Part shown: one piece after another, positions 1 through 64,000 of the stretch
Layout: each line of letters starts with the position of its first letter
How positions within the stretch are numbered: the first letter of the stretch is position 1
Source of the DNA: Acidobacteriota bacterium
GTDB lineage: Bacteria; Acidobacteriota; Thermoanaerobaculia; Multivoradales; Multivoraceae
Direction: 5' to 3'
Length of the DNA: 64,000 nt
NCBI GenBank assembly: GCA_029263415.1
Contig: JAJCXN010000039.1
Coordinates: 1-64,000 of the forward strand
The notes under the pieces: model-generated
What the model was told of the DNA's origin: nothing
What the model saw: only the letters and a program-made list of their open reading frames with translations
The model's database searches: none
Translations under genes and position numbers: made by a program

Positions 1-111
1 GGACTCATCGAACGCCACCGGTACTGTAATCGATGGTGGCTCTATCAAGATCCAGAGCCCTTTGCCAGCAGTCTCCCAGGCCTCCCAGAACACATCAAAC
101 GTCAGCTCTCA

Positions 112-528
112 CTATGAGGTGCAGTATGAAGCAACACCCTGGCGCAGGAAGTAGTCGAGACGAGCACAGAGAGTTTCTTCATCGGTACTGACTTCGATGT
201 GCTTGTATCGCGCTTGCCAGAATGGGCCGGTCCGGCCGCGGGACCTGTTGACCTTTCTGCCGATGTTCCCCATGACGTAGTTCATGAAGTTCTTCATCTG
301 TTGGGCGCTGTCGGTGCCGATTAGCAGGTGCAGATGCGAGGACATGACGATGTCGCCGTAGATGCGGACGCCATAGCGCCGTTTGGCCCGTGCGAGGATG
401 CCGGCGATCAAGGAGTTGATTTCGGGATCGGGTCTGAGCAGGAATTGGTTCTGGGCGGTACGGGCCGTGATCTCGACGACCGAAGTGGCACCCAGAGTTG
501 CGTTGATGAGTTGTCGTAGCCGGCGCAT
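112..528 (-). CDS. REP-associated tyrosine transposase (Y1/IS200-like), C-terminally truncated
   Basis: This 138-residue protein belongs to the HUH-type single-tyrosine transposase family (Y1_Tnp) that mobilises REP-like palindromes by single-strand cleavage. The HUH motif is visible as SSHLHLL at about residues 63-69, followed by a helix with MNYVMGNIGRKVNRSRGRTG and an aromatic FWQARYKHIEV strand, all typical of RAYTs. Relatives usually continue after the YFLRQGV segment with a further domain of 60 or more residues. Here a TAG stops the frame at 112-114, and the remaining minus-strand sequence to the window edge shows scrambled similarity in another frame, so the gene is probably truncated or frameshifted. 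It reads away from the REP-like repeats at 687-850, which lie upstream of its start. The family call is firm; activity is doubtful. Confidence 0.8.
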   Translation of the reverse strand: MRRLRQLINATLGATSVVEITARTAQNQFLLRPDPEINSLIAGILARAKRRYGVRIYGDIVMSSHLHLLIGTDSAQQMKNFMNYVMGNIGRKVNRSRGRTGPFWQARYKHIEVSTDEETLCARLDYFLRQGVASYCTS

Positions 529-686
529 GGTGTCTCCAGTGAGTTAGTGGCTCACTGATCAAAGACGCAAACGCGATCCTACGACGCTCACTTGAGGCGA
601 GAAAGAGGAGAAACGGCCTGGAATCGGCGAGCTGCCCGCTGGCGGGGGAGCGGCTGCCGCTCGCCTTGCCAGATGCGAGTTCATTC

Positions 687-850
687 GGGCTCCCCTACAA
701 TTGGCCGGCACCCGTTGTCGGGCACCCGTTGTCGGTTTGGGCTCCCGGTAGTTGGCCGGCACCTATTGTCGAGCACCTATTGTCGGGCACCGAAGCGGTC
801 GGGCCCTCCCTACACTTGGCCGGCACCCATTGTCGGGCACCCATTGTCGG
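687..850. repeat. Three-unit REP-like repeat cluster
   Basis: Three copies of a 48-50 bp unit lie at 687-735, 739-786 and 801-850. Each has a GGGCTCCC- or GGGCCCTCCC-type head, a TA-containing linker and a 35 bp body starting TTGGCCGGCACC. Each body holds two tandem 14-mers of the type GGCACCNNTTGTCG, and the two variable bases are the same in both 14-mers of a unit (CG, TA and CA in units 1 to 3). In the opposite orientation two copies carry GTAG beside the G/C-rich head, as in REP elements next to RAYT genes. The cluster is 160 bp upstream of the transposase. Confidence 0.8.
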
Positions 851-1015
851 ACTTCAGGTTTGAAGTACACCACCTGTCGCCAACCCATCGTTCGAGAGTG
901 ATGGTGCGCGGCCCTCCCGTGATCTGGCGGTTGCGCGATACAGTCGCTCAACAGTTCAATCTTGAAGTGTGCGCACCAGAGTAGGCCCCTCGCGGGGCGT
1001 TAACGGAGGCTTGGG

Positions 1016-3424
1016 ATGAAGCAGCACTTGGCATCGCTCGGCTGGCTCTTACGGTGGTCTTTGGCGATTTCGATTTTGGCAACGGTTGCCTGCTCCCCCT
1101 CCGCGGATGGTCCGTCGAGCTTGCGACTCGTGGATTCGTTCGAAGCCGCGACCGTCCAAGGCACGCCGGATCTTGCGTCCAGCCTCGAGCGAACGGAGTG
1201 GCAGTTCGCAGACGGTCTAGATGGCTGGCAGGCAGGTGCGGGGATTGAGTCCCTGGCGACGCGGGATATCTACTTGGTGGGGCAATCGTCGTTGGAGACG
1301 CCGGTGCTGCACGTTGAATGGCTCGGAGGCTCTTCGAACCCGGACGTACTCGAACAGGTGATCATTCGCGCCAAGGTTTCGGACGGCGACAATCTTTCGG
1401 TGAGCTTCTCACGTCGGGAGAAACTGGATTTCGACGACGTTCTCTCAGGCATGAACGACTTCCCCTGGCAACTTTCGTCGCCGCTGGTCTCTGGTGACGA
1501 GTTCAATACCTACACTCTGCGGGTTGGCGCCACGGCGCGGACTTCGTATCCGGCCTCGTCCATTCGGCACGTCCTGTTGCGCCCGACAGACGCTGCTGGA
1601 GCTCAATTCGAGATCGAGTCGGTCCGGCTGGTCTTCCGCCGCGAACACCTCGCCTCGATCCCATCGGGAGTGAGCTGGCAGGGGCTCGCTGAGATCTACC
1701 GCGAGTCCGTTGTGTCCCGTGCGCCGGAGGACATCCGGTTCGAAGTCGATCTACCCCAGAATCCAGTTTTGGACTTGGCTTTCGGCACGGTCGAAGAGTC
1801 CCCACTCACCTTCCGCGTTTCGGTTGTGACCAGAAGCGCGTCGGAGGAACGCGTGCTGCTTGAGCGCACGCTAAGTACCCCGAATCGCTGGCAGGAGGAG
1901 CAGCTCGATCTCGCGGCGTTTGCCGGGGATTCCGTGGTGCTCTCGCTGCAACTAGAAGCCGAAGATCCGGGTGCGATCGGCTTTTGGGGTGCACCGTCAG
2001 TTCGGCGAAGAGGTGCGCATCTGGCTGGAGCTTCGGCGCCTCGGAACGTGGTTTTCATCATGATCGACACGTTGCGGAGCGACCATCTCGAGGCCTACGG
2101 CTACGGCCGAAACACTGCACCGGCGATCGCCAAGTTGGCATCAGAGGGCACTCTGTTTGCTGACGCCATAGCGCAGGGTGCCTGGACCAAGGTCTCGGTT
2201 CCTTCGATGATGTCGTCCACGTACCCGTCAGCCAACGGTGTGTACGAGCTGTTTCATCGTCTGCCGGCGTCTGCGGACACTCTGGCCGAATCGTTTCGCG
2301 AGGCCGGATACGCCACCTGGGGCGGCTCGGCCAACGGTTTTTCCGGCCGTGCGAACAACCTTCATCAGGGGTTCGAGGTTCTGCACGAGAGGAGTTCCCT
2401 GGTAATTCCAGAGGGACAGCCGCGAGCCAAGACGGCACGACTCCTGAACGATCGCCTTCTCCCTTGGCTCGATACTCACCACGATCTGCCCTTCTTTGTC
2501 TTCTTTCATCCGATCGATCCGCACAGCCCCTATCGTCCTTATCGGCCGTACGACACCATGTGGGCCTCAGCCGATGATGAAGCGACCTACGAGGACTGGA
2601 CGAAGCAGGTCAAGGAGTTGGTCGACGAGCGCAACCGCAACGGCAACCTCCCGCACGCTGAAGATTTAGCGGAGCTTGGTCTCGACCCGGACGAGTTCAA
2701 CCGCATCACGCTCGACTGGTACGACGGCTCAATTCGAGCGGCGGACGTTGAGGTGTCAAGGCTGCTGCAAAAGCTCGAGGAGTTGGGGCTGGCGAAGGAC
2801 ACGTTGGTGGTGTTCGTGAGCGACCACGGCGAAGAGTTCTTCGACCACGAGGGTGGGTTTCACGAGGACAACGTGTACGGCGAGTTGGTCAATGTGCCAC
2901 TGATCTTTCGCTGGCCTGCAGGGCTCGAGGCCGGCGTACGAATTCCCGAGACCGTTGAGATGCTCGACGTGGTGCCAACCGTTCTCGAGCTCATGGGAAT
3001 CAATCAGCCAGAGTCCATGCAGGGCGAAAGCCTCAGGGCGCTGCTCGTTTCGAGCGAGACTCCGCGAAGTGAGGAGCCGGTGGTTTCTGAGTGGAAGCGC
3101 CGAACGGATCAGCTTGGACACGGCGGAGTGGACGCCCAGAGCCTCATTCTCGGCGGCTTCAAACTGGTCCAGAACCTCGTCCGTGAGGGGGAGACGCGAC
3201 CGGCCGAGGTGCCGGAGTTTGAGCTGTATGACCACGCCAGCGACCCGCTCGATCTGAACGATATCGCTGCTGATAACCCGGAGGTGGTCGCAAGGCTCGC
3301 TGATCAGCTGAGCAAGTGGCGGGTGTGGGCTGAATCCGTGAAGCTGCCGACCGACTCGGAGGCGGCTGGATCGCTCGACGCCGAGGAGCTTGATCGGCTG
3401 CGCAGCCTCGGTTACCTGCAGTAG
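1016..3424 (+). CDS. Sulfatase-superfamily lipoprotein
   Basis: The 802-residue protein starts with a lipoprotein-type signal (LATVAC, Cys26), so it is probably anchored in an envelope membrane. Residues 30-340 look like beta-sandwich sequence without a recognised family. The alkaline phosphatase/sulfatase fold starts near residue 342 with NVVFIMIDTLRSD, and the second metal site is SDHGEEFFDHEGG near residue 602. The formylglycine signature C/S-x-P-x-R is not present; the equivalent segment is GAWTKVSVPSMMSS, so a Thr or Ser nucleophile is likely and the substrate could be a sulfate, phosphate or phosphonate ester. GGAGG at 1005-1009 supports the start. No arylsulfatase-activating enzyme is nearby. 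The family is certain and the substrate unknown. Confidence 0.85.
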   Translation: MKQHLASLGWLLRWSLAISILATVACSPSADGPSSLRLVDSFEAATVQGTPDLASSLERTEWQFADGLDGWQAGAGIESLATRDIYLVGQSSLETPVLHVEWLGGSSNPDVLEQVIIRAKVSDGDNLSVSFSRREKLDFDDVLSGMNDFPWQLSSPLVSGDEFNTYTLRVGATARTSYPASSIRHVLLRPTDAAGAQFEIESVRLVFRREHLASIPSGVSWQGLAEIYRESVVSRAPEDIRFEVDLPQNPVLDLAFGTVEESPLTFRVSVVTRSASEERVLLERTLSTPNRWQEEQLDLAAFAGDSVVLSLQLEAEDPGAIGFWGAPSVRRRGAHLAGASAPRNVVFIMIDTLRSDHLEAYGYGRNTAPAIAKLASEGTLFADAIAQGAWTKVSVPSMMSSTYPSANGVYELFHRLPASADTLAESFREAGYATWGGSANGFSGRANNLHQGFEVLHERSSLVIPEGQPRAKTARLLNDRLLPWLDTHHDLPFFVFFHPIDPHSPYRPYRPYDTMWASADDEATYEDWTKQVKELVDERNRNGNLPHAEDLAELGLDPDEFNRITLDWYDGSIRAADVEVSRLLQKLEELGLAKDTLVVFVSDHGEEFFDHEGGFHEDNVYGELVNVPLIFRWPAGLEAGVRIPETVEMLDVVPTVLELMGINQPESMQGESLRALLVSSETPRSEEPVVSEWKRRTDQLGHGGVDAQSLILGGFKLVQNLVREGETRPAEVPEFELYDHASDPLDLNDIAADNPEVVARLADQLSKWRVWAESVKLPTDSEAAGSLDAEELDRLRSLGYLQ

Positions 3425-3603
3425 TGAGAGCACAGTCTCTCTTGAGCACCGACCGCCGAAGTCCCAGCCGTTTCTTGAGCGAAGCGCTGGCGGTTCTCAA
3501 GCGAAGCGTTGGCTAGCGGGGCCCTGGTCCCTCTCTGCGCCGGGAATCGGCCCGTTTCTGGCCGTAGGTGGGCGGGTGAAAACGGAGGCGCGGTTACGCC
3601 GGC

Positions 3604-4701
3604 CTAGGGTTTGAACTTGGGGTTGTAGTTCTCCGGGCCGACGCTGCGCACGTCTTCAAGCCAGCCACTTTCGTAGGGCCATGCGTCCGGGTCGTTTTCG
3701 GAGGGACCCTGCCAGAAGCGGGCGAAGGGACCTTCCGCCCCGCCTTCGAGGGACCATGCCTGCCGCCGGAAGGTCCAACTGTCGGGTACCAGCCGATGTG
3801 CTTCGCGGAAGTGCGCCACGGCTCCTTCGTGGTCGCCGTTCACTTCCAGGTGAGAGGCCAGTTCGAAGTGTGCGTGACCTGTTGCGACCGAGGTGGACCG
3901 CGGGCGTGATCGCTCGAGGACCTCGTTGGGGCTCAAGGCGAACGGGCTTCCTTGCCCGTTCTCGACCCAGTCCCTCAGGGCCTGGTGGTACTCGGCTGCG
4001 TCGTTGGGAATCTTCTTGGCTTCCCGGGCCATGAGACGAAAGCGTTCCGGGACCGGGCCGCCAGGTCTAGGGCCCGGAGTCCGTTCGACCGGAGGCGCTG
4101 GTGCTGGCTCTGGAGGACGAACGATGTCTCCTTCCTCGTTCACCCAGAAAGCGCTAGGAATGTTGATCACGCCGAAGCGGCTGGCAAGAAGATGATGGGT
4201 GTCGAGAAGTGCCGGGTGCGATTGGCTCGTTGCTTCAATGAAGTGTGCGCAACCTTCCGCACCAAGAGTGTCGAGCCCAACGGTGACCAGCTCGAACCCC
4301 TTAGGGGCGAGCTCGTCGCGCAGTTCCTGCCACACGGGCAGGTCAGCGGAGCATCCTCAGTAGGGTGCCCAGGCGTAGACCAGCACCTTCTTGCCGCGAA
4401 GCGAGGCCAAGTGGAAGGGAGTTCCTTCGAGCGTCGGGAGTTCGAATTCCGCTTGAACGTCGCTCAGAGCCCGGCCGCCGCTCGAGGCGGGGCCGAGAGC
4501 CCAGAGGCTCCGTTCGCTGTCGTGAACGATGGGAAGACGCATGGCTTTGGCGAGATCCTCAAGCTGGACGAGGTCGCTGTCGATGGTCCCGGCGGGAAGC
4601 GGGATGCACACGGCGCCACGGCAGGCACCCTCAGGCTTGAGCTCCCAGCCGGTGCCGTTTTTGAAGTCTTGCTTGGAAACGCTTGGGGTCGTTGTGATCA
4701 T
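3604..4701 (-). CDS. ResA-like redoxin, predicted selenoprotein (in-frame UGA)
   Basis: Two minus-strand reading frames, 4701-4357 and 4335-3604, are in the same phase and are separated only by one TGA (4357-4359) and seven further sense codons. Read through, they give a 365-residue thioredoxin-fold protein. The UGA falls exactly in the active site, WAPY-U-GC, where thioredoxin-like relatives have Cys as in WASWCGC, so Sec115 and Cys117 would form the redox pair. The next residues, SADLPVWQELRDEL, and the cis-Pro-like INIPSAFWV segment are intact. The N-terminus has an extra Cys pair (GACRGAVC), and the C-terminal third looks TPR-like. I recall a named ResA-like family defined by a WAxxUGC motif, which fits. 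A hairpin meeting bacterial SECIS rules lies at 4326-4342. The alternative is a Cys-to-stop mutation, since TGC to TGA is one change, next to IS debris. GAGG precedes the ATG closely. Confidence 0.75.
4326..4342 (-). promoter_or_regulatory. Candidate bacterial SECIS hairpin
   Basis: In the mRNA, 14 nt after the UGA, CCUGCC (4342-4337) pairs perfectly with GGCAGG (4331-4326) around the 5-nt loop CGUGU. The loop begins 20 nt after UGA, and its second base is G. Known bacterial SECIS rules ask for a small apical loop 16-37 nt from UGA with a G in its first two positions, and this hairpin meets them. It lies within coding sequence, as bacterial SECIS elements do. Confidence 0.6.
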
Positions 4702-4779
4702 GACCTCAAGGTATCAGGAGGCACGCGGCTTGGCGGCTTGGAAAAGGCGGCGCGGAAAAAGCAAATAGGTGCCGGCCAA

Positions 4780-5853
4780 TTGTTGAACGCGCGGATTGTC
4801 AACTGCCGGACTTCGGCCTACGGTGGTCATCTCTACGAATGCGACTCGTGTCACCACCGGCATCCCGCCTACAACTCCTGCTGAAATCGGCACTGCCCGA
4901 AGTGCCAAACGCTGGCCAAGGAGCGTTGGCTGGAGCATCGGCAAGCAGAGCTTCTGTCGGTCGGCTACTTCCACATCGTCTTCACCATTCCCGACACCCT
5001 GCGCCCGCTCTTTCGCGGTAACCCAAGGGTGTTGTACGACCTCCTCTTTCGCGCAGCGAGTCGGACCATCGTCTAGATCGGTCTTGATCCGGACCGCCTC
5101 GGAGCCCGCGTGGGCGTATTTGCGATCTTGCATACCTGGAGCCAAACGCTCAGCTACCACCCGCACGTGCACTGCATCGTTCCTGGTGGCGGCCTGACCG
5201 TCGAGGGCGATGGCTGGCTGCCTTGCCGACCGTCGCAATTACTTCGCGCCAGTGAAAGTCATGGGCCGGCTGTTCCGAGGCAAGATGCTGTCTGGACTCA
5301 AGCGACGATGGCAGTCTCTGACCTTCGGTGGTCCTTTGAGATCGCTCGCGTCCCGATCGGCCTTCGAGCGGCTCCTCGCGCCGCTCTATGAGACTGACTG
5401 GATTGTCTACTGTCACCCACCATTCGGCAGTACGCGTCGGGTGCTCAGTTACCTGGCTCGCTACCCCCATCGCGTAGCAATCAGCAATGATCGCGTCGAG
5501 CGTTTCGACCAGGGTCAAGTCTCGATCCGCTATCGCGTCTCCCGCTCGTATCGCCGGTTCCGCCGTCTCCGGCTGTCCACGACCGAGTTTCTCAGCCGCT
5601 TTGTAGGCCACGTCCTGCCTCGAGGCTTTGTGCGCATCCGAGCTACGGATTACTCGCCAACCGATGCCGGGCGGGTTGCTTGGCACAATGCCGAATTGCT
5701 CTTCGTGCGCGGCGGCCAAAGGAGCGGCGCGAGACGACCTGGCAACAGCTCTACCAGCAGCTCACTGGCCGGGACCCTTTGCAGTGTCCCCGATGCTGCG
5801 AAGGAACGCTGAAGCCCATGGGTGTGCTGAGCCGAGCAGGTCCGCCACCCTAG
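4780..5853 (+). pseudogene. IS91-family transposase remnant
   Basis: Translated pieces in order match an IS91/IS801-type transposase. The zinc-binding start is NCRTSAYGGHLYECDSC, then NRHCPKCQTLAKERW, then FHIVFTIPDTLRPLF, then HTWSQTLSYHPHVHCIVPGGG, then YLARYPHRVAISNDRV, and a C-terminal WQQLYQQLTGRDPLQCPRCC ending at TAG 5851-5853. The frame is broken by a TGA at 4882-4884 where relatives have Arg (a CGA to TGA change would explain it), by a TAG near 5074, and by at least two frameshifts (near 5235 and 5715). The element is dead. It sits directly upstream of the predicted selenoprotein gene on the other strand and may have displaced that gene's original promoter. Terminal sequences were not identified. 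Confidence 0.85.
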
Positions 5854-6108
5854 AATTCGGCCAGCATCCAACAGCCTCAGTCGAGAGCCGCGATTGTCGC
5901 GGCCCAGGACTCGTGCGTGCAGCCGCTTGAGAAACTTGTATCATTGATCGAGTTCTTTCAAGAAAGTCATCCAATGATCTGCTCCCAGCACCACCAAACA
6001 CAGTAACTCGAGTCGAGTGCGGCAGCATTGCCCACAACCCACCCGCCTATCGGGCCTTCAAAACCCATAGCCAACATCGCTGGTGACACCCGCAGCTTCG
6101 CTCAACAC

Positions 6109-6183
6109 GGTTCTATCTCGAACCCGACATGAGGCGGCCTTTTGAAGCTGTATCGCCCCGACAGTCGGGCTCAAGATAGAACC
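6109..6183. repeat. Imperfect 20-bp inverted repeat (hairpin)
   Basis: GGTTCTATCTCGAACCCGAC at 6109-6128 and GTCGGGCTCAAGATAGAACC at 6164-6183 are inverted repeats matching at 18 of 20 positions, separated by 35 bp. The element lies between the IS91 remnant and the cassette-like genes. It could be a transposon end, a terminator or a recombination site. I do not recognise it. Confidence 0.75.
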
Positions 6184-6206
6184 CTTTTCGTTGAACCCTT
6201 TTCGTT
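6179..6206. repeat. 14-bp exact tandem duplication
   Basis: GAACCCTTTTCGTT occurs twice in direct succession at 6179-6192 and 6193-6206, overlapping the right arm of the inverted repeat. The second copy runs into GTTATGC at 6204-6210, which resembles the start of an integron cassette (R' core, GTT followed by a purine-rich stretch). Confidence 0.8.
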
Positions 6207-6230
6207 ATGCAGCATGGGAACGCTCAACTC

Positions 6231-6575
6231 ATGTCCAAACATGAATCAATAGTAAGGGAAGTAATCGGAGGCATGGGAAATACGGCGCGCTTGGCCGAGT
6301 TCGCCATCGACCGGCACGGTTTTGGCAACACCGATGGTGGCTTCGGCGTAACCTATCCGTCTGATGCGAAGCAATTCGATGAGGAAGACTTGATTCCGGA
6401 AGGATCTGTCCAGATCTATGGGTTTTGGGGGCCGCCGGAGGGATATGAGTTGCTCGTTACGGAGGTGGAGTACCTTCAAATACTGACAAGTGTTTTGTAT
6501 GAGAGCGGCTTGTCTGAGCAAGCCAAGAAGGTTGAAGGCCTCATCGAAGGATCACTGCCTCGCCGCATTGGCTGA
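6231..6575 (+). CDS. Hypothetical protein in cassette-like context
   Basis: I do not recognise this 114-residue acidic protein (MSKHESIVREVIGG start). It has no signal peptide or membrane segment. Its middle has a Gly- and aromatic-rich stretch (VQIYGFWGPPEGYELLVTEV) and its end is helical. ATG 6231 was preferred over ATG 6207, which would add eight residues and overlap the GTTATGC sequence. Codons such as ATA, GTA and AGG make it look less GC-rich than neighbouring genes, which suits an acquired gene. It ends six bases before an attC-like site, the spacing expected of a gene cassette. Confidence 0.55.
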   Translation: MSKHESIVREVIGGMGNTARLAEFAIDRHGFGNTDGGFGVTYPSDAKQFDEEDLIPEGSVQIYGFWGPPEGYELLVTEVEYLQILTSVLYESGLSEQAKKVEGLIEGSLPRRIG

Positions 6576-6581
6576 ACAAGG

Positions 6582-6661
6582 GCCTAACAAACAGCTGCAG
6601 CGGACCGCCTTTTCGCTGCGCGAAAAGGTCCTCTCGGCGGCAGCTGAGCTACGCGTTTGGC
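6582..6661 (+). other. attC-like integron recombination site
   Basis: GCCTAAC (6582-6588) fits the R'' core RYYYAAC, and GTTTGGC (6655-6661) approximates the R' core GTTRRRY with one mismatch. Between them CAGCTGC (6592-6598) pairs with GCAGCTG (6640-6646), and CCTTTTCG (6608-6615) pairs perfectly with CGAAAAGG (6621-6628). The 80 bp length and nested dyad are typical of attC sites. Confidence 0.7.
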
Positions 6662-6832
6662 CGCCTCGGGATCAACGTGCGCGAACGGTAAGCTCACCCG
6701 ACACCTCTCTTCGAGAAGGTCTTGGGCCGCGGCTTCGAAATCGTTGCCGCGATTGCGAGCCCATGTGAACTGCGAGGTCCTGCAAGTGAGCGTTCACGAG
6801 CCACTCAACGTGACGTCAACCAGGAGCGAACC

Positions 6833-7614
6833 ATGAGCGATCCCTTTGTCCCGCGCGTCGGCGGAATCCTCAGCGCCGACATAGCCGTTCCCGAACACGA
6901 CCGTGAGGTGCGCATATACTCACGCGTGCTCACCACGGGCGAGAACCCGCTTTGGCGCGAGGACCTGATGAACAACCAGGGCACGCCGATCATCGGCTTG
7001 GGCTCGAGCAGCGCGGAGTATGCTCACCTTCCGCTCCAACGGATGCCTCACATTCAGGTCGCCGATGTCGCAGCCAGCGCGAAGTGTGCGCTCGATCTGG
7101 GCGGGAAAGAACTCATGCATGACAAAGACGACGATGGGAAGAGCCAGCGGGCGGTGCTGCTCGAGCCGGATGGGGCGACGTTCGGGATCATGCCAGTCGT
7201 TTCTGCGGAGGCGATCCCCTCGACTGATGGCAGCGCGGCGCATGTGGGGCACATCTCCTGGCTAGACCTAACAGTCTCCGACGCCTCGGCAACCCGTGAC
7301 TTCTGTCGACTGGTCGTTGACTGGTCGGTGCAGGAGGTCGAGATGGAGGACGCAAGCGAGCGCTACGTCGACTACAACATGGTCGATGCTTTCGGAAACC
7401 TGGCGGCGGGTGTTCGCCACGCGCGCGGCATGAACTTGGGTCTGCCGCCTGTCTGGATGATCTGCCTCCCCCGTTTGGCGACCTCAAGAGTGTCCGTCGC
7501 GTTCGGGAGGAAGGGGGTAAGACCATCAAGGCGACACGGAGGAACGATGGGGAGTACGCACGAGCGGTGGTTCAAGGTCTCGTGGGGGCGTACCTTTCGT
7601 TGGTGCCGGGATGA
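6833..7614 (+). pseudogene. Two-domain VOC/glyoxalase-like protein, frameshifted near its end
   Basis: The reading frame from ATG 6833 (AGGAG at 6822-6826) encodes two vicinal-oxygen-chelate modules in the arrangement of glyoxalase/bleomycin-resistance-like proteins. The second module starts at about residue 140 (VGHISWLDLTVSDASATRDF). After PPVWMICLP near 7470 the similarity moves to another frame, which reads GDLKSVRRVREEGGKTIK and on to GAYLSLVPG and a stop at 7612-7614. In the original frame the sequence becomes low-quality Arg-rich residues ending at 7633. One indel therefore replaces the last 45 or so family residues. VOC genes are common cargo of integron cassettes, and this one is bracketed by two attC-like sites. 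A sequencing error cannot be excluded. Confidence 0.75.
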
Positions 7615-7627
7615 AGGATGTGCAGCG

Positions 7628-7692
7628 GCCTAACAGGCGTTGCGCCTGACAGCGTGCTTCGCGCACCGCAGGTGAACACCAAGGCGGTAGGC
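7628..7692 (+). other. attC-like integron recombination site
   Basis: GCCTAAC (7628-7634) is a perfect R'' core and GGTAGGC (7686-7692) is one base from GTTAGGC. The interior (TTGCGCCTGACAGCG, a TTCG-containing apex, then GCAGGTGAAC) is the familiar attC dyad of environmental integrons. It follows the VOC gene by 13 bp. Confidence 0.75.
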
Positions 7693-7716
7693 GTCTTTAC
7701 AAAGGAAGAGTTGTAA

Positions 7717-8139
7717 ATGAATCGAAGTATGATCAGGCATGGTTTTGTCCTCATCTTTTTCGCTCTGGTGTCAGGACTCTTTGTTCCGGCGATGCCAATT
7801 CCCCGCCTTGGCCTTTCGGCCCACACGATCGGAATTCTCAGTGGCGTACTGCTCATCGCGATTGGGGCGATATGGCAGCAGTTTTCCCTGTCCCCAAAAC
7901 AAGCCAAGGTCATGTACTGGTCGTGGCTGCATTCCAGCTACATCAACTGGCTAGGTTGCCTTGTAGGCGCCATCTTTGGTGCTGGTAAAGCCACTCCCCT
8001 GGCGTCAGCAGGGGCTGTCGGTTCAGGGATTGCAGAAGCAACGGTAGGCATTCTGCTTGGCTCAGTAGCCCTGGCTTCCTTCATGGCACTTGGCTTGTCT
8101 CTTTGGGGCCTGCGGTCTCGCGAAAGACCCGTCGCCTGA
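7717..8139 (+). CDS. Hydroxylaminobenzene-mutase-like membrane protein
   Basis: The 140-residue protein has four predicted membrane helices. The order GLFVPAMPIPRLGLSAHTIG, then IAIGAIW, then WLHSSYINWLGCLVGAIFGAG, and a final helix before WGLRSRE, resembles hydroxylaminobenzene mutase (HabA/HabB) and the related styrene-oxide isomerases, which rearrange small aromatics at the membrane. The SAH...G and NWL...GAG patterns are the main support. GGAAGAG at 7704-7710 lies just ahead of the ATG. It follows the second attC-like site and is probably cassette-borne. No clear attC was found behind it, so the cassette end is unresolved. Function is assigned by recollection of family motifs only. Confidence 0.55.
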   Translation: MNRSMIRHGFVLIFFALVSGLFVPAMPIPRLGLSAHTIGILSGVLLIAIGAIWQQFSLSPKQAKVMYWSWLHSSYINWLGCLVGAIFGAGKATPLASAGAVGSGIAEATVGILLGSVALASFMALGLSLWGLRSRERPVA

Positions 8140-8582
8140 TAGGTCGTCGCAGTTGGACGTTTGACCCGGTAGCCGTGTTTTGCTTTCGCAGGAACTGTCA
8201 TCGCCTCGAGCCCTCTTTACTCAAACGTTAAGCAGCGTAGGAAACGGTGTGCATGTGCGTCGCGCGCGGCAAGCCAGGAGCCGCAGCGAAGGCGCTGTCC
8301 TCGCTATTGGCACCGCGCTCGCTAGGTGTTGTTGGGCCGTTCTTTGTCTAAGGTTTCTCGGAGCGTAGGCGCGAGTTGCCCGCTTGGCGCGGCGGAAGGG
8401 CGATGTGATTCGTTGTTTTTATAGTTTGTCCGCCTTTTGCAAGAGTTTCGTTGTTGTTGATGAAGAGCGACCGCAAAGCGGCACTGCTCAGTGCAAAGTC
8501 CATCGCCGCAGGTTTAGCGCTTCACCGTGCTCTTGCCGCGAGGTGCGGTAGCAGCCGGACAACAGAAACAAAGGGGGGTGCA
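8140..8582. other. Intergenic region, no gene seen
   Basis: This 443 bp holds no convincing gene. GTTGGGC near 8329 fits the cassette core GTTRRRY, but I could not pair it with a second core. An A/T-richer stretch near 8410-8460 is the likeliest place for the promoter of the next gene. Confidence 0.5.
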
Positions 8583-9023
8583 ATGACTAAGCAGCGCAAA
8601 AAGGCCGCGGTGACCAAGGCCAAGGCAGGCACAAGAGCGTCGAAGACTGCTACGAAAACCAGGATCGCGAAACGGCAGGCGACCGCCAGCACGATTAGGA
8701 CTTCACGAGACACCGAGTCCGAGGCCGCGATCGCGGCGAGAGCCGCCACGTCTCCGGCCAGGTTCAAGAGTAAGGGCGCTCAAGTGGAGATCAGGACCGA
8801 CGAGGAGCGGGTGGAACTCGAGATCGACGGTCAGGTGCACGCGGTTCGATTTCTCGACAACGGTCGGCCGTTCACGAGCGCCTACGTCAATGTGATGGCG
8901 AAGGATGTTCGCGATCTAGCAGAAAAGTTCGTCATCGCGAGGGCTGCGCAAGAGGCCCATTGGGCCGGGCTTGCAAAGACTGTTGGGTCCTCGGAGGAAG
9001 TCAGAGGCAAGAACCCAGGCTAG
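8583..9023 (+). CDS. Small protein with Lys/Ala-rich basic tail
   Basis: From ATG 8583 (preceded by a GGGGGG stretch) the protein has 146 residues. Residues 1-45 are Lys-, Arg-, Ala- and Thr-rich, like histone-H1-type or chaperone-like tails (TKQRKKAAVTKAKAGTRASK). Residues 60-140 form a compact domain with a beta-rich start (VEIRTDEERVELEIDGQVHAVRFLDNG) and an amphipathic helix (AKDVRDLAEKFVIARAAQEAH). No signal peptide is seen. The only co-directional neighbour downstream is the tyrosinase fusion, and bacterial tyrosinases often need a small helper protein, so a partner or copper-caddie role is possible. That is inference from position and the I-D-G-x-x-V pattern. DNA or RNA binding through the tail is the other reading. 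Confidence 0.6.
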   Translation: MTKQRKKAAVTKAKAGTRASKTATKTRIAKRQATASTIRTSRDTESEAAIAARAATSPARFKSKGAQVEIRTDEERVELEIDGQVHAVRFLDNGRPFTSAYVNVMAKDVRDLAEKFVIARAAQEAHWAGLAKTVGSSEEVRGKNPG

Positions 9024-9265
9024 CCACGCCCGGTCGCGGCAAGAACTGACCGCCGCGGGCTCCCGGACTCGGCCTTATCCCTGGTGGACCCATGCCGGAA
9101 CTCGGTAGCTACGCCGGCGTAGTTGGCGCCTAGTTGGCACCGCGATCACAGGCCGGCAGCCACCGAGCGGTCAGCGGCAAACCATGCTGGCCGCGCTCGC
9201 GGTGCCCGCTCAACTAGCGAGTGCCAGCCAGCGCCCGACGGGCATCCGTTTCGGCTTCGCAGAAC

Positions 9266-9385
9266 ACCAAGCCGCATCACGAAGGCGGCACGCAGGCTAT
9301 TCACCAAAGGCGCGTTACCAAGGCGCATTACCAAGGACTGATCACGAACGTCCTAGCACGAACGTCTGATCACCAAGGTCTCATC
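9266..9385 (+). repeat. Nine-unit 11-14 bp degenerate tandem array
   Basis: Nine head-to-tail units each begin ACCAAG, ACGAA or ACGCA. The clearest start at 9303, 9317, 9330, 9344, 9358 and 9372 (for example ACCAAGGACTGATC, ACGAACGTCCTAGC, ACGAACGTCTGATC). Older-looking units start at 9266, 9279 and 9290. The array ends 20 bp before the tyrosinase ATG, so it would occupy its promoter or leader. Confidence 0.75.
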
Positions 9386-9405
9386 GACTTCAAAGGGGGT
9401 TTCTC

Positions 9406-12096
9406 ATGAAGAACATCGCACTCCGCAAGGATCTCACCGACCTCAGCGGCACCGAACGGACGGCCCTAGTCAATGCCTTGCTCAGTCTCAAGACCAGCGG
9501 CAAGTACAACAAGTATTCGGACCAACACGACAGCTACTTTGGCGATGCCCATGGCAACGAGTTCTTTTTCCCTTGGCACCGAAAGTTCCTGCGCAACCTC
9601 GAGGAGGAACTGCAGGCGATCGACCCGAGCCTTGCGTTGCCTTATTGGGACTGGCGGGTGGACCTATCGACCTCTGCACTGCCTTGGACTAACAGCTTCC
9701 TGGGCGGCACTGGCGATCCGGTCAGTGGGCCGTTCTCGCCTTGGGGCATCAGGCGGACGCTCGGCGCGAGTAGCTCCTTGCCCTCCGCCGGTGATGTGAC
9801 AGCGGATCAAGGCGAGACGCCATACTCTGACTTTTGGAGCCCCTCTGAGGGTACGCACGGACCACCGCACGGTTGGGTGGGCGGCAACATGTCCACCGCG
9901 CGCTCGCCTGACGACCCGGTGTTCTTCTTGCATCACTGCTTTGTCGACAAGTGGTGGTCTGACTGGCAGAACGCCAACCCGGCGCTCGACGCCTACCAAG
10001 GGGCGGGGATTCGCTCGCCGACATCGGCCATGCCGCCGTGGTCGACCACACCGAACGATGTGCTCGATTCGGTGGATCTCGACTACATGTACGACACCGA
10101 TCCGCCGCGGGTGGAACTCGCCACCAGTTCGCTCAAGTTCATCGACATTCCTGAGGGCGAAGAGACCGTGCGCGGCATCACCTTTGAGGTAGTGACCAAC
10201 ACGCTGCTCAGCTTCAACGTCACTGCTGGGCCGGGTGCGGCCTTCGGCACGCCATTCGGCACCTCGATCAGCGTTGATCCGGGCAACGGCGCCGTTGCCG
10301 GCGACGCGATCCTGTGGATCTCGTACAAAGGCACCAACAACGGCGACACGGCCGCCGGATCGGTGACGGTCGCGTGTCCGCAGACCGGCGACTCGTGGAC
10401 CCTAGCGATCACCGCCAATACGGTGGCCCGGCCCTCGGTGGGCGTGGCGCTGGTGCTCGACAAGTCGCAGAGCATGGAGACCGACATCGGCGATGGTCGT
10501 TCCCGCAATGAACTGCTGGTGTATGCCGCCAATATCTTTGCCAACGTGATCCAAGAGGCCAACGGTATTGGCATCGCCGCGTTCGATCATGACGCAAACA
10601 AGGTGATGGACATCAAGGATGCGGGACCACCGTTGAGCGGCTCGATCTTTGGCGCCGGCCGGGTGGAGGCGATTGGTCACATCGCCGCGCACCAGCCGAA
10701 TCCTTTGGGCGCGACCTCAATCGGTGACGGGGTGGAGCAGGGCAACGCGCTGATCACCGCAGCAGCATCGAACTACGACGAGATGGCGATGCTGGTGTTC
10801 ACCGACGGCGAGGAGAACCGCGAGAAGTACATCTCGCAGGTGAGCGTCGGCGACAAGGTGTTTGCCATTGGCTTGGGCTCGGCGGCCGATCTGAACTCGG
10901 CTGCACTCACCGAGCTGTGCAATAACTCGGGTGGTGAGATGTATCTCACTGACACCATCGATCCGAACGACGACTACTTCAAGCTTGCAAAATACTACTT
11001 GCAGGTCCTTGCTGGAATCACCAATACCGACATTGTGAAGGACCCGGAAGACTGGATCCTGCCGGGCGACAAGCACAGCATTCCCTTCGAGCTCAACGAG
11101 ACCGATATCAGTCACGATGTGGTGGTGTTGAGTCCAGGGGCGAGCGCCCTACGTTTGACCCTCGAGACGCCGACCGGCGAGATCGTCGATCCCGCCTTTG
11201 CAAGTACGGCAGTGGGGGTGACCTATGTGCCTGGCAACACTTTCAGCTACTACCGAGTGACTCTGCCGGTGGTCGACTCTGCTGGCGTTGCCGCGCAGGA
11301 AGGCACCTGGAAGGCGATCCTGGAAGTGGATCCGAAGCACTTCCTGAAGCACCTTGGCAGCTTGGACAACCATCCCAAGCAAGCGGCCGAGGCGCGCACC
11401 CACGGATTGCGCTACAACCTGAGCGTTTATGCGTTGTCGAACCTGCGTCTCGTGGGCACCATGGGGCAGAACAGCTACGAGCCGGGTGCGACGCTGTCGC
11501 TGCGCTGCTCACTCACCGAATACGGGCAGCCGTTGGCGGGCAGCGCCACAATGAACGCTGAACTCACCTTGCCAGATGGCACCACCGCCACTCAGCCTCT
11601 GGTCAACCAGGGTGGAGGAGTGTTCGAACTGCAGACCGTGGCGAGTCTTGCGGGCGTCTATGAGGCCTACGTCAAGGCCAACGGTAAGACCGCACGCGGC
11701 CGAGAATTCACGCGTGAACGGATCTTCACGGCGGCGGTATGGAAGGGCGGCGACGATCCGGTCCCGACCACGCCCGATCGCGATCCCGGCGGCGACGATC
11801 ACAAGTGTCTGTGTGCCTTGCTGCGGTGTCTGCTCAGCCGTAAGGTGCTCACCGAGCGCTTCGAGGAGCGGCTAGCGTCCGAAGGCATCGAACTCGACGC
11901 CGCCCGTCGGTGCATCGAGAGTTGGTGCCGCTGCGGCCGGAAGCCAAGTAGGCCCGGAGTCATCAAGGGTGGGCGGAGCATGCCGGCAGAGTCGCTGGTC
12001 GAAGGCCATGTCGACGTGCAGCTGGAGCTAGACGACCATCAGGTCGGCGAAGCAGTGGAGGCGATTCTCAAGGTGCTGTCGCTGCGCGGTCGGTGA
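9406..12096 (+). CDS. Tyrosinase fused to a von Willebrand factor A domain
   Basis: Residues 1-230 are a type-3 copper tyrosinase domain. CuA ligands are His41, His49 and His58 (H-x7-H-x8-H) and CuB ligands are His151, His155 and the FFLHH pair at 176-177; PYWDW (79-83) and the conserved RSPDDP loop are present. Residues 235-340 look like an Ig-type sandwich. A VWA domain follows (about 342-540) with an intact MIDAS, D352-x-S354-x-S356, and a later TDGEE. Residues 560-790 look like further beta-sandwich. The end is Cys-rich (CLCALLRCLLS, CIESWCRCGRK) before an acidic tail. There is no signal peptide at MKNIALRKDL. A phenol or catechol oxidase tied to an adhesion or protein-binding module is implied. 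GGGGG ahead of the ATG supports the start. Confidence 0.9.
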   Translation: MKNIALRKDLTDLSGTERTALVNALLSLKTSGKYNKYSDQHDSYFGDAHGNEFFFPWHRKFLRNLEEELQAIDPSLALPYWDWRVDLSTSALPWTNSFLGGTGDPVSGPFSPWGIRRTLGASSSLPSAGDVTADQGETPYSDFWSPSEGTHGPPHGWVGGNMSTARSPDDPVFFLHHCFVDKWWSDWQNANPALDAYQGAGIRSPTSAMPPWSTTPNDVLDSVDLDYMYDTDPPRVELATSSLKFIDIPEGEETVRGITFEVVTNTLLSFNVTAGPGAAFGTPFGTSISVDPGNGAVAGDAILWISYKGTNNGDTAAGSVTVACPQTGDSWTLAITANTVARPSVGVALVLDKSQSMETDIGDGRSRNELLVYAANIFANVIQEANGIGIAAFDHDANKVMDIKDAGPPLSGSIFGAGRVEAIGHIAAHQPNPLGATSIGDGVEQGNALITAAASNYDEMAMLVFTDGEENREKYISQVSVGDKVFAIGLGSAADLNSAALTELCNNSGGEMYLTDTIDPNDDYFKLAKYYLQVLAGITNTDIVKDPEDWILPGDKHSIPFELNETDISHDVVVLSPGASALRLTLETPTGEIVDPAFASTAVGVTYVPGNTFSYYRVTLPVVDSAGVAAQEGTWKAILEVDPKHFLKHLGSLDNHPKQAAEARTHGLRYNLSVYALSNLRLVGTMGQNSYEPGATLSLRCSLTEYGQPLAGSATMNAELTLPDGTTATQPLVNQGGGVFELQTVASLAGVYEAYVKANGKTARGREFTRERIFTAAVWKGGDDPVPTTPDRDPGGDDHKCLCALLRCLLSRKVLTERFEERLASEGIELDAARRCIESWCRCGRKPSRPGVIKGGRSMPAESLVEGHVDVQLELDDHQVGEAVEAILKVLSLRGR

Positions 12097-12478
12097 GCGG
12101 GGCGTTGCAGAGGGAACACCTCGGGGTGAGCTGAGCGCGTGAGCGGTGTTCGTTGTTGCTGAGTGCGGTGCGGTGTTCGCTGAGTCGCCGGTTGGCAACT
12201 GCCTGGGCGGGTCGAAGAGACATCGCACCGTACTTCTCGTGGACCGCCCTAGCCGCCCTTGCCCCTGCTCGTTGGTGGGCGTTTAGGCTTGAGTCTCGGA
12301 GATGGCGGCCAAAGGTGCTGGCAGCTAGGGGTGCCACATATTTTGGGAAGGTGGCTCAACGGTCGCGGACAAAGCCGACCGTCACGAGTGCCAGGAAGAC
12401 GGCGAAGCAGTGTGCGTTGGTACTGTCTACTCCGCAGCTAACAATCAGGCTCTCGCACGCTCAATAAGGAAACTCGAG
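12097..12478. other. Intergenic region with short repeats
   Basis: No gene is supported in these 382 bp. GCGGTGTTCG occurs twice around 12140-12180 within a GT-rich stretch. The end supplies AAGGA for the next gene. Confidence 0.5.
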
Positions 12479-14206
12479 ATGAAACAAGCAGCACCAACAC
12501 CTTCAGAAACGCCGCGACTCCGACTGTGGCCCGGAGTCTTACTCGCTCTATTGCTCGTTGGTGCTCGTTTCGGTTTGCCGCTGGTGAGTTCCGACCTTTC
12601 CATGCCTGCGATGATGGCCTCGCTTGGCTTTGCCGCAGCGATCTTGTTGTGGTGGTTGTTCTTCAGTCGGGCGCGTATTGTTGATCGCGTTCTCGCGCCA
12701 GTGCTCATTGCAGCCTCTGCTCTGGTGGTTCGGCCGTTCCTAGACGAATCGATGGAGACTGCTGGGTACGGCCAGTTGTACTGGGTGTTCTCGCTTCCGC
12801 TCTTGTGTGTAGCGCTGGTTGTGTGGGCGAGTTTCTTCGGTGGCCGCAGTCCTGCTGGGCGACGAATAGCGATGGCGGTTGTGCTCCTGCTCACTGCAGG
12901 GGCTTGGACGGCCGTTCGTTTCGACGGCACCGACGGCGGTTTCGACGCCGACTTGTCGCTGCGCTGGACCAAGACCGCAGAGGATCGCTTAGTAGCGGCT
13001 GGTGACTCAGCTCCAGCAGTGTCTGAGGGCGTCGCATCCATCGACACGGGCGGTGGATGGTCAGCGTTTCGAGGGCCTGAGCGTGATAGCAGAATCTCGA
13101 ATCTGCGAATCGCGACCAACTGGGAAGCTTCGCCGCCGGTTGAAATGTGGCGCAGGTCGATCGGACCTGGCTGGGGCTCCTTCTCGGTGCGTGGCGACTT
13201 GCTCTACACCCAAGAGCAGCGTGGCGACGAAGAAGTGGTGGCAACATACCGCGTCAGCAACGGTGAACCCGTTTGGAAGCATCGTGATCGGGTTCGCTTT
13301 TGGGAGGCGATCGGGGGCGCGGGGCCGCGGGCAACTCCAACCCTCGCCGGCAACATTGCCTATGCACTCGGAGCCACTGGCATCCTCAACGCTCTTGACG
13401 CGGAGAACGGCAGTTTGGTCTGGTCGCGCAACACGGTAGAAGATACGGGCGCGGTGATTCCCGACTGGGGAGTGTCCGGGTCTCCGATGGTCTTGGGCGA
13501 TACCGTCTACGTCGCCGCATCGGGTGCCCTGGCAGCCTACGACGCGGCAACCGGGACGCCGCGTTGGATAGGCGAGCCAACCAGTGGTGAGAGTTACAGT
13601 TCGCCACACCTGTTCAAGACTGAAGAGTCTCAGCAGATCGTGCTGCTCGATAGCGAAGGTGTCAAAGCAGTCGATCCTTCCGACGGTTCACCTTTGTGGA
13701 ACCATTCCTGGCCTGGTGCACCGATCGTTCAACCCGCGTTCACCGACAACGGCGACATCTTGGTCAGTGCGTCAGAGCAAAGCGGACTTAGACGACTCGC
13801 GGTCACGGGCAGTGCGGCCGCGGGCTGGAGTGCGCAGGAGCAGTGGACCTCGATTCGGCTCAAACCGTACTTCAACGATTTTGTTGTGCACGAGGGCTAC
13901 GCCTACGGTTTCGACGGACGGATCCTTGCTGCGATGGATCTGGTGGATGGCAAGCGGGTGTGGAAAGGAGGCCGGTATGGCAATGGTCAGCTGGTTCTGT
14001 TGGCGGATCAGGGTCTTCTCCTAGTGCTGTCTGAAGACGGCGACCTGGCTCTAGTTTCAGCAACGCCCGATGGGTTCGAGGAGCTGAGTTTGGTCCCCGC
14101 GCTCGAAGGCAAGACCTGGAACCATCCGGTGGTTGTGGGCCGAGTGCTCCTGATACGCAACGGTGTGGAAATGGCCGCCTTCAGATTGCCGGAACAAACC
14201 ACCTAA
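12479..14206 (+). CDS. Membrane-anchored PQQ-like beta-propeller protein
   Basis: The 575-residue protein starts at ATG 12479 (AAGGA at 12467-12471). Five hydrophobic helices in residues 15-150 form an N-terminal membrane part. From about residue 190 a GGGWSAFRGPERDSRIS segment opens a quinoprotein-like propeller with repeated blades such as GDLLYTQEQ, NIAYALGATG, DTVYVAAS and a WKGGRYGNGQLVLL blade near the end. In this PQQ-like group the propeller need not bind PQQ and may be a scaffold or a dehydrogenase. The WxxFRGPxRDs motif is characteristic of membrane-anchored propellers. It stands alone between the tyrosinase and the convergent GGDEF gene. Cofactor and substrate are unknown. Confidence 0.8.
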   Translation: MKQAAPTPSETPRLRLWPGVLLALLLVGARFGLPLVSSDLSMPAMMASLGFAAAILLWWLFFSRARIVDRVLAPVLIAASALVVRPFLDESMETAGYGQLYWVFSLPLLCVALVVWASFFGGRSPAGRRIAMAVVLLLTAGAWTAVRFDGTDGGFDADLSLRWTKTAEDRLVAAGDSAPAVSEGVASIDTGGGWSAFRGPERDSRISNLRIATNWEASPPVEMWRRSIGPGWGSFSVRGDLLYTQEQRGDEEVVATYRVSNGEPVWKHRDRVRFWEAIGGAGPRATPTLAGNIAYALGATGILNALDAENGSLVWSRNTVEDTGAVIPDWGVSGSPMVLGDTVYVAASGALAAYDAATGTPRWIGEPTSGESYSSPHLFKTEESQQIVLLDSEGVKAVDPSDGSPLWNHSWPGAPIVQPAFTDNGDILVSASEQSGLRRLAVTGSAAAGWSAQEQWTSIRLKPYFNDFVVHEGYAYGFDGRILAAMDLVDGKRVWKGGRYGNGQLVLLADQGLLLVLSEDGDLALVSATPDGFEELSLVPALEGKTWNHPVVVGRVLLIRNGVEMAAFRLPEQTT

Positions 14207-14339
14207 GTTCTTGGGTCGCCGCTGCTGTTTGCGCCCGCTAGGATTGATCGGAGGGGCATCCGCTCGCTAGTTCTTCTCTGGCTCGAGGTTGCCTGTACCC
14301 AAGACTGCGTCAGGCCGAGGTTGAGGGATGGTACTGGTC

Positions 14340-14360
14340 AAGACCCAAGACCCAAGACCC
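14340..14360. repeat. 7-bp tandem repeat
   Basis: AAGACCC is repeated three times in the spacer between two convergent genes, five bases before the stop of the GGDEF gene. Confidence 0.8.
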
Positions 14361-14365
14361 AGGCC

Positions 14366-15820
14366 TCAGACCTCGAGATCGCTCCACGCTCTTACGCAGT
14401 TGCGCCCTGCATCTTTGGCAGCGTACAGCGCTTGGTCGGCTCGGCTGAGGAGAGTGTCTAGGTCGAAACACTCCGCGCCCGGTTCGCTGCTTGCTACTCC
14501 GAAAGAGGCGGTGAGGTGCAAGGAGCGCCCTGCATGCACCACGGGGCTGTCTGCGATCTTGTGCCGCAAGATCTCGGCGACCGAGGCGGCACCGTCTTCT
14601 TCGGACTCAGGAAGTAGAGCGACGAATTCATCACCACCGTAGCGGGCGAGGGTGTCGCTCGTGCGTACGGCTTGACTGCAGCGTTCTGTAACCTGGACCA
14701 GGATCTGATCTCCGGCGGGGTGCCCATACTGATCATTCGACTTCTTGAAGTAGTCGATGTCAAACAGAACGATCGATACCGAGGTGCCCTTGCGATGAGC
14801 GCGGGCTAGTTCCTTCTTCGCCAAGGCTCGTAGAAAGCGTCCATTGTGGATGCCGGTCAATGGATCGGTAGTGGCCTGGATCCCGAGTTCCTCAGCCGCT
14901 GCAGCGCGCTTGGTGATGTCGCGCCAGACCCCGATACTGCGAACAACCTTGCCACGATGGTCCAGGATGGGTGCCCCCCAGGCCTCAAACGCGAAGTGCC
15001 GCCCGTCCTTGTGAGCCACGGTGAGATCCAAGGTCTTGGTACGCCCCTTGGAGATGGCGAACAGTGCCTTCCTAAGCCGTGAGCGATCATCGGGGTGCAT
15101 GACCTGGAGCACCTTGAGGGGATCTTCAAAGAGCGGTTCGGGAGCCAGTCCGGTGAATTGTTCGTAGGCTGGGTTCACGTACTCAAGGGAAGGCGTCGGG
15201 TTCCATACCCAGATGATGTCCCTACTGTGCTCCGCGAGTTGGCGGAACCGTTCTTCGCTTTCTCTCATCCGCACCTGTGCGCGACGTAGTTGCGTGCGTC
15301 GCCGAGAGGTTGAGCTCGCGATTCCGATAGTGGTTGCGATCAGCACCAGGCTGAGGGCGAGCAACGGCTTGCTGTTGGAGGGCTGAGTGCCTAGCAGCAG
15401 TTGCTCAGCAGTGATGGCAGTGAGTGAATAGGTCACTACCAAGACGTGGTATCTGAATGGCCAAGGTAATGTTGCAGACGTCATGGTGAGGAGGATGGTC
15501 GCCACTGGCAACATAAATGGCGCATCGAGCATGGTCGCTTGCCACACAACCAGTGGCACGAGAATCGCGCCACCGGCCAGCACGATCGGAACAGCGCTCG
15601 CTATGCCAGCTTTGGTTCGGAGAACGAGGACTTCCGTGCCGAGCAGAGCGAGCATCGCGACCTTGAGCAGAACCAGCTCAGTGGAGAACGTTGGCAGTCG
15701 AATCCACTCCTCCAAGGTCAGAATGGAGAGCGCGAAGATCGCGATCACACAGGTAAAGCGGACCTGGACAGCCAACTCTAGGCGGCTCTTACTGCGTTGC
15801 TCTTTAGGGGTTGTGCTCAC
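14366..15820 (-). CDS. Membrane diguanylate cyclase with PAS domain
   Basis: The 484-residue protein has about six hydrophobic segments in residues 20-165, a short coiled stretch (RRRTQLRRAQVRMRESEERF), a PAS domain (about 185-305, RDIIWVWNPTPSLEYVNPAYE) with a PAC end (GVWRDITKRAAAAEELG), and a GGDEF domain (about 320-480). The active-site GGDEF is intact near residues 395-399. The product-inhibition I-site RxxD (RTSD) lies exactly five residues upstream, so it should make c-di-GMP from GTP with feedback control. No EAL domain is present. It is a single gene on the minus strand facing the propeller gene. Confidence 0.93.
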   Translation of the reverse strand: MSTTPKEQRSKSRLELAVQVRFTCVIAIFALSILTLEEWIRLPTFSTELVLLKVAMLALLGTEVLVLRTKAGIASAVPIVLAGGAILVPLVVWQATMLDAPFMLPVATILLTMTSATLPWPFRYHVLVVTYSLTAITAEQLLLGTQPSNSKPLLALSLVLIATTIGIASSTSRRRTQLRRAQVRMRESEERFRQLAEHSRDIIWVWNPTPSLEYVNPAYEQFTGLAPEPLFEDPLKVLQVMHPDDRSRLRKALFAISKGRTKTLDLTVAHKDGRHFAFEAWGAPILDHRGKVVRSIGVWRDITKRAAAAEELGIQATTDPLTGIHNGRFLRALAKKELARAHRKGTSVSIVLFDIDYFKKSNDQYGHPAGDQILVQVTERCSQAVRTSDTLARYGGDEFVALLPESEEDGAASVAEILRHKIADSPVVHAGRSLHLTASFGVASSEPGAECFDLDTLLSRADQALYAAKDAGRNCVRAWSDLEV

Positions 15821-16120
15821 GATGGAATCTTAACGCTCGCTGTCTCACCGATGGCTTCTGATAAGGCCACTCAGGCCGCAATTTTGAGCGGTGATCGACG
15901 GATCCGAAACGCGGTGGTTGAGCGCATGGTTGACGCGCAGGCCAACCAATCCTTCGGTGCGGAACTTACCCCGCGACAAGGTCACGCCGGTATGACTGTC
16001 GACTTCGAGACGAACTGTGCTGGCAATCGCCTTTTTGCACCAACCGTGCAACCTGCGTGTGAGGTCTTCGTATATCGGGCAGATATGTCAATATGCATCT
16101 GAGAGATATAGGAGGGCGCC
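15821..16120. promoter_or_regulatory. Intergenic region with candidate PadR operator
   Basis: No gene is seen. Just ahead of the PadR gene, 16081-16100 has AGAT at its left end and ATCT at its right end around a TA-rich centre with two ATATG copies, an imperfect dyad. The PadR protein often represses its own operon through such dyads. GGAGG at 16111-16115 is the ribosome site. Confidence 0.35.
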
Positions 16121-16738
16121 ATGGCGAAGCAGAGCAGTCGGACCGAGCACGCAATACTGGGGTTTCTCAGCTGGCGTCCGATGTCTGGATACGACATCAA
16201 GCAGGCAGTTTCTGAGAGTGTGGGCAACTTCTGGAGCGAAAGCTTCGGCCAGATCTACCCGGCGCTTCACCGGATGGAAGACAGCGGTTGGATCGAACGC
16301 GTGTCAGGCGACCTTGATGACGCGGGCGGTCGTCCCAAGCAGAGCTATGGCCTGACCAGGCGTGGTCGGGAGGTGTTGGCTGAGTGGTTGTCCGAACCGC
16401 CGGTGCCCCGCAAGGATCGCAACGAACTTCTGCTCAAGGTGTTCTTTGGCACCCAGGGAGATCTCGGGGCGATCATCGGGCATGTCGGCGAACGCATGGC
16501 CAACGTGCAGCAAGACCTCAAGCGCTATGCGTCGATCCGCGAGGGCCTAGAGGGCGACAAGGCCGAGCACGCTGACGCCGCCCTCTGGCGCTTGACGGTT
16601 CGCTATGGCGAGCTCGAACGGAAAGCTCAACTGGCGTGGTGCCGAGAGGCGCTCAAGATCTTAAGAACTCAGCAAGACGATTCATCTCAAAGCGGGTCCG
16701 TCCAACAACTTGGTGTCAACAAGGAGAGCCAGTCATGA
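16121..16738 (+). CDS. PadR-family transcriptional regulator
   Basis: This 205-residue protein has the N-terminal winged helix of PadR regulators (EHAILGFLSWRPMSGYDIKQAV, then FGQIYPALHRMEDSGWI and the wing RPKQSYGLTRRGREVL) and the C-terminal Vir/AphA-like helical dimer domain (from about residue 95). GGAGG sits six bases before the ATG. The stop overlaps the start of the next gene (ATGA), so the two are translationally coupled and the regulator probably controls the membrane protein and perhaps itself. The ligand is unknown. Confidence 0.93.
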   Translation: MAKQSSRTEHAILGFLSWRPMSGYDIKQAVSESVGNFWSESFGQIYPALHRMEDSGWIERVSGDLDDAGGRPKQSYGLTRRGREVLAEWLSEPPVPRKDRNELLLKVFFGTQGDLGAIIGHVGERMANVQQDLKRYASIREGLEGDKAEHADAALWRLTVRYGELERKAQLAWCREALKILRTQQDDSSQSGSVQQLGVNKESQS

Positions 16739-17847
16739 GTCTTTACGCAGTTCTACTCACGGTTCACATCATCGCGGGCTTCTCGTCGCTCTTGTCGTCC
16801 TTCGTGGCGATCGGATCCAAGGTTTGGCCGATCGCTCATCGTTGGCATCGATGGAGCGGCAAGGTGTTCTTCGCTGGCATGGTGGTGGTCTTCCTCACTG
16901 CGTTGCCGATGGCGATTCTGAGGCCAAATTTGTTCCTGTTCTTGATTGCCTTCTTCAGTTTCTACTTGGCATTCGCGGGTTGGCGGATAGCGCGCAATCG
17001 CACTGGATTGGCCCAGTGGCCAGACTGGGCTGCGGTTGGAGTTATGTCGGTGACGGCCGTGGCGATGCTGGTCATCGGTTTGCTCAGCTTCACTCGTTCT
17101 AGCAGTGCAGCGATCGTCCTGTTTGTGTTCGCGGCGCTGGGAGCGCTGTTGACAGCGGGTCACGCGTCCGCCCTTCGCGGAGAGCTTCGTGGAGCGGAGC
17201 GGATCGGCCTTCACATCTCGATGATGATGGGCGCGACCATCTCGACGTTGACCGCCTTCGTAGTGGTCAATGCTGCCTTTCTGCCGACTGTGCTCGCGTG
17301 GCTCGGACCAACCTTCCTACTGACTCCGGTGATCGTCATGATGCGTGTTCGACTCAGGCGAAGCCCCAAGAAGATTCTTGCCGCTTCGCCGGGAGCAGCA
17401 GTTGGTTTGTTTGTGATGTTGGGCGCAGGAGCACTTAGCCTTAGCTCCTTGATGACCAGTCCTGCGCATGCTGCGCAGGAACAGCAGACGTCTGTGATCG
17501 TTCAGGGTGCCGAAGACGCTAGTCAGGTGCGGTGCGCGGCATACGACAAAGCGAACACTGAGGGTTTCCCGAAAGCCGACCAGTCGTCGGCTTCAGCCAA
17601 CGGGGAGCCGGGTGACGGCGGCGTGGCTGTCTGCAAGTTTGACGGGCTCGAGGGAGTCTGGGCTTTTGCCATCTTTGTGGATGAGAACGGTAATGGGAAA
17701 CTCGACACTGCGGCGTTCGGTCGACCAGTGGAGCCTTATGGCTTCAGCAACGGTGCACAGGGACGGTTCGGACCGCCTCCATGGACGAAGGCTGCGGTTG
17801 ATCTGCAGGCAGTCGATCATCAAGTGCCGGTGACGGTGTCTAAGTAG
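16735..17847 (+). CDS. Membrane protein with C-terminal DUF2141-like domain
   Basis: From ATG 16735 (AAGGAG at 16721-16726) the protein has 370 residues. About seven hydrophobic helices in residues 1-210 resemble DUF2306-type membrane proteins (VHIIAGFSSLLSSFVAIGSK, HRWHRWSGKVFFAGM). An eighth helix near 225-245 ends in AHA. The rest is a secreted domain with WAFAIFVDENGNGKLD, then AFGRPVEPYGFSNGAQGRFGPPPW, the hallmark of DUF2141. DUF2141 is usually a separate small secreted protein, so this fusion is uncommon. Topology predicts the domain outside the cytoplasm. Function is unknown; coupling to PadR suggests an inducible stress or detoxification role. Confidence 0.75.
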   Translation: MSLYAVLLTVHIIAGFSSLLSSFVAIGSKVWPIAHRWHRWSGKVFFAGMVVVFLTALPMAILRPNLFLFLIAFFSFYLAFAGWRIARNRTGLAQWPDWAAVGVMSVTAVAMLVIGLLSFTRSSSAAIVLFVFAALGALLTAGHASALRGELRGAERIGLHISMMMGATISTLTAFVVVNAAFLPTVLAWLGPTFLLTPVIVMMRVRLRRSPKKILAASPGAAVGLFVMLGAGALSLSSLMTSPAHAAQEQQTSVIVQGAEDASQVRCAAYDKANTEGFPKADQSSASANGEPGDGGVAVCKFDGLEGVWAFAIFVDENGNGKLDTAAFGRPVEPYGFSNGAQGRFGPPPWTKAAVDLQAVDHQVPVTVSK

Positions 17848-18014
17848 GAGCGCCGTGCTGGCTCGTCCGGAGTCCACGCGCCCCTTTGGCTTTTGAGAGA
17901 ACCTTGCGTGACCAGTGGTCGTATGCAGAAGTAACCAAGGACGGCCAGAACTAGGAACTGTGCGCTCCGCTACGGATTATTGCGCCTCGCTAGGGGCTTA
18001 AGGAGATAGCCGCG

Positions 18015-18377
18015 ATGCATGCGATTCGAATCATCGGTGGCGTCGTTGCCGGGTATTTCATCTTCGCGATCGCCAGTATGTCGCTGCTGGGCCTGCTCGG
18101 AGCACGCACTGGATTTGCAGTCATGGCCGGCACTCTGCTTGCGCTTGCTGTGATCGGTGTCGTCGCTGGGCTCGCTGTGCGTTTGATCGCGGCGACCGCT
18201 GGTCGCCCGGTAGGCGCCTATGTGCTGGCAGGTCTAGTCGCTCTTGCGACGCTCGCGAACCTGATTCTTCAGCTTGGAGCGGAACCCACCTGGTACAAGC
18301 TCGGTACGCTGTTGCTGACTGTTCCCGCGGTGGTGTGGGCGGCGCTGCGGGGGTCAGCGAAAGCGGCAAGTAAGTAG
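18015..18377 (+). CDS. Small four-helix membrane protein
   Basis: The 120-residue protein has four hydrophobic segments (roughly 5-28, 34-58, 65-85 and 92-112) with short Gly/Ala-rich loops and a basic C-terminus (RGSAKAASK). AAGGAG at 18000-18005 precedes the ATG. It lies 170 bp after the PadR pair and could be read with it. No family was recognised. Confidence 0.6.
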   Translation: MHAIRIIGGVVAGYFIFAIASMSLLGLLGARTGFAVMAGTLLALAVIGVVAGLAVRLIAATAGRPVGAYVLAGLVALATLANLILQLGAEPTWYKLGTLLLTVPAVVWAALRGSAKAASK

Positions 18378-18423
18378 TCGCCGATCTCGGCCCGTTGCGC
18401 GGCCTCGTAGGGGTCGGCCGCGA

Positions 18424-19197
18424 CTACCACCGAATCGTCAGGTTCTGAAGCAGGAACATCGAAGTCGGCTCGCCATCGAACCGACCGGGTTCGAAACGCC
18501 AATCGCCAAAGCTGTTGAGGGCCGCGGCTAATAGTGTGGCGGGAACAGAGCTTGTATCGACGTTAGGCGAGTGAAGTCGCCCGTTGACCCCGGTGTGAAA
18601 ACGGATGCTGAGCGTCCCGGTTCTGGTCGGTGCCTGGAAGCGGAAGTTGGGAAGTGGAGCATTCAGCTTCTTGGGCTTCACTAGGCCCGTCGGCGCTTGA
18701 TCGACCCACAGAGCGTTCTTTAAGTCGAGCGGTGGTTTGCTAATGATGAGAGCGATCGCTTCGCCGTCGACGCCGTAAGCTGCTAGATCCCATTCACTCG
18801 CCGCCGGAAACAGAAGCAGCGCTGCTTGCCAGTCCCAACGGGCATCGAGCGGTTCGCCTAGCTGGTGCGCTGCGATAGCGCGCAACACGAAAGCCATGGC
18901 GAGCCGTCGCTCAACTGGCTCTCCGGACAACGCCGTGCGAAGACAATCGTTCAAAACTCGATTGGTCTGCTTGATCGCCTTCTTCGGTGTGCCAGCGGTC
19001 AGAGCGTCGTCGGCGGTGCGGAGCGCTCGATCCCATCGTTCCAGCATACGCATAGCGGCACCGTTCGCCGCCTTGGGTCCCACCATCTTTGACTGCCCGA
19101 GCGTGGGGCTCGGCAGAACCTGAATCGCTGCGACAATGAGCAGCGGCCCGAGACCCCAGAGTGGTACTCGCGGAAAGATAGCTAGTGGCCGTGACAT
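18424..19197 (-). CDS. Secreted protein with TonB-C-like domain
   Basis: The 257-residue protein has a signal peptide (hydrophobic 10-30, cleavage near TLGQS). Residues 45-140 are helical with TPR-like character. Residues 175-257 resemble the TonB C-terminal fold: NFRFQAPTRTGTLSIRFHTGVNGRLHSPNVDTSSVP, then LLAAALNSFGDWRFEPGRFDGEPTSMFLLQNLTIRW, with the typical pattern of a carried gradient sentence ending in a W-R-F-x-P strand. Such TonB-C-like proteins without a membrane anchor are common in this kind of genome, and their role is not established. It is 50 bp downstream of the response regulator gene on the same strand, so they may form an operon. Confidence 0.65.
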   Translation of the reverse strand: MSRPLAIFPRVPLWGLGPLLIVAAIQVLPSPTLGQSKMVGPKAANGAAMRMLERWDRALRTADDALTAGTPKKAIKQTNRVLNDCLRTALSGEPVERRLAMAFVLRAIAAHQLGEPLDARWDWQAALLLFPAASEWDLAAYGVDGEAIALIISKPPLDLKNALWVDQAPTGLVKPKKLNAPLPNFRFQAPTRTGTLSIRFHTGVNGRLHSPNVDTSSVPATLLAAALNSFGDWRFEPGRFDGEPTSMFLLQNLTIRW

Positions 19198-19247
19198 CGG
19201 CCAATCCTAACGCGGGAGCGGGGAGAAGCTTGTAGGCTGAGCGAGAG

Positions 19248-19928
19248 CTAAGCCGCCTCTTTCAGCACGTAGCCTGAACCTCTCACCGTTTGCAGGAGGC
19301 CGTCGCAGCCAGCACTGGAGAGCTTCCTGCGCAGTCGAGCCATGATCACGTCGATGACGTTGGATTGGCAGCGGTAGGCGTCGTCCCAGACGTGCTCCGC
19401 GATGGCCAGCCGGGAAAGTACCCGCCCGGTGTTGAGCATCAGGTACTCAAGCAGTGAGAGCTCCTTCGCGGTCAGGACCAAGGCTCCCTGCTTGGTGAGC
19501 GCGAGCCGCTGGTCACGGTTGAGAGTCAGTGGACCGACAGTCACTTCCGCGAGAGGGTGTGCGTTACGCCGACGCAGCAGGCAACGGGCCCGAGCCGCTA
19601 GTTCGTCTAGGTCGATCGGGCCGGCGATGCAGTCATCGGCCCCTGCGTCGAGGGCGCGAATACGATGCCTTGCTTCCTCGAACGGTGACAACACCAAGAT
19701 CGGTGTGGTGATGCCGGCGCGGCGGCACTGCTCGAGCCAGCGCAGAGTGGCCTCGAGGTTGGCTCCTGCTTCGGGGTTGAGGATCGCGAGGTCGTAGTCA
19801 ACCGACCAGAACACCGACTGCGCGCCACACAAACTTGCTTCCCAGTCGACCGCATGACCGTCATGATTCAGCCGACTCAGGATAGATGCAGCCCGCTGCG
19901 CACGACATTCGACTAATAGGATTCTCAT
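19248..19928 (-). CDS. OmpR-type response regulator with degenerate receiver
   Basis: From ATG 19928 (MRILLVE) the protein has 226 residues: a receiver fold (1-118) and an OmpR winged helix (about 128-224, LTAKELSLLEYLMLNTGRVLSR, QSNVIDVIMARLRRKL, TVRGSGYVL). The phosphoacceptor Asp is replaced: relatives read VILDLMLP while this reads AILNPEAG. The acidic pair after beta-1 is reduced (VECR in place of VEDD), and the conserved Lys of VKPF is Gly (IAGPI). It therefore probably does not respond to phosphorylation and no histidine kinase is adjacent. The longer upstream reading frame adds 30 low-complexity residues and was not used. It is divergent from the TonB receptor by 175 bp. Confidence 0.85.
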   Translation of the reverse strand: MRILLVECRAQRAASILSRLNHDGHAVDWEASLCGAQSVFWSVDYDLAILNPEAGANLEATLRWLEQCRRAGITTPILVLSPFEEARHRIRALDAGADDCIAGPIDLDELAARARCLLRRRNAHPLAEVTVGPLTLNRDQRLALTKQGALVLTAKELSLLEYLMLNTGRVLSRLAIAEHVWDDAYRCQSNVIDVIMARLRRKLSSAGCDGLLQTVRGSGYVLKEAA

Positions 19929-20103
19929 TACTGGTTTAGCCTCCACGGTTGGGGTTGAATTGCGCTTGATCGGTACACCGCGTGCGCCAAGCGGTGCAGC
20001 CTCGGGACAAGGAATCAAAGGCGCTACGCCTTCGTTCAGGGCCCAAGCGCTCAGGGTCTAGGTAGCCGCTCGCGTTCGGATCCTTCGCTCAAAGTTCAAA
20101 GCA

Positions 20104-22677
20104 ATGCAAAAACCGCCAAACACCGATCGTTCAGCTCTCCAGGCGCCGAGGATCGGTTTCTTGCTTTCGTGGCTGCTGCTGATGCTTGGATGGGCGACCC
20201 CGTTCTGCGTGTTTGCGGAGCACCACAAGCTCGAGGCGAGGCAGGAGGCCCATGCCGAATCGACCGTGCGAGTGAGTGAACTGCTCGAGGCCGCAGCTCA
20301 TTCTGGTTTGCGGCTTTTGTTCTCGGATGCGGTTGTTGGCCAGGCCACGGTGCTTGGAGAGTTCGAGCAGCTCTCGGCTCGCGCTCTTGATCCACAGCAG
20401 CTGAGCGCGATTCTTCGCAACGCCGGGCTTGATCTGCGGGCAGTGCAGACCTCCGACGAGGGCTCAGCGGTTAGGTCGTGGGTGGTGGTGCGCGCCGATC
20501 TGTTCCGGGTCCACGTGAGAGCAAGCGGCCAGCCTCTGCAAGCGCGGGTCGAAGTTTTTTCAGTGGCCGGGCGGAGCGGCTTGGAAACGCAGTTCACGAC
20601 TGACATCCACGGGATCGCTTTGCTGGACTCTCCGCAATCGGGAACCAGCCTCCGGGTCATCCGATCTGGATATCGACCGTTGACCGTGCGGCTCGGAAAG
20701 CGCCTGATGAGGGCCGGCGAGGTCACTGTTCAGCTCGACGCGTTGCCTGAGTCGGAAGAGCTCATCGTCGTTCGCGATCGGTTTGTCCCTTCCGCCGCTC
20801 TCGACGTTGTGCCTGAAGACGTTGCAGCACGACCGGGTGTGGTGGCCGATCCAATCGAGTCCGCGGCAGGCGTCAGCGGACTGCGCGGAGTTCCCTTCAA
20901 ATCCTTGCCCGAGGTGCGCGGCACGTCTCGCGATGGGCTCACCGTGTCGGTCGATGGCTTCGAATTGGTGCGTCCCTTTCACTTGGGCGAGTTTGGTGCT
21001 CCGATCAGCATCTTGCCGGCAGGAGCGGTGGCGAGAACGGCGCTTCGCACCACTGCGGATGTTTATGTCGCAGATCACAACGGTGGAGTCTTGGATCTGG
21101 TGACCGACCGTCGCGATCGCCAGCCCGCAGCGCGAACGGTACAAGTTGGTCCGCTACTCGCTGCGGTGTCAGCAGGTGGTCCAGGAAGAGGCTTCGTTGA
21201 TCGTTGGTTCGCGAGTGGCCGCAATGGTCTGCTCAATCAGGTGGCCGACGCCGCCGATGTCAGCGAACGACCCCGCTTCTGGGATGGCTATGCGGATTTC
21301 GGACTGAACATCAGTGAGAGCCTGTCGATCGCGGTGCACGCGCTCACGGCTGCGGATGAGCTAGAACTGTCGAAGGGCTCTTTGCGCAGCACTTTGCCGT
21401 CAGTTTCTACCTATCGGTCTCGGACCAGGGCGACTTATGGTTGGGTGTCTCTGCAGCAGGTCCTAGGTTCGCGAGCGGTGTTCGATTCGGTGGCCGGCTG
21501 GGGTCGGCGCGACGAGGTCCGCGAGGCAGGTGATGACTCAGACTTAAGACACTTCGACCTAACCGATACAACGGACCTCAGCATCGGCCAGGTCCGTCAG
21601 ACCGGACGCTGGTTCTCTGACGCTTGGCAAATTGAAGCCGGCGCCGAGTATCGGTTCTTGAAGCAGCATCGACGATCAGCAGCGCAGTTCGAGCTTCCGG
21701 AAGCCTGGGCAGGGCTACGCAGTGCTCCCATCTCAGGATCCTTTTTGGTTGCGCACCGCGGCAAGACTGAGCGCGTCTCAGCCTTCGCTGCCTACGGTTT
21801 CAGGCTCTCAGAGAAGATCGCTCTTAGCCTAGGCGCTCGTTACGAGGAGGGTTCCCGGGATCGTTCCGAGTCCGCTCTAACGCCGCGCGTCACTGCCACG
21901 GTTGCCTTGCCGGGTAGCGGTAGCTTGACCCTCGGCTACGCTCGGACTGCTCAAAGCCAGCAACCACAGGACCTTCAGATCTCAGACGGAGAGCTCGAGT
22001 TTTCGCGGCCGGAACTTGGCCACGATTGGTCACTGAGCTGGCGGCAGACCGCGGGTGAAGCCCAATTCGGCGCGACACTGTTCCACCGTTCGGTCGGCAA
22101 TCCGAGACTGCGCTATTTCAACTTGCTGGACCCTTTTAGTCTGGCGCCCGAACTCGAGGCCGACCGTCGCTCAGTTCTCCCTCACGAGAGTCGGAGTTGG
22201 GGCGGCGTGCTCCGCTGGGGCGCACCGATTAGCACCAGCTGGCGGGTGTCAGTTGAAGCTGGCATCACGCAGCACCGTTGGCGCATCGAGGACTATGAAA
22301 CCTCGGCTCCTTCTGAGCGTCCGATTGACACTCAGGTTTCTGCAAGCTGGAGACCGCCTGGAGCATGGTCGGTCGATCTTCAGTGGACGTGGGGCAGCGG
22401 CCTACCAACGACACCGCTGGTTGATGACGGCGCGTCGAGCATCGGCTTTGGCCGGTTCTTTTCGGAGCGTCTGCCCGCGCAGCATCAGCTAGGCGTGCGA
22501 GTTGCCCGTGCTTGGACCTCGCGTTTCGGCGGTTTCATTCTGTCCTTGGACGTTGAGAACCTGTACCACCGACGCAGTGTGCGTGGCTTCCGATTCACCG
22601 TCCCTCAAGGAACCGAGACTGAGCGACAGTTAGGCACAGGCGTGGTTCCTGCGATCAATCTTCGCTGGACCTTCTGA
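20104..22677 (+). CDS. TonB-dependent receptor with STN signalling domain
   Basis: The 857-residue protein has a signal peptide (about 15-38), a secretin/TonB short N-terminal (STN) domain (about 52-125), a carboxypeptidase-regulatory-like sandwich (about 135-210), a plug (SAAGVSGLRGVPFKSLPEVRGTSRDGLTVSVDGFEL) and a 22-strand-type barrel ending in aromatic Phe (NLRWTF). STN domains contact a FecR-type anti-sigma regulator in the periplasm, and a FecR/ECF pair lies just downstream on the other strand. The ligand is not evident; iron chelates or carbohydrate are the usual choices. No TonB, ExbB or ExbD gene is nearby. Confidence 0.88.
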   Translation: MQKPPNTDRSALQAPRIGFLLSWLLLMLGWATPFCVFAEHHKLEARQEAHAESTVRVSELLEAAAHSGLRLLFSDAVVGQATVLGEFEQLSARALDPQQLSAILRNAGLDLRAVQTSDEGSAVRSWVVVRADLFRVHVRASGQPLQARVEVFSVAGRSGLETQFTTDIHGIALLDSPQSGTSLRVIRSGYRPLTVRLGKRLMRAGEVTVQLDALPESEELIVVRDRFVPSAALDVVPEDVAARPGVVADPIESAAGVSGLRGVPFKSLPEVRGTSRDGLTVSVDGFELVRPFHLGEFGAPISILPAGAVARTALRTTADVYVADHNGGVLDLVTDRRDRQPAARTVQVGPLLAAVSAGGPGRGFVDRWFASGRNGLLNQVADAADVSERPRFWDGYADFGLNISESLSIAVHALTAADELELSKGSLRSTLPSVSTYRSRTRATYGWVSLQQVLGSRAVFDSVAGWGRRDEVREAGDDSDLRHFDLTDTTDLSIGQVRQTGRWFSDAWQIEAGAEYRFLKQHRRSAAQFELPEAWAGLRSAPISGSFLVAHRGKTERVSAFAAYGFRLSEKIALSLGARYEEGSRDRSESALTPRVTATVALPGSGSLTLGYARTAQSQQPQDLQISDGELEFSRPELGHDWSLSWRQTAGEAQFGATLFHRSVGNPRLRYFNLLDPFSLAPELEADRRSVLPHESRSWGGVLRWGAPISTSWRVSVEAGITQHRWRIEDYETSAPSERPIDTQVSASWRPPGAWSVDLQWTWGSGLPTTPLVDDGASSIGFGRFFSERLPAQHQLGVRVARAWTSRFGGFILSLDVENLYHRRSVRGFRFTVPQGTETERQLGTGVVPAINLRWTF

Positions 22678-22697
22678 GGGTGAGAGCGAGTACCGTC

Positions 22698-23711
22698 CTA
22701 CAGCTCGAGACGTCGTTGCAGGCTGTCGCGTTCACCAGCAACCTCGAGCCCTAGCATCGCGGCCACGACGTCTAGACTCTGATCCGCCTTGATGGCGCCG
22801 AAGTCGCCGTGGAGTGTGCTCTCAAGCAGGCGCTCGGCATCGGTTGATAGCGAGACCTGCCAATCGGTTTCGCTCTTGAGCCATGCGAGATAGTCGCTCA
22901 ACGTTGCCCCCTCTAGGTGGAAGGAGGGGGCGGCGTCGATCACCCAGCGCCATGCGTCGGGACCCCTTCCACTTGACGTTTTGCTCCAGCCGTTCGATGT
23001 CAGTTGAAGCGCGTTGCCTTCTTCGAGCCGTCGTTGTTCGGTGGGGGAGTCGATCCTCACCGTGCCGGAGCGAACCCTGACCCCGGAATGGACAAGCGGG
23101 TTCGTGGCGACGGTGATTTCGTACTGCGTGCCGATTTCGGAAACGGCGCCAAACGGCGTCAGGATGCTGCGGGAGGAGATCCCACGTTGAGCGTCGCGCT
23201 TGGAGTCGAGGTAGAGCTTGCCGCGCTCGAGGAACCAACGGTCCGCTGTATCGAACCGGAGTGTCGTGCCAGCGGCTAGTCGGAGTTCTCCACCGTCTGC
23301 GAGTTGCAGCGCCACAGGCTCCGTCGCAACGATCGATGACGCGAATCCGATGCCGGCTGATCCGTGATGTTCATTGGTGGCATCGTCGACGATCGTTGTG
23401 ACTTGAGGCTCACCTAGGAGAACCGCAGTGACGACGAGCAGCTCGACTTGGTCGCTGTCGAACCACCGAACGAAGAGAAACAGCAGCGCCATTCCGGCAA
23501 GCGCAGCGGCGGCCCGCTGCGCCCAGCGTGGGATCGTTGGTTGGCGCCGAGGTGTAGGTGCTGGTGCGCTTGCTTGGTCGATCGCCTCGCGCCATGCGGT
23601 GAGGACCGCCTCTTTGGGAGCGCGGTGATCTAGCTTGCGCTGGGGACGCTTACCAGCAGCCGCGAGCAGGTCTTGGACCTCATGGGCCAGGTTGTCTTGG
23701 GAATCTGTCAT
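22698..23711 (-). CDS. FecR-family anti-sigma regulator
   Basis: The 337-residue protein has a cytoplasmic N-terminal part with a basic RKLDHRAPKEAVLTAWREA segment, one membrane helix (about 67-86, AGMALLFLFVRWF) and a periplasmic FecR domain (QLADGGELRLAAGTTLRF, then ERGKLYLD, SILTPFGAVSEIGTQYEI and GVRVRSGTVRI). The end (FHLEGATLSDYLAWLKSETDW) is STN-like and would meet the receptor. Its ATG overlaps the sigma-factor stop by one base with AGGAGG at 23719-23724, so the two are coupled. A TTG one codon upstream is less likely. Confidence 0.88.
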   Translation of the reverse strand: MTDSQDNLAHEVQDLLAAAGKRPQRKLDHRAPKEAVLTAWREAIDQASAPAPTPRRQPTIPRWAQRAAAALAGMALLFLFVRWFDSDQVELLVVTAVLLGEPQVTTIVDDATNEHHGSAGIGFASSIVATEPVALQLADGGELRLAAGTTLRFDTADRWFLERGKLYLDSKRDAQRGISSRSILTPFGAVSEIGTQYEITVATNPLVHSGVRVRSGTVRIDSPTEQRRLEEGNALQLTSNGWSKTSSGRGPDAWRWVIDAAPSFHLEGATLSDYLAWLKSETDWQVSLSTDAERLLESTLHGDFGAIKADQSLDVVAAMLGLEVAGERDSLQRRLEL

Positions 23712-24277
23712 CAAGAGAACCTCCTGCGAAACGTTGATCGCGCTCTCGAAAGCAGGGACTCGACCGCTTTGGGGGTGGCGTTCAGCGCTTCAGCGATTTC
23801 AAACACCGAGAGTCCCTCGCAGTACTTGAGCTCGAGCGCCCGGGCTTGAGATGCGGGCAGGGTGTCGAGTGTTCGGTGCACTGCCATCGCTAGCTCTCTG
23901 CGTTCCAGTTGAGAACCAGGCTGGTCGCTGCGGGCTGTGCGTAGAGCTTGCTCCCACTCAAGAGCGGTGCGGTCCACCTGGTGTTGGCGGTCTCTGACCC
24001 GGTGCTTGATTCGCTGGGCGATTTGGTTGTGGCAGATGCCCCGCAACCAACCGCTGAGCGACGCTTCACCGCGAAAGGCGCCCAGTCCAGTGACAGCTGC
24101 GCACAAGGTCTCTTGCAAGACCTCGATGGCTTGATCGTGGTCTCCGTCGAGCGCGCGTTCGGCTTGTCGCTGTAATGGCGGTGCGTACTCTTCATAGAAC
24201 AGTTCGAAGGCTGCTTCGTCCTTCGCGAGTAGACGTGCGACGAGGGCTGCCTCTGGGTCGTGATCGGGCGTATCCAT
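23711..24277 (-). CDS. ECF-type RNA polymerase sigma factor
   Basis: From ATG 24277 the protein has 188 residues. Region 2 is visible as AFELFYEEYAPPLQRQAERAL...AIEVLQETLCAAVTGLGAFRGEASLSGWLRGICHNQIAQRIK, and region 4 as LDTLPASQARALELKYCEGLSVFEIAEALNATPKAVESLLSRAR. A 31-residue in-frame extension upstream lacks conservation and was left out. It is the partner of the FecR-like regulator and would be released or activated when the STN receptor binds its ligand. Confidence 0.9.
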   Translation of the reverse strand: MDTPDHDPEAALVARLLAKDEAAFELFYEEYAPPLQRQAERALDGDHDQAIEVLQETLCAAVTGLGAFRGEASLSGWLRGICHNQIAQRIKHRVRDRQHQVDRTALEWEQALRTARSDQPGSQLERRELAMAVHRTLDTLPASQARALELKYCEGLSVFEIAEALNATPKAVESLLSRARSTFRRRFS

Positions 24278-24503
24278 GCAAACCACAGTGTACGAGTGTC
24301 TGGCTGCTCCCGGAGGGAACAGCGGCTTACGCATCGTCGCAGCGGTTCCTGAACGGTTGATGAACGCCATTTCGCAAGCGGCGTCGAAGTTCGAGTGAGT
24401 TGAGCCGAAGATGAACAGTTGGTGAACTGACTTCGTTGGGAAGTGTCCTTGGTGCAGCCTTCACGCAACAGCTCGCCAGAGGGTGAGCCAAAAGGTGACC
24501 TTG

Positions 24504-25631
24504 ATGTTCAAACACAATGCGCGGCGACAGTCCTTTCGGGTGTGCCAACGCGGTCGGTCTAGTCGCGGGCGATACGCAGTGTGGCTTGCTTGTGCAGTCC
24601 TCATCAGCAGTGCCGGTACGGTTTCGGCTGCGACCGAGAAATCGGTGCGCAAGAAGATGGGGTCTCGCTTTGAGATCACCGCAGTGCATGCGGATCGACA
24701 GCGAGCAAGCGATGCGATTGGTGCGGCCTATGCTGAGATCGATCGGCTCGAAGCTCTGATCTCGTCGTGGAACCCTGAGTCGCAGACCAGCGAGCTCGCG
24801 CGAACTGCTGGCACCGTGCCAGCGAGGGTGCACGACGACTTGTTCGGTCTGATTCGTCGATCGCTCAAGGTCGCCAAGCTCACTGATGGCGCATTCGATA
24901 TCTCGTTTGCCGGGGCCGGCCGATTGTGGAACTTCAAAGCAGATCCACCTCGACTGCCCGATGACGCACAGCTCAAGCAAGCGCTCCGGTTGGTCGACTA
25001 CCGCAAGATCGCGGTCGACGTCGATTCCAGAACCGTGCTCCTCGAAGAGGCAGGCATGCGCATCGGGTTCGGTGGCATTGGCAAAGGCTTCGCCGCGAAC
25101 CGCGCTGCTGCGGTGATGCGGGAGATGGGCATCACCTCTGGCGTGGTCAATGCAGGCGGAGATCTGCTTGCCTTTGGCGAGCAAGAAAACGGCGACCTTT
25201 GGACCGTCTCGATTGCAGATCCAAAGAACCCAGGTGAAGTATTTGCGCGGCTCGGGATTTCCAATCAGGCAGTGGTCACGTCCGGCGACTACGAGAGCTT
25301 TTTCGAGATCGATGGCAAGCGCTACGCGCACATTCTTGATCCGCGCACCGGCTATCCCGTCTCTGAGCTCGCGAGTGTGACCATTGTCTGCCCCGATGCC
25401 GAACTGGCCGACGCCTTGGCCACCGCTGTTTCGGTGCTCGGGCCGAAGGAGGGCATGGCCCTGGTCAACCGACTTCAAGGCGTCGAGGCGCTGTTGGTGT
25501 CGATGGACGGCGACATGACCTTCTCGCACAACTTGGAGTCGAACCTGACTCAAGAGGCCGGCTCAGCATCTCTGTCCGCTAGCCCTCTGAAATCGCACAG
25601 CCCCCGAAGGGGAGAGGACCGCTACCGATGA
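24504..25631 (+). CDS. apbE: FAD:protein FMN transferase
   Basis: From ATG 24504 (AAGGTG seven bases upstream) the protein has 375 residues with an N-terminal hydrophobic export segment. ApbE family motifs are clear: SSWNPESQTSELAR, FDISFAGAGRLWNF, GFGGIGKGFAANRAA, GVVNAGGDLLAFG, VVTSGDYESFFEIDGKRYAHILDPRTGYPV (metal and FAD binding), and DALATAVSVLG. It moves FMN from FAD to a Ser or Thr of exported flavoproteins. It starts an operon whose next three genes overlap end to start, so its target may be one of them or elsewhere. A GTG at 24483 is an alternative start. Confidence 0.93.
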   Translation: MFKHNARRQSFRVCQRGRSSRGRYAVWLACAVLISSAGTVSAATEKSVRKKMGSRFEITAVHADRQRASDAIGAAYAEIDRLEALISSWNPESQTSELARTAGTVPARVHDDLFGLIRRSLKVAKLTDGAFDISFAGAGRLWNFKADPPRLPDDAQLKQALRLVDYRKIAVDVDSRTVLLEEAGMRIGFGGIGKGFAANRAAAVMREMGITSGVVNAGGDLLAFGEQENGDLWTVSIADPKNPGEVFARLGISNQAVVTSGDYESFFEIDGKRYAHILDPRTGYPVSELASVTIVCPDAELADALATAVSVLGPKEGMALVNRLQGVEALLVSMDGDMTFSHNLESNLTQEAGSASLSASPLKSHSPRRGEDRYR

Positions 25632-25897
25632 GTTCCCGATCGACTTCGAATGCTCGTTCCCGTTACGCAAATGGCGGATGGGCGCAACCAATTCTTTGGT
25701 TGGCTCTTTGCTTTGCTCTAACTACCTCAATAGGCTGTGCGACGGTGAAACCGTGGGAACGCGACACCCATGCGCTTTCGCCCATGCAGGCCGAAGACCA
25801 CAAATGCCACCGGTTTGAGCGCAACATTGAGGTCTACCGCGAAGGCGCCGTCGGCGCTAACGGTGGCAAGTCCGGCGGAGGCTGCGGATGCTCATAA
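25628..25897 (+). CDS. DUF4266 lipoprotein with Gly/Cys tail
   Basis: This 89-residue protein has a hydrophobic segment (about 19-36) ending in a lipobox, TSIGC (Cys37), followed by ATVKPWERDTHALSPM, the conserved DUF4266 core (VKPWER). The mature part ends GGKSGGGCGCS, with two vicinal-type cysteines that could bind metal or be a redox handle. It overlaps ApbE by ATGA and the next gene by 10 bp. The function of the family is not known to me; the constant association with ApbE and a thioredoxin suggests an envelope redox or metal role. Confidence 0.88.
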   Translation: MSSRSTSNARSRYANGGWAQPILWLALCFALTTSIGCATVKPWERDTHALSPMQAEDHKCHRFERNIEVYREGAVGANGGKSGGGCGCS

Positions 25898-27099
25898 GCA
25901 GCCCTGGCGCGCTGCGCTCGATTTGGGTTGAGGTAGCGGCGTGTAGTGCACTGCTCGGCATGGCCGGTATGGCAACCGCGCAGACCAGCGTTGTAGGCCA
26001 GGCCCTCGAGAACGTGGATCAGAATGTCGACAAGAACCTCGAGGTCGACTTTCTGTTCAACTACTACGATCAGGATGGCGATCACTCTCCGGTGACTGGT
26101 GGCATCGGCACTGAAGACCAGCAGGTCGTGGGACCAGTGTTCTTGGTGCGCTGGGACTTGAGCGAGAAGTGGGCCCTGAACGCCACTCTTGGTGCAGACA
26201 ACGTGACGTCTGCATCCACCGACAACATCGACGACAACGTGTCGAGCGCCTCGCGTTTGGATAATCGAGTGTTCTTGAACACCAACTTTGTTCGATCCTT
26301 CGGTAGCGAAACATCGCCTCAACGGGTCGGTTTCTCCTTGGGCTTCTCCAAAGAGTACGACTACGTCAGCAACTCGGTGGGTTTGTCCTGGAGTCGTGAG
26401 TTCAACGAACGCAACACCGCTGTTTCGGCCGCGGTCTCGCACTACATGGACACCATCGATCTGTATGACATCGACGGCATCGTGCAAGGGGAGGACGACC
26501 GAACCACCACAGACTTTAGCCTCGGCATCAGCCAAATCCTGGGTCGCAAGACCATCGCGTCACTCGAATTCTCTCATTCGATGCAGGATGGCTTCTTGTC
26601 GACGCCGTTCCACGAGGTCATCCTCACTGATGGTTCCCGCGTCGCCGAACGGTTCCCGGGCAAACGCTCACGCACAGCGATCGGCGCCAGGCTCAACCAT
26701 GCGTTCACCGATCGCATTGTTGGTCGGCTCTATGTGCGCTACTACGACGACGACTTTGAGGTCAGTGCTCAAACCATCGAGTTTGAACCCCACTTTCGCT
26801 TGCCGACCAAGCGCGAAGCCTGGGTCTATCCAATCCTGCGCTTCCATAGCCAGGATGGTGCGAGCTTCTTCGGGTTGCCTGGCACGTTCACGTCGGCATC
26901 TGAGTTCTACACCGCCGACCGAGATCTCGGTGACTTTGACAGTGAGAAGTTAGGCATCGGCTTCAAGATCGCCGCCTCAGGTACGCGCGCGGCGATGCGC
27001 GGTATGCGCGACATCGAGTTCCGCTTGGCCCGCTATGAGCGCGCCGACGGTCTAGAGGCGATGAATCTGTCGATTGGTTTTGGTTGGAGCTTCAGGTGA
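25888..27099 (+). CDS. DUF3570 outer-membrane protein
   Basis: The 403-residue protein has a signal peptide (AACSALLGMAGMATAQT). The mature protein opens ENVDQNVDKNLEVDFLFNYYDQDGDHSPVTGGIGTED, the usual start of DUF3570, and continues with alternating aromatic strands and a C-terminal barrel-type finish (LEAMNLSIGFGWSFR). An outer-membrane beta barrel is likely. Its start lies inside the 3' end of the DUF4266 gene and its stop overlaps the next gene (GTGA). It may display or export the cofactor-bearing partner, which is inference. Confidence 0.88.
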   Translation: MLISSPGALRSIWVEVAACSALLGMAGMATAQTSVVGQALENVDQNVDKNLEVDFLFNYYDQDGDHSPVTGGIGTEDQQVVGPVFLVRWDLSEKWALNATLGADNVTSASTDNIDDNVSSASRLDNRVFLNTNFVRSFGSETSPQRVGFSLGFSKEYDYVSNSVGLSWSREFNERNTAVSAAVSHYMDTIDLYDIDGIVQGEDDRTTTDFSLGISQILGRKTIASLEFSHSMQDGFLSTPFHEVILTDGSRVAERFPGKRSRTAIGARLNHAFTDRIVGRLYVRYYDDDFEVSAQTIEFEPHFRLPTKREAWVYPILRFHSQDGASFFGLPGTFTSASEFYTADRDLGDFDSEKLGIGFKIAASGTRAAMRGMRDIEFRLARYERADGLEAMNLSIGFGWSFR

Positions 27100-27620
27100 C
27101 GTGCCATGAGGTTTGGACCCAGCGAGCGGATCGCAGTTGGAGTCGCCAGTTTGCAGTTGCGATCCTGGGTCTGATGATCGTAGTGGTCTGTTCAGTTCCT
27201 GCCGCCGCTGTGGATCCTCTAGATCAGAATGGAGAACGACAACAGTGGAAGGGCGCGCCGGGCGCACTCACTGTCATCGACTTTGCGGCGTCGTGGTGTT
27301 TGCCGTGTGTGAAGTCGCTGCCGCGCTTGGATCAGTTGGCTAAGGACTTTCCCGATGTGAAGTTCATCGTGGTGAGTGTTGATAAGCGCGAAGCAGGTCG
27401 TGACTTTCTGGTCAACGAGCTCAAACTCGAACTGCCCGTGCTCTGGGATGCCGACTACATGATTTCGAACCACTATGAACCGGAGGGCATGCCCACCACG
27501 ATCGTGCTCGATGAGAACGGCAAGGAAGTGCATCGCCATACCGGGTTCTCCGAGCGTCAATGGTCGGACCTGGTGTCGTTGGTGCAGGCCGACTCGAAGC
27601 GCGGAACTCAGTCCCCTTAG
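27096..27620 (+). CDS. TlpA/ResA-like periplasmic thioredoxin
   Basis: A GTG at 27096 overlaps the preceding stop (GTGA) and has GGAG at 27086-27089, giving 174 residues; TTG 27084 is possible. One hydrophobic segment (about 19-38) exports or anchors it. The thioredoxin active site is WCLPC (Cys68, Cys71 from GTG), and the cis-Pro loop GMPTTIVLDENGKEV is present. It would keep cysteines of envelope proteins reduced or oxidised, with the DUF4266 Cys tail an obvious candidate. It ends in a strong hairpin. Confidence 0.92.
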   Translation: MTCHEVWTQRADRSWSRQFAVAILGLMIVVVCSVPAAAVDPLDQNGERQQWKGAPGALTVIDFAASWCLPCVKSLPRLDQLAKDFPDVKFIVVSVDKREAGRDFLVNELKLELPVLWDADYMISNHYEPEGMPTTIVLDENGKEVHRHTGFSERQWSDLVSLVQADSKRGTQSP

Positions 27621-27646
27621 GTCGGCTGCGCCTAGCGCAGCCGGCC
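27620..27646. terminator. Long GC hairpin between convergent operons
   Basis: GGTCGGCTGCGC (27620-27631) pairs with GCGCAGCCGGCC (27635-27646) around the loop CTA, 12 pairs with one G-U. It overlaps the TlpA stop codon and the stop of the opposite gene. No T-run follows, so it may stall or protect both transcripts rather than act as a classical terminator. Confidence 0.6.
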
Positions 27647-28291
27647 CGACAGGGCGAGCCGCGAGCCCTGTGAACTAGGGATCAGTCGCAAAATCAACAG
27701 CAGGATGAGCACGACCATGCCGAGGGCTAAGCGTGGCCCGGCTGCGAACTGTGTCCATGGGTCGGTGGGGAACGCGACGGTCTTCAGCATTGCGGCGAGC
27801 TTGAAGTCGTGCCGACCTTGGAACGCTGGGTTGGTGGTGATCTCCATCATGTCGCGTCGACTGCGGTAGCGCATTGCAGCGCCCTGAGACCACTTCGGCG
27901 TGGCCTCGACTCCCCAGGTATCGAGCGCGTCTGCACTGGCCGTGCCCATCAAGACAGGATGGCAGGCCCGTCGCAGCAGAGCGGGCCACATGTATTCCAT
28001 GTAGTTGGCTAAGACGTCCTGCGCATTGTCCGTTGGTTCGACGCCCTCGATTTGTGACGGAGGTTCGCGCAGCTCGATGACATTGAACATGATGAAGTCG
28101 TCGCCGGTGTCGCTCTCCAGGAAATGTCGCAGCCGGTGCTGGCTTTCGGCATCCGACCCCCGATCGACGAAAAACTCCATGTACTGCTCGACTTCGGCAG
28201 GTTCAAGGGGACCCTTGAGCGGGGTGTACCAAAGCCAAAAGGCGATGTAGGCGACGACCAGCAGCACCGAAAGCAGCGTGGTCCGCTTCAC
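27632..28291 (-). CDS. Two-helix membrane protein, ferredoxin-fold-like domain
   Basis: The 219-residue protein has one helix at each end (about 5-22 and 184-204). The middle domain (ESDTGDDFIMFNVIELREPP, then MWPALLRRACHPVLMGTA, then AAMRYRSRRDMMEITTNPAFQGRHDFKLAAM) recalls the DUF1330/EthD-type ferredoxin-like fold in spacing, but I cannot name the family. Its start overlaps the stop of the upstream gene by ATGA, so the two are co-translated. It converges on the thioredoxin operon with only 11 bp between stops. Confidence 0.65.
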   Translation of the reverse strand: MKRTTLLSVLLVVAYIAFWLWYTPLKGPLEPAEVEQYMEFFVDRGSDAESQHRLRHFLESDTGDDFIMFNVIELREPPSQIEGVEPTDNAQDVLANYMEYMWPALLRRACHPVLMGTASADALDTWGVEATPKWSQGAAMRYRSRRDMMEITTNPAFQGRHDFKLAAMLKTVAFPTDPWTQFAAGPRLALGMVVLILLLILRLIPSSQGSRLALSGRLR

Positions 28292-29040
28292 TTGATGTCG
28301 AGCCTGACCTCATGTCTGAGTTCGGTGACCACATCGGTGCGCGGATTGCCATCGATGCGGAAGGGGATCTCCTTGGTGGCGCCGCCACCTTGAACCGTCA
28401 ACAAGAACGTGTTCGGGCCGCCCCACAACAGGGTGCGAAATGTGCCGTCCTTTTCGGCTTTGCCTTCGACCTTGAGAGAGTCATCCACAGGCGAAGTTAG
28501 AGTGTAGGTCGCACCCTTGACCTTTTTGCCTTTCGCATTGACGACGTTGCCTGTGACGATGACCGCCCACTTGGTCATCGTCGCTGAGTCTTCGCCGATC
28601 CTCCACAGAATGGGATTGATCTCGACGCCATCGTTCTTGGCCACGCCTGAGACGATCTCAACCGGTTGGTAGCCGTCGCGCTCGTAGCGCACTCGGATCC
28701 GAATGCCCTCAAGGTCGCGCTCGGTGTAGATCGAGCCAAGGCTACGAGCGAGGTAGGTTCCGGTCTTGCGTGATCGCGCTCGCACCTCATCTGCCGGTGC
28801 TTGATCGTTCTTGACCCGCACGTCGGCTTGCGCGAGAGGGGTGCCAGAGCTGTCGTAGACGGTGCCAAAGACGCGGGTCTTGTCGCGGTTCGTGCCGGTA
28901 CCGTAGCCGGCAAAATCGCTTTCTCCGGGCGGTGCTGCGCCCCCTTGAGCTGAAGCGGTCTGCGCGAGAACAAGGAGCGCGCCGACAGTGACAACGGAAC
29001 GCAGGACTGCAAGCGACATGAGTGTGCAACGTTTGGCCAT
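28288..29040 (-). CDS. Secreted protein with carboxypeptidase-regulatory-like domains
   Basis: The 250-residue protein has a signal peptide ending AQTASAQG. Two sandwich modules follow: TRVFGTVYDSSGTPLAQADVRVKNDQ (about 55-140) and VIVTGNVVNAKGKKVKGATYTLTSP (about 165-245). Both have the G-x-V-x-D-x-x-G-x-P-L pattern of CarboxypepD_reg or transthyretin-like folds, which usually serve as attachment or scaffold modules. The ATG is preceded by a fitting spacer on the minus strand (TCGAGGATC). It forms an operon with the membrane protein downstream. Confidence 0.7.
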   Translation of the reverse strand: MAKRCTLMSLAVLRSVVTVGALLVLAQTASAQGGAAPPGESDFAGYGTGTNRDKTRVFGTVYDSSGTPLAQADVRVKNDQAPADEVRARSRKTGTYLARSLGSIYTERDLEGIRIRVRYERDGYQPVEIVSGVAKNDGVEINPILWRIGEDSATMTKWAVIVTGNVVNAKGKKVKGATYTLTSPVDDSLKVEGKAEKDGTFRTLLWGGPNTFLLTVQGGGATKEIPFRIDGNPRTDVVTELRHEVRLDIK

Positions 29041-29155
29041 AGATGATCCTCGACATCGATTTTGACTTCGGTCTTCGAGGTTCTATCGTAACCCGACACA
29101 CGCTGGAGCCGGAAGTTTGACCAGCGCTCCAGTCGAAGCGCTGGTCTCAGGAACC

Positions 29156-29305
29156 TTAGTCGCAGGTAGCGAAAGCGCCAGTGTCAGTGATCGCGGCGGC
29201 TGAGTTTCCCAACGGATTGAAGTACGTCCTCTGCGTACCGTTGGCAGTGTCGGTCACAGTGAGTGTGTATTCAACATTCGTCGTAGCAGCCTTCAGGGCC
29301 AGTGG
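29156..29305 (-). pseudogene. Orphan C-terminal tail of a large secreted protein
   Basis: The minus strand encodes a stretch ending VTDTANGTQRTYFNPLGN, then SAAAITDTGAFATC-Asp and TAA (29156-29158). As I remember, secreted proteins of Thermoanaerobaculia and related Acidobacteriota often end with this LTVTDTxTGxxRTYFNPLG...DTxAFATC pattern. No start or body is attached, and the upstream frame overlaps the pentapeptide gene end. It is most likely a relic. Assignment rests on motif memory. Confidence 0.5.
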
Positions 29306-29667
29306 CGCGGGCGCTCCAGGCCGGGGGGTAGTTGAGTGAGGTGATCACCAGCAGCAGCTTCAAGCTGCGCTGCGGTTAAGAACAGAGCGGAACCCAAGAC
29401 AGCGCCCTTGAGATTGCAGGCGCGAAGGTCCGCAGAGCGCAGGTCGGCAAGGGAGAGGTTGGCCCGATGAAGGTTCGCGCCGATCAAGAGTGCGCCGACC
29501 AGTGCTGCCTTGCTCAAGTCTGCTGCTGCGAGGTTGCATTCGATGAGGTCCGTACCACGCAGGTCAGCTTCGGTGAGATCGATGGGCGTTGCGGGGTCCT
29601 TTGCTCGCCATGCGTTCCACCTGCGCACGGACTTGCGAAGCAGCGCCACCTGTTTTTCGTTGGCCAT
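29293..29667 (-). CDS. Pentapeptide-repeat protein
   Basis: From ATG 29667 (MANEKQVALL) the protein has 124 residues. A short helical start (KQVALLRKSVRRWNAWRAKDP) precedes about ten A(D/N)Lxx pentapeptides (TEADLRGTDLIECNLAAADLS and on), which build a right-handed quadrilateral helix. The end, LGSALFLTAAQLEAAAGDHLTQLPPGLERPRHW, is a conserved terminator of a family in which the same polypeptide carries an N-terminal cysteine-cluster domain. Here that domain is encoded by the divergent gene starting at 29694. A longer start at 29706 would overlap that gene. Confidence 0.82.
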   Translation of the reverse strand: MANEKQVALLRKSVRRWNAWRAKDPATPIDLTEADLRGTDLIECNLAAADLSKAALVGALLIGANLHRANLSLADLRSADLRACNLKGAVLGSALFLTAAQLEAAAGDHLTQLPPGLERPRHWP

Positions 29668-29693
29668 GTCCGGTAGCTTAGTCGTCAATCGAT

Positions 29694-30299
29694 ATGTCTT
29701 CCTCAACTGCCAAACAATCAGCGTCCAGGCTGCGCGTTCTCAACCGCTCGGACCCTGCACTCTCAGCCGACTGCGACAATTGCTGCGGGCTTTGCTGCGT
29801 GGTGTTGACACTCCAGCGATCAGCCGATTTCGCGATCGACAAACCAGCCGACGAGCCGTGTCCGAACCTCGACCAGAACTTTCGTTGCAAGATCCACCAA
29901 GGCCTGCGCGAGAAAGGCTTTCCGGGGTGCGTCGCGTTCGATTGTCACGGCGCTGGCCAGAAGGTAACTCAACATACGTTTGCCGGCGAGGATTGGCAGT
30001 CGAAGCCTGAGATCGCGGCGGAGATGTCGCATGCCTTCAGGATCATGTGGCAGCTGCATCTCTCCCTGCGCTATCTCACCGAAGCCTTGGAACTCCCGGC
30101 TGCCAGCGCCTTGCATGACGTGGTCCGCCGTGCAACGGAGGAGATCGAACAACTCACTTTGGCCGCTCCAGAGGAGCTGCTCGCGGTCGATATTGCGGCT
30201 CACAAGCGAGAGGTGAACGCGCTCTTGTGGCAGGTGAGTGAAACTGTGCGGTGCTCAGAGTCCCCCTCTTTAAAGGAGCAGGCAACTTCTGAGCGGTGA
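29694..30299 (+). CDS. Cysteine-cluster protein (partner half of pentapeptide family)
   Basis: The 201-residue protein has a Cys-rich site: C-D-N-C-C-G-L-C-C (about 27-35), CPNL, FRCKIHQGLREKGFPGC and FDCHGAGQKV, a pattern like YkgJ-type metal clusters. The C-terminal half is helical (MWQLHLSLRYLTEALELPAA, LLAVDIAAHKREVNALL). Relatives I recall continue directly into pentapeptide repeats; here the protein ends at 30299 and the repeats are encoded on the other strand 26 bp away. Metal content (Zn or Fe-S) is unknown. Confidence 0.75.
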   Translation: MSSSTAKQSASRLRVLNRSDPALSADCDNCCGLCCVVLTLQRSADFAIDKPADEPCPNLDQNFRCKIHQGLREKGFPGCVAFDCHGAGQKVTQHTFAGEDWQSKPEIAAEMSHAFRIMWQLHLSLRYLTEALELPAASALHDVVRRATEEIEQLTLAAPEELLAVDIAAHKREVNALLWQVSETVRCSESPSLKEQATSER

Positions 30300-30322
30300 G
30301 CGACCGCACGTTGATGGGCCGT

Positions 30323-31105
30323 CTACCGCGGCGCCATCCTGATTGCGCCGTCTAGTCGGATGTCTTCGCCGTTGAAGTAGCCGTTGCGGCAGAGCTCGCA
30401 GGCAAGCGAGGCGTACTCGGTAGGATTGCCCAGTCTTGGCGGGTGCGGCACCATAGCGCCCAAGGCCTCCTTGACGTTGTCAGGAGCGCCCTGAAGCAGA
30501 GGCGTGTCGAAGATGCCTGGCAGGATGGTGTTGATGCGGATGCCGTCGCGCGACAGATCGCGAGCAATGGGCAGGGTCATGCCGACGACTCCACCCTTGG
30601 AGGCTGAGTACGCAGCCTGGCCGACCTGGCCGTCTTCGGCAGCGACGGATGCGGTATTGACCATGGCACCGCGGTCACCGCACTCGAGTGGATTCAAGGA
30701 CAGCATTCCGGCTGCTGACTTCGCGATGCAGCGAAAGGTGCCGATCAAGTTGATTTGGATGATGCGTTCAAACGCGTCCAACGGGAAGTGACGAATCTCG
30801 CCGGTTTCCCGGTGGCGGCTGGCGGTCTTGATGGCGTTGCCGGTGCCTGCACAGTTGATCAAGATGCGCTCTTGGCCTTGAACGGCGCGAACCTTTGCGT
30901 AGCCTGCGTCGACTTGCTCTTCGTCGGTGACGTCGACCTTGGCGAAGACACCACCGAGTTCGCCGGCGACCTCTTCGCCCTTCTCCTCGTTGAAGTCAAA
31001 GATGGCAACTTTGACGCCATGGCTGGCGAGGGCGCGTGCGGTTGCAGCACCAAGGCCGGATGCGCCGCCAGTGATGACCGCAGAGATGTTCGAGTCGAGT
31101 TGCAT
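30323..31105 (-). CDS. Short-chain dehydrogenase (3-hydroxyacyl-CoA dehydrogenase type 2-like)
   Basis: This 260-residue classical SDR has the NAD site TGGASGLG (12-19), NCAG (84-87) and the catalytic Ser153, Tyr166 and Lys170 (YSASK). The insert SRHRETGEIRHFPLDAFERIIQINLIGTF and the GDRGAMVNTASVAAEDGQVGQAAY segment match the 3-hydroxyacyl-CoA/17-beta-HSD10 subgroup, which oxidises short-chain 3-hydroxyacyl-CoA in beta-oxidation or branched amino-acid breakdown. The asp at the end of beta-2 (FDFN) favours NAD over NADP. It is a single gene. Confidence 0.9.
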   Translation of the reverse strand: MQLDSNISAVITGGASGLGAATARALASHGVKVAIFDFNEEKGEEVAGELGGVFAKVDVTDEEQVDAGYAKVRAVQGQERILINCAGTGNAIKTASRHRETGEIRHFPLDAFERIIQINLIGTFRCIAKSAAGMLSLNPLECGDRGAMVNTASVAAEDGQVGQAAYSASKGGVVGMTLPIARDLSRDGIRINTILPGIFDTPLLQGAPDNVKEALGAMVPHPPRLGNPTEYASLACELCRNGYFNGEDIRLDGAIRMAPR

Positions 31106-31267
31106 AGGGCTGCTCCTGAGTAGGACTAAGGTGAGTTGAAGAAGGCGAGTTGATTCGATGGCGCAGGATATCTGGTCTGCGGTGAGGTCCTGAGGGTGCG
31201 CTATGAGTCCAGGGTCTCTTGGTGCTTGCCTGGTCGTGGCGTGGGCAAAGGGGACCAGGCTGCCAAT

Positions 31268-34063
31268 CTACGGGACGATCTGGGCAAGTAGACCCTCGAA
31301 GTCGGGGTGATTGCGCAATGGCGCGAGCGCTGGATCAAGCGATGGCCAGGCGTCTGTTCTGCTGGCCTGGGCGAACTGCCCGAACACCTGGATCGCAGCG
31401 TCCAATTGGCCATGAGCAGCGTGCGCGGTGGCACGTACGTAGAGAACGAGCGGGTTCTGAAGAGTGCCATCTTCGGCGCACAGTTGTTCGCTCGCCTCCA
31501 TCGCTTCCATCGCCTGCGTTGCGCTGCCTGCGGGACTCAAACGTGCAAGCTCAAAGCGCAGCATGCAGGTGCCTTCTGGGTCGAAGGCGCGCTGGCTCGT
31601 TGAGCTGGATCGAAAGGCTTGACTGAGCCGGCGGGTAGCTGCTGGAAGATCGCCTTCAGCATGGTCGATGAGAGCCAGAAGGCGGACTGCGCGCAACGGC
31701 GAAACCGCTGGATTCATTGGGGTGATGCCGGTGTCGTAGGCGGCGATCGCGCTCATCAGATCTTGGCGTGAGGCAGCGAAGTTTTTCGCCCGGTATTCGA
31801 TCTGGCCCAGCAACACCTTCAAGGTTGCGGCCGGAGCCCCGTTTGGTCCAGTGGATTGACTGGCAAGCTCGAGAGCCTCTCGCAGCCGAGCTGAAGCTGT
31901 TGCGTAGTCACCGCGCTTGGCGTTGATCATGCCGCTATTGCTCAAGGTCACCTCGAAGCGTGCTGGGTCTAAGTCCAGTCGTTCCCGCTGGATAGTGGCC
32001 GCTCGATCAAGGTAGCTGGCGGCTGCGTCGAGATCACCGCGAACCACAGCCAGCTGTCCTAGGTTGTTGAAGGCGACGCTCTCGTAGAGCGGTAGGTCTT
32101 GATCATGTGCAGTTTCCAAGACCTCCTCATTCAGTCGCAAGGATTGGTCGTGCTGACCTGCTGCGTTGTAAACGCCCGCCAAATTGAGCTTCTCTTGCAG
32201 GGTCTCTGCGGAATCTGTCCCGGTGGCGCGTTCAGCGATGTTGACCGCCATGGTCAAGTTGGCGAGAGCGCGTGGTAGATCTCCTTCAAGCCGGGCGACC
32301 ATGGCGAGTTCTCCCAACACAGCTGCGACGCTTACAGAGTCTTCACCGAGTGATTTCTGGCGCAGCATGAGAGCTTCGTTGAGCAGAGGCTTAGCCTTTT
32401 CGAGTTCGCCACGAATGCGGGCGTTGATGCCTAGCATGTAAAGCGATGTAGACAGCTCTGTACCATCGGGGTCGGCAGCACGCAGGACGGTCTCGGCTTC
32501 CCGATAGAGTTCGGCCGCGGTGTCGAACGCCTGCAGGTCCATGTGGTGAAAGTCGCCAATGCGATTGAGCAGAGTGCCACGCACCACCGCATCGGATGGG
32601 GGGTCGTCTCTTAACTCTTGTTGGGCGCGAACAAAGAGATCGCGCACGGAGACCTCCTTACCTTGCTCTAGGGATTGCGCGCCTCTAGAGAGCAGCGTGC
32701 TAAGGAAGTCGATGACCTCGCCACGCACCAAGGCCTCATAGCTCGCCTTGGCTTCGGCCCGGCGCGCTTGTTGGAGGCCGACAGCCAGTCCGACTAGACC
32801 GACGAGGATTGCTGCTGACACGAGCCCGGCGAGCCCTGCGCTGACGCGGTTCCTTCGGACCCATTTCTTGGTTCGATAGGTCCAAGTAGGTGGGCCGACG
32901 GACACAGGTTCGTGATTCAAGAAACTGTGCAGGTCACTAGCCAGCGCCGGCACTGATTCGTAGCGCTCGACCGGCTCCTTAGCTAGTGCTTTGAGCACGA
33001 TCCAATCGATCTCCCCGCGGAGCAAGCGAGCCAGTGCCGCTGGAGCAGTGTCGCGAAGTTGCGCTAAGGCCTCCGCACCTTCGGTCGCGGTGGCGACTCG
33101 GGAACTTGGGCTTGGGGTCTCAAGATCTCGGACTTGTCGCCTCATTTCCTCTACGCTGCGGCGCCTGAGGCTTTTGCCAGAGATGGGTAGTTGCCCCACC
33201 AGCAGTTCGAACAGCAACACTCCAAGCGCATAGATGTCGCTCCGGGTGTCGATCTCGCCGTTGAGAAATTGTTCGGGACTCATGTACTCCGGAGTGCCGA
33301 CCGGCAATGCGGATAGTTTGATTTCGTCCGGGTCGGCAGTCCATGGCGAGATCACCTTGGCGATGCCGAAATCGATGATCTTGGCGTTGGCTCTGCCCTG
33401 GTGCTCTTCGATCAGGATGTTCGAGGGTTTGAGGTCACGATGGATGATGCCGTTGCGGTGAGCGTGCGAGATGCCTTCACAGACTTGCTGAAACAGTTCG
33501 ATTCGTTTGCGCGCACTGAGTCGGTGGCGATCGCAGTAGTCGGTGATTGGCACTCCATCGACGAGTTCCATTGCGAAGAACAGTCGGCCTTCTTGATCTG
33601 CACCGGCTTCGAATACGCGTGCGATGTTGGGATGGTTGAGGGTAGCGAGTGTCTGCCGTTCCACCTCAAATCGAGCGACCGCGTTGCGCGAGGCGGCCGC
33701 CCCGCGAATCAGCTTGATGGCCACTTGTCGCTTGACCGGGGCCAGTTGTTCGGCTTCGTGCACGGTCCCCATCCCGCCCTCACCGATTAGCCGGATCAGT
33801 CGGAATCGCGACGGACTGCCTTGCTCGAGATCGACGGGGACTGTGGCCGGCTCAAACGACTCCACCTCGCTTGCATGCGATCCCGAGGGAGCGTCCGAAG
33901 GGAGGATCTCGGTGGTGTGAGCTCGGAGCAATTGCTCGAGGTGGTCGGCCAACGTCGGATCCTCGGCGCGCAGTGCCGCTAGTTGCTTGGCGCGATCGGC
34001 GTTGTCGGCGTCTTCCAACTCGAAGAACAGCCGCTCGAGGCGTTGGAACAGTTCTTGACTCAC
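31268..34063 (-). CDS. Transmembrane Ser/Thr protein kinase with TPR repeats
   Basis: The 931-residue protein has a kinase domain at about 85-370 with GEGGMGTVHEAEQ (P-loop), AIKLIRG (Lys), HRDLKPSN (catalytic loop, His208-Asp210) and DFGIAKV. A membrane helix follows near 405-430, and the rest (about 470-925) is helical TPR-like sequence presumed periplasmic. The N-terminal 60 residues (RLERLFFELEDADNADRAKQLAALRAEDP) are a helical module found in this kinase class. It is divergent from an ECF sigma factor gene and related along its length to the second kinase at 35296. The signal sensed is unknown. Confidence 0.92.
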   Translation of the reverse strand: MSQELFQRLERLFFELEDADNADRAKQLAALRAEDPTLADHLEQLLRAHTTEILPSDAPSGSHASEVESFEPATVPVDLEQGSPSRFRLIRLIGEGGMGTVHEAEQLAPVKRQVAIKLIRGAAASRNAVARFEVERQTLATLNHPNIARVFEAGADQEGRLFFAMELVDGVPITDYCDRHRLSARKRIELFQQVCEGISHAHRNGIIHRDLKPSNILIEEHQGRANAKIIDFGIAKVISPWTADPDEIKLSALPVGTPEYMSPEQFLNGEIDTRSDIYALGVLLFELLVGQLPISGKSLRRRSVEEMRRQVRDLETPSPSSRVATATEGAEALAQLRDTAPAALARLLRGEIDWIVLKALAKEPVERYESVPALASDLHSFLNHEPVSVGPPTWTYRTKKWVRRNRVSAGLAGLVSAAILVGLVGLAVGLQQARRAEAKASYEALVRGEVIDFLSTLLSRGAQSLEQGKEVSVRDLFVRAQQELRDDPPSDAVVRGTLLNRIGDFHHMDLQAFDTAAELYREAETVLRAADPDGTELSTSLYMLGINARIRGELEKAKPLLNEALMLRQKSLGEDSVSVAAVLGELAMVARLEGDLPRALANLTMAVNIAERATGTDSAETLQEKLNLAGVYNAAGQHDQSLRLNEEVLETAHDQDLPLYESVAFNNLGQLAVVRGDLDAAASYLDRAATIQRERLDLDPARFEVTLSNSGMINAKRGDYATASARLREALELASQSTGPNGAPAATLKVLLGQIEYRAKNFAASRQDLMSAIAAYDTGITPMNPAVSPLRAVRLLALIDHAEGDLPAATRRLSQAFRSSSTSQRAFDPEGTCMLRFELARLSPAGSATQAMEAMEASEQLCAEDGTLQNPLVLYVRATAHAAHGQLDAAIQVFGQFAQASRTDAWPSLDPALAPLRNHPDFEGLLAQIVP

Positions 34064-34421
34064 TAGGTGTAGGCCTCCGACTTCGGCTCGTGATGCTCAG
34101 GCGATCATAGAACGTGACGGGTCTTGTTGGTCTTTCCCGTCTGTGTGGGTGGTGGACGATGACTACCACAGCGGATCGCAGTTCGACAGAGCCATGCAGG
34201 GCATTGCTGATTGCGGTCCATAAACCGAGGAGCGTTGGCGCAAGCGCCAACGCGCAGAAGTTTGGTAGTTCAGGAGTGTTTCAGCTTTGCCCGCGCCGAG
34301 GCCCGTTGACAAGGCCGGGCAGTCCTGGAGTTCGAATTGAGTGGCCTGGGACGCCTGTTTGCTCAAAGGGCCAATCACCCGTTTTGCTTCAATTCTTTGC
34401 ACCTGTGAGTAAGAGGCTACG
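34064..34421. promoter_or_regulatory. Divergent promoter region between kinase and sigma genes
   Basis: This 358 bp has no gene. It must hold promoters in both directions. TTGACA at 34306-34311 could be a -35 element for the plus strand, though no good -10 follows at 17 bp (TTCGAAT is nearest). A perfect palindrome lies at 34232-34253. Confidence 0.4.
34232..34253. repeat. Perfect 10-bp palindrome
   Basis: GCGTTGGCGC (34232-34241) and GCGCCAACGC (34244-34253) are exact inverted repeats around AA. The site lies between the divergent kinase and sigma genes, about 170 bp from each start, and has no T-run. It may be an operator or a stable RNA hairpin. Confidence 0.8.
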
Positions 34422-35036
34422 ATGATGCGTCAAGCGATGACTGAAGAACCGCCAACACCTAGAGCCGGTGATATCACTTGCTTGTTCGAACGCGCCAGCG
34501 AAGGAGATCGAGACGCCTTCGAAGAGGCCGTACGCCTGGTGTACCCAGAGCTCGAGCGAGTCGCCGAACGTCAATTGGGAGCGCACTACGGTGCGCGGGC
34601 CAAGAGGCTGACTTTGGAACCAGCCGCGCTGGTCAACGAGTCGCTGCTGAAACTTCTGCGCCGTCCCCGCAACTTTGACAATCGGCGACACTTCTACTCG
34701 TTTGTCATGCGGGTGATGACCCGGGTGATGTTCGACTATCAGCGTCGCAAGGGTGCAGAAAAGCGTGGTGGCGGCGAAGTCCACGTCACCCTCGGTGAGG
34801 TCGACGCCAAAACGCCGACCTACGTCGGTTTGTCGGAGCTTGCGGCCGCCTTGGATCGGCTCGGCGAGTTCGATGCGCGTAAGGCAGAGGTGGTCAAGTT
34901 GCGTGTGTTCATCGGCCTGGAGATGGCCGAGATTGCAGAGACCCTGAGTGTGTCGCTAGCGACCGTTGAGCGGGAATGGCGCTTCTCACGAAGCTGGCTT
35001 GCCGCAGAGCTGCGCATGAAGAATCGGTCGGCGTAG
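34422..35036 (+). CDS. ECF-like RNA polymerase sigma factor
   Basis: The 204-residue protein belongs to the ECF subgroup common in Planctomycetes, Verrucomicrobia and Acidobacteriota genomes next to protein kinases. It has DITCLFERASEGDRDAFEEAVRLVYPELERVA, HYGARAKRLTLEPAALVNESLLKLLR, HFYSFVMRVMTRVMFDYQR (region 2) and AEVVKLRVFIGLEMAEIAETLSVSLATVEREWRFSRSWLAAEL (region 4). AAGAGG lies ten bases before the ATG; ATG 34425 and 34437 are alternatives. The divergent kinase and the downstream kinase may phosphorylate it, as proposed for this class. Its stop codon lies inside the first of three 18-bp repeats. Confidence 0.9.
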   Translation: MMRQAMTEEPPTPRAGDITCLFERASEGDRDAFEEAVRLVYPELERVAERQLGAHYGARAKRLTLEPAALVNESLLKLLRRPRNFDNRRHFYSFVMRVMTRVMFDYQRRKGAEKRGGGEVHVTLGEVDAKTPTYVGLSELAAALDRLGEFDARKAEVVKLRVFIGLEMAEIAETLSVSLATVEREWRFSRSWLAAELRMKNRSA

Positions 35037-35161
35037 CGGCTCACCTTGGCGTAGCGGCTCACCTTGGCGTGGTGGCTCACCTTTTGGGGTCGGCCTACCT
35101 CGGTGCGAGGTGACGGCGACCAGTTGGCAGCCGACTGTGTTTCGAGCCGACTGTGTTTCGA
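35030..35161. repeat. Tandem duplications in the leader of the second kinase gene
   Basis: GGCGTAGCGGCTCACCTT at 35030-35047 is repeated exactly at 35048-35065 and once imperfectly at 35066-35085. Further on GCCGACTGTGTTTCGA at 35130-35145 is repeated exactly at 35146-35161. A third, looser pair (GTGGTGCCACTAAGGTG-like) sits near 35229-35262. The first unit covers the sigma gene stop. Confidence 0.85.
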
Positions 35162-35295
35162 CGCGTAGTGCCTCCGATGACGGCTGGGCTTGCGTTCTCG
35201 CGTCTGTGTTTGCAGGCCCACAGACCGGTGCTGCCACCAAGGTGTGGTGCCACTAAGGTGCAAAGGCGGGAAGAACCGCAGGAGTCGATGTCGAT

Positions 35296-38160
35296 ATGAG
35301 CAGCCCGTTCTCTCGGTTAGAGGATCTGTTCCATCAACTTAGAGAAGCAGGTTCAGCGACCCGCGATCGGCTGCTCGCTGAACTCGAGGCAGAGGATCGT
35401 GAGATGCATGCGCGGGTCGTCGTCATGCTCGATGCGGAGCGTCGACTCGAGCAAGACGGGGGCGATCCGACGTTCGTGTTGCTCGACCCTGATCGCACCC
35501 TCACCGAAGCTGAGCTGCCGACCATCGAGCTGAGCGATGTGGAGCAGGCGCTAGCTTCCGCCGCTGCCAGCGCTCCGGTGCCCGAGATTCCCGGCTTCCG
35601 CCTTCTGCGTCCACTCGGTGAAGGGGGAATGGGTGTGGTGTGGGAGGCGGATCAGCTAGAACCGGTGAAGCGACGGGTTGCGGTGAAGCTGATTCGTAGC
35701 AAGGCGCAAGACTCGGCTGCGTTTCTCGAGCGGTTTAAGGCTGAGCAACAAGCACAAGCGATGATGGATCATCCCAACATTGCGCGCGTCTTCGACGCGG
35801 GTGCACTGCCTGATGGTCGACCGTACTTTGCGATGGAACTGGTCGCAGGAGAACCAATCACGCACTACTGCGACTCGCAGTCAGTTTCAACCGATGTGCG
35901 CTTGGAACTGTTTCGCGGAGTGTGCCGTGCGGTGACACACGCTCATCGGCGGGGCGTGGTCCATCGGGATCTCAAACCGTCCAACATCCTGGTGCACGAG
36001 GTGGACGGTTTGCCGACGGCGAAGGTGATTGACTTCGGCATCGCGAAGATCTTGGAGGGGGAGTCATTCGGGCTCGAGTTGGAGAGCAGGGTGGAGGACG
36101 TGATCGGTACGCCTGCGTACATGAGCCCCGAGCAGATTGCTCCGAGTGAAGCGGGGGTCGATACCCGTGCGGACGTGTACTCGCTCGGTGTCGTCCTGTT
36201 TGAGCTTTTGGTGGGCTCTTTGCCGCACGGCGCTGGCGCGGGAAGTTTGGCTGAACTGCTGGCGCTGCGCGATCGCAAGGTGAGCGGGGAGACGCCAACA
36301 CCGAGCACACGTCTCAGTTCGGTTCTTAGCGATCCGGAGCAAATCGCAGACCGCATCGCGGAACGACGGGGGACCCGAGTTGAAGAACTGCTGCGCGAAC
36401 TCAAAGGGGAGCTCGACTGGATCGTGCTCAAGGCCTTGGCTCAGGATGTCGAGGAGCGCTACGAATCGCCGGCCGCACTAGAGCGCGATATCGAGCGCTT
36501 TTTGAACGACCTGCCGGTTGAAGCCGGACCGCCGCACTGGCACTACCGACTCCGCAAGTGGGTGCTCAGGCATCGCCTGCAAGCTGCTGCTGCGGCGTTT
36601 ATGCTGCTTAGCCTTGGGCTAGGAGTGTTGGGCTTGGGGTTGGGCTTCGCCGAGGCTAGAGCAGGTCGGGCGCTAGCGGAGATCCGAGCCGAAGAAGCCG
36701 AGGCCAGTCGCGACTTTCTGGTGGGCCTATTCGAACTTTCGGATGATGCGGCCGCAAGAGCGGATGAGTTGTCTGCGACGGAGTTGGTCGAGCGTGGAGC
36801 TGCTCGGCTAGCGACCAGCCTGGAGCGCAAACCTAGGCTGCGTGCGACTCTACTCAGAGTGGTTGCGATGAGTTTTAGACGTCTAGGTGACTACGCGTCT
36901 GCGCGCGACTATGCACTGCGTTCAGTGGCGGCGTGGACCCAGGTCGCGCCCGATGGCGACGCCAACGGGATGCAGCGTGCCGAAGCGATGCTGGAAGTTG
37001 CGCGTGCAGAGCTTTCGGCTGGGCGACTACAAGAAGCGCAAGAGCGGTTGCGAGAACTGATCAAACAATCCGCCGGAGCCGGCAAGGACGCCATGTCAGT
37101 GACTGCGTTTGCCGAAGCAGATTTAGCCGAGGCGTTGCGTCTTGATGGAAGGGTGGAGGAGGCACTCGAACACTCTCGCCGGGCGCGGTTGCTGGCCGAG
37201 CAGGTGTTTGGTGAGATCGATACACGCACCGCTTGGTTGGTCGGTCGCGACGGCCTGATCCAAGTCGCGGCGCACGATGCCACCGCGGCGTTGTCTTCCT
37301 GGCGTCAGGCGATCGCGATTCTTAGTGAAACACGTGGTGAGCTTGATCCGGAGGTCGCCCCGCATCTCAACAACCTAGCGGCGGTGCTCAGTCGTCAGGG
37401 ACGAGCCGCGGAGTCTGAACCGCTGCTCGATCGCTTGGTGCAGATCGACCGAGCTCGATATGGCGAGACGCATGCTTTGACGGCGCGATCGCTGTTCTTG
37501 CATGGCGAGAGTCTCCGAGCCGCGGGCCGCGCAGCTGATGCGGCCCTTGAACTGACCCAAGCACTGTCGATCCAGCGTTCGACCCTTGGTGCTCACCCGG
37601 CGACCGCCTTGACCCTTCATGAGTTAGGGCTCGCGTCGTTCGATCAGGGGCGCCCGGAGGCTGCCGAGTCGTTGCTGCAAGAGTCGCTCCTGATCCGGCG
37701 TCGGGTGTATGGCGAGGCCCACGTTGAGGTGGCGAGTTCGTGGTCCGATCTTGCAGATGTCCTACGAGGCCTGGGACGCCTGGAGGAGGCAAGAGACTAC
37801 GGTAGCCGAGCGATTGAGATCGCGCGCAGGGTTATGCCTGAAGGTGACCGACGCCTGGGTCTTTACCTTCTAGGATTGAGTGACAGCAACACCCGCCTTG
37901 GCGATTTGGTCAAAGCTAGAAGCGAACTCGACGCGGCGCGTTCAAACTTTGCGACGTCGTTGCCGCCGGAGCACCTCTTTCGGGTCCTCGCAGATCTCCA
38001 GCATGCCGAGCTGTTGATCGCCGAAGACGATCGCGAAGGCGCCGGTACAGCGCTGGTATCGATCGAGCAGCGTCTCAACGAGGCCGACGCGAGCCCTGCA
38101 GGCAAGGCCGCGGTACGCAGTCGACTGGACGCTGCCCGCGTGCTGCTGCGGGCTCCTTAA
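35296..38160 (+). CDS. Transmembrane Ser/Thr protein kinase with TPR repeats
   Basis: The 954-residue protein has a kinase domain from about residue 98 (FRLLRPLGEGGMGVVWEADQ, AVKLIRS, HRDLKPSN with Asp225, DFGIAKI, GTPAYMSPEQ). A membrane helix lies near 432-455. About 500 residues of TPR-like repeats follow, with regular motifs such as PEVAPHLNNLAAVLSRQGR and ALTLHELGLASFDQGRPEAAE. GCAGGAG at 35278-35284 precedes the ATG. It is downstream of the ECF sigma factor and upstream of two envelope protein genes, so the four may form one regulatory locus with the divergent kinase. Confidence 0.92.
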   Translation: MSSPFSRLEDLFHQLREAGSATRDRLLAELEAEDREMHARVVVMLDAERRLEQDGGDPTFVLLDPDRTLTEAELPTIELSDVEQALASAAASAPVPEIPGFRLLRPLGEGGMGVVWEADQLEPVKRRVAVKLIRSKAQDSAAFLERFKAEQQAQAMMDHPNIARVFDAGALPDGRPYFAMELVAGEPITHYCDSQSVSTDVRLELFRGVCRAVTHAHRRGVVHRDLKPSNILVHEVDGLPTAKVIDFGIAKILEGESFGLELESRVEDVIGTPAYMSPEQIAPSEAGVDTRADVYSLGVVLFELLVGSLPHGAGAGSLAELLALRDRKVSGETPTPSTRLSSVLSDPEQIADRIAERRGTRVEELLRELKGELDWIVLKALAQDVEERYESPAALERDIERFLNDLPVEAGPPHWHYRLRKWVLRHRLQAAAAAFMLLSLGLGVLGLGLGFAEARAGRALAEIRAEEAEASRDFLVGLFELSDDAAARADELSATELVERGAARLATSLERKPRLRATLLRVVAMSFRRLGDYASARDYALRSVAAWTQVAPDGDANGMQRAEAMLEVARAELSAGRLQEAQERLRELIKQSAGAGKDAMSVTAFAEADLAEALRLDGRVEEALEHSRRARLLAEQVFGEIDTRTAWLVGRDGLIQVAAHDATAALSSWRQAIAILSETRGELDPEVAPHLNNLAAVLSRQGRAAESEPLLDRLVQIDRARYGETHALTARSLFLHGESLRAAGRAADAALELTQALSIQRSTLGAHPATALTLHELGLASFDQGRPEAAESLLQESLLIRRRVYGEAHVEVASSWSDLADVLRGLGRLEEARDYGSRAIEIARRVMPEGDRRLGLYLLGLSDSNTRLGDLVKARSELDAARSNFATSLPPEHLFRVLADLQHAELLIAEDDREGAGTALVSIEQRLNEADASPAGKAAVRSRLDAARVLLRAP

Positions 38161-38302
38161 CGCTGGACCGAATCGCACGATCTTTCTTGGTCGTGAAGGT
38201 GGCCCTACTGGTTTTGCGTCTGTCAAGACGTCGAGCCGAGTGACGCTTCCGACCGAAGCGTTTCTGGTGCCAGGAGATCTGCAACTTCGAGGATCGCGAT
38301 CA

Positions 38303-40432
38303 ATGATGAGGACACTTCACAACCAGCTGTGCGCACGGGGCGGCTCAAGACTAAGCCTGCAAGCCGTGGTGATGCTTGCGTTGGTATCAGGGTTCCTAGG
38401 CTCGGGCGCTTTCGCGCAGGGTGAAAGAGACGCGATGGCACCGTTGGAGGTTGCAGTGCGCGGCGGCGATGCCTGGCGCCCTGCGGATGAACCGCTGGTC
38501 GTTGAACTAAGCCGGGCTCTTACACCTGCAGATGGCAGGATTGCGGTGCTGCTTGGGACGCTAGACCTCACCGACCTGGTGCGGGTCGAGAATCAAGAGC
38601 TCATCTATCGGCCTCATGTGGTGCCATTGCCTTCCGGCGAGAGTCAGCTGGTGGTGTTTCTAGTGAATCGGTCTGGCGAGTGGCAGGAAATTGGCCGCTC
38701 GACTCTGAAGGTCGATCGACCGAGCGGGCTGCGCGAGGTGGAGAACACGTTCAGCGCCGATCTTCAAGGAATCGCTCAGTTTGAAACCGGTGGCGCACCG
38801 CAAGACGAGATACCTGCCACTTTTGAGAGCGCCGGCGCTCGCCTGGCATACACGGGCCTCGTGGCTCACCGCTCGTTTAACCTGCGCACTGCGATTCAGG
38901 TATTCGGCACCACCGAGGTCGATCAAGCGCTCCGCTTTTCTCAACGGGGCAAGCGAGCCGACCAGTTCGATCTGGCGTCCTATCGTGCTCGACTCGAGCG
39001 CGGCTCGACCTTCATCGAGCTGGGGCACTCGCGCTACGGCTCGCATCGTCACCTGATCAGCGGCTTTGCAAGTCGTGGCCTTCAGTTTGGGGCGCGGTTG
39101 GGTAAGCGGGGTGAGGTGCGTGCGTCCTTGATGAATGGCTCCAACGTCGTCGGCTGGGACAACCCATTTGGCGTTAACGATTCTCAGCACCAGATTCTTG
39201 CCGGCGGCCTGGGGCTGGAACTACTACCTGAGCGACCGGGTGGCCTACGCATTGACCTCGATCTGCTGGATGGTTCGCGTCGCCCCCTTGCGGGCTTCAA
39301 CGAAGGGCTAATCAACGACTCTGAAGAGAACGAAGCCTGGGGTGCGCGCGTGTCGGCACGGCTGGCCAGTGGTCGAGCGAGTGTCGAGGCCGGATGGGCA
39401 CAGAGCGACTTCACCAACCCGCAGGATCAGCTACTAGCGCAAGGCGCCGATCTGGTCCCAGTCGAAGCAGAAGATCGGGGAGCGCGGTTCTTCCAGCTCG
39501 ATCTAGGGGTGGTGCGCGATCGGCCGATGGGTGAGCGCTTCACCTCGAACGTCGATCTTTCGATCAGGCACGAGCGAGTGGAGCCCCAGTATCGAACTGT
39601 CGGTGCTTTCGTCGCCGCTGATGTCGAACAGAACGGCGCCGATCTGAGCCTGGGACTAGGTCCTGTACAGATCCAAGTCGGTGGTTTTGAAAGCGAGGAC
39701 AACCTCGACGAGATCCCATCCATCCTCAAGACCGAGACCAAGGTGCGAAACGCGAACTTCGCGTTGCCCTTGGGCGCGTTCTTAGCGGAGCCGAGCGCTT
39801 GGCTGCCGGTGCTGACCTACTCCTACAACCGCACCCATCAGTTTGCGGCCGGTCAGCCGATCAACTCGGGGTTCAATGCAACCAACCATTTGCCAGATCA
39901 GGTCAGCGTCAACCAAAACATCGGGCTGGATTGGCAAGGAAATGGGTGGAGCATCGGCACGATGTTCAACGATTCAGATCAAGACAATCGACAGGTGGGT
40001 CGCGATACCGCGGACTTCTTGAACCGCAGCTACGGGCTCCGATTCTCTTGGGCACCGTGGGCGGATCTCGACCTGGGTTTGGACCTCACCCGCGATCGAG
40101 CGACTTCGGTCGGTGACGACCGGGTGGATCACAACCGCCAGTTGGGGCTCAACCTGCTGTGGCGGATCAATGACGCAATGACCGTATCTGGCCTGGCTTC
40201 GTGGACCGAGTCTGAGGACGATCCGCAGACCGCCCTTTCGGACGGCTTTGTAGCCAATCTCGAATGGGCCTATCGATTCGCCTGGCGCGAACAAGAGCGC
40301 CATGGCGGGAGCGGCCAGTTCTTTCTGCGTTACGGCTTGCAGGACTTTGAGTCGGAGGATCGTGTGTTCGGGTTCTTCTTCGCCCGGGATGAGTGGACTC
40401 TCAATGCCGGCTTCAACCTCAGCCTCCGCTAG
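38303..40432 (+). CDS. Outer-membrane beta-barrel-type protein
   Basis: From ATG 38303 the protein has 709 residues with a signal peptide ending GSGAFAQG. Residues 35-140 form a sandwich (EVAVRGGDAWRPADEPLVVELSRALTPADGRIAVLLG). The rest shows alternating hydrophobic and polar strands with Asn, Gly and aromatic girdles (FNLRTAIQVFGTTEVDQALRF, TFIELGHSRYG, YGLRFSWAPWADLDLGLDL), ending FFARDEWTLNAGFNLSLR as a barrel would. No family name is offered. Following the kinase gene by 140 bp, it is a candidate target of the sigma factor or the surface part of this locus. Confidence 0.75.
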   Translation: MMRTLHNQLCARGGSRLSLQAVVMLALVSGFLGSGAFAQGERDAMAPLEVAVRGGDAWRPADEPLVVELSRALTPADGRIAVLLGTLDLTDLVRVENQELIYRPHVVPLPSGESQLVVFLVNRSGEWQEIGRSTLKVDRPSGLREVENTFSADLQGIAQFETGGAPQDEIPATFESAGARLAYTGLVAHRSFNLRTAIQVFGTTEVDQALRFSQRGKRADQFDLASYRARLERGSTFIELGHSRYGSHRHLISGFASRGLQFGARLGKRGEVRASLMNGSNVVGWDNPFGVNDSQHQILAGGLGLELLPERPGGLRIDLDLLDGSRRPLAGFNEGLINDSEENEAWGARVSARLASGRASVEAGWAQSDFTNPQDQLLAQGADLVPVEAEDRGARFFQLDLGVVRDRPMGERFTSNVDLSIRHERVEPQYRTVGAFVAADVEQNGADLSLGLGPVQIQVGGFESEDNLDEIPSILKTETKVRNANFALPLGAFLAEPSAWLPVLTYSYNRTHQFAAGQPINSGFNATNHLPDQVSVNQNIGLDWQGNGWSIGTMFNDSDQDNRQVGRDTADFLNRSYGLRFSWAPWADLDLGLDLTRDRATSVGDDRVDHNRQLGLNLLWRINDAMTVSGLASWTESEDDPQTALSDGFVANLEWAYRFAWREQERHGGSGQFFLRYGLQDFESEDRVFGFFFARDEWTLNAGFNLSLR

Positions 40433-40494
40433 GTGACAGATCGATGAACCCAACTTTGAAACTGAAAAGAACGAGCCTTCATAGGAGATTGATC

Positions 40495-41802
40495 ATGAAG
40501 ACCAACAAGTGTGCGCGAGGGAGCCTGAGTCGAGGGGTTTCGGCTTCGTCGAAGCGATCGGGAGCTCGTCTACTAGTGGTAATGGCGATGATCTTTGCGG
40601 CGATGTCAGTGAGTGCCGAGATCCGGCGAAACCCCAATGGCGTCAACGTCAATTCTCAAGGGCCGACGTCGGTGTTCGTCACCTTTGGAGGGTTGGACGA
40701 CCAGGTGCCAGTCGAGGCGACCTGGTGCGGAGAGCTGATTTCAGCGGCGCCAGATATTGGTCAACGCTGTGACCCGAGTACCATCTTCGGTCGACTGCCG
40801 GTGCGGTTTGATCAATCTAAGCTCTCAAGCAATAGCGCAGTGTTCACCGACATCATGAGCATTCCGCCGTCGGTTGCCCGGCGTGCCTATCAAGCGGCGG
40901 CGAGTGGTGAGACGTCGAGCTTCTTCTACGTGCGCCGATTCGTCTCAACCACGGGTGGCCCGGACGAGTTCGTTTTCGTCACCTGCCGATTGGCGGGCGG
41001 CGGCGCGCGTGTGCCTCTGGCCCTGCTGGACGTGCAAGTGCGCTTTGCGGGAGAAGAGACGGTTGAGGCGGTTGATCGCGGTGGCCTGTTGCCCGATTCC
41101 GTCGCTGAGATCGCCTACAACGGTACCGGTCGGCTACGCGGTCGTTGGGAGGTCGTCTTGCCAGGGGAAGAGCCGCCGAGCAGTAGAGATCTGTTGACCG
41201 CGGCGTCACTTGCGCCGGAAGAGCGAGCGCTGCAACGACGGTTCAATGTGATCAATCGTTTTGACGTGTTTCTGCCGCCTACCGGTCGAACCGTATTGCC
41301 TGGCCCTGATCCGAAACGTCTGCCGACGCAACTCGACGGGCTCTACCAAGTTCTGCTTCGAGTGGAAGCCAGTGACGACAAGGAGGGGGACTCGAGTCTG
41401 GCAGCGGCTGGCGCGGGCAACGGAGTCATCCACTCAGGAGCAGTGGCCGGTTTTCCCATGCCGGTTCTGCGCTACGCCGTCGGTTCGGCAGGAGGCCTCA
41501 CCGCGGTTCGCTCAGGGCTCGAGTTGCTGTTGCCCGAACCGGGTTACACGCTCAGCTCGGCTGCTCTCGATTTCGAGTGGAGTCAATCGAACGACGCTGC
41601 TCTTTATCGGCTCGAGATCCGCGATCCGCGCGGCGCCCTTCTACATCAAGCAGTGTTGCAACAGGGAATCGGCAAGTACCGAGCGCCGGATTGGATCGCG
41701 GTACGCGGTTCAGGCGGCACCGCGACCTGGCGGGTGGTTGTAGTGAGTTCGGACGGTCGTGATGCTGCCGCAGCGCCTTGGCGAGAGATTGTCTTTCCTT
41801 AA
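40495..41802 (+). CDS. Secreted hypothetical protein
   Basis: AGGAG at 40482-40486 selects ATG 40495, giving 435 residues; an upstream in-frame ATG at 40444 lacks such a site. A signal peptide (about 22-41, LLVVMAMIFAAMSVSAEI) is followed by RRNPNGVNVNSQGPTSVFVTFGGLDDQVPVEATWCGEL and two Cys near 61-77, then sandwich-like modules. The final part (LDFEWSQSNDAALYRLEIRDPRGALLHQAVL) looks like a fibronectin-type carbohydrate or protein-binding fold. It follows the barrel gene by 62 bp and is probably exported with it. No known family was recognised. Confidence 0.65.
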   Translation: MKTNKCARGSLSRGVSASSKRSGARLLVVMAMIFAAMSVSAEIRRNPNGVNVNSQGPTSVFVTFGGLDDQVPVEATWCGELISAAPDIGQRCDPSTIFGRLPVRFDQSKLSSNSAVFTDIMSIPPSVARRAYQAAASGETSSFFYVRRFVSTTGGPDEFVFVTCRLAGGGARVPLALLDVQVRFAGEETVEAVDRGGLLPDSVAEIAYNGTGRLRGRWEVVLPGEEPPSSRDLLTAASLAPEERALQRRFNVINRFDVFLPPTGRTVLPGPDPKRLPTQLDGLYQVLLRVEASDDKEGDSSLAAAGAGNGVIHSGAVAGFPMPVLRYAVGSAGGLTAVRSGLELLLPEPGYTLSSAALDFEWSQSNDAALYRLEIRDPRGALLHQAVLQQGIGKYRAPDWIAVRGSGGTATWRVVVVSSDGRDAAAAPWREIVFP

Positions 41803-41836
41803 GGGTGCTGCGTCAGCTCAGCCGGGGTGCGCCAGC

Positions 41837-43867
41837 TCAATCAGGTAGTGCGAGAGCGGTGATGCCAGCGTTCCCACCTACACCGGTTGCGAACACGATG
41901 TATTGCTTGCCGTTGTGCATGTAGCTCATTGGCGTTCCGGTCGGCGCCTTGTCGAGTGCGACGTTGGCGATGGTCGCGCCGCTAGCTTTGTCGTAGGCGG
42001 TTAGCACCGAGCCTGTGCGATCGTCGTTGATCCGGCTGGTGCGCGCGCCTTGTCCAAGGAACAAGAGCGTTCTGGTCAACAGTGGACCGGTGCCGCCGCT
42101 CGAACCGACCGGCCCTGGATCGGGGATGCCTAGGTCGATGATCTTCTGACGAATGCCGTCGCCGTGCGGAACCTGCCAGGCGATGTCGCCTTCGGACATG
42201 TCATAGGCGGTGATGCGGCCGTAGGGCGGTTTGATGATCGGCAATCCGCGTGGCCCCTGGATGCCGGTCACGGCGTTGGTGTGCGAGTTCTCTTGGCGAG
42301 GGCTGCCGCGGATATAGTCGAAATTGGAACGAGCTCCATCTGGCTTCTGCAAACCCACTACGATCGGTGCCGAATACGACGGCACGTAAAGCATTCCAGT
42401 CTCGGGGTCGAGTGCCGCTCCAAACCAGTTGGCACCGCCGCCCCAGCCCGGGTGTTGCACGGTGCCCCAGATGCCGTCGGTGATGACAACTGGAGGTGTG
42501 TAGAGCGGACCAGTCTTGAAGTTCTTCAAGATCTCCATTGCTTCCGCTCTGATCTCGGGAGTGAAGTCGACAATGGTTTCGTCGGTGATGCCCTGAGATT
42601 CGAACGGCGGTGGTTTGGTTGGAAAAGGTTGAGTGGCTGATGCCCGTTCTCCGGGCACATCTGACGCTGGCACTGGCAGCTCGACGATCGGCCAAATCGG
42701 CTCGCCAGTCACCCGATCGAACACGTAGTTGAAGCCTTGCTTGGTGACGACCGCCACGCCCTTGACCATCTTGCCGTCGATCTCTGCATCAAACAGAGTC
42801 GGAGCTGCCGGGATGTCATAGTCCCACAAGCCGTGATGTACCAACTGGTAGTGCCAGACGTACTCACCGGTGGCAGCGTTGATGCACACGATGGATTCGG
42901 CGAACAGGTTGTCGCCCTTGCGGTGACCGCCGTACCAGTCGTTGGTGGGCGTGCCGAAGGGTAGGTAGACCAGACCGAGTTCGTGGTCGGCCGACATGTT
43001 GGTCCAGACGTTGGCGTTGCCGGTGTACTCGGCCGAACCTTCGAGCCAGGTTCCATGGCCCACTTCGCCCTTCTTGGGTGGATTGTGGAAGGTCCAGACC
43101 AATTCACCGGTGCGTACATCAAAGCCGCGCACATCGCCTGGAGGCATACTCTGCCGAGTCGGACCGTCGAAGATGGAGGAACCGACGATGACCACGTTGC
43201 CGACCACCAGCGGCGCTGACACGATGCCATAGCTTTGTAGCCGGGTCTTGCGCCTGAGTGTCTCGATCAAGTCCACGTATCCGTCGGTGCCGAACCCGCC
43301 GACGGGCTCGCCGGTGACCGCGTCGATCGCCCACAGCTTGGCATCGTTGGACGGTTGGAACACCAGCTTCTGTTTGCCATCGGTCCAATAGCCAACACCT
43401 CGACTGTTGTAACCGAGGTTTGTAGGTCGCCCCGTGAACGCCTCGTACGCCTTGGTGTCGAAGACCCATTTGGTCTCGCCAGTGATCGCGTCGATCGAGA
43501 CAACCTGGCCCAGCGATGTATTGACGTAGAGGTCGTCACCGACCTTGAGCGGAGTTGACTTGAAACTGAACGGTGTGCGTCGACGATTCTCCTTGACCAG
43601 AGCGTTGTCTGGCGACTCCCAAGACCAGGCCACTTCGAGCTGGGCCGCGTTCGATGCGTCGATCTGATCCAGAGCAGCGTACTGATGGGCGGCCAAGGAT
43701 CCGTGGTAGGTGGTCCACTCGGTGCCCTTGGAGCTGTCCTGAGCGGACGCCGTGCTAGCAGCGAACAACAGAACAGAGAACAGCAGAGCGGCGAACATCA
43801 GAGTGGCGAACGGCGGAGCGGCGAGCTGAAGCAGGACGCCTGTTGCGGGCCGGCGGTAGTTCATCAT
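41837..43867 (-). CDS. PQQ-dependent dehydrogenase (quinoprotein)
   Basis: The 676-residue periplasmic protein has a signal peptide ending STASAQD. It shows the quinoprotein propeller from EWTTYHGSLAAHQYAALDQIDASNAAQLEVAW to the end, with WVFDTKAYEAFTGRPTNLGYNSRGVGYW, YLPFGTPTNDWYGGHRKGDNLF, VWHYQLVHHGLWDYDIPAAPTL and GGGANWFGAALDPETGMLYV, all typical of the membrane glucose/quinate/alcohol dehydrogenase branch. PQQ is the expected cofactor. No PQQ biosynthesis gene or cytochrome is in the window. The substrate cannot be told. The 281 bp upstream contains no other gene. Confidence 0.9.
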   Translation of the reverse strand: MMNYRRPATGVLLQLAAPPFATLMFAALLFSVLLFAASTASAQDSSKGTEWTTYHGSLAAHQYAALDQIDASNAAQLEVAWSWESPDNALVKENRRRTPFSFKSTPLKVGDDLYVNTSLGQVVSIDAITGETKWVFDTKAYEAFTGRPTNLGYNSRGVGYWTDGKQKLVFQPSNDAKLWAIDAVTGEPVGGFGTDGYVDLIETLRRKTRLQSYGIVSAPLVVGNVVIVGSSIFDGPTRQSMPPGDVRGFDVRTGELVWTFHNPPKKGEVGHGTWLEGSAEYTGNANVWTNMSADHELGLVYLPFGTPTNDWYGGHRKGDNLFAESIVCINAATGEYVWHYQLVHHGLWDYDIPAAPTLFDAEIDGKMVKGVAVVTKQGFNYVFDRVTGEPIWPIVELPVPASDVPGERASATQPFPTKPPPFESQGITDETIVDFTPEIRAEAMEILKNFKTGPLYTPPVVITDGIWGTVQHPGWGGGANWFGAALDPETGMLYVPSYSAPIVVGLQKPDGARSNFDYIRGSPRQENSHTNAVTGIQGPRGLPIIKPPYGRITAYDMSEGDIAWQVPHGDGIRQKIIDLGIPDPGPVGSSGGTGPLLTRTLLFLGQGARTSRINDDRTGSVLTAYDKASGATIANVALDKAPTGTPMSYMHNGKQYIVFATGVGGNAGITALALPD

Positions 43868-44148
43868 GGGGGATCTGGGTCCTCTCGTGGAAGCTGTGGG
43901 GGTGAGCGAACAGGGTATCGCTGTTCTCGCAAGCTAGATCAACGGTTGCGGTCGGTGTTACCACGGTGCAAGTGCCGTCGCACTCCGCGGGGCACATTGG
44001 GTTCTAGGGTGTGCAACAGCGAGACGAAGATCGCGCGGCTGTGTTTCAGATGGGTCGAACGAGAAGGGTGTAGCCTTCGCTCTTTGAACTCACAAATAGA
44101 ACCCAATTGACCTGAGGCTGGTGGCGGCTTCGGACGAAGGAGACACTC

Positions 44149-44559
44149 ATGGCTCTCAACATCGTTAAGGATTCGGTTGACGTCGGAATCGTTGTGCGTG
44201 ACGCGGACAAGGCACTTGCCTTCTATCGCGACACTTTGGGACTCACACCAGATCCGCTACCTGAGATGCCAATGCCCGGTGGCGGGGTGATGTATCGGTT
44301 CCTGGCGGGCAAGTCGGGCATCAAGTTGGTGTCGCTGGCGCACGTACCCGATGCTCAGAATCCCCCCGGAGGAATCGGTGGCGCGAGTGGCTTCAGGTAC
44401 TTCACGATTTCAGTATCCAACCTCGACGAGGCAACGGCCGCGGCGGAAGCTGCCGGATACACGATTGCTGTCTCCCCTCGAGATATCCGCGAGGGGATCC
44501 GCATCTCGATGATCGAGGACCCGGACGGCAATTGGGTCGAGCTGCTTCAGATTGGCTGA
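44149..44559 (+). CDS. VOC/glyoxalase-family protein
   Basis: The single-module 136-residue protein shows the vicinal-oxygen-chelate pattern VDVGIVVRDADKALAFYRDTLGL at the start and SMIEDPDGNWVELLQI at the end, with Glu as the probable metal ligand. GAAGGAGA lies just ahead of the ATG. It could be a lyase, isomerase or dioxygenase; the family does not tell. It converges on a small ORF and the nitronate monooxygenase gene. Confidence 0.85.
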   Translation: MALNIVKDSVDVGIVVRDADKALAFYRDTLGLTPDPLPEMPMPGGGVMYRFLAGKSGIKLVSLAHVPDAQNPPGGIGGASGFRYFTISVSNLDEATAAAEAAGYTIAVSPRDIREGIRISMIEDPDGNWVELLQIG

Positions 44560-44564
44560 GGCTG

Positions 44565-44741
44565 TCAGGTAGCGAGGGTGTCGACTTGCTTGGGCCAGTC
44601 GCACACCAGGGCTTTGACTTCTCCGCACCGAGGGCCGCCCGCGTCGCAGTGGGGCGAGCGTTGGGGATGGGCGTTCGGGATGGGCATGGCGCAGCGCTCG
44701 ATCAATGACGTACATGAGGTGCTCGCCTTTGGTTGCTCCAC
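44565..44741 (-). CDS. Possible small Cys-containing protein
   Basis: A 58-residue frame opens with GTG 44741 (GGG-type ribosome site upstream) 35 bp after the nitronate monooxygenase stop. Its C-terminal half (ERCAMPIPNAHPQRSPHCDAGGPRCGEVKALVCDWPKQ) has four of its five Cys and an organised look, unlike shadow frames. The product is not recognised. It may be co-transcribed with the upstream gene. It could also be non-coding. Confidence 0.35.
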   Translation of the reverse strand: MEQPKASTSCTSLIERCAMPIPNAHPQRSPHCDAGGPRCGEVKALVCDWPKQVDTLAT

Positions 44742-44776
44742 ACCCTGTGGGCGGTTGGGTGCAACCTGGCCTTTAG

Positions 44777-45934
44777 CTATTCTCCGAGGTACCCCGAAAG
44801 CCGCGCGAAAGCCTGCACGAAGTCTTCCTTGAAACCGATGACGACGTTGCGGGTCGACTGCCGGCTGTTCATCAAGCCGACGCCCTGGCCGACGAAATAC
44901 GTGTCGAGCTCTTTGGCACCGTCGTGACCGCCCTCGGCGAGCTTGCGCACCTTGGCGAGTGCGGGTTCGCTGATGAGCGTCTGCAGTGGCATGGGGAGTG
45001 GCTCTGGGCTTTCGGGTGATTCCCAAGCGTCGGTCCAAGGTGAGCGGAGTTGGCGAGAGAACTTGCCAGTCCGTGAGCGCGAGCGCACGGTTTCAGATGA
45101 GCTGGCGGCGACCATCTTGTCTTTGACAACCTCGGAGGTCTCGGCCTCGGTGGTCGTTAGCCAGACCGACCCAGTCCAGGCACCGGCTGCACCCATCGCC
45201 ATTGCACCCGCCATCTGGCGGCCGGTGGCAATGCCGCCAGCGGCAAGGATCGGCACTTCGGGGTAGCCCTCTTGTTTCATCTCTTGCACTGCGTCGTAGC
45301 ACTCTGGGATCAAGACCATACTCGACACCATGCCGCAGTGGCCGCCACCCTCGGTGCCTGAGACCACCAGAATGTCGACGCCCGATTTGATTTGCTTGAT
45401 TGCATGGGCCTTCGCGCCCACCAACGCCGCGACTGCGACGCCTCGCTCCTTGCCCATCTCGACCATCCAGTCCGGCGGCACACCCAAAGCATTCGCAATC
45501 AGCGCGATGGGGTGGTTGAACGCGGTTTCGACCAGTCGTCGTGATCCTTCTGGTCGCATGTTGTCGCCGAAGCCGGTGCTTTGCAGTCGTCGTTCGTCGG
45601 TGATGTCCTCGGTCCCGATCGAGTGCTCTTCGAGAATTTCGTTGGCAAATCGTTTGTGCTGGGGAGGCACCATTGCCACCACATCTTCTGGGCTGGGTTG
45701 TGAGTCGAGACCGACCATCGAGTTGGGAATCAGGACATCGACACCATAGGGCATGCCGTCGATGTGATCATCAATCCACTTGAGCTCTTCTTCGAGAATC
45801 TCGGGAGACATACCTGCCGCTCCCAAGATACCCATTCCGCCGGCCTTGGTGACCTCGACTACCACGTCACGACAGTGAGTGAAGGCGAGCAACGGGAATT
45901 CGATGTTGAGCAGCTTGCAGATGGGGGATTCCAT
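44777..45934 (-). CDS. Nitronate monooxygenase-family FMN enzyme
   Basis: The 385-residue TIM-barrel enzyme belongs to the 2-nitropropane dioxygenase group. FMN-binding landmarks include PLLAFTHCRDVVVEVTKAGGMGILGAAGMSPE, DILVVSGTEGGGHCGMVSSMVLIPE, VPILAAGGIATGRQMAGAMAMGAAGAWTGSVWL. The usual catalytic His of class I is covered by GHCG. It could oxidise nitronates or reduce an enoyl/quinone substrate. It lies 60 bp downstream of the ABC permease gene on the same strand. Confidence 0.88.
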   Translation of the reverse strand: MESPICKLLNIEFPLLAFTHCRDVVVEVTKAGGMGILGAAGMSPEILEEELKWIDDHIDGMPYGVDVLIPNSMVGLDSQPSPEDVVAMVPPQHKRFANEILEEHSIGTEDITDERRLQSTGFGDNMRPEGSRRLVETAFNHPIALIANALGVPPDWMVEMGKERGVAVAALVGAKAHAIKQIKSGVDILVVSGTEGGGHCGMVSSMVLIPECYDAVQEMKQEGYPEVPILAAGGIATGRQMAGAMAMGAAGAWTGSVWLTTTEAETSEVVKDKMVAASSSETVRSRSRTGKFSRQLRSPWTDAWESPESPEPLPMPLQTLISEPALAKVRKLAEGGHDGAKELDTYFVGQGVGLMNSRQSTRNVVIGFKEDFVQAFARLSGYLGE

Positions 45935-45995
45935 GGGAGGTGCCTCAGAGTGAGTGAAGTGGAAGTTTGGAAAGGGTGTGCGGTCTCAGATTGCT

Positions 45996-46808
45996 TCAGC
46001 TGCGCAACCGATACCCGGTCTTGAACATCCAGCTGACGATCGCCAGGCAGACCAGAAGGAACAGCGAAGTCATCAGCAAGCTCCAGCCGACACCGAGATC
46101 GGAGGTGCCAAAGAAGCTCCAGCGAAACCCCGAGATCAAGTAGAGGACGGGGTTGAATAAGGTGACAGTGCGCCAGAACGGCGGCAGCATATCGATCGAG
46201 TAGAACGAACCACCCAAGAAGGTGAGCGGTGTGAGGATCAGGCTGGGCACGAACTGGAGCTGTTCGAAGGTCTGGCCCCAGATACCGAGGATGAAGCCGA
46301 ACAGGCTGAAAGCCACCGAGGTGAGGACTAAGAAGCCCAGCATCCATAGGGGGTGTTGAATCTCCACCGGCACGATCAGGGAGGCCGTGCCGAGAATGAT
46401 GAGCCCCAGCACCACGGACTTGGTCGCCGCGGCGCCGACGTAGGCAAGCACGGCCTCGAATGCTGAGATCGGCGCGCTCAAGAGTTCATAGATCGTGCCC
46501 GAAAACTGCGGCATGAAGATACTAAACGAGCCGTTGGAAACGCTCTGCGTGAGGACTGAGAGCATGATTAGACCGGGCACGATGTATGAGCCGTACGAGG
46601 TGCCGTCGATCGCCTCCATCCGGCTGCCGATCGCCGAGCCAAACACCACGAAGTAGAGCGCGGTCGAGATCACAGGTGCTAGGAAACTTTGCCATAGCGT
46701 GCGCAACGCCCGTGCCATCTCGAACTTGTAGATCGCCCAGACCCCGTGCCGATTGAATCGCACGGGTTGAGTGGGAGGTGGTTTGGTGACGTTGCTATGG
46801 ATGGTCAC
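45996..46808 (-). CDS. ABC-2 type transporter permease (YadH-like)
   Basis: The 270-residue protein starts at GTG 46808 and has six membrane helices. [40 protein letters not shown] and [40 protein letters not shown] are the ABC-2 signature regions and match the YadH/DrrB-type group. It follows the ATPase gene by 19 bp and forms an exporter with it. The substrate is unknown. Confidence 0.9.
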
Positions 46809-46827
46809 GATCGGTCGTAGGTTCGTT

Positions 46828-47751
46828 TCAGTTCTTGTTAACTAAGCCGACGAAGATCTCTTCAAGCGAACTCTGCGACGTGTTGAGATCTTTGAAGGAG
46901 ATACCAAGGCCGGAGATCTTGTTCAGCAATGCGGGCACGCCACTGTCTTCCGCGTTGGCGTCGAAGTCGTAGTGGAGCTCCCAACCATCCCCTGCGAGTT
47001 CGAGTGGCCAAGTTTCGAGCTCGCCGGGCAGCTGCTCCAGATGCTCTTGGAGCTGGAGCGACAATCTCTTGCGCCCTAGTTTCTGCATCAACGTGGTCTT
47101 GTCTTCGACCACGATCAGTTTGCCATTCGAGATGACGCCGATGCGGTCGGCCATTTCTTCGGCTTCTTCGATGTAGTGAGTGGTGAGAATGATGGTGACC
47201 CCTGAGCGCCTGAGTTCGCGCACGACGTCCCACATGGACCGACGCAGTTCGACGTCGACGCCTGCGGTTGGCTCGTCCAGAAACAGAATCTCCGGCTCGT
47301 GAGCGAGAGCCTTGGCGATCATCACGCGCCGTTTCATGCCGCCTGAGAGCGTCATGATCCGGTCCTTGCGTTTCTCCCACAGCGCCGTCTGGCGCAGCAC
47401 TTTCTCGATGTGTTTGGGATCAGGAGCGCGTCCGAACAGGCCGCGACTGAACGCCACCGTCGACTGCACGGGTTCGAACATGTCGGTGCTGATCTCTTGT
47501 GGGACCAGCCCGATCGCAGCGCGTGCTGCGCGGAAGTTCTTCGCCGCGTCGTTGCCGTTGACCTTGATCGAACCTGAGGTGGGCGAAACGATGCCGCACA
47601 CCGCGCTAATCAGTGTGGTTTTGCCAGCGCCATTTGGGCCTAGCAACGCGAAGATCTCCCCTTTGCGGATCTCCAAGCTCACATCGGTGAGCGCTTGAAG
47701 GCCGCCGTCGTAGACCTTGTTGAGGTTGGAGATGGAAAGCGCTGTAGGCAT
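46828..47751 (-). CDS. ABC transporter ATP-binding protein (YadG-like)
   Basis: This 307-residue ATPase has Walker A GPNGAGKT (38-45), the signature LSGGMKRR (135-142), Walker B ILFLDEP (155-161) and a final His in TTHY. The C-terminal 80 residues are the extra domain of DrrA/YadG-type exporters, ending [17 protein letters not shown], which is typical. It is paired with the permease gene at 45996-46808. Confidence 0.95.
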
Positions 47752-47962
47752 CGGCAGAGGACTCTATCCCTTCACTCGAGCGGTGCAACCGTCCCTTCGC
47801 TAGATCAAGCGCCGCAGCTCGATGACGAGCGTGAGTTCGCTGCAGCGGCTTGCGATCCGGAGTTCACCGTGTCGTTTGCTCCCAGACCGCTGGGGCTCGA
47901 TCCGGGCCGGGCACGGCTACACCGTTGAGGTGGCTTCGACGTTTTGACAGTCTCGGTTGGCG

Positions 47963-47992
47963 TGAGGCCCTGAGGCCCTGAGGCCCTGAGGC
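47963..47992. repeat. 8-bp tandem repeat
   Basis: TGAGGCCC is repeated three times at 47963-47986, followed by a partial TGAGGC. It lies about 60 bp upstream of the propeller gene, where it would be part of the promoter or leader. Confidence 0.85.
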
Positions 47993-48053
47993 GCCGACGC
48001 CGTATGCTTAGTTCCGTGCTGAGTCGTCTCAACAGATTTTCAAGGAGAATCCC

Positions 48054-49361
48054 ATGACCGTGTTTCCTCGATTGCTGCACGTCGTCGCCCTGTCCTTCGC
48101 CCTGCTTGGTTTGACTGTCTCAGTTTCGACAGCGAGTGAACCCAGCGGAGAAGCGACGGTGTCCATGGTGCCCGCAGGTGGTGATGCAGCCGTGTCTTGG
48201 CCGCGCTGGCGTGGTCCTTCGGGCCAAGGTCAGGTCGAGGGCACGGAGTATCCAGATCGCTGGTCATCAACCGAGAATGTCCGTTGGCGAGTTGAAGTAC
48301 CCGGCAGCGGCAACTCGTCACCAGTGATTTGGGGAGAGCGCATTTTCTTGACCACCGCCTACGATGGCGGCAAGCGCCGCAGCGTGCTCGCGTTCGAGCG
48401 TTCTAGCGGCAAGAAGTTGTGGGAGACCGAGGCGCCGCTTGCAGAGCCAGAAGGCGCTTACCCGAAGAACGGCCATGCGTCATCGACGCCAACGACCGAC
48501 GGCGAGCGGGTCTACGCCTACCTCGGTAATCACGGTTTGATGGCGCTAAACAACGCAGGCGAGATGGTGTGGCATGTCGACTTCGGGGACATCAAGGCGT
48601 TCCATGGCACCGCGTCGTCGCCGCTGTTGGTCGGCGATCGGCTGTTCTTGGTCCAGGATCAGCGAGTTGATTCCGCCTCGTTCATTGCTGCGTTCGATAA
48701 AGCGACGGGCAAGCAGCTTTGGCGAACGCCGCGCTCGGCCAAGGTTGGCTGGAACTCACCAGTCGCGGTGACGGTGTGTGCCGAAGGCGATTGCTCGACC
48801 CAGATCGTCATGAGCGGGCAACAAGAAGTCATCGCCTACTCGCCCGAGGACGGCGGCGAACTATGGAAGGTGGAAGGCAACACCTTCGAGACCATTCCAA
48901 GCCCGGTGGTCGCTCACGGCATGATCTTCTGTTCGTCGGGGCGCGCTGGTCCGACGCTTGCGATCAAGCCCGGTCCGAGGAGCGCTGAGATCGTCTGGCA
49001 GTCACCCAAGGGTTCTCCATTCGTCCCGGCGCCGGTGGTGGTGGGCGACTACCTGTACATGGTCAACGACATGGCCAGCATTCTGACGGTGTATGAGGCA
49101 AAGACTGGTGAGGTGATTAAGCAAGAGCGCATAGGTGAAGCTCAACGAGAAGGCTTCTCCGCGGCGCCTGTAGCGATGGGCGGCAAAGTCTTTTTTACCA
49201 ACGACTCGGGACAGACGTTCGTTGTCGAACATGGCGTCGAGCCCAAGATCCTGCATGTCAACGAGCTGGACGAGCGGGTCCTTGCCTCGCCCGCCGCGGT
49301 CGGCGGGATCTGGTACTTCCGGACGACTGGGGCTCTCATTGCCATCGGCAAGGGTGCCTGA
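48054..49361 (+). CDS. Secreted PQQ-like beta-propeller protein
   Basis: The 435-residue protein has a signal peptide (about 8-27, ending TAS-E) and the PQQ-like propeller opening SWPRWRGPSGQGQVEGTEYPDRWS...NVRWRVEVPGSGNSSPVIWGERIFLTT. That opening is characteristic of periplasmic propellers from Planctomycetes and Acidobacteriota. Blade repeats such as WETEAPL, WHVDFGD, LWRTPRS and LWKVEGNTF are regular. CysAEGDCS forms a possible disulfide near residue 242. AAGGAG at 48040-48045 precedes the ATG. A scaffold or enzyme role cannot be decided. Confidence 0.82.
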   Translation: MTVFPRLLHVVALSFALLGLTVSVSTASEPSGEATVSMVPAGGDAAVSWPRWRGPSGQGQVEGTEYPDRWSSTENVRWRVEVPGSGNSSPVIWGERIFLTTAYDGGKRRSVLAFERSSGKKLWETEAPLAEPEGAYPKNGHASSTPTTDGERVYAYLGNHGLMALNNAGEMVWHVDFGDIKAFHGTASSPLLVGDRLFLVQDQRVDSASFIAAFDKATGKQLWRTPRSAKVGWNSPVAVTVCAEGDCSTQIVMSGQQEVIAYSPEDGGELWKVEGNTFETIPSPVVAHGMIFCSSGRAGPTLAIKPGPRSAEIVWQSPKGSPFVPAPVVVGDYLYMVNDMASILTVYEAKTGEVIKQERIGEAQREGFSAAPVAMGGKVFFTNDSGQTFVVEHGVEPKILHVNELDERVLASPAAVGGIWYFRTTGALIAIGKGA

Positions 49362-49484
49362 GGCCGGGATCAGCGGAGTGGTGTTGGTCGGGATTGCGCT
49401 CGGCTGTTCTTTGGGGCTGCCTTGGGGCTGTTTTGGGGTTTGCCTTAGGACTGAACCAGTTTCAGGCTTGGATTGTGTCCGGCC

Positions 49485-50078
49485 TTAGGCCTCATCAGTG
49501 GCCTCCGCTGTCTTCATGCCCGGCCTCGCTTCGCAGCGATCGATATACCCGTTGAGGCTGGAGTCCGGCGGCAGTGCCCCGAACTGACGGAGAAACGCAG
49601 CACTCATTCCGACCATGACGTCTGCTGCGGTGAACTGATCGCCCATCAACCAAGTTTTGCCGGCGATGCCATCTTCCAGCGCCTTGATCATGGTGTCGAA
49701 ATCGCCCCACCCGTGCGAAAACTTGTTGGATTCTGCGCCCGAGAATTTCTCGCCCATCGCCGGTTCCATGATCGAGGGAGTGAAGAACATCCAGTACAGG
49801 AACTCTCCACGTTGCGGATCATCGACAGTTGGAGCCAATTGGCCGGGAGAGTAGCGATCTGCAAGGTAGAGGCAGATCGCGGCTGACTCGGAGATTCTGA
49901 CTTCGCCGTCGGCGATCGCGGGGACCTTGCCCATGGGACTGGCCTTGGCGAACTCTGGGTCGCGGGGCGCTTCCGGATCCCGGATGTCGATGCGCACCCG
50001 CTCGTAGTTGAGGCCGAGCTCTTCGAACATCCAGACCGCACGGACCGCTCGGGTCTTTTCGCACCAAAAAAGCTTCAT
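49485..50078 (-). CDS. Glutathione S-transferase-family protein
   Basis: From ATG 50078 (AGGAG upstream on the minus strand) the protein has 197 residues. The N-terminal thioredoxin-like domain has KLFWCEKTRAVRAVWMFEELGLNYERVRID, cis-Pro GKVPAIADGEVRISESAAICLYLAD (glutathione-binding ES). The helical C-terminal domain includes LMGDQFTAADVMVGM, the N-capping box. The active residue would be Cys7 or Ser-equivalent near the start. Five extra residues upstream are possible but not supported. Confidence 0.92.
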   Translation of the reverse strand: MKLFWCEKTRAVRAVWMFEELGLNYERVRIDIRDPEAPRDPEFAKASPMGKVPAIADGEVRISESAAICLYLADRYSPGQLAPTVDDPQRGEFLYWMFFTPSIMEPAMGEKFSGAESNKFSHGWGDFDTMIKALEDGIAGKTWLMGDQFTAADVMVGMSAAFLRQFGALPPDSSLNGYIDRCEARPGMKTAEATDEA

Positions 50079-50235
50079 CGAGATCTCCTTCACGGTAAGT
50101 CGTAGATTGGCGATTGTAGTAGGAGCTTACAGACACGAGGACCTTGCAGCACAAGCTGGTAGCGTTCGACCTCCTCAAATTCTGGGTAGGGGTTGTTCAG
50201 CAAATGTGTAGATATCCGGGCGAGTGCCAAGAGCC

Positions 50236-51045
50236 ATGAAACCTTGTCGGCGAGCCGAGTTGTTGGCGTTTGCGGTTGATGTTGTAGAGCGCTCAGGGGC
50301 GGTGGTCCGTCCGCATTTCAGGCGGCTCATCCAGGTCGACAACAAACTTGCGGAGCAAGGTGACTATGATCCGGTCACGGTTGCTGATCGCGACACCGAG
50401 TCGTTCATTCGCGCCGAGATCTTGAAGCACTATCCGGAGCACAGCATTCTGGGTGAGGAATTCGGCCGTCACGAGGGCAACGGACTCACGTGGGTTCTGG
50501 ACCCGATAGATGGCACTCGCGAGTTCGTCTCCGGTTTCCTGCATTGGGGCACATTGATGGCGCTGACTGACGGTGAAGAGGCGTTCCTTGGAGTGATGGG
50601 GCAGCCGATCTTAGGAGAAGTCTTCAGCGGTGACAGCGAGCGGGCTCAATATCAGAGAACGGGCTCAGAGCCCCGGGTTCTTGAGACAAGAGCGTGCTCT
50701 AGTCTCGGCGACGCGATCCTCAGCTCAACACACCCTGGCTGCTTCCCAGCGCTCGAAGAATGGAAAGCGTTTGATCACTTGGCTGGTCGCTGCAAGTTGC
50801 TGCGCTATGGCGGCGATTGCTACGGATACGGCATGCTGGCCATGGGGCAGATCGATCTAGTGGTCGAGGCCGGACTCAACGCCTACGACATCCAAGCGTT
50901 GGTGCCGATCGTGCGAGGTGCCGGTGGTGTGATTTCGAACTGGGACGGCGGACCTGTCAACGATGATGGCAGGGCGATCGCTGCTGGCGATAAGCGGGTT
51001 CACGCGCAGGCGCTGGAAGTCCTTCAAGATGGCCTGAATCTGTAG
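50236..51045 (+). CDS. Inositol-monophosphatase-family phosphatase (histidinol-phosphatase-like)
   Basis: From ATG 50236 the protein has 269 residues. Metal-binding motifs are GEEFG (first Glu), DPIDGTREFVSG (the DPIDGT signature) and the late GLNAYDIQALVPIVRGAGG (W/Y-D-x-A-type). The TREFVSG and GWLLRYGGDCYGY-like segments fit the HisN/histidinol-phosphate phosphatase branch better than SuhB. It would hydrolyse a sugar or histidinol phosphate with Mg. GTG 50224 is an alternative start. It precedes serA by 79 bp in the same direction. Confidence 0.85.
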   Translation: MKPCRRAELLAFAVDVVERSGAVVRPHFRRLIQVDNKLAEQGDYDPVTVADRDTESFIRAEILKHYPEHSILGEEFGRHEGNGLTWVLDPIDGTREFVSGFLHWGTLMALTDGEEAFLGVMGQPILGEVFSGDSERAQYQRTGSEPRVLETRACSSLGDAILSSTHPGCFPALEEWKAFDHLAGRCKLLRYGGDCYGYGMLAMGQIDLVVEAGLNAYDIQALVPIVRGAGGVISNWDGGPVNDDGRAIAAGDKRVHAQALEVLQDGLNL

Positions 51046-51124
51046 CCAAGTGCTGTGGTAGAACGCACGCTAGGCTGAACCGAACCTAGCCTTCCTCATC
51101 CTCAACGCCTTGGACGCATAGCCC

Positions 51125-52354
51125 ATGAAAGCCCTACTCCTAGAGAACGTGCACCCCGATGCTGATGCGTCGGTCACTGGGCATGGCCGGGTGGAGATCC
51201 AGCGTTTGTCGGCGTCTCCCGATCGCGCGGAGCTGGAAGCCGCACTGGCCGACACCGAGCTATTGGGGATTCGCTCAAGAACGCAGGTGGATGAGGCGTT
51301 GCTGAGCGCGGCACCGAAGCTGCTGGCGGTCGGCTGCTTCTGCATCGGTACCAACCAAGTCGACCTGGAGGCTGCTGCACGCCGGGCGGTGCCCGTCTTC
51401 AATGCGCCCTTTGCCAACACTCGATCGGTGGCTGAGCTGACGCTGGCGAGTGTTGTGATGCTGATGCGGGGCATTCCGGAGAAGATGCACGCAATCCGGA
51501 ATGGAGAGTGGCTCAAGAGTGCCGTGGGTTCGCGCGAGGTGCGCGGTAAGAACCTGGGCATTGTTGGCTACGGCAACATCGGTTCGCAGCTTTCGGTTCT
51601 GGCGTCAGGCCTGGGCATGCACGTGCATTTTTATGACAAGGATCCGAAGCTGGTGCACGGCAACGCTCGGGTGATGAATTCGTTAGACGAGTTGCTTGAG
51701 ACGTGTGACGCGGTGACCTTGCACGTGCCTTCAACCGCACAAACGCGTTGGATGCTGGGCGAGCGCGAGCTCATGTTGATGAAGAAGGACGCGGTGCTGG
51801 TCAATCACGCACGCGGAGACTTGGTCGATGTGGATGCGCTCGCTCGATTAATGGGTGAGGGGCATCTGGCTGGTGCCGCCATTGACGTTTTTCCACAAGA
51901 GCCGAAGGGAAAGGGCGAGGTCTTTTCGAGTCCACTGCTAAATCAGAAGAATGTTCTTCTGACACCTCACATCGGCGGATCAACCCTCGAGGCGCAGGCC
52001 GCCATCGGTCGCGACGCTGCGATCAAGCTGGCGCGCTACGCCTTTGAAGGGTCCACCAACCACGCCGTGAATTTCCCCCAAGTTGAGCCCGGACCGCTCT
52101 TGGTAGGCCGCACGCGATTGACTTGCTCTCATCGCAATGAACCAGGCTTTCTTTCGCGCTTGAATGAAGCGGTGAGTGCGGCAGGCGCGAACGTCGCTTC
52201 TCAGTCCCTGCAGACGGTCGGAGAGCTAGGCTACGTGGTGGCCGACATCGAGGGCGAAATCAACGGCGAGCTATTGAGTGCGGTCAAGCGACTCGACGGT
52301 ACGCTGGACAGTCGAGTCTTGGTGGACTGTAACGAGGGAATCGAAACTGCCTGA
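51125..52354 (+). CDS. serA: D-3-phosphoglycerate dehydrogenase
   Basis: The 409-residue enzyme catalyses the first step of serine synthesis, oxidising 3-phosphoglycerate with NAD. It has the D-2-hydroxyacid dehydrogenase fold with LGIVGYGNIGSQLSVLASGLGMHVHFYD (Rossmann), the catalytic Arg in NHARGDLVDVDAL, Glu in FPQEP and His in TPHIGGSTLEAQAAIG. A C-terminal ACT domain (about 335-405) allows serine feedback. The length matches the E. coli-type enzyme. Confidence 0.95.
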   Translation: MKALLLENVHPDADASVTGHGRVEIQRLSASPDRAELEAALADTELLGIRSRTQVDEALLSAAPKLLAVGCFCIGTNQVDLEAAARRAVPVFNAPFANTRSVAELTLASVVMLMRGIPEKMHAIRNGEWLKSAVGSREVRGKNLGIVGYGNIGSQLSVLASGLGMHVHFYDKDPKLVHGNARVMNSLDELLETCDAVTLHVPSTAQTRWMLGERELMLMKKDAVLVNHARGDLVDVDALARLMGEGHLAGAAIDVFPQEPKGKGEVFSSPLLNQKNVLLTPHIGGSTLEAQAAIGRDAAIKLARYAFEGSTNHAVNFPQVEPGPLLVGRTRLTCSHRNEPGFLSRLNEAVSAAGANVASQSLQTVGELGYVVADIEGEINGELLSAVKRLDGTLDSRVLVDCNEGIETA

Positions 52355-52573
52355 TCGATCTTTTCGACCAATCTCTGCGTTGCGCCTCCTCGACATATGC
52401 ACCGCTATGCCTGCGTCGGCGCGCCTTGATCTTGGCCGAAAGGTCTCGGTCAGGGCTCAGTCGATCTCGCGACGAAACTTTAAGACGGACCTTTATGGGA
52501 CGCCTTGCGGCCCCATGAACACACAGTTCCGAGTCCCCCGTTACAGTCCACCAGTGCCTGAAGGATCTCTCTA

Positions 52574-53515
52574 ATGCATGACACCCCGCCTGTTCAGGAC
52601 AGTTCGCCCCGCGAGCCCGCCCAGATCGAGTTCACCAGTCCCGCCTCGCACTTCTATATCTCGCAGCGATTACGCCTGCACTACCTCGATTGGGGAAGCC
52701 TGCGGGACGACGGCTCCGAGAAGCCATTGATGTTGCTGGTGCACGGTGGGCGTGACCATGCCCACAACTGGGACTGGGTTGCGCAGACCTTTCGTGACAG
52801 GTACCACATCGTGGCCCCGGACCTGCGTGGGCATGGCGATAGCGCTTGGGCGATCGGCGGTATGTACTCGATCGCTGACTTTGTGCTCGACATTTCGCAG
52901 CTGCTCGAAGCCGTGGGCAAGTTCCCCGCGACCATCATTTCGCACTCGTTGGGCGCCATGATTTCGCTGCAGTACACCGGCCTTTTTCCCGATCGGGTGA
53001 GCAAACTGGTGGCGATCGAAGGGCTAGGGCCGTCACCAGAAATGATGGCGAAGATGCAGGGCGTGAATGTTAACGAGCGGATGCAGAAGTGGATCGCCGA
53101 GATGCAGAAGTTGGCTGGCCGCACCCCACGGCGGTATCCGTCGATGGAAGACGCTATGGCGCGCATGCGCGAAGTGAACTCGTTCCTGTCGGAAGAACAG
53201 GCTCGTCATCTAACGATTCATGGTGTTGCTCGCAATGAAGACGGAACCTATAGCTGGAAGTTCGACAACTACGTGCGTGCCAATGCGCCGGTCCGTTTCG
53301 ACGGTGCCGAAGTTAGTTCGATCTGGGGGCAGATCACTTGCCCGACTTTGTTGGTCCGCGGTACCGAGAGTTGGGCGAGCGACCCGGAAGAAGACGGTCG
53401 GATCAAGGCGTTCCAAAATGCGCGCCTGCGCAACTTCGAGGGCGCCGGGCATTGGGTACAGCACGATTGTCTGAACGAGTTTGTCGAGACCGTCGAAGCC
53501 TTCTTGGCTGAGTAG
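52574..53515 (+). CDS. Alpha/beta hydrolase
   Basis: The 313-residue protein has the alpha/beta hydrolase order: MLLVHGGRDHAHNWDWVAQTF (oxyanion HG), APDLRGHGDS, the nucleophile elbow ISHSLGAMISL (Ser at S-H-S-L-G), a cap with EEQARHLTIHG, Asp near VRGTESWASDPEED and His in GAGHWVQHD. The substrate is unknown; epoxide-hydrolase and haloperoxidase-like relatives have this layout. It sits ahead of an acyl-CoA dehydrogenase gene. Confidence 0.9.
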   Translation: MHDTPPVQDSSPREPAQIEFTSPASHFYISQRLRLHYLDWGSLRDDGSEKPLMLLVHGGRDHAHNWDWVAQTFRDRYHIVAPDLRGHGDSAWAIGGMYSIADFVLDISQLLEAVGKFPATIISHSLGAMISLQYTGLFPDRVSKLVAIEGLGPSPEMMAKMQGVNVNERMQKWIAEMQKLAGRTPRRYPSMEDAMARMREVNSFLSEEQARHLTIHGVARNEDGTYSWKFDNYVRANAPVRFDGAEVSSIWGQITCPTLLVRGTESWASDPEEDGRIKAFQNARLRNFEGAGHWVQHDCLNEFVETVEAFLAE

Positions 53516-53652
53516 CCTGACTGAGTCCATCGACGCTGAGGAAGCCTGCGGTTGGCTCGGCCGTAAGCGGTAGAGTTAGCTTTTGCGATCGGTGCCCCCT
53601 TGCGTTGTCATTGGGGCTCACCGCCCGCCTCAACTTCAAGGAAACCCTTCCC

Positions 53653-54810
53653 ATGCTCGACTTTCAACAGGGCGAATACAAACTGCTGCGCGAGTCGCTC
53701 GTGCGCCTCATTGACGAGGAGATTAATCCGCACGTCGACGAGTGGGAGGAGGCTCGGATCTTCCCTGCCCACGAGGTGTTTAAGAAGCTTGGTGATGCTG
53801 GATTTTTGGGCCTCAACAAGCCAGAAGAGTTCGGTGGACTAGGTCTCGACTACAGCTACGGCGTGATGATGGCCGAGACTCTGGGACACATTAGATGCGG
53901 CGCTGTGCCGATGGCCATCGGGGTACAGACCGACATGTGCACCCCTGCTCTGGCACGTTTCGGCAGCGACGAACTGCGCGAACAGTTCTTGGCACCCGCT
54001 ATCGCTGGTGACCAGGTGGGCTGTATTGGCGTGAGTGAGGAGCATGCTGGGTCAGATGTGGCCAACATCAAGACCTTCGCCAAGAAGGATGGTGATGACT
54101 ACGTGATCACCGGCGGCAAGATGTGGATCACCAACGGAATGCAGGCCGATTGGATGTGTTGCCTGGCTAACACCAGCGAAGATGGGCGCCACCGCAACAA
54201 GTCGTTGATCATGGTGCCTATGGATCTGCCCGGTGTAGAGCGCTCGAGAAAACTGCACAAGCTGGGCATGTGGTCATCTGACACGGCGCAGATCTTCTTT
54301 GATCAGGTGCGCGTTCCGCAACGCTACCTTCTGGGCGAAGAAGGCCAGGGTTTCAGCTACCAGATGCAGCAGTTCCAAGAGGAGCGCATGTGGGCTGCGT
54401 CGAGCGTGATCTTGACTCTCGACCGACTGATCGATGAAACCATCGAGTACACCCGGTCCCGCGAGGCCTTCGGCCGTCCGCTACTGGACCAACAGGCGAT
54501 CCACTTCCGGCTTGCCGAGCTCCGCACTGAGGTCGAAGCGGTGCGTTCGTTGCTTTATCGCGCAACTGAAGAATACGTCTCAGGCAAAGATGTGACGCGG
54601 CTTGCATCCATGGCGAAGCTGAAGGCCGGTCGCGTTGGTCGAGTGGTGACGGATGCCTGCCTTCAATACTGGGGCGGCCAGGGCTACATGTGGGAGTCCG
54701 AGCCCGCCAGGCAGTTTCGCGATGCGCGGCTGTGGTCGATCGGTGGCGGCGCCGATGAAGTGATGCTGCAGATTCTTGCCAAGATTGAGGGCACGCTGCC
54801 GAGCAGGTAG
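53653..54810 (+). CDS. Acyl-CoA dehydrogenase
   Basis: AAGGA at 53638-53642 selects ATG 53653, giving 385 residues, the usual length. FAD and substrate motifs include GCIGVSEEHAGSDVANIKTFAKKDGDDYVITGGKMWITNGMQADW, FDQVRVPQRYLLGEEGQGF, RSREAFGRPLLDQQAIHFRLAEL and the C-terminal YWGGQGYMWESEPARQFRDARLWSIGGGADEVM (ADEV near the catalytic region). It introduces the 2,3 double bond into an acyl-CoA. Confidence 0.95.
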   Translation: MLDFQQGEYKLLRESLVRLIDEEINPHVDEWEEARIFPAHEVFKKLGDAGFLGLNKPEEFGGLGLDYSYGVMMAETLGHIRCGAVPMAIGVQTDMCTPALARFGSDELREQFLAPAIAGDQVGCIGVSEEHAGSDVANIKTFAKKDGDDYVITGGKMWITNGMQADWMCCLANTSEDGRHRNKSLIMVPMDLPGVERSRKLHKLGMWSSDTAQIFFDQVRVPQRYLLGEEGQGFSYQMQQFQEERMWAASSVILTLDRLIDETIEYTRSREAFGRPLLDQQAIHFRLAELRTEVEAVRSLLYRATEEYVSGKDVTRLASMAKLKAGRVGRVVTDACLQYWGGQGYMWESEPARQFRDARLWSIGGGADEVMLQILAKIEGTLPSR

Positions 54811-54889
54811 GCGCGAGCGGCACCAGGGGTGCTTCGAGCTAGGCCGGTTTTCTTTCGCGACCGAGGTTGCTCAGAGATAGAGTTGGGCG

Positions 54890-56128
54890 ATGAGAATTCT
54901 TGCCTTTGGCGGACTCCGCTACACCGACGCCGTCACCCCTGGTGAACTCGCGGCACCCCCGTTTGATCAGATCGACGATGCCATGCGACTCAAGCTGCAC
55001 GCCCAGTCCGAACACCACTTTACGCAGCTCACCCGACCCGACCCGAACACCTCGGATCCCCATCAAGCAGCACATGCGATCCATGAGAAGTGGCTTGCAA
55101 GCGGGGTTGTTTCCTCTGAGGAGGAACCGTCGCTTTATCCATACCGGATCGAGATGGCGGACGGCAGTTTGCGTCGAGGCTTGTTCGTCTTGGTCGGCGT
55201 TGGACCGGCCTCCGCTGGTGATCTGCGACCGCACGAGCACACTGTCGATAAACCACTCGCCGACCGGCTTGCTCTGCTCGAGGCCACTCGTGTCGACCTA
55301 GAGCCGGTGATGCTGATGGCAGAAGATGATGACGGAACGCTTGAGCGCATGCTTGAGGTTGACTGCGCTGGCGAGGAACTGGTCAGCTATGTGGACCCGG
55401 CCAGCGGTGACCGCCATGTGCTGCTGCGGATCAGCGACGGGGACCGCATCCTGCAGTATCAACAGTTGCTAGAGCCACGTCAGGCGGTCATAGCCGACGG
55501 TCACCATCGCACCAAGGTCGCTCAGCTCTTTGCCAAGAAGCATCAGCCTGAAGAAGGCACGGCACCCTGCGCAAAGATGGCGGTGTTGTTTTCACTGGCC
55601 TCCAAAGAGGTTGTGATCGACCCGATTCATCGAGCGTTGATGGTCGAGGTCGACCAGGAGCAGTTGGCCGAACGCGCGATCGAGCACGTACCATTTGAGG
55701 GTGCCACGGGACAGGAATTTGCGGCGGCGGTAGCCGCCAGCGAACAGCCGGCCGTCGGGGTTCGCTTCAAGAATTCGGCGCCTGAGATCTGGATCCTCGA
55801 TCCAGCGGATGTTCCCGCAGGGACCCCAGGTGCAAAGGCGAACCTGCCTGCGATCCTTTTGCAGTACCAGTTACTAGCGACCGCCGGCCTGACCATTGCC
55901 AGTGCCTCTGATGGGACTTTGACCTACCGTTCTGATCCGGACGAGCTATGGAACCAGGTCGAAGCGGGGGAAGCCGAAGCAGGCTTCTGGCTTCCCCCAA
56001 TGGCGCCCGAGGCCTTTGCACTGGCCACTGCGGACGGCGACGTGATGCCTCCTAAATCCACCCGCTTCATGCCGAAACTGGCATCAGGCTTAGTGTGGTC
56101 CAGTCATGGCGGCCGAGTCGTCGGGTAG
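54890..56128 (+). CDS. DUF1015-family protein
   Basis: The 412-residue protein shows DUF1015 features: AAPPFDQIDDAMRLKLHAQSEHHFTQLTRPD at the start, LYPYRIEMADGSLRRGLFVLVGV, GDLRPHEHTVDKPLADRLALLEATRVDLEPVMLMAEDD, and YQQLLEPRQAVIADGHHRTKVA. In many bacteria this gene accompanies serine-biosynthesis genes, and serA lies 2.5 kb upstream. A kinase or a SerA/SerC-related function has been suggested for the family, but I have no direct evidence here. Confidence 0.9.
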   Translation: MRILAFGGLRYTDAVTPGELAAPPFDQIDDAMRLKLHAQSEHHFTQLTRPDPNTSDPHQAAHAIHEKWLASGVVSSEEEPSLYPYRIEMADGSLRRGLFVLVGVGPASAGDLRPHEHTVDKPLADRLALLEATRVDLEPVMLMAEDDDGTLERMLEVDCAGEELVSYVDPASGDRHVLLRISDGDRILQYQQLLEPRQAVIADGHHRTKVAQLFAKKHQPEEGTAPCAKMAVLFSLASKEVVIDPIHRALMVEVDQEQLAERAIEHVPFEGATGQEFAAAVAASEQPAVGVRFKNSAPEIWILDPADVPAGTPGAKANLPAILLQYQLLATAGLTIASASDGTLTYRSDPDELWNQVEAGEAEAGFWLPPMAPEAFALATADGDVMPPKSTRFMPKLASGLVWSSHGGRVVG

Positions 56129-56162
56129 CGGCGCAGTGTAGAGGCGCAGCGGGTGCGAGCCC

Positions 56163-58775
56163 CTAAGTGGCTGAGGCGACCGAGACCGTGAGTTCGCCCT
56201 CGGTGAGTCCGACTTCGACCACGCTTCCTTCAGCGACTTCGCCGCCGATGATCGCGCGCCCTAGCCGAGTCTCAACGCCACGCTGCAAGAATCGCTTGAG
56301 AGGTCGCGCACCGTAGACCGGATCGAAACCTTCCTTGGCGACAAACTTGCGGGCTTCGGGAGTCAGCTGAACGCTGAGTCTGCGATCTGCCAAGCGTTGG
56401 TTGAGGTCTGCCATGAGCAGGTCGACGATCTGTTCGATCTCACTCAGAAGCAGAGGTTTGAAGAGCACGATGTCGTCGACGCGGTTCAAGAATTCGGGAC
56501 GGAAGTGGCCTCTTAGATCGGTCAGCACACGATCGCGCGCAGCGTCATCCAGCTGGCCATCGTTGCCGATACCTTGCAGCAGGTGATGTGAACCGAGGTT
56601 GGAGGTCATGATCACGACGGTGTTTTTGAAGTCCACTGTGCGACCCTGAGAGTCAGTCAAACGGCCGTCGTCCAACAACTGCAGCAGGACGTTGAACACG
56701 TCTGGGTGTGCCTTCTCGACTTCATCTAAGAGCAAGACGGAATACGGTCGGCGCCGAACGGCTTCGGTGAGTTGCCCGCCCTCGTCGTAGCCGACGTAGC
56801 CCGGGGGAGCTCCCACCAACCGCGACACCGAGTGCTTTTCCATGTACTCGGACATGTCGAGACGCACGATCGCTTCTTCGCTGTCGAAGAGCGCTTCGGC
56901 GAGGGTCTTGGCGAGTTCGGTTTTGCCAACCCCGGTAGGGCCTAGGAACAGGAACGAGCCGATCGGACGACGCGGGTCCTTGATGCCCGCTCGCGCTCGA
57001 ATCACAGCGTCGGCGACCAGGCCGACGGCCTCGTCTTGGCCGATCACCCGGCGGTGCAAGATCTGATCGAGCTGAAGCAGCTTCTCACGCTCCCCTTCGA
57101 TGAGCTTGGTGACCGGCACGCCGGTCCACTTGGACACGATCTCCGCGATCTCCTCTTCGGTAACCTCTTCGCGCACGAGTCGGTTGTCAGGGTTCTGCTC
57201 ATGGTGTTCACTTCCTTGAGCTTCCTTGAGTTCAGCTTCGAGCTGCGGTAGTTGACCGTGCCGGAGTTCCGCAGCCCGCTGGAGGTCGTAGTCGCGCTCG
57301 GCCACTTCGACCTCTTGGCGAATCTGCTCGATCCGTTTGCGCAGCTTGCGCTCGTGATCGATCGACTCCTTCTCAGCGTCCCAGCGCGCTCGCATCTCGC
57401 TGCTGGCTTCACGTAGGTCGGCAAGCTCCTTGCGGAGCGCCTTTAAGCGTTCCTTGCTGGCGCGGTCTTTCTCCTTTTCAAGTGCCGCTTCTTCGATCTC
57501 GAGCCGCATCAGGCGACGCGTCATTTCGTCGAGATCTGCAGGCATCGAGTCAATTTCCGTGCGGATCAGAGCGCAGGCTTCATCGACTAGGTCGATTGCT
57601 TTGTCGGGCAAGAACCGATCGGAGATGTAGCGATCAGAAAGAGTGGCCGCTGCCACCACAGCGTTGTCTTGAATACGAACGCCGTGGTGAATCTCGAAGC
57701 GTTCGCGCAGACCTCGCAAGATCGAAATGGTGTCTTCGATCGACGGCGCGTCGACCACAATTGGCTGAAATCGCCGCTCGAGGGCCGCGTCCTTCTCGAT
57801 GTGCTTGCGATGCTCATCAAGAGTGGTGGCGCCGATGCAGTGCAGCTCTCCGCGTGCGAGCATCGGCTTGAGCAGGTTGCCGGCATCGGTGGAACCTTCG
57901 GTCTTGCCGGCTCCTACGATGTTGTGCAGCTCGTCGATGAACAACAAGACTCTTCCATCGCTGGCCTTGATCTCGGAAAGTACGGCTTTGAGCCGTTCCT
58001 CGAACTCGCCTCTGTACTTCGCGCCCGCGAGCAGGGAGCCGATATCGAGAGAGAACACAGCGCGGTCCTTGAGCCACTCAGGCACATCGCCGCGAACGAT
58101 GCGCTGGGCCAGGCCCTCCACGATGGCCGTCTTGCCAACGCCGGGCTCGCCGATCAAGACCGGGTTGTTCTTGGTCTTGCGCGAGAGGATACGAATGACG
58201 CGACGGATCTCCGAGTCACGACCGATGACCGGGTCAAGCTTGCCGTCGCGTGCCTGAGATACTAGGTCCACGCCGTACTTCTCTAGTGCCTCGTACGCTG
58301 ACTCGGGAGTGTTGCTGGTGACGCGCTGGTTGCCGCGGATCTCGCGCACTGCCGCGAGCAGGGTGTCACGCTGAGCAGCTGCACCAGCGAGGAGTTCTGC
58401 TGCTGTGCCTCCACTGTCGTGGAGAGCGAGTAGTAGATGCTCGACAGAGACGTATTCGTCCTTGAGCTTCTTGGCTTCGTCTTCGGCCGTGTGAAACAGG
58501 CGATCTAGGCGCGGGGTGACGTAGATCTTCCCCGCTTCGACGCCGGAGCCTTTGACCTGAGGCATTTGATCAATGGCGCGATCGAGCTGCTCTTTGAGCT
58601 CGTTCGGATTCGCGCCAAGGCGTTCGAGGATGCGTGGAGCGAGTCCGTCGGCGTCGTCCAATAGGGCCGCGAATAGGTGCTCGGCGTCGACCTGCTGGTG
58701 AGATTTGCGGGAGGCGATGTCCTGCGCGGACTGGACTGCCTCTTGAGATTTGAGGGTCAGGTTGTTGGGGTTCAT
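56163..58775 (-). CDS. clpB: ClpB protein disaggregase
   Basis: From ATG 58775 (GAAAGG just upstream) the protein has 870 residues, the normal ClpB length. It has the Clp N domain ([18 protein letters not shown]...[11 protein letters not shown]), the first AAA module with GEPGVGKT (209-216), the coiled middle domain (about 400-525) needed for disaggregation, and the second AAA module with [12 protein letters not shown] and [33 protein letters not shown] 75-residue upstream extension in frame is not conserved. It works with DnaK and DnaJ; a J-protein gene is 245 bp upstream on the same strand. A heat-shock promoter was not convincingly seen. Confidence 0.95.
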
Positions 58776-59020
58776 TGTGGGCATCCTTTCGTGGATCAAC
58801 GACTCGATTACAGTTGCCTTGACAGGTCTCAGTGCTTGCAACCTGAGTGGTTGTGAATGGGGTCGCGAGCTTGAGCCGCCAGGACGGCGATTCAACGCAA
58901 CCGTAAAGTGGCAGCTGCGGGCTGCGGGGCCCTTGCAGGAACGCAGGCCCGGTGGTTGGTAGTGGGAGTGACTGGTGCTGGTAGGGAGCACCTGAGGCAA
59001 CCTTGTGGGCTAGAGGAGCG

Positions 59021-59986
59021 CTAGCGATCTCGTGGGCGCGAGGAGGTGACTTCGGCCAGGCGTTGGTAGGCCGAGAGTTCATCGTCGGTGAGAGTGTCGG
59101 GGACCACAATCTTGAGTTCCACGATGAGGTCTCCGTTCTTCCCTTTGGGGTCGGGCAAGCCCTTGTCGCGCAGTCGAATCTTGCGACCCGAGGATGAACC
59201 AGCCGGCACCTTGATTTCGATTTTTCCGTCGAGCGTTGGAACGGCCACGGTTTCGCCCAAAGCTGCCTCGGCCGGTGTGATCGGGAGGCTCAGGGTGACG
59301 GTGCGACCATCCAACGCGAACGGAGACCCCGGATGCAGCGCGATCTTCAAGAACAGGTCGCCTGCTGGGCCGCCGTTGGAGCCTGGTTCGCCCTGCTTTG
59401 CGAGCCTGATCTTCTGGCCGGGAAGGACCCCCTTGGGAACCGAAACCTCCAGCGATCGGCGTTCGTGGGTCATTGGATCCATCACCGAGATCTTCTTCTT
59501 GGCGCCCTTCGCGAGATCCTCGACGGTGACGGCGAGCGTCGCTTCTCGGTCGTCCCCCTTACGGGCGGAAAAGGAGTCGTTCGGGTTTGCCGCCCCCCGT
59601 TGGCGATTCCAGTGGGGCCGGCCCTGCTGGCCGAAGAGTTTTTCGAAGAAAGGGCTGAACCCGGATGCGCCGAAGTCGAAGCTCTGGGCGCCGCCTTGAG
59701 AGCCACCCATGTCGAAGTTGAAGTTCTCAAAACCCGGCGGAGATGATCCGGATTGGCGCGCCTGATTCCACGCGGCGCCGTACTGGTCGTAGCGCTTGCG
59801 CTTCCCATCGTCTCCGAGGACCTCGTAAGCTTCGCCGATCTGCTTGAAGCGCGATTCGGCTTCTGAGTCGTCCCGATTCAGGTCAGGATGGTACTTGCGC
59901 GCCAAACGCCGATAAGCCTTCTGGATCTCGGGTCCAGAGGCAGAACGGTCGATGTCGAGAGTGTCGTAGTAGTCCTGGAATTGCAC
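59021..59986 (-). CDS. DnaJ-type co-chaperone (CbpA-like)
   Basis: From GTG 59986 the protein has 321 residues. The J domain (MQFQDYYDTLDIDRSASGPEIQKAYRRLARKYHPDLNRDD) has the HPD triad at 33-35. A Gly/Phe-rich linker (GFENFNFDMGGSQGGAQSFDFGASGF) and the C-terminal DnaJ_C substrate domain (about 140-310) follow. The zinc-finger domain is absent, so it is the CbpA/DjlA-like class B type. It is likely co-transcribed with clpB. A longer start at 60073 is possible. Confidence 0.92.
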   Translation of the reverse strand: MQFQDYYDTLDIDRSASGPEIQKAYRRLARKYHPDLNRDDSEAESRFKQIGEAYEVLGDDGKRKRYDQYGAAWNQARQSGSSPPGFENFNFDMGGSQGGAQSFDFGASGFSPFFEKLFGQQGRPHWNRQRGAANPNDSFSARKGDDREATLAVTVEDLAKGAKKKISVMDPMTHERRSLEVSVPKGVLPGQKIRLAKQGEPGSNGGPAGDLFLKIALHPGSPFALDGRTVTLSLPITPAEAALGETVAVPTLDGKIEIKVPAGSSSGRKIRLRDKGLPDPKGKNGDLIVELKIVVPDTLTDDELSAYQRLAEVTSSRPRDR

Positions 59987-60429
59987 GGTATGGCTCTTGG
60001 GCGTTGGTCGGGGTGGGAGGGGCGATCGCACGGATCTTAGTCTTGAACTGTTAGATTGTAGTCCAGTTTGCATCGAATGTCGACCGGTTTGCCGTAATAA
60101 TCTGCCAATGATAGACGCAGATTATTCATTTCCTCCTTCGCATCACGAACGCACGCCTGCAGGCGCGCATGCCCTCTCAAGCGACGACCTCTTCGAGACC
60201 GTTCCGTCGATCTGATCGCCTCCCCGGAGCCCGCCTCGTTCGTGGGAGCGGGACTGCAGAGAATTTGACGTATTGGACCGCGAGAAAACGACTCAGCCTC
60301 AAACAGGGGCGACGGTTCAATGAGTTCGAAGCTTGCCGTATCCTTCGCAGCGTGCACGAGCTGCGTACTTTTCGCACTGGGGTGCAGGACGGGCGCTGTG
60401 GGCCGGTGCGGCTGTGGCTGCCGGGAGCA
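59987..60429. other. Intergenic region, little seen
   Basis: These 443 bp lie upstream of the J-protein gene. A 35-residue plus-strand frame at 60108-60215 (MIDADYSFPPSHHERTPAGA) is open but has no ribosome site that convinces, and another frame at 60169-60516 crosses the terminator. I would not call either a gene. The A/T-rich stretch near 60045-60130 probably holds the promoter of the chaperone operon. Confidence 0.5.
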
Positions 60430-60456
60430 CAAAAAAAGGGACGCATGACGCGCCCC
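60430..60456 (-). terminator. Rho-independent terminator of the ferredoxin gene
   Basis: Read on the minus strand, GGGGCGC pairs with GCGTCCC (one G-U) around a 5-base loop, and seven T residues follow (60437-60431). It lies 30 bp after the ferredoxin stop. Confidence 0.85.
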
Positions 60457-60485
60457 TCCTTCACTAGCTCTGCTGCGCTGTGCGG

Positions 60486-60743
60486 CTACGGAGGTGTCAG
60501 GTCGAACTGCTCGTAGTTCTTGGCGATATAGGACTCCCACTCGTCCGGAGTCTCTTCCGCCGCAAAGATGGCTTGCACTGGGCAGGCATCGACGCAGAGG
60601 CCGCAGTCGATGCACTCCTCAGGATGGATGAACAACATCTTCCACGTCTCTTCGTCCTTGCCGTAGATGCAATCGACGGGGCAGACGTCAACGCAGGCTG
60701 CGTCTTTCACTCCGATACAAGGTTCCGCGATGATGTGAGTCAA
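60486..60743 (-). CDS. 7Fe ferredoxin
   Basis: The 85-residue protein starts at TTG 60743 with GGAGG 12 bases upstream. Cys9, Cys17, Cys21 and Cys25 and then Cys44, Cys47, Cys50 and Cys54 (CIDCGLCVDACP) give the arrangement of 3Fe-4S plus 4Fe-4S ferredoxins (MTHIIAEPCIGVKDAACVDVCPVDCIY). It carries low-potential electrons; no partner enzyme is adjacent. It has its own terminator. Confidence 0.93.
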   Translation of the reverse strand: MTHIIAEPCIGVKDAACVDVCPVDCIYGKDEETWKMLFIHPEECIDCGLCVDACPVQAIFAAEETPDEWESYIAKNYEQFDLTPP

Positions 60744-60842
60744 GGTGCTCTCTAACCTCCTTTGTGGGCGATCGACGACCAGTTTCGAAGCTGGGCTATG
60801 TACGTCGCCATTATACGTCCAGCGACAACGGAAATCGGTTGG

Positions 60843-61961
60843 CTATGGCCGGCTCTCGGTGAAGCGCGCGGTTGACAGCTCAGGCGGTAGGTTCTTGGCC
60901 TCGCCATGCTGAACCAGGTCGCCGACCACTTGCCCTAGCCACGGGGCGAGCAGGATGCCATTGCGAAACGTACCGGTGGCGATAGTGATGCGGTTGGATA
61001 GCCACGGGCCCACGATCGGCAGGGCATCGACACTACCCGGCCGCAGACCAGACCACTGTCGCAAGGTCTTGCGCCAGGTGAGTTTGGGCAGCAAGGCTTC
61101 CGCGCAGTCACGGAGTTCTAGGCCAGCGTCTTCGGTGGTGGTGTCTTCATAGCCCGCGTTTTCTTCAGTAGCGCCGAAGACGATTTCGTCGCCGCGCGTC
61201 AGGGCGTAATGACGACCGCGGCGAATGCAGCCGCTCCAAGTGTGGTCGGCCTTGAAAGCGATCATTTGACCGCGTACAGGGCGTACTATGCCTTGCATGC
61301 CTAACCCCTCGATACCTGCCGACCAAGCTCCACACGCGACGATCACGTGCCCGCACTCGAGTTGCCAATCGTCACCGATCAGTTCGATCTGGTCCTGCCC
61401 GATACGAATTTCTTTGACTGCACGGTCGCGGTGAGTGAGAACACTATGGACTTCCAGCGAGTGCGCTAGCGCCTCCATGACCTTCGCAGGATCGACACGC
61501 GCCTCGTCGGTGAGCAGTAGGCCTGAGACCGCGCCGGGCGCGAGGGTCGGGACGAATTCGTAGACCTGGTCTCCGCTCAGTGATTCGACTCCTTCACTTG
61601 CCGCAATCGCTCTTCGGCGTAGCGCATCGACCGCCTGCCTTTCTTCGTCGTTGAACGCAGGGAAAAGGGAAGGCTTCGTGCACAAACCGAGGTCGACGCT
61701 CGTCTCTTGTCGCAGTAGCTCGGCCCAGGTCAACCATCCATCGCGGGCTTCTAGACAGGTCAGTTGAAACGCAGATCCGGAGACCGATTCAGGCAGCGGG
61801 GAGAGCAGGCCAGCTGCTGCCAAGGTGGCCGGATTGTGACGGTCGCTACAAACGATGTCGACGGACAGGCCCCGTTCTGCGAGCCCACGCGCGATCGTCC
61901 TTCCGGCAATGCCGTCGCCGATGACCACAACATCGCTTTGCTTTTGAACGCTGACGTTCAT
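60843..61961 (-). CDS. FAD-dependent oxidoreductase, glycine-oxidase-like (ThiO type)
   Basis: The 372-residue protein has the DAO-fold: FAD site VVVIGDGIAGRTIARGLAERGLSVDIV, AAAGLLSP, and the C-terminal WSGLRPGSVDALPIVGPW...ATGTFRNGILLAPWLGQVVGDLV, which is the GHxRxGILLaP pattern of ThiO with Thr-Phe in place of Gly-His. ThiO makes dehydroglycine for thiazole synthesis. No thiG or thiS gene is in view, so another amine or amino acid may be the substrate. Confidence 0.85.
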   Translation of the reverse strand: MNVSVQKQSDVVVIGDGIAGRTIARGLAERGLSVDIVCSDRHNPATLAAAGLLSPLPESVSGSAFQLTCLEARDGWLTWAELLRQETSVDLGLCTKPSLFPAFNDEERQAVDALRRRAIAASEGVESLSGDQVYEFVPTLAPGAVSGLLLTDEARVDPAKVMEALAHSLEVHSVLTHRDRAVKEIRIGQDQIELIGDDWQLECGHVIVACGAWSAGIEGLGMQGIVRPVRGQMIAFKADHTWSGCIRRGRHYALTRGDEIVFGATEENAGYEDTTTEDAGLELRDCAEALLPKLTWRKTLRQWSGLRPGSVDALPIVGPWLSNRITIATGTFRNGILLAPWLGQVVGDLVQHGEAKNLPPELSTARFTESRP

Positions 61962-62269
61962 TGCGGCACCACGATGCAGTTTGTGAGGGGGAGAGGCATT
62001 GAGTTACATCCGCGAGAGGCAAGACCAAGACGGACTATGGCCAGAGCGCCGCACAATGACGGTGTTAGCGACCCTGGTGCCGCCTGGGAGTTAGGGGGAA
62101 GCCTCTTGAGTTGGGGGTAAGGAATGGAAGATAGAGAATGAAACAGGAGGTGAGCGTCGGATTCTATCGGGTAGACAGTGCGCATTGAGAGAACTACAGC
62201 CTTGGTCTCAGGAGTTAGAACGGTCGTGTGGAATCAGCTCAGCGAGTTGGTGCACCCCAAGTTCCGAGC
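61962..62269. other. Intergenic region, nothing seen
   Basis: These 308 bp separate the oxidase start from the stop of the PEGA/PDZ gene. An A/G-rich stretch (62080-62150) is the only compositional feature. No gene or RNA was found. Confidence 0.5.
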
Positions 62270-64000
62270 CTAGGGATTCGTTGGCGCAAGTCGCTGGAGT
62301 CTCGACCACGCTCTGGGAGCGACCCTTGGACCATCATCGTGGAGGAAGCGGGCGCCTTCTGAAGCCGCGGCACGACGATAGGCATCGGTGGCCCGATCGA
62401 TGTAGCGCGGTCCGGCTTGTTCTAGGGCGACGCCGAGCCAATAGCTGACCGTGCCCATGCTCAAACCGTTGGCGGTGGTACCTGGTGTTTGCGACGCGTC
62501 GATCTGGCGTAGCGCTCGCACTGCTGCTTCAGCTTCTCCAGCGTTCAAGAGAATTGCTGCTTGATTGAGTTGCAAAACCCATTTTGGCCATCGGCTGGCA
62601 CTTTGCATTTCCCCGGCAAGAGCAGCAGCCAGGGCTGCTGCGACGCGACGCGGATCCGAGAGATCAATGATGGTAAAGGAGCGGCCGGTGACGAGCTCGG
62701 CTTCCATCAACTGGCCATCGCGTTCGATCTCGAGCGTGACCGTTTCGCCCGCCTCGAGTTTCAAGAACTCGATCGAGAAGAGGGCTTCGCTGTAGACCGG
62801 AACACCTCCGAGCGAGGTGATGGCATCGCCGAGCTGAAGGCCTGCCTTGTGTGCCGCTTTGTCGGCGACAACTTCAACGATGACGGGACCGCCGGCCAGC
62901 GGAGTATCGATCAGGGTAGCGCCGAGAGTTGGTCTTACAGGATCGAGTTTTGGTTGGAAAGCGGCGGCCAGAAGTTTCATCTCGTCTGGTTGATCCAGGC
63001 GAACGCGCCGCAGCTCTGGCTTCGAAGGGCCGGGAGCCGCGGGCCATATCCAGAGGCTCGCCTCGTTCGCGAGTAGATCGTCAGAGAGCACACCCAAGAG
63101 GTAGACCGAGCCGGGCATTTGCTCGTCCAGCGTTGACTGTACACGTGCCCAATCAATGGTCCCCTGCTCGGTGCCGCTGACCAGTTTACGCAGTTTCCCC
63201 GCGTTGATACCAAGGTCGCCGAAAAGGTTTCCCGCAGCATCTGCGCGATCTAGCATCGCCCATTGGCCCTCGGCTTGGAATGCATCGGCGAGGCCCGAGC
63301 GTAGTCTGCGTTTACCCACTTCGTCTTTGCCCAAGACCCCAAGCATGACCAAGGCGGGTTGCAGCCTTACGGTGACTGCAGTGGCGCGCCGATCGGCGAT
63401 ATCGATAGTGGTCTCAAAGCGGCCGAAGACGCCGCGGGTGACCGAGATCACGTAGCTTCCCGGTGCGAGCGGGAGCTCTGCCGACCCGGGGCTGGCACCC
63501 GCGAATGGGCGCACAGGCTTGCCGTCAAGAGCAACCTGCGCGTCGCTGGGCAAAGCGCTCAGAACGAGCGTGCCGGCCTCTTTCTCGAGTGGCACTGCGC
63601 CGAGGTGGACGTCGGTGAGGCCGTCGATCTCGACAGATGTCTCGAAGGTGCGAAAACCCGCCTTGCGCACCTCGACTCGGCGGCCGCCTGCGTCGAGATT
63701 GTCGATCCAGGTGAGTTCGGAGAACTCGCTTCGATCGTAGGCCGCGGCGTCGCCGCTAGCGATGAAGTCATCTCCTGCAACGCCACTGGTGAGCGCGCGC
63801 TCGACGCCGTCCACGAAAACTCTCGCATCTGAGGGACGCGTGCGGATGAACAGCACCGCGCTAGTGCGTTCGAGAACCGCTTCGACCATCTGCGCTTGGT
63901 CTGGGGCCACGTCGAAGGTTGAGGTCGATGATGTGAAGCCCGGTCGTTGGATGTTGGCAGAGTAGCTGCCAGCGAGTACCGCGACCGGTCCGGTATCAGT
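62270..64000 (-). CDS. PEGA/PDZ repeat protein, 5' end outside the window
   Basis: The frame is open from 62270 to the window edge, so the start is missing; GTG 63910 is only the first candidate inside. PEGA-type modules appear near the start (LAGSYSANIQRPGF, then LFIRTRPSDARVFVDGVERAL) and again (TLVLSALPSDAQVALDGKPVRPF, then APGSYVISVTRGVF). A PDZ domain follows (GPVIVEVVADKAAHKAGLQLGDAITSLGGVPV), then a TPR-like C-terminus (VLQLNQAAILLNAGEAEAAVRALRQI). Such proteins are secreted or membrane-anchored scaffolds; an N-terminal kinase or protease domain could lie beyond the edge. Confidence 0.75.
   Translation of the reverse strand, partial: TDTGPVAVLAGSYSANIQRPGFTSSTSTFDVAPDQAQMVEAVLERTSAVLFIRTRPSDARVFVDGVERALTSGVAGDDFIASGDAAAYDRSEFSELTWIDNLDAGGRRVEVRKAGFRTFETSVEIDGLTDVHLGAVPLEKEAGTLVLSALPSDAQVALDGKPVRPFAGASPGSAELPLAPGSYVISVTRGVFGRFETTIDIADRRATAVTVRLQPALVMLGVLGKDEVGKRRLRSGLADAFQAEGQWAMLDRADAAGNLFGDLGINAGKLRKLVSGTEQGTIDWARVQSTLDEQMPGSVYLLGVLSDDLLANEASLWIWPAAPGPSKPELRRVRLDQPDEMKLLAAAFQPKLDPVRPTLGATLIDTPLAGGPVIVEVVADKAAHKAGLQLGDAITSLGGVPVYSEALFSIEFLKLEAGETVTLEIERDGQLMEAELVTGRSFTIIDLSDPRRVAAALAAALAGEMQSASRWPKWVLQLNQAAILLNAGEAEAAVRALRQIDASQTPGTTANGLSMGTVSYWLGVALEQAGPRYIDRATDAYRRAAASEGARFLHDDGPRVAPRAWSRLQRLAPTNP

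Follow-up and report, generated by a model that had tools for sequence, protein, structure and literature searches.

A predicted selenoprotein of the ResA-like WAxxUGC family in an Acidobacteriota genome

The 64,000-nt stretch of DNA analysed here (the window) comes from an Acidobacteriota lineage that is probably uncultured. A gene on its minus strand looks interrupted but is, very likely, a functional selenoprotein gene. Comparative analysis leads us to predict with high confidence that the read-through frame is a genuine bacterial selenoprotein and that it belongs to the NCBIfam family NF041054.

Results and Discussion

Gene, reading frame and family

The gene, its key elements and the transposase remnant next to it are located as follows.

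3604..4701, minus strand: predicted selenoprotein gene (365 aa, Sec115, stop codon TAG; 458.7 bits on NF041054)
4357..4359, minus strand: in-frame UGA read as selenocysteine, residue 115 (column Sec 55, Cys 25 in 80 loci)
4351..4353, minus strand: presumed resolving Cys117 in U-G-C (no variation among the 19 rows of alignment A1 or the 68 rows of A3)
4326..4342, minus strand: bacterial SECIS-like hairpin (6-bp stem, 4342-4337 with 4331-4326; loop 4336-4332, CGUGU)
4789..5812 (start approximate), plus strand: decayed Y2_Tnp transposase remnant, adjoining the 5' end of the gene and outside the selenoprotein

Read from 4701 to 3604, the frame contains 114 codons, the UGA (4359-4357), 250 further codons and a TAG, and the TGA is its sole interruption. 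An earlier note on this DNA had joined two in-phase minus-strand frames across a single TGA at 4357-4359, which is correct to the base. The WAPY-U-GC motif that it described, with a Cys two residues on, is present (active site WAPY-U-GC-SADLPVWQ, Cys at +2 from Sec), the 250 codons after the UGA are open, and the match to NF041054 runs across the whole length. Read with U, the protein scored 458.7 bits on this model (WAxxUGC_long; cut-off 300) over profile positions 1-353 of 354. NCBIfam names the family "ResA-like WAxxUGC motif-containing protein", and the window gene carries its WAxxUGC motif as WAPYUGC with UGA at U. When nine other members were scored, six of them Cys forms (L087, L084, L093, L105, L129, L126) and three Sec forms (L100, L104, L115), all nine reached at least the cut-off (300.1 to 545.7 bits). 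Since both kinds reach it, the model does not tell the two apart. The ResA-like WAxxUGC family mentioned in the note exists as NF041054; the proposed new selenoprotein is a new member but not a new family, and a known family had been allowed for.

The Y2_Tnp remnant (4789..5812, plus strand), which we take to be IS91-type, contains an in-frame TGA and TAG plus a frame change. One of its stops, a TGA, sits within a Cys-rich motif, YNSC-TGA-NRHCPKC, and could mimic a selenoprotein site; another stop and a frame change come after it. The convergent neighbour (window 1016-3424, plus strand) is a sulfatase-family protein (Pfam PF00884).

Crude ORF clustering around the 80 family loci described below, with a greedy ORF choice that sometimes kept an antisense ORF over the family gene itself, revealed no neighbour common to the family, and so no substrate could be guessed from context. 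An HtrA-like ORF, named by eye, recurs in 12 loci of the sponge-type clade; inspection by eye of the window ORF list showed nothing HtrA-like beside the window gene. At 7 loci a phosphotransferase-like ORF lies close to a Cys member (Frankia, Pseudomonadota and Verrucomicrobiota), and P450-like and enoyl-CoA-hydratase-like ORFs were seen near some Cys members, all named by eye (loci concerned: L085, L087-L090, L094-L096, L098).

Conservation of the Sec/Cys position

At E 1e-30 the family was found in 21 of the 98 surrounding genomes (the window's own included), and all 22 matched places in them have exactly one in-frame TGA, the window genome's own two included. Further stops in close relatives, which the note had named as a possible objection, were thus absent inside the matched stretch. 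Three of the 23 other genomes of the window's family (G010, G015, G022) gave no match at this threshold. In the phylum sample, 24 of 396 genomes matched at E 1e-25; among the listed matches covering the active site, two lacked the TGA, namely a Cys form with WASWCGC (L054) and an ordinary CGPC thioredoxin-like protein (L064). A plasmid search at E 1e-20 in one collection, from which own-genome records may be left out, returned no relative.

A contig scan with the single protein as query confirmed no relative, whereas a scan with alignment A1 gave 183 relatives among 201 stretches. The best 80 of these 183 were kept as loci for the column, CX4C and neighbourhood counts; for alignment A3, 20 near repeats among the 80 were removed. 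In these 80 loci the UGA column holds Sec in 55 and Cys in 25, so that every homologue aligned there has one or the other; of the two patterns used for the scan, one had Cys at the position, and the ratio is therefore biased towards Cys. The nearest relatives are Acidobacteriota MAGs, including Thermoanaerobaculia, Holophagales and Candidatus Multivorans thiocomprendens, and these relatives of the protein suggest an Acidobacteriota origin for the window too. Beyond this phylum, Sec forms were seen in Chloroflexota, Binatota, Myxococcota, Planctomycetota and others; Cys forms were seen in Actinomycetota (Frankia and others), Pseudomonadota, Verrucomicrobiota, Myxococcota, Planctomycetota and Chloroflexota.

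Selection was estimated on 17 full-length rows from genomes of the window's own family, the window gene being left out. After the UGA the median dN/dS was 0.12 and the highest value 0.20 (133 pairs); before it the median was 0.18 (134 pairs). These values show purifying selection on the region downstream of the UGA in the relatives. The tree needs only 4 Sec/Cys changes, and few of the switches are independent. The selA test was given all 25 Cys loci and 25 of the 55 Sec loci, together 49 genomes: selA exceeded its cut-off in 24 of 25 Sec genomes and in 10 of 24 Cys genomes (p 3.4e-5, uncorrected). Four of these ten Cys genomes, in Frankia, have partial matches, and one Sec genome (G484, 1.4 Mb) lacks selA over the cut-off.

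SECIS-like hairpin in the window

The hairpin CCUGCC-CGUGU-GGCAGG starts 14 nt after the UGA and its loop begins 20 nt after it. All 6 bp are Watson-Crick, and the 5-nt loop has G as its second base. The rules for bacterial SECIS elements in the Fig. 2 legend of PMC13188914 are a stem of 4-16 bp, a loop of 3-9 nt with G in the first two positions, a spacing of 16-37 nt and a minimum free energy of at most -7.5 kcal/mol; the window hairpin agrees with them (6 bp, 5 nt, G second, 20 nt, and -18.5 kcal/mol for a 53-nt stretch). The stem, loop, placing and rules given in the note were all borne out.

Folding of the mRNA, which the note had proposed, gives -18.5 kcal/mol for that 53-nt stretch, but as a single-sequence energy this is unremarkable (z -1.41 against shuffles, 18 of 200 being as good), and the same test on two relatives gave z values of -0.61 and -0.31. 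Of the 1991 TGA triplets on both window strands, 39 (2.0%) are followed by a 6-bp Watson-Crick hairpin that satisfies the rules on spacing, loop and G; the number is 408 when G-U pairs are allowed, and four when the loop has exactly 5 nt. As 2.0% of TGA triplets have a comparable hairpin and the z score is unremarkable, UGA position and hairpin in one sequence are suggestive, not proof. The coincidence that the note had called unlikely is thus only moderately rare for the hairpin taken alone, but the family-wide evidence lifts the case far above chance. An Rfam search of a 201-nt region returned two matches only, both far below their gathering scores.

Hairpin across the family

In 25 Sec sequences 97.3% of stem cells were paired, and sliding the partner lowered pairing to 28.0-75.3%. 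The number of stem cells paired, the number of double-change cells and the covariation score were each above all 500 shuffles. The pairs with a change on both sides (2; reached by 89 of 500 shuffles) and the further pair types (3; reached by 390 of 500) were not exceptional.

For the comparison of Sec with Cys forms, the 80 loci plus 15 loci of further genomes were collapsed to 88 distinct windows. L012, L051, L053, L064 and L065 were left out, as were 15 of the 17 loci L034-L050, judged repeats of L070-L083 and L103. Complete 5-bp stems whose loop has G as its second base were found in 62 of 63 Sec windows and in 4 of 25 Cys windows (Fisher p 2.6e-15, with no correction for kinship); the Sec row L059 has a mismatch in the stem. 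The codon giving the loop G encodes Gly or Val in 63/63 Sec rows, and Leu, Ile or Ala in 17/25 Cys rows. Of the four Cys rows that keep the hairpin, three are in selA genomes (not significant, p 0.27).

Synonymous positions also showed coupling among the 63 Sec rows. The Leu and Gln codons were combined as CTG/CAG in 55 rows, TTG/CAA in 7, CTG/CAA in 1 and TTG/CAG in none, and the outer pair (bases 30 and 46) was T/A in 21, neither in 38 and mixed in 4. Under kinship-aware counting the codon coupling gave 3 independent pairs on starred branches (median p 0.25), and bases 30/46 gave 5 independent pairs (median p 0.5). For hairpin against Sec/Cys, averaged over 200 pairings of 4 independent pairs, 2.8 went the same way, 0.0 the other way and 1.2 showed no difference (median p 0.25). 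This one family holds several Sec/Cys switches; most Sec forms keep the hairpin, and most Cys forms lack it.

Selenocysteine machinery and genetic code

The window's genome (6.89 Mb, 60 contigs, 99.2% complete) contains the whole machinery that was searched for: selA (457.7 bits, cut-off 268), selB (329 bits, cut-off 242), selD (two joined pieces, 249.2 bits together, cut-off 125) and a tRNA-Sec (71.1 bits, anticodon tca), which ARAGORN also names tRNA-Sec. The tRNA-Sec model also matches tRNA-Ser genes, one of them at 49.3 bits, over the cut-off of 47; ARAGORN names that one tRNA-Ser. The selD gene (L030/L031, C23:163515-164576) lies inside an 833-aa open frame and is perhaps a fusion with another domain.

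A normal prfB is present (486.7 bits, cut-off 370). TGA terminates 10 of the 29 window ORFs of at least 250 aa, counted as ORFs rather than verified genes after 5 of 34 were left out as overlapping or dubious. As prfB is present and these ORFs end in TGA, UGA is a normal stop that is recoded at chosen places, and the view of the note that UGA ends other genes and that global recoding is not the explanation holds as far as tested. Missing selenocysteine machinery, homologues with neither Cys nor Sec, and further stops in close relatives had been set beforehand as outcomes that would speak against a selenoprotein; all three were looked for, none was found, and the selenoprotein reading is supported.

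Other selenoprotein candidates in the genome

The genome carries a second WAxxUGC paralogue (L010:1117-2349, minus strand, contig C36; motif WASWUGC) with its own UGA and the same hairpin; it scored 265.6 bits on NF041054, under the cut-off. Its N-terminus is signal-like by eye, and from its sequence the protein looks exported.

Another candidate (L012:1366-2790; C46:107076-108500 of the same genome, plus strand) is a 475-aa ResA-like protein with TPR, the motif FASWUAGC and a single TGA. At E 1e-40 it was found in 6 of 60 genomes (own included) with one TGA each, and no NCBIfam model reaches its cut-off on it. The sequence CGTGCC-CGGGT-GGCAYG was seen by eye after the TGA; the 57-nt minimum-energy fold of the own copy does not show this hairpin.

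Protein architecture and predicted location

The predicted protein has three parts.

4462..4701, minus strand: N-terminal domain, residues 1-80, with an invariant CX4C (Cys27, Cys32; CX4C in 80/80 loci; model pLDDT 87.9)
4120..4452, minus strand: redoxin domain (AhpC-TSA / ResA-like thioredoxin fold), residues 84-194 (Pfam PF00578, 46.4 bits, cut-off 26)
3781..3873, minus strand: C-terminal helical TPR-like region, residues 277-307 (Pfam TPR_2, E 6e-4; helical in the model)

The AlphaFold2 model, built from a 68-row alignment, has a pLDDT of 93.3 and a pTM of 0.91. For the redoxin part, ResA structures lead the Foldseek list (E 3e-10). In VIA comparisons the ResA structure 2f9s_A gave Z 13.1 (rmsd 2.4, 135 aligned) and the DsbE-type protein 3gl3_A gave Z 14.0 (rmsd 2.1, 138 aligned). 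The TPR_2 match is weak (20.1 bits, below the gathering score of 27).

Searches with the N-terminal domain returned little. Foldseek against the PDB found no match at E 0.001 or better (best E 0.42), the best VIA Z was only 2.3, and the PDB sequence search gave a best E of 0.34. No Pfam family matched the window copy, and none was matched by more than one of 58 members. This lack of matches does not show a new fold. Both models place Cys27 and Cys32 on opposing strands of a β-hairpin (strands 25-28 and 31-33), an arrangement that suggests a cross-strand redox disulfide.

The frame of the window copy starts 4 residues before the Met, which leaves no room for a signal peptide. A crude hydropathy measure finds a hydrophobic N-terminus in none of the 32 loci assigned to the window gene's clade and in 21 of the 48 loci of the other clade; the branch dividing the two clades has an SH-aLRT of 85 and is not starred. 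The membrane-anchored or exported character of ResA/TlpA was not seen in the window protein, and the window copy looks cytosolic by its sequence.

Proposed function

In thioredoxin-fold chemistry a nucleophile attacks, a nearby Cys resolves and a reductant resets the pair. For the window protein we propose that SelB and Sec-tRNA(Sec) would decode the UGA at 4359-4357 as Sec115 under the direction of the hairpin that follows it. The product would be a ResA/TlpA-fold redoxin with a catalytic Sec-Gly-Cys, spaced as CxC, placed between the CX4C domain and the TPR-like tail. The Sec115 selenolate would attack a disulfide or another oxidised sulfur substrate, and Cys117 would then resolve the product, leaving a Sec-Cys selenenylsulfide. 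A cellular thiol donor could then reduce this again or, on a more speculative view, the protein's own Cys27/Cys32 pair could do so. Sec insertion itself, like the redox reaction, the substrate and the relay, is something that we infer. Fold and motif suggest that the reaction is probably disulfide exchange by a selenol-disulfide oxidoreductase.

In a cytosolic protein an invariant CX4C makes a purely structural disulfide less likely, which by inference leaves an internal relay or a metal site as two readings. We tentatively put forward a self-contained two-centre redox relay, in which the U-G-C redoxin centre might be serviced by the protein's own N-terminal CX4C pair; it would be cytosolic in one clade and outside the cytoplasmic membrane in at least part of the other. 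The passages on UGC proteins found in the literature make no mention of a two-centre relay of this kind. The architecture of CX4C, UGC and TPR-like tail can be expressed and assayed.

Alternative explanations

A pseudogene, with a Cys codon turned into the UGA stop by ordinary nonsense mutation and the surroundings decayed by transposon insertion, would fit the adjoining transposase, since this remnant with its own in-frame TGA shows that the region contains dead DNA. However, all 22 matched places share the same single TGA, as do 55 of the 80 loci, from several phyla, and what follows it evolves under purifying selection in relatives and stays open for 250 codons in the window gene; with the UGA conserved in relatives this reading was rejected as very improbable. 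Still less probable, to the point of being negligible, is that UGA is read genome-wide as another amino acid or suppressed without selenium: no point in its support was found, and it was rejected on the presence of prfB (486.7 bits, cut-off 370), the 10 of 29 long window ORFs that end in TGA and the Sec machinery.

A further alternative keeps the selenoprotein part of the preferred explanation and differs in function only. Sec would be inserted, and the protein might act as a peroxidase, in metal or metalloid handling with CX4C and UGC as ligands, or as a chaperone-like TPR adaptor. The redoxin domain also matches AhpC-TSA and, below cut-off, glutathione peroxidase, and the protein has a CX4C that is kept with KPxG and has no match found among solved folds, as well as the TPR-like tail. 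The best structural matches are nevertheless the thiol-disulfide oxidoreductases ResA, DsbE-type and TlpA, and Cys117, two residues from Sec115, suggests a resolving partner. We regard such another role as possible but doubtful, and retain the predicted selenol-disulfide oxidoreductase as the preferred reading.

Comparison with known systems

The family is named in a public database but is hardly studied, and its architecture is under-described. Literature searches found no paper on the CX4C, UGC and TPR-like architecture, none joining 'selenoprotein' with 'Thermoanaerobaculia', and no use of the term WAxxUGC; the main text of the 2026 review does not name NF041054 (PMC13188914). One Prx-like sequence with UXC appears in a table of the 2005 Sargasso Sea survey (PMC1088965), 'Prx-like (UGC-containing)' selenoproteins were tabulated in 2008 from the Global Ocean Sampling survey (PMC2398784), and the UGC type is listed in reviews of 2022 (PMC9312934) and 2026 (PMC13188914), the latter with the wording 'UGC-containing TlpA disulfide reductase family protein'. 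As the selenoprotein class itself had already been predicted, the surprise is limited.

By description, the window protein and the Global Ocean Sampling proteins have in common a UGC motif in an AhpC-TSA/TlpA-type (pfam00578) domain (PMC2398784, PMC9312934). The passages found on the UGC proteins in the survey and in the 2026 review mention neither an N-terminal CX4C domain nor a TPR tail (PMC2398784, PMC13188914).

Like ResA, TlpA and CcmG, the window protein is predicted by the model to have a thioredoxin-like redoxin fold. Its motif differs from the CxxC of ResA and TlpA in being UGC, one residue shorter, with U/C-G-C in 80/80 loci. It also differs from ResA, TlpA and CcmG in its extra N- and C-terminal parts, without a signal-like segment in the window copy, and it scores 49.2 bits on the ResA model PRK03147 of NCBIfam, below the cut-off of 170. 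The match to NF041054 means that the class is already known: compared with this family no difference of substance was found, and the window gene stands as an additional member, 64-67% identical to the nearest ones.
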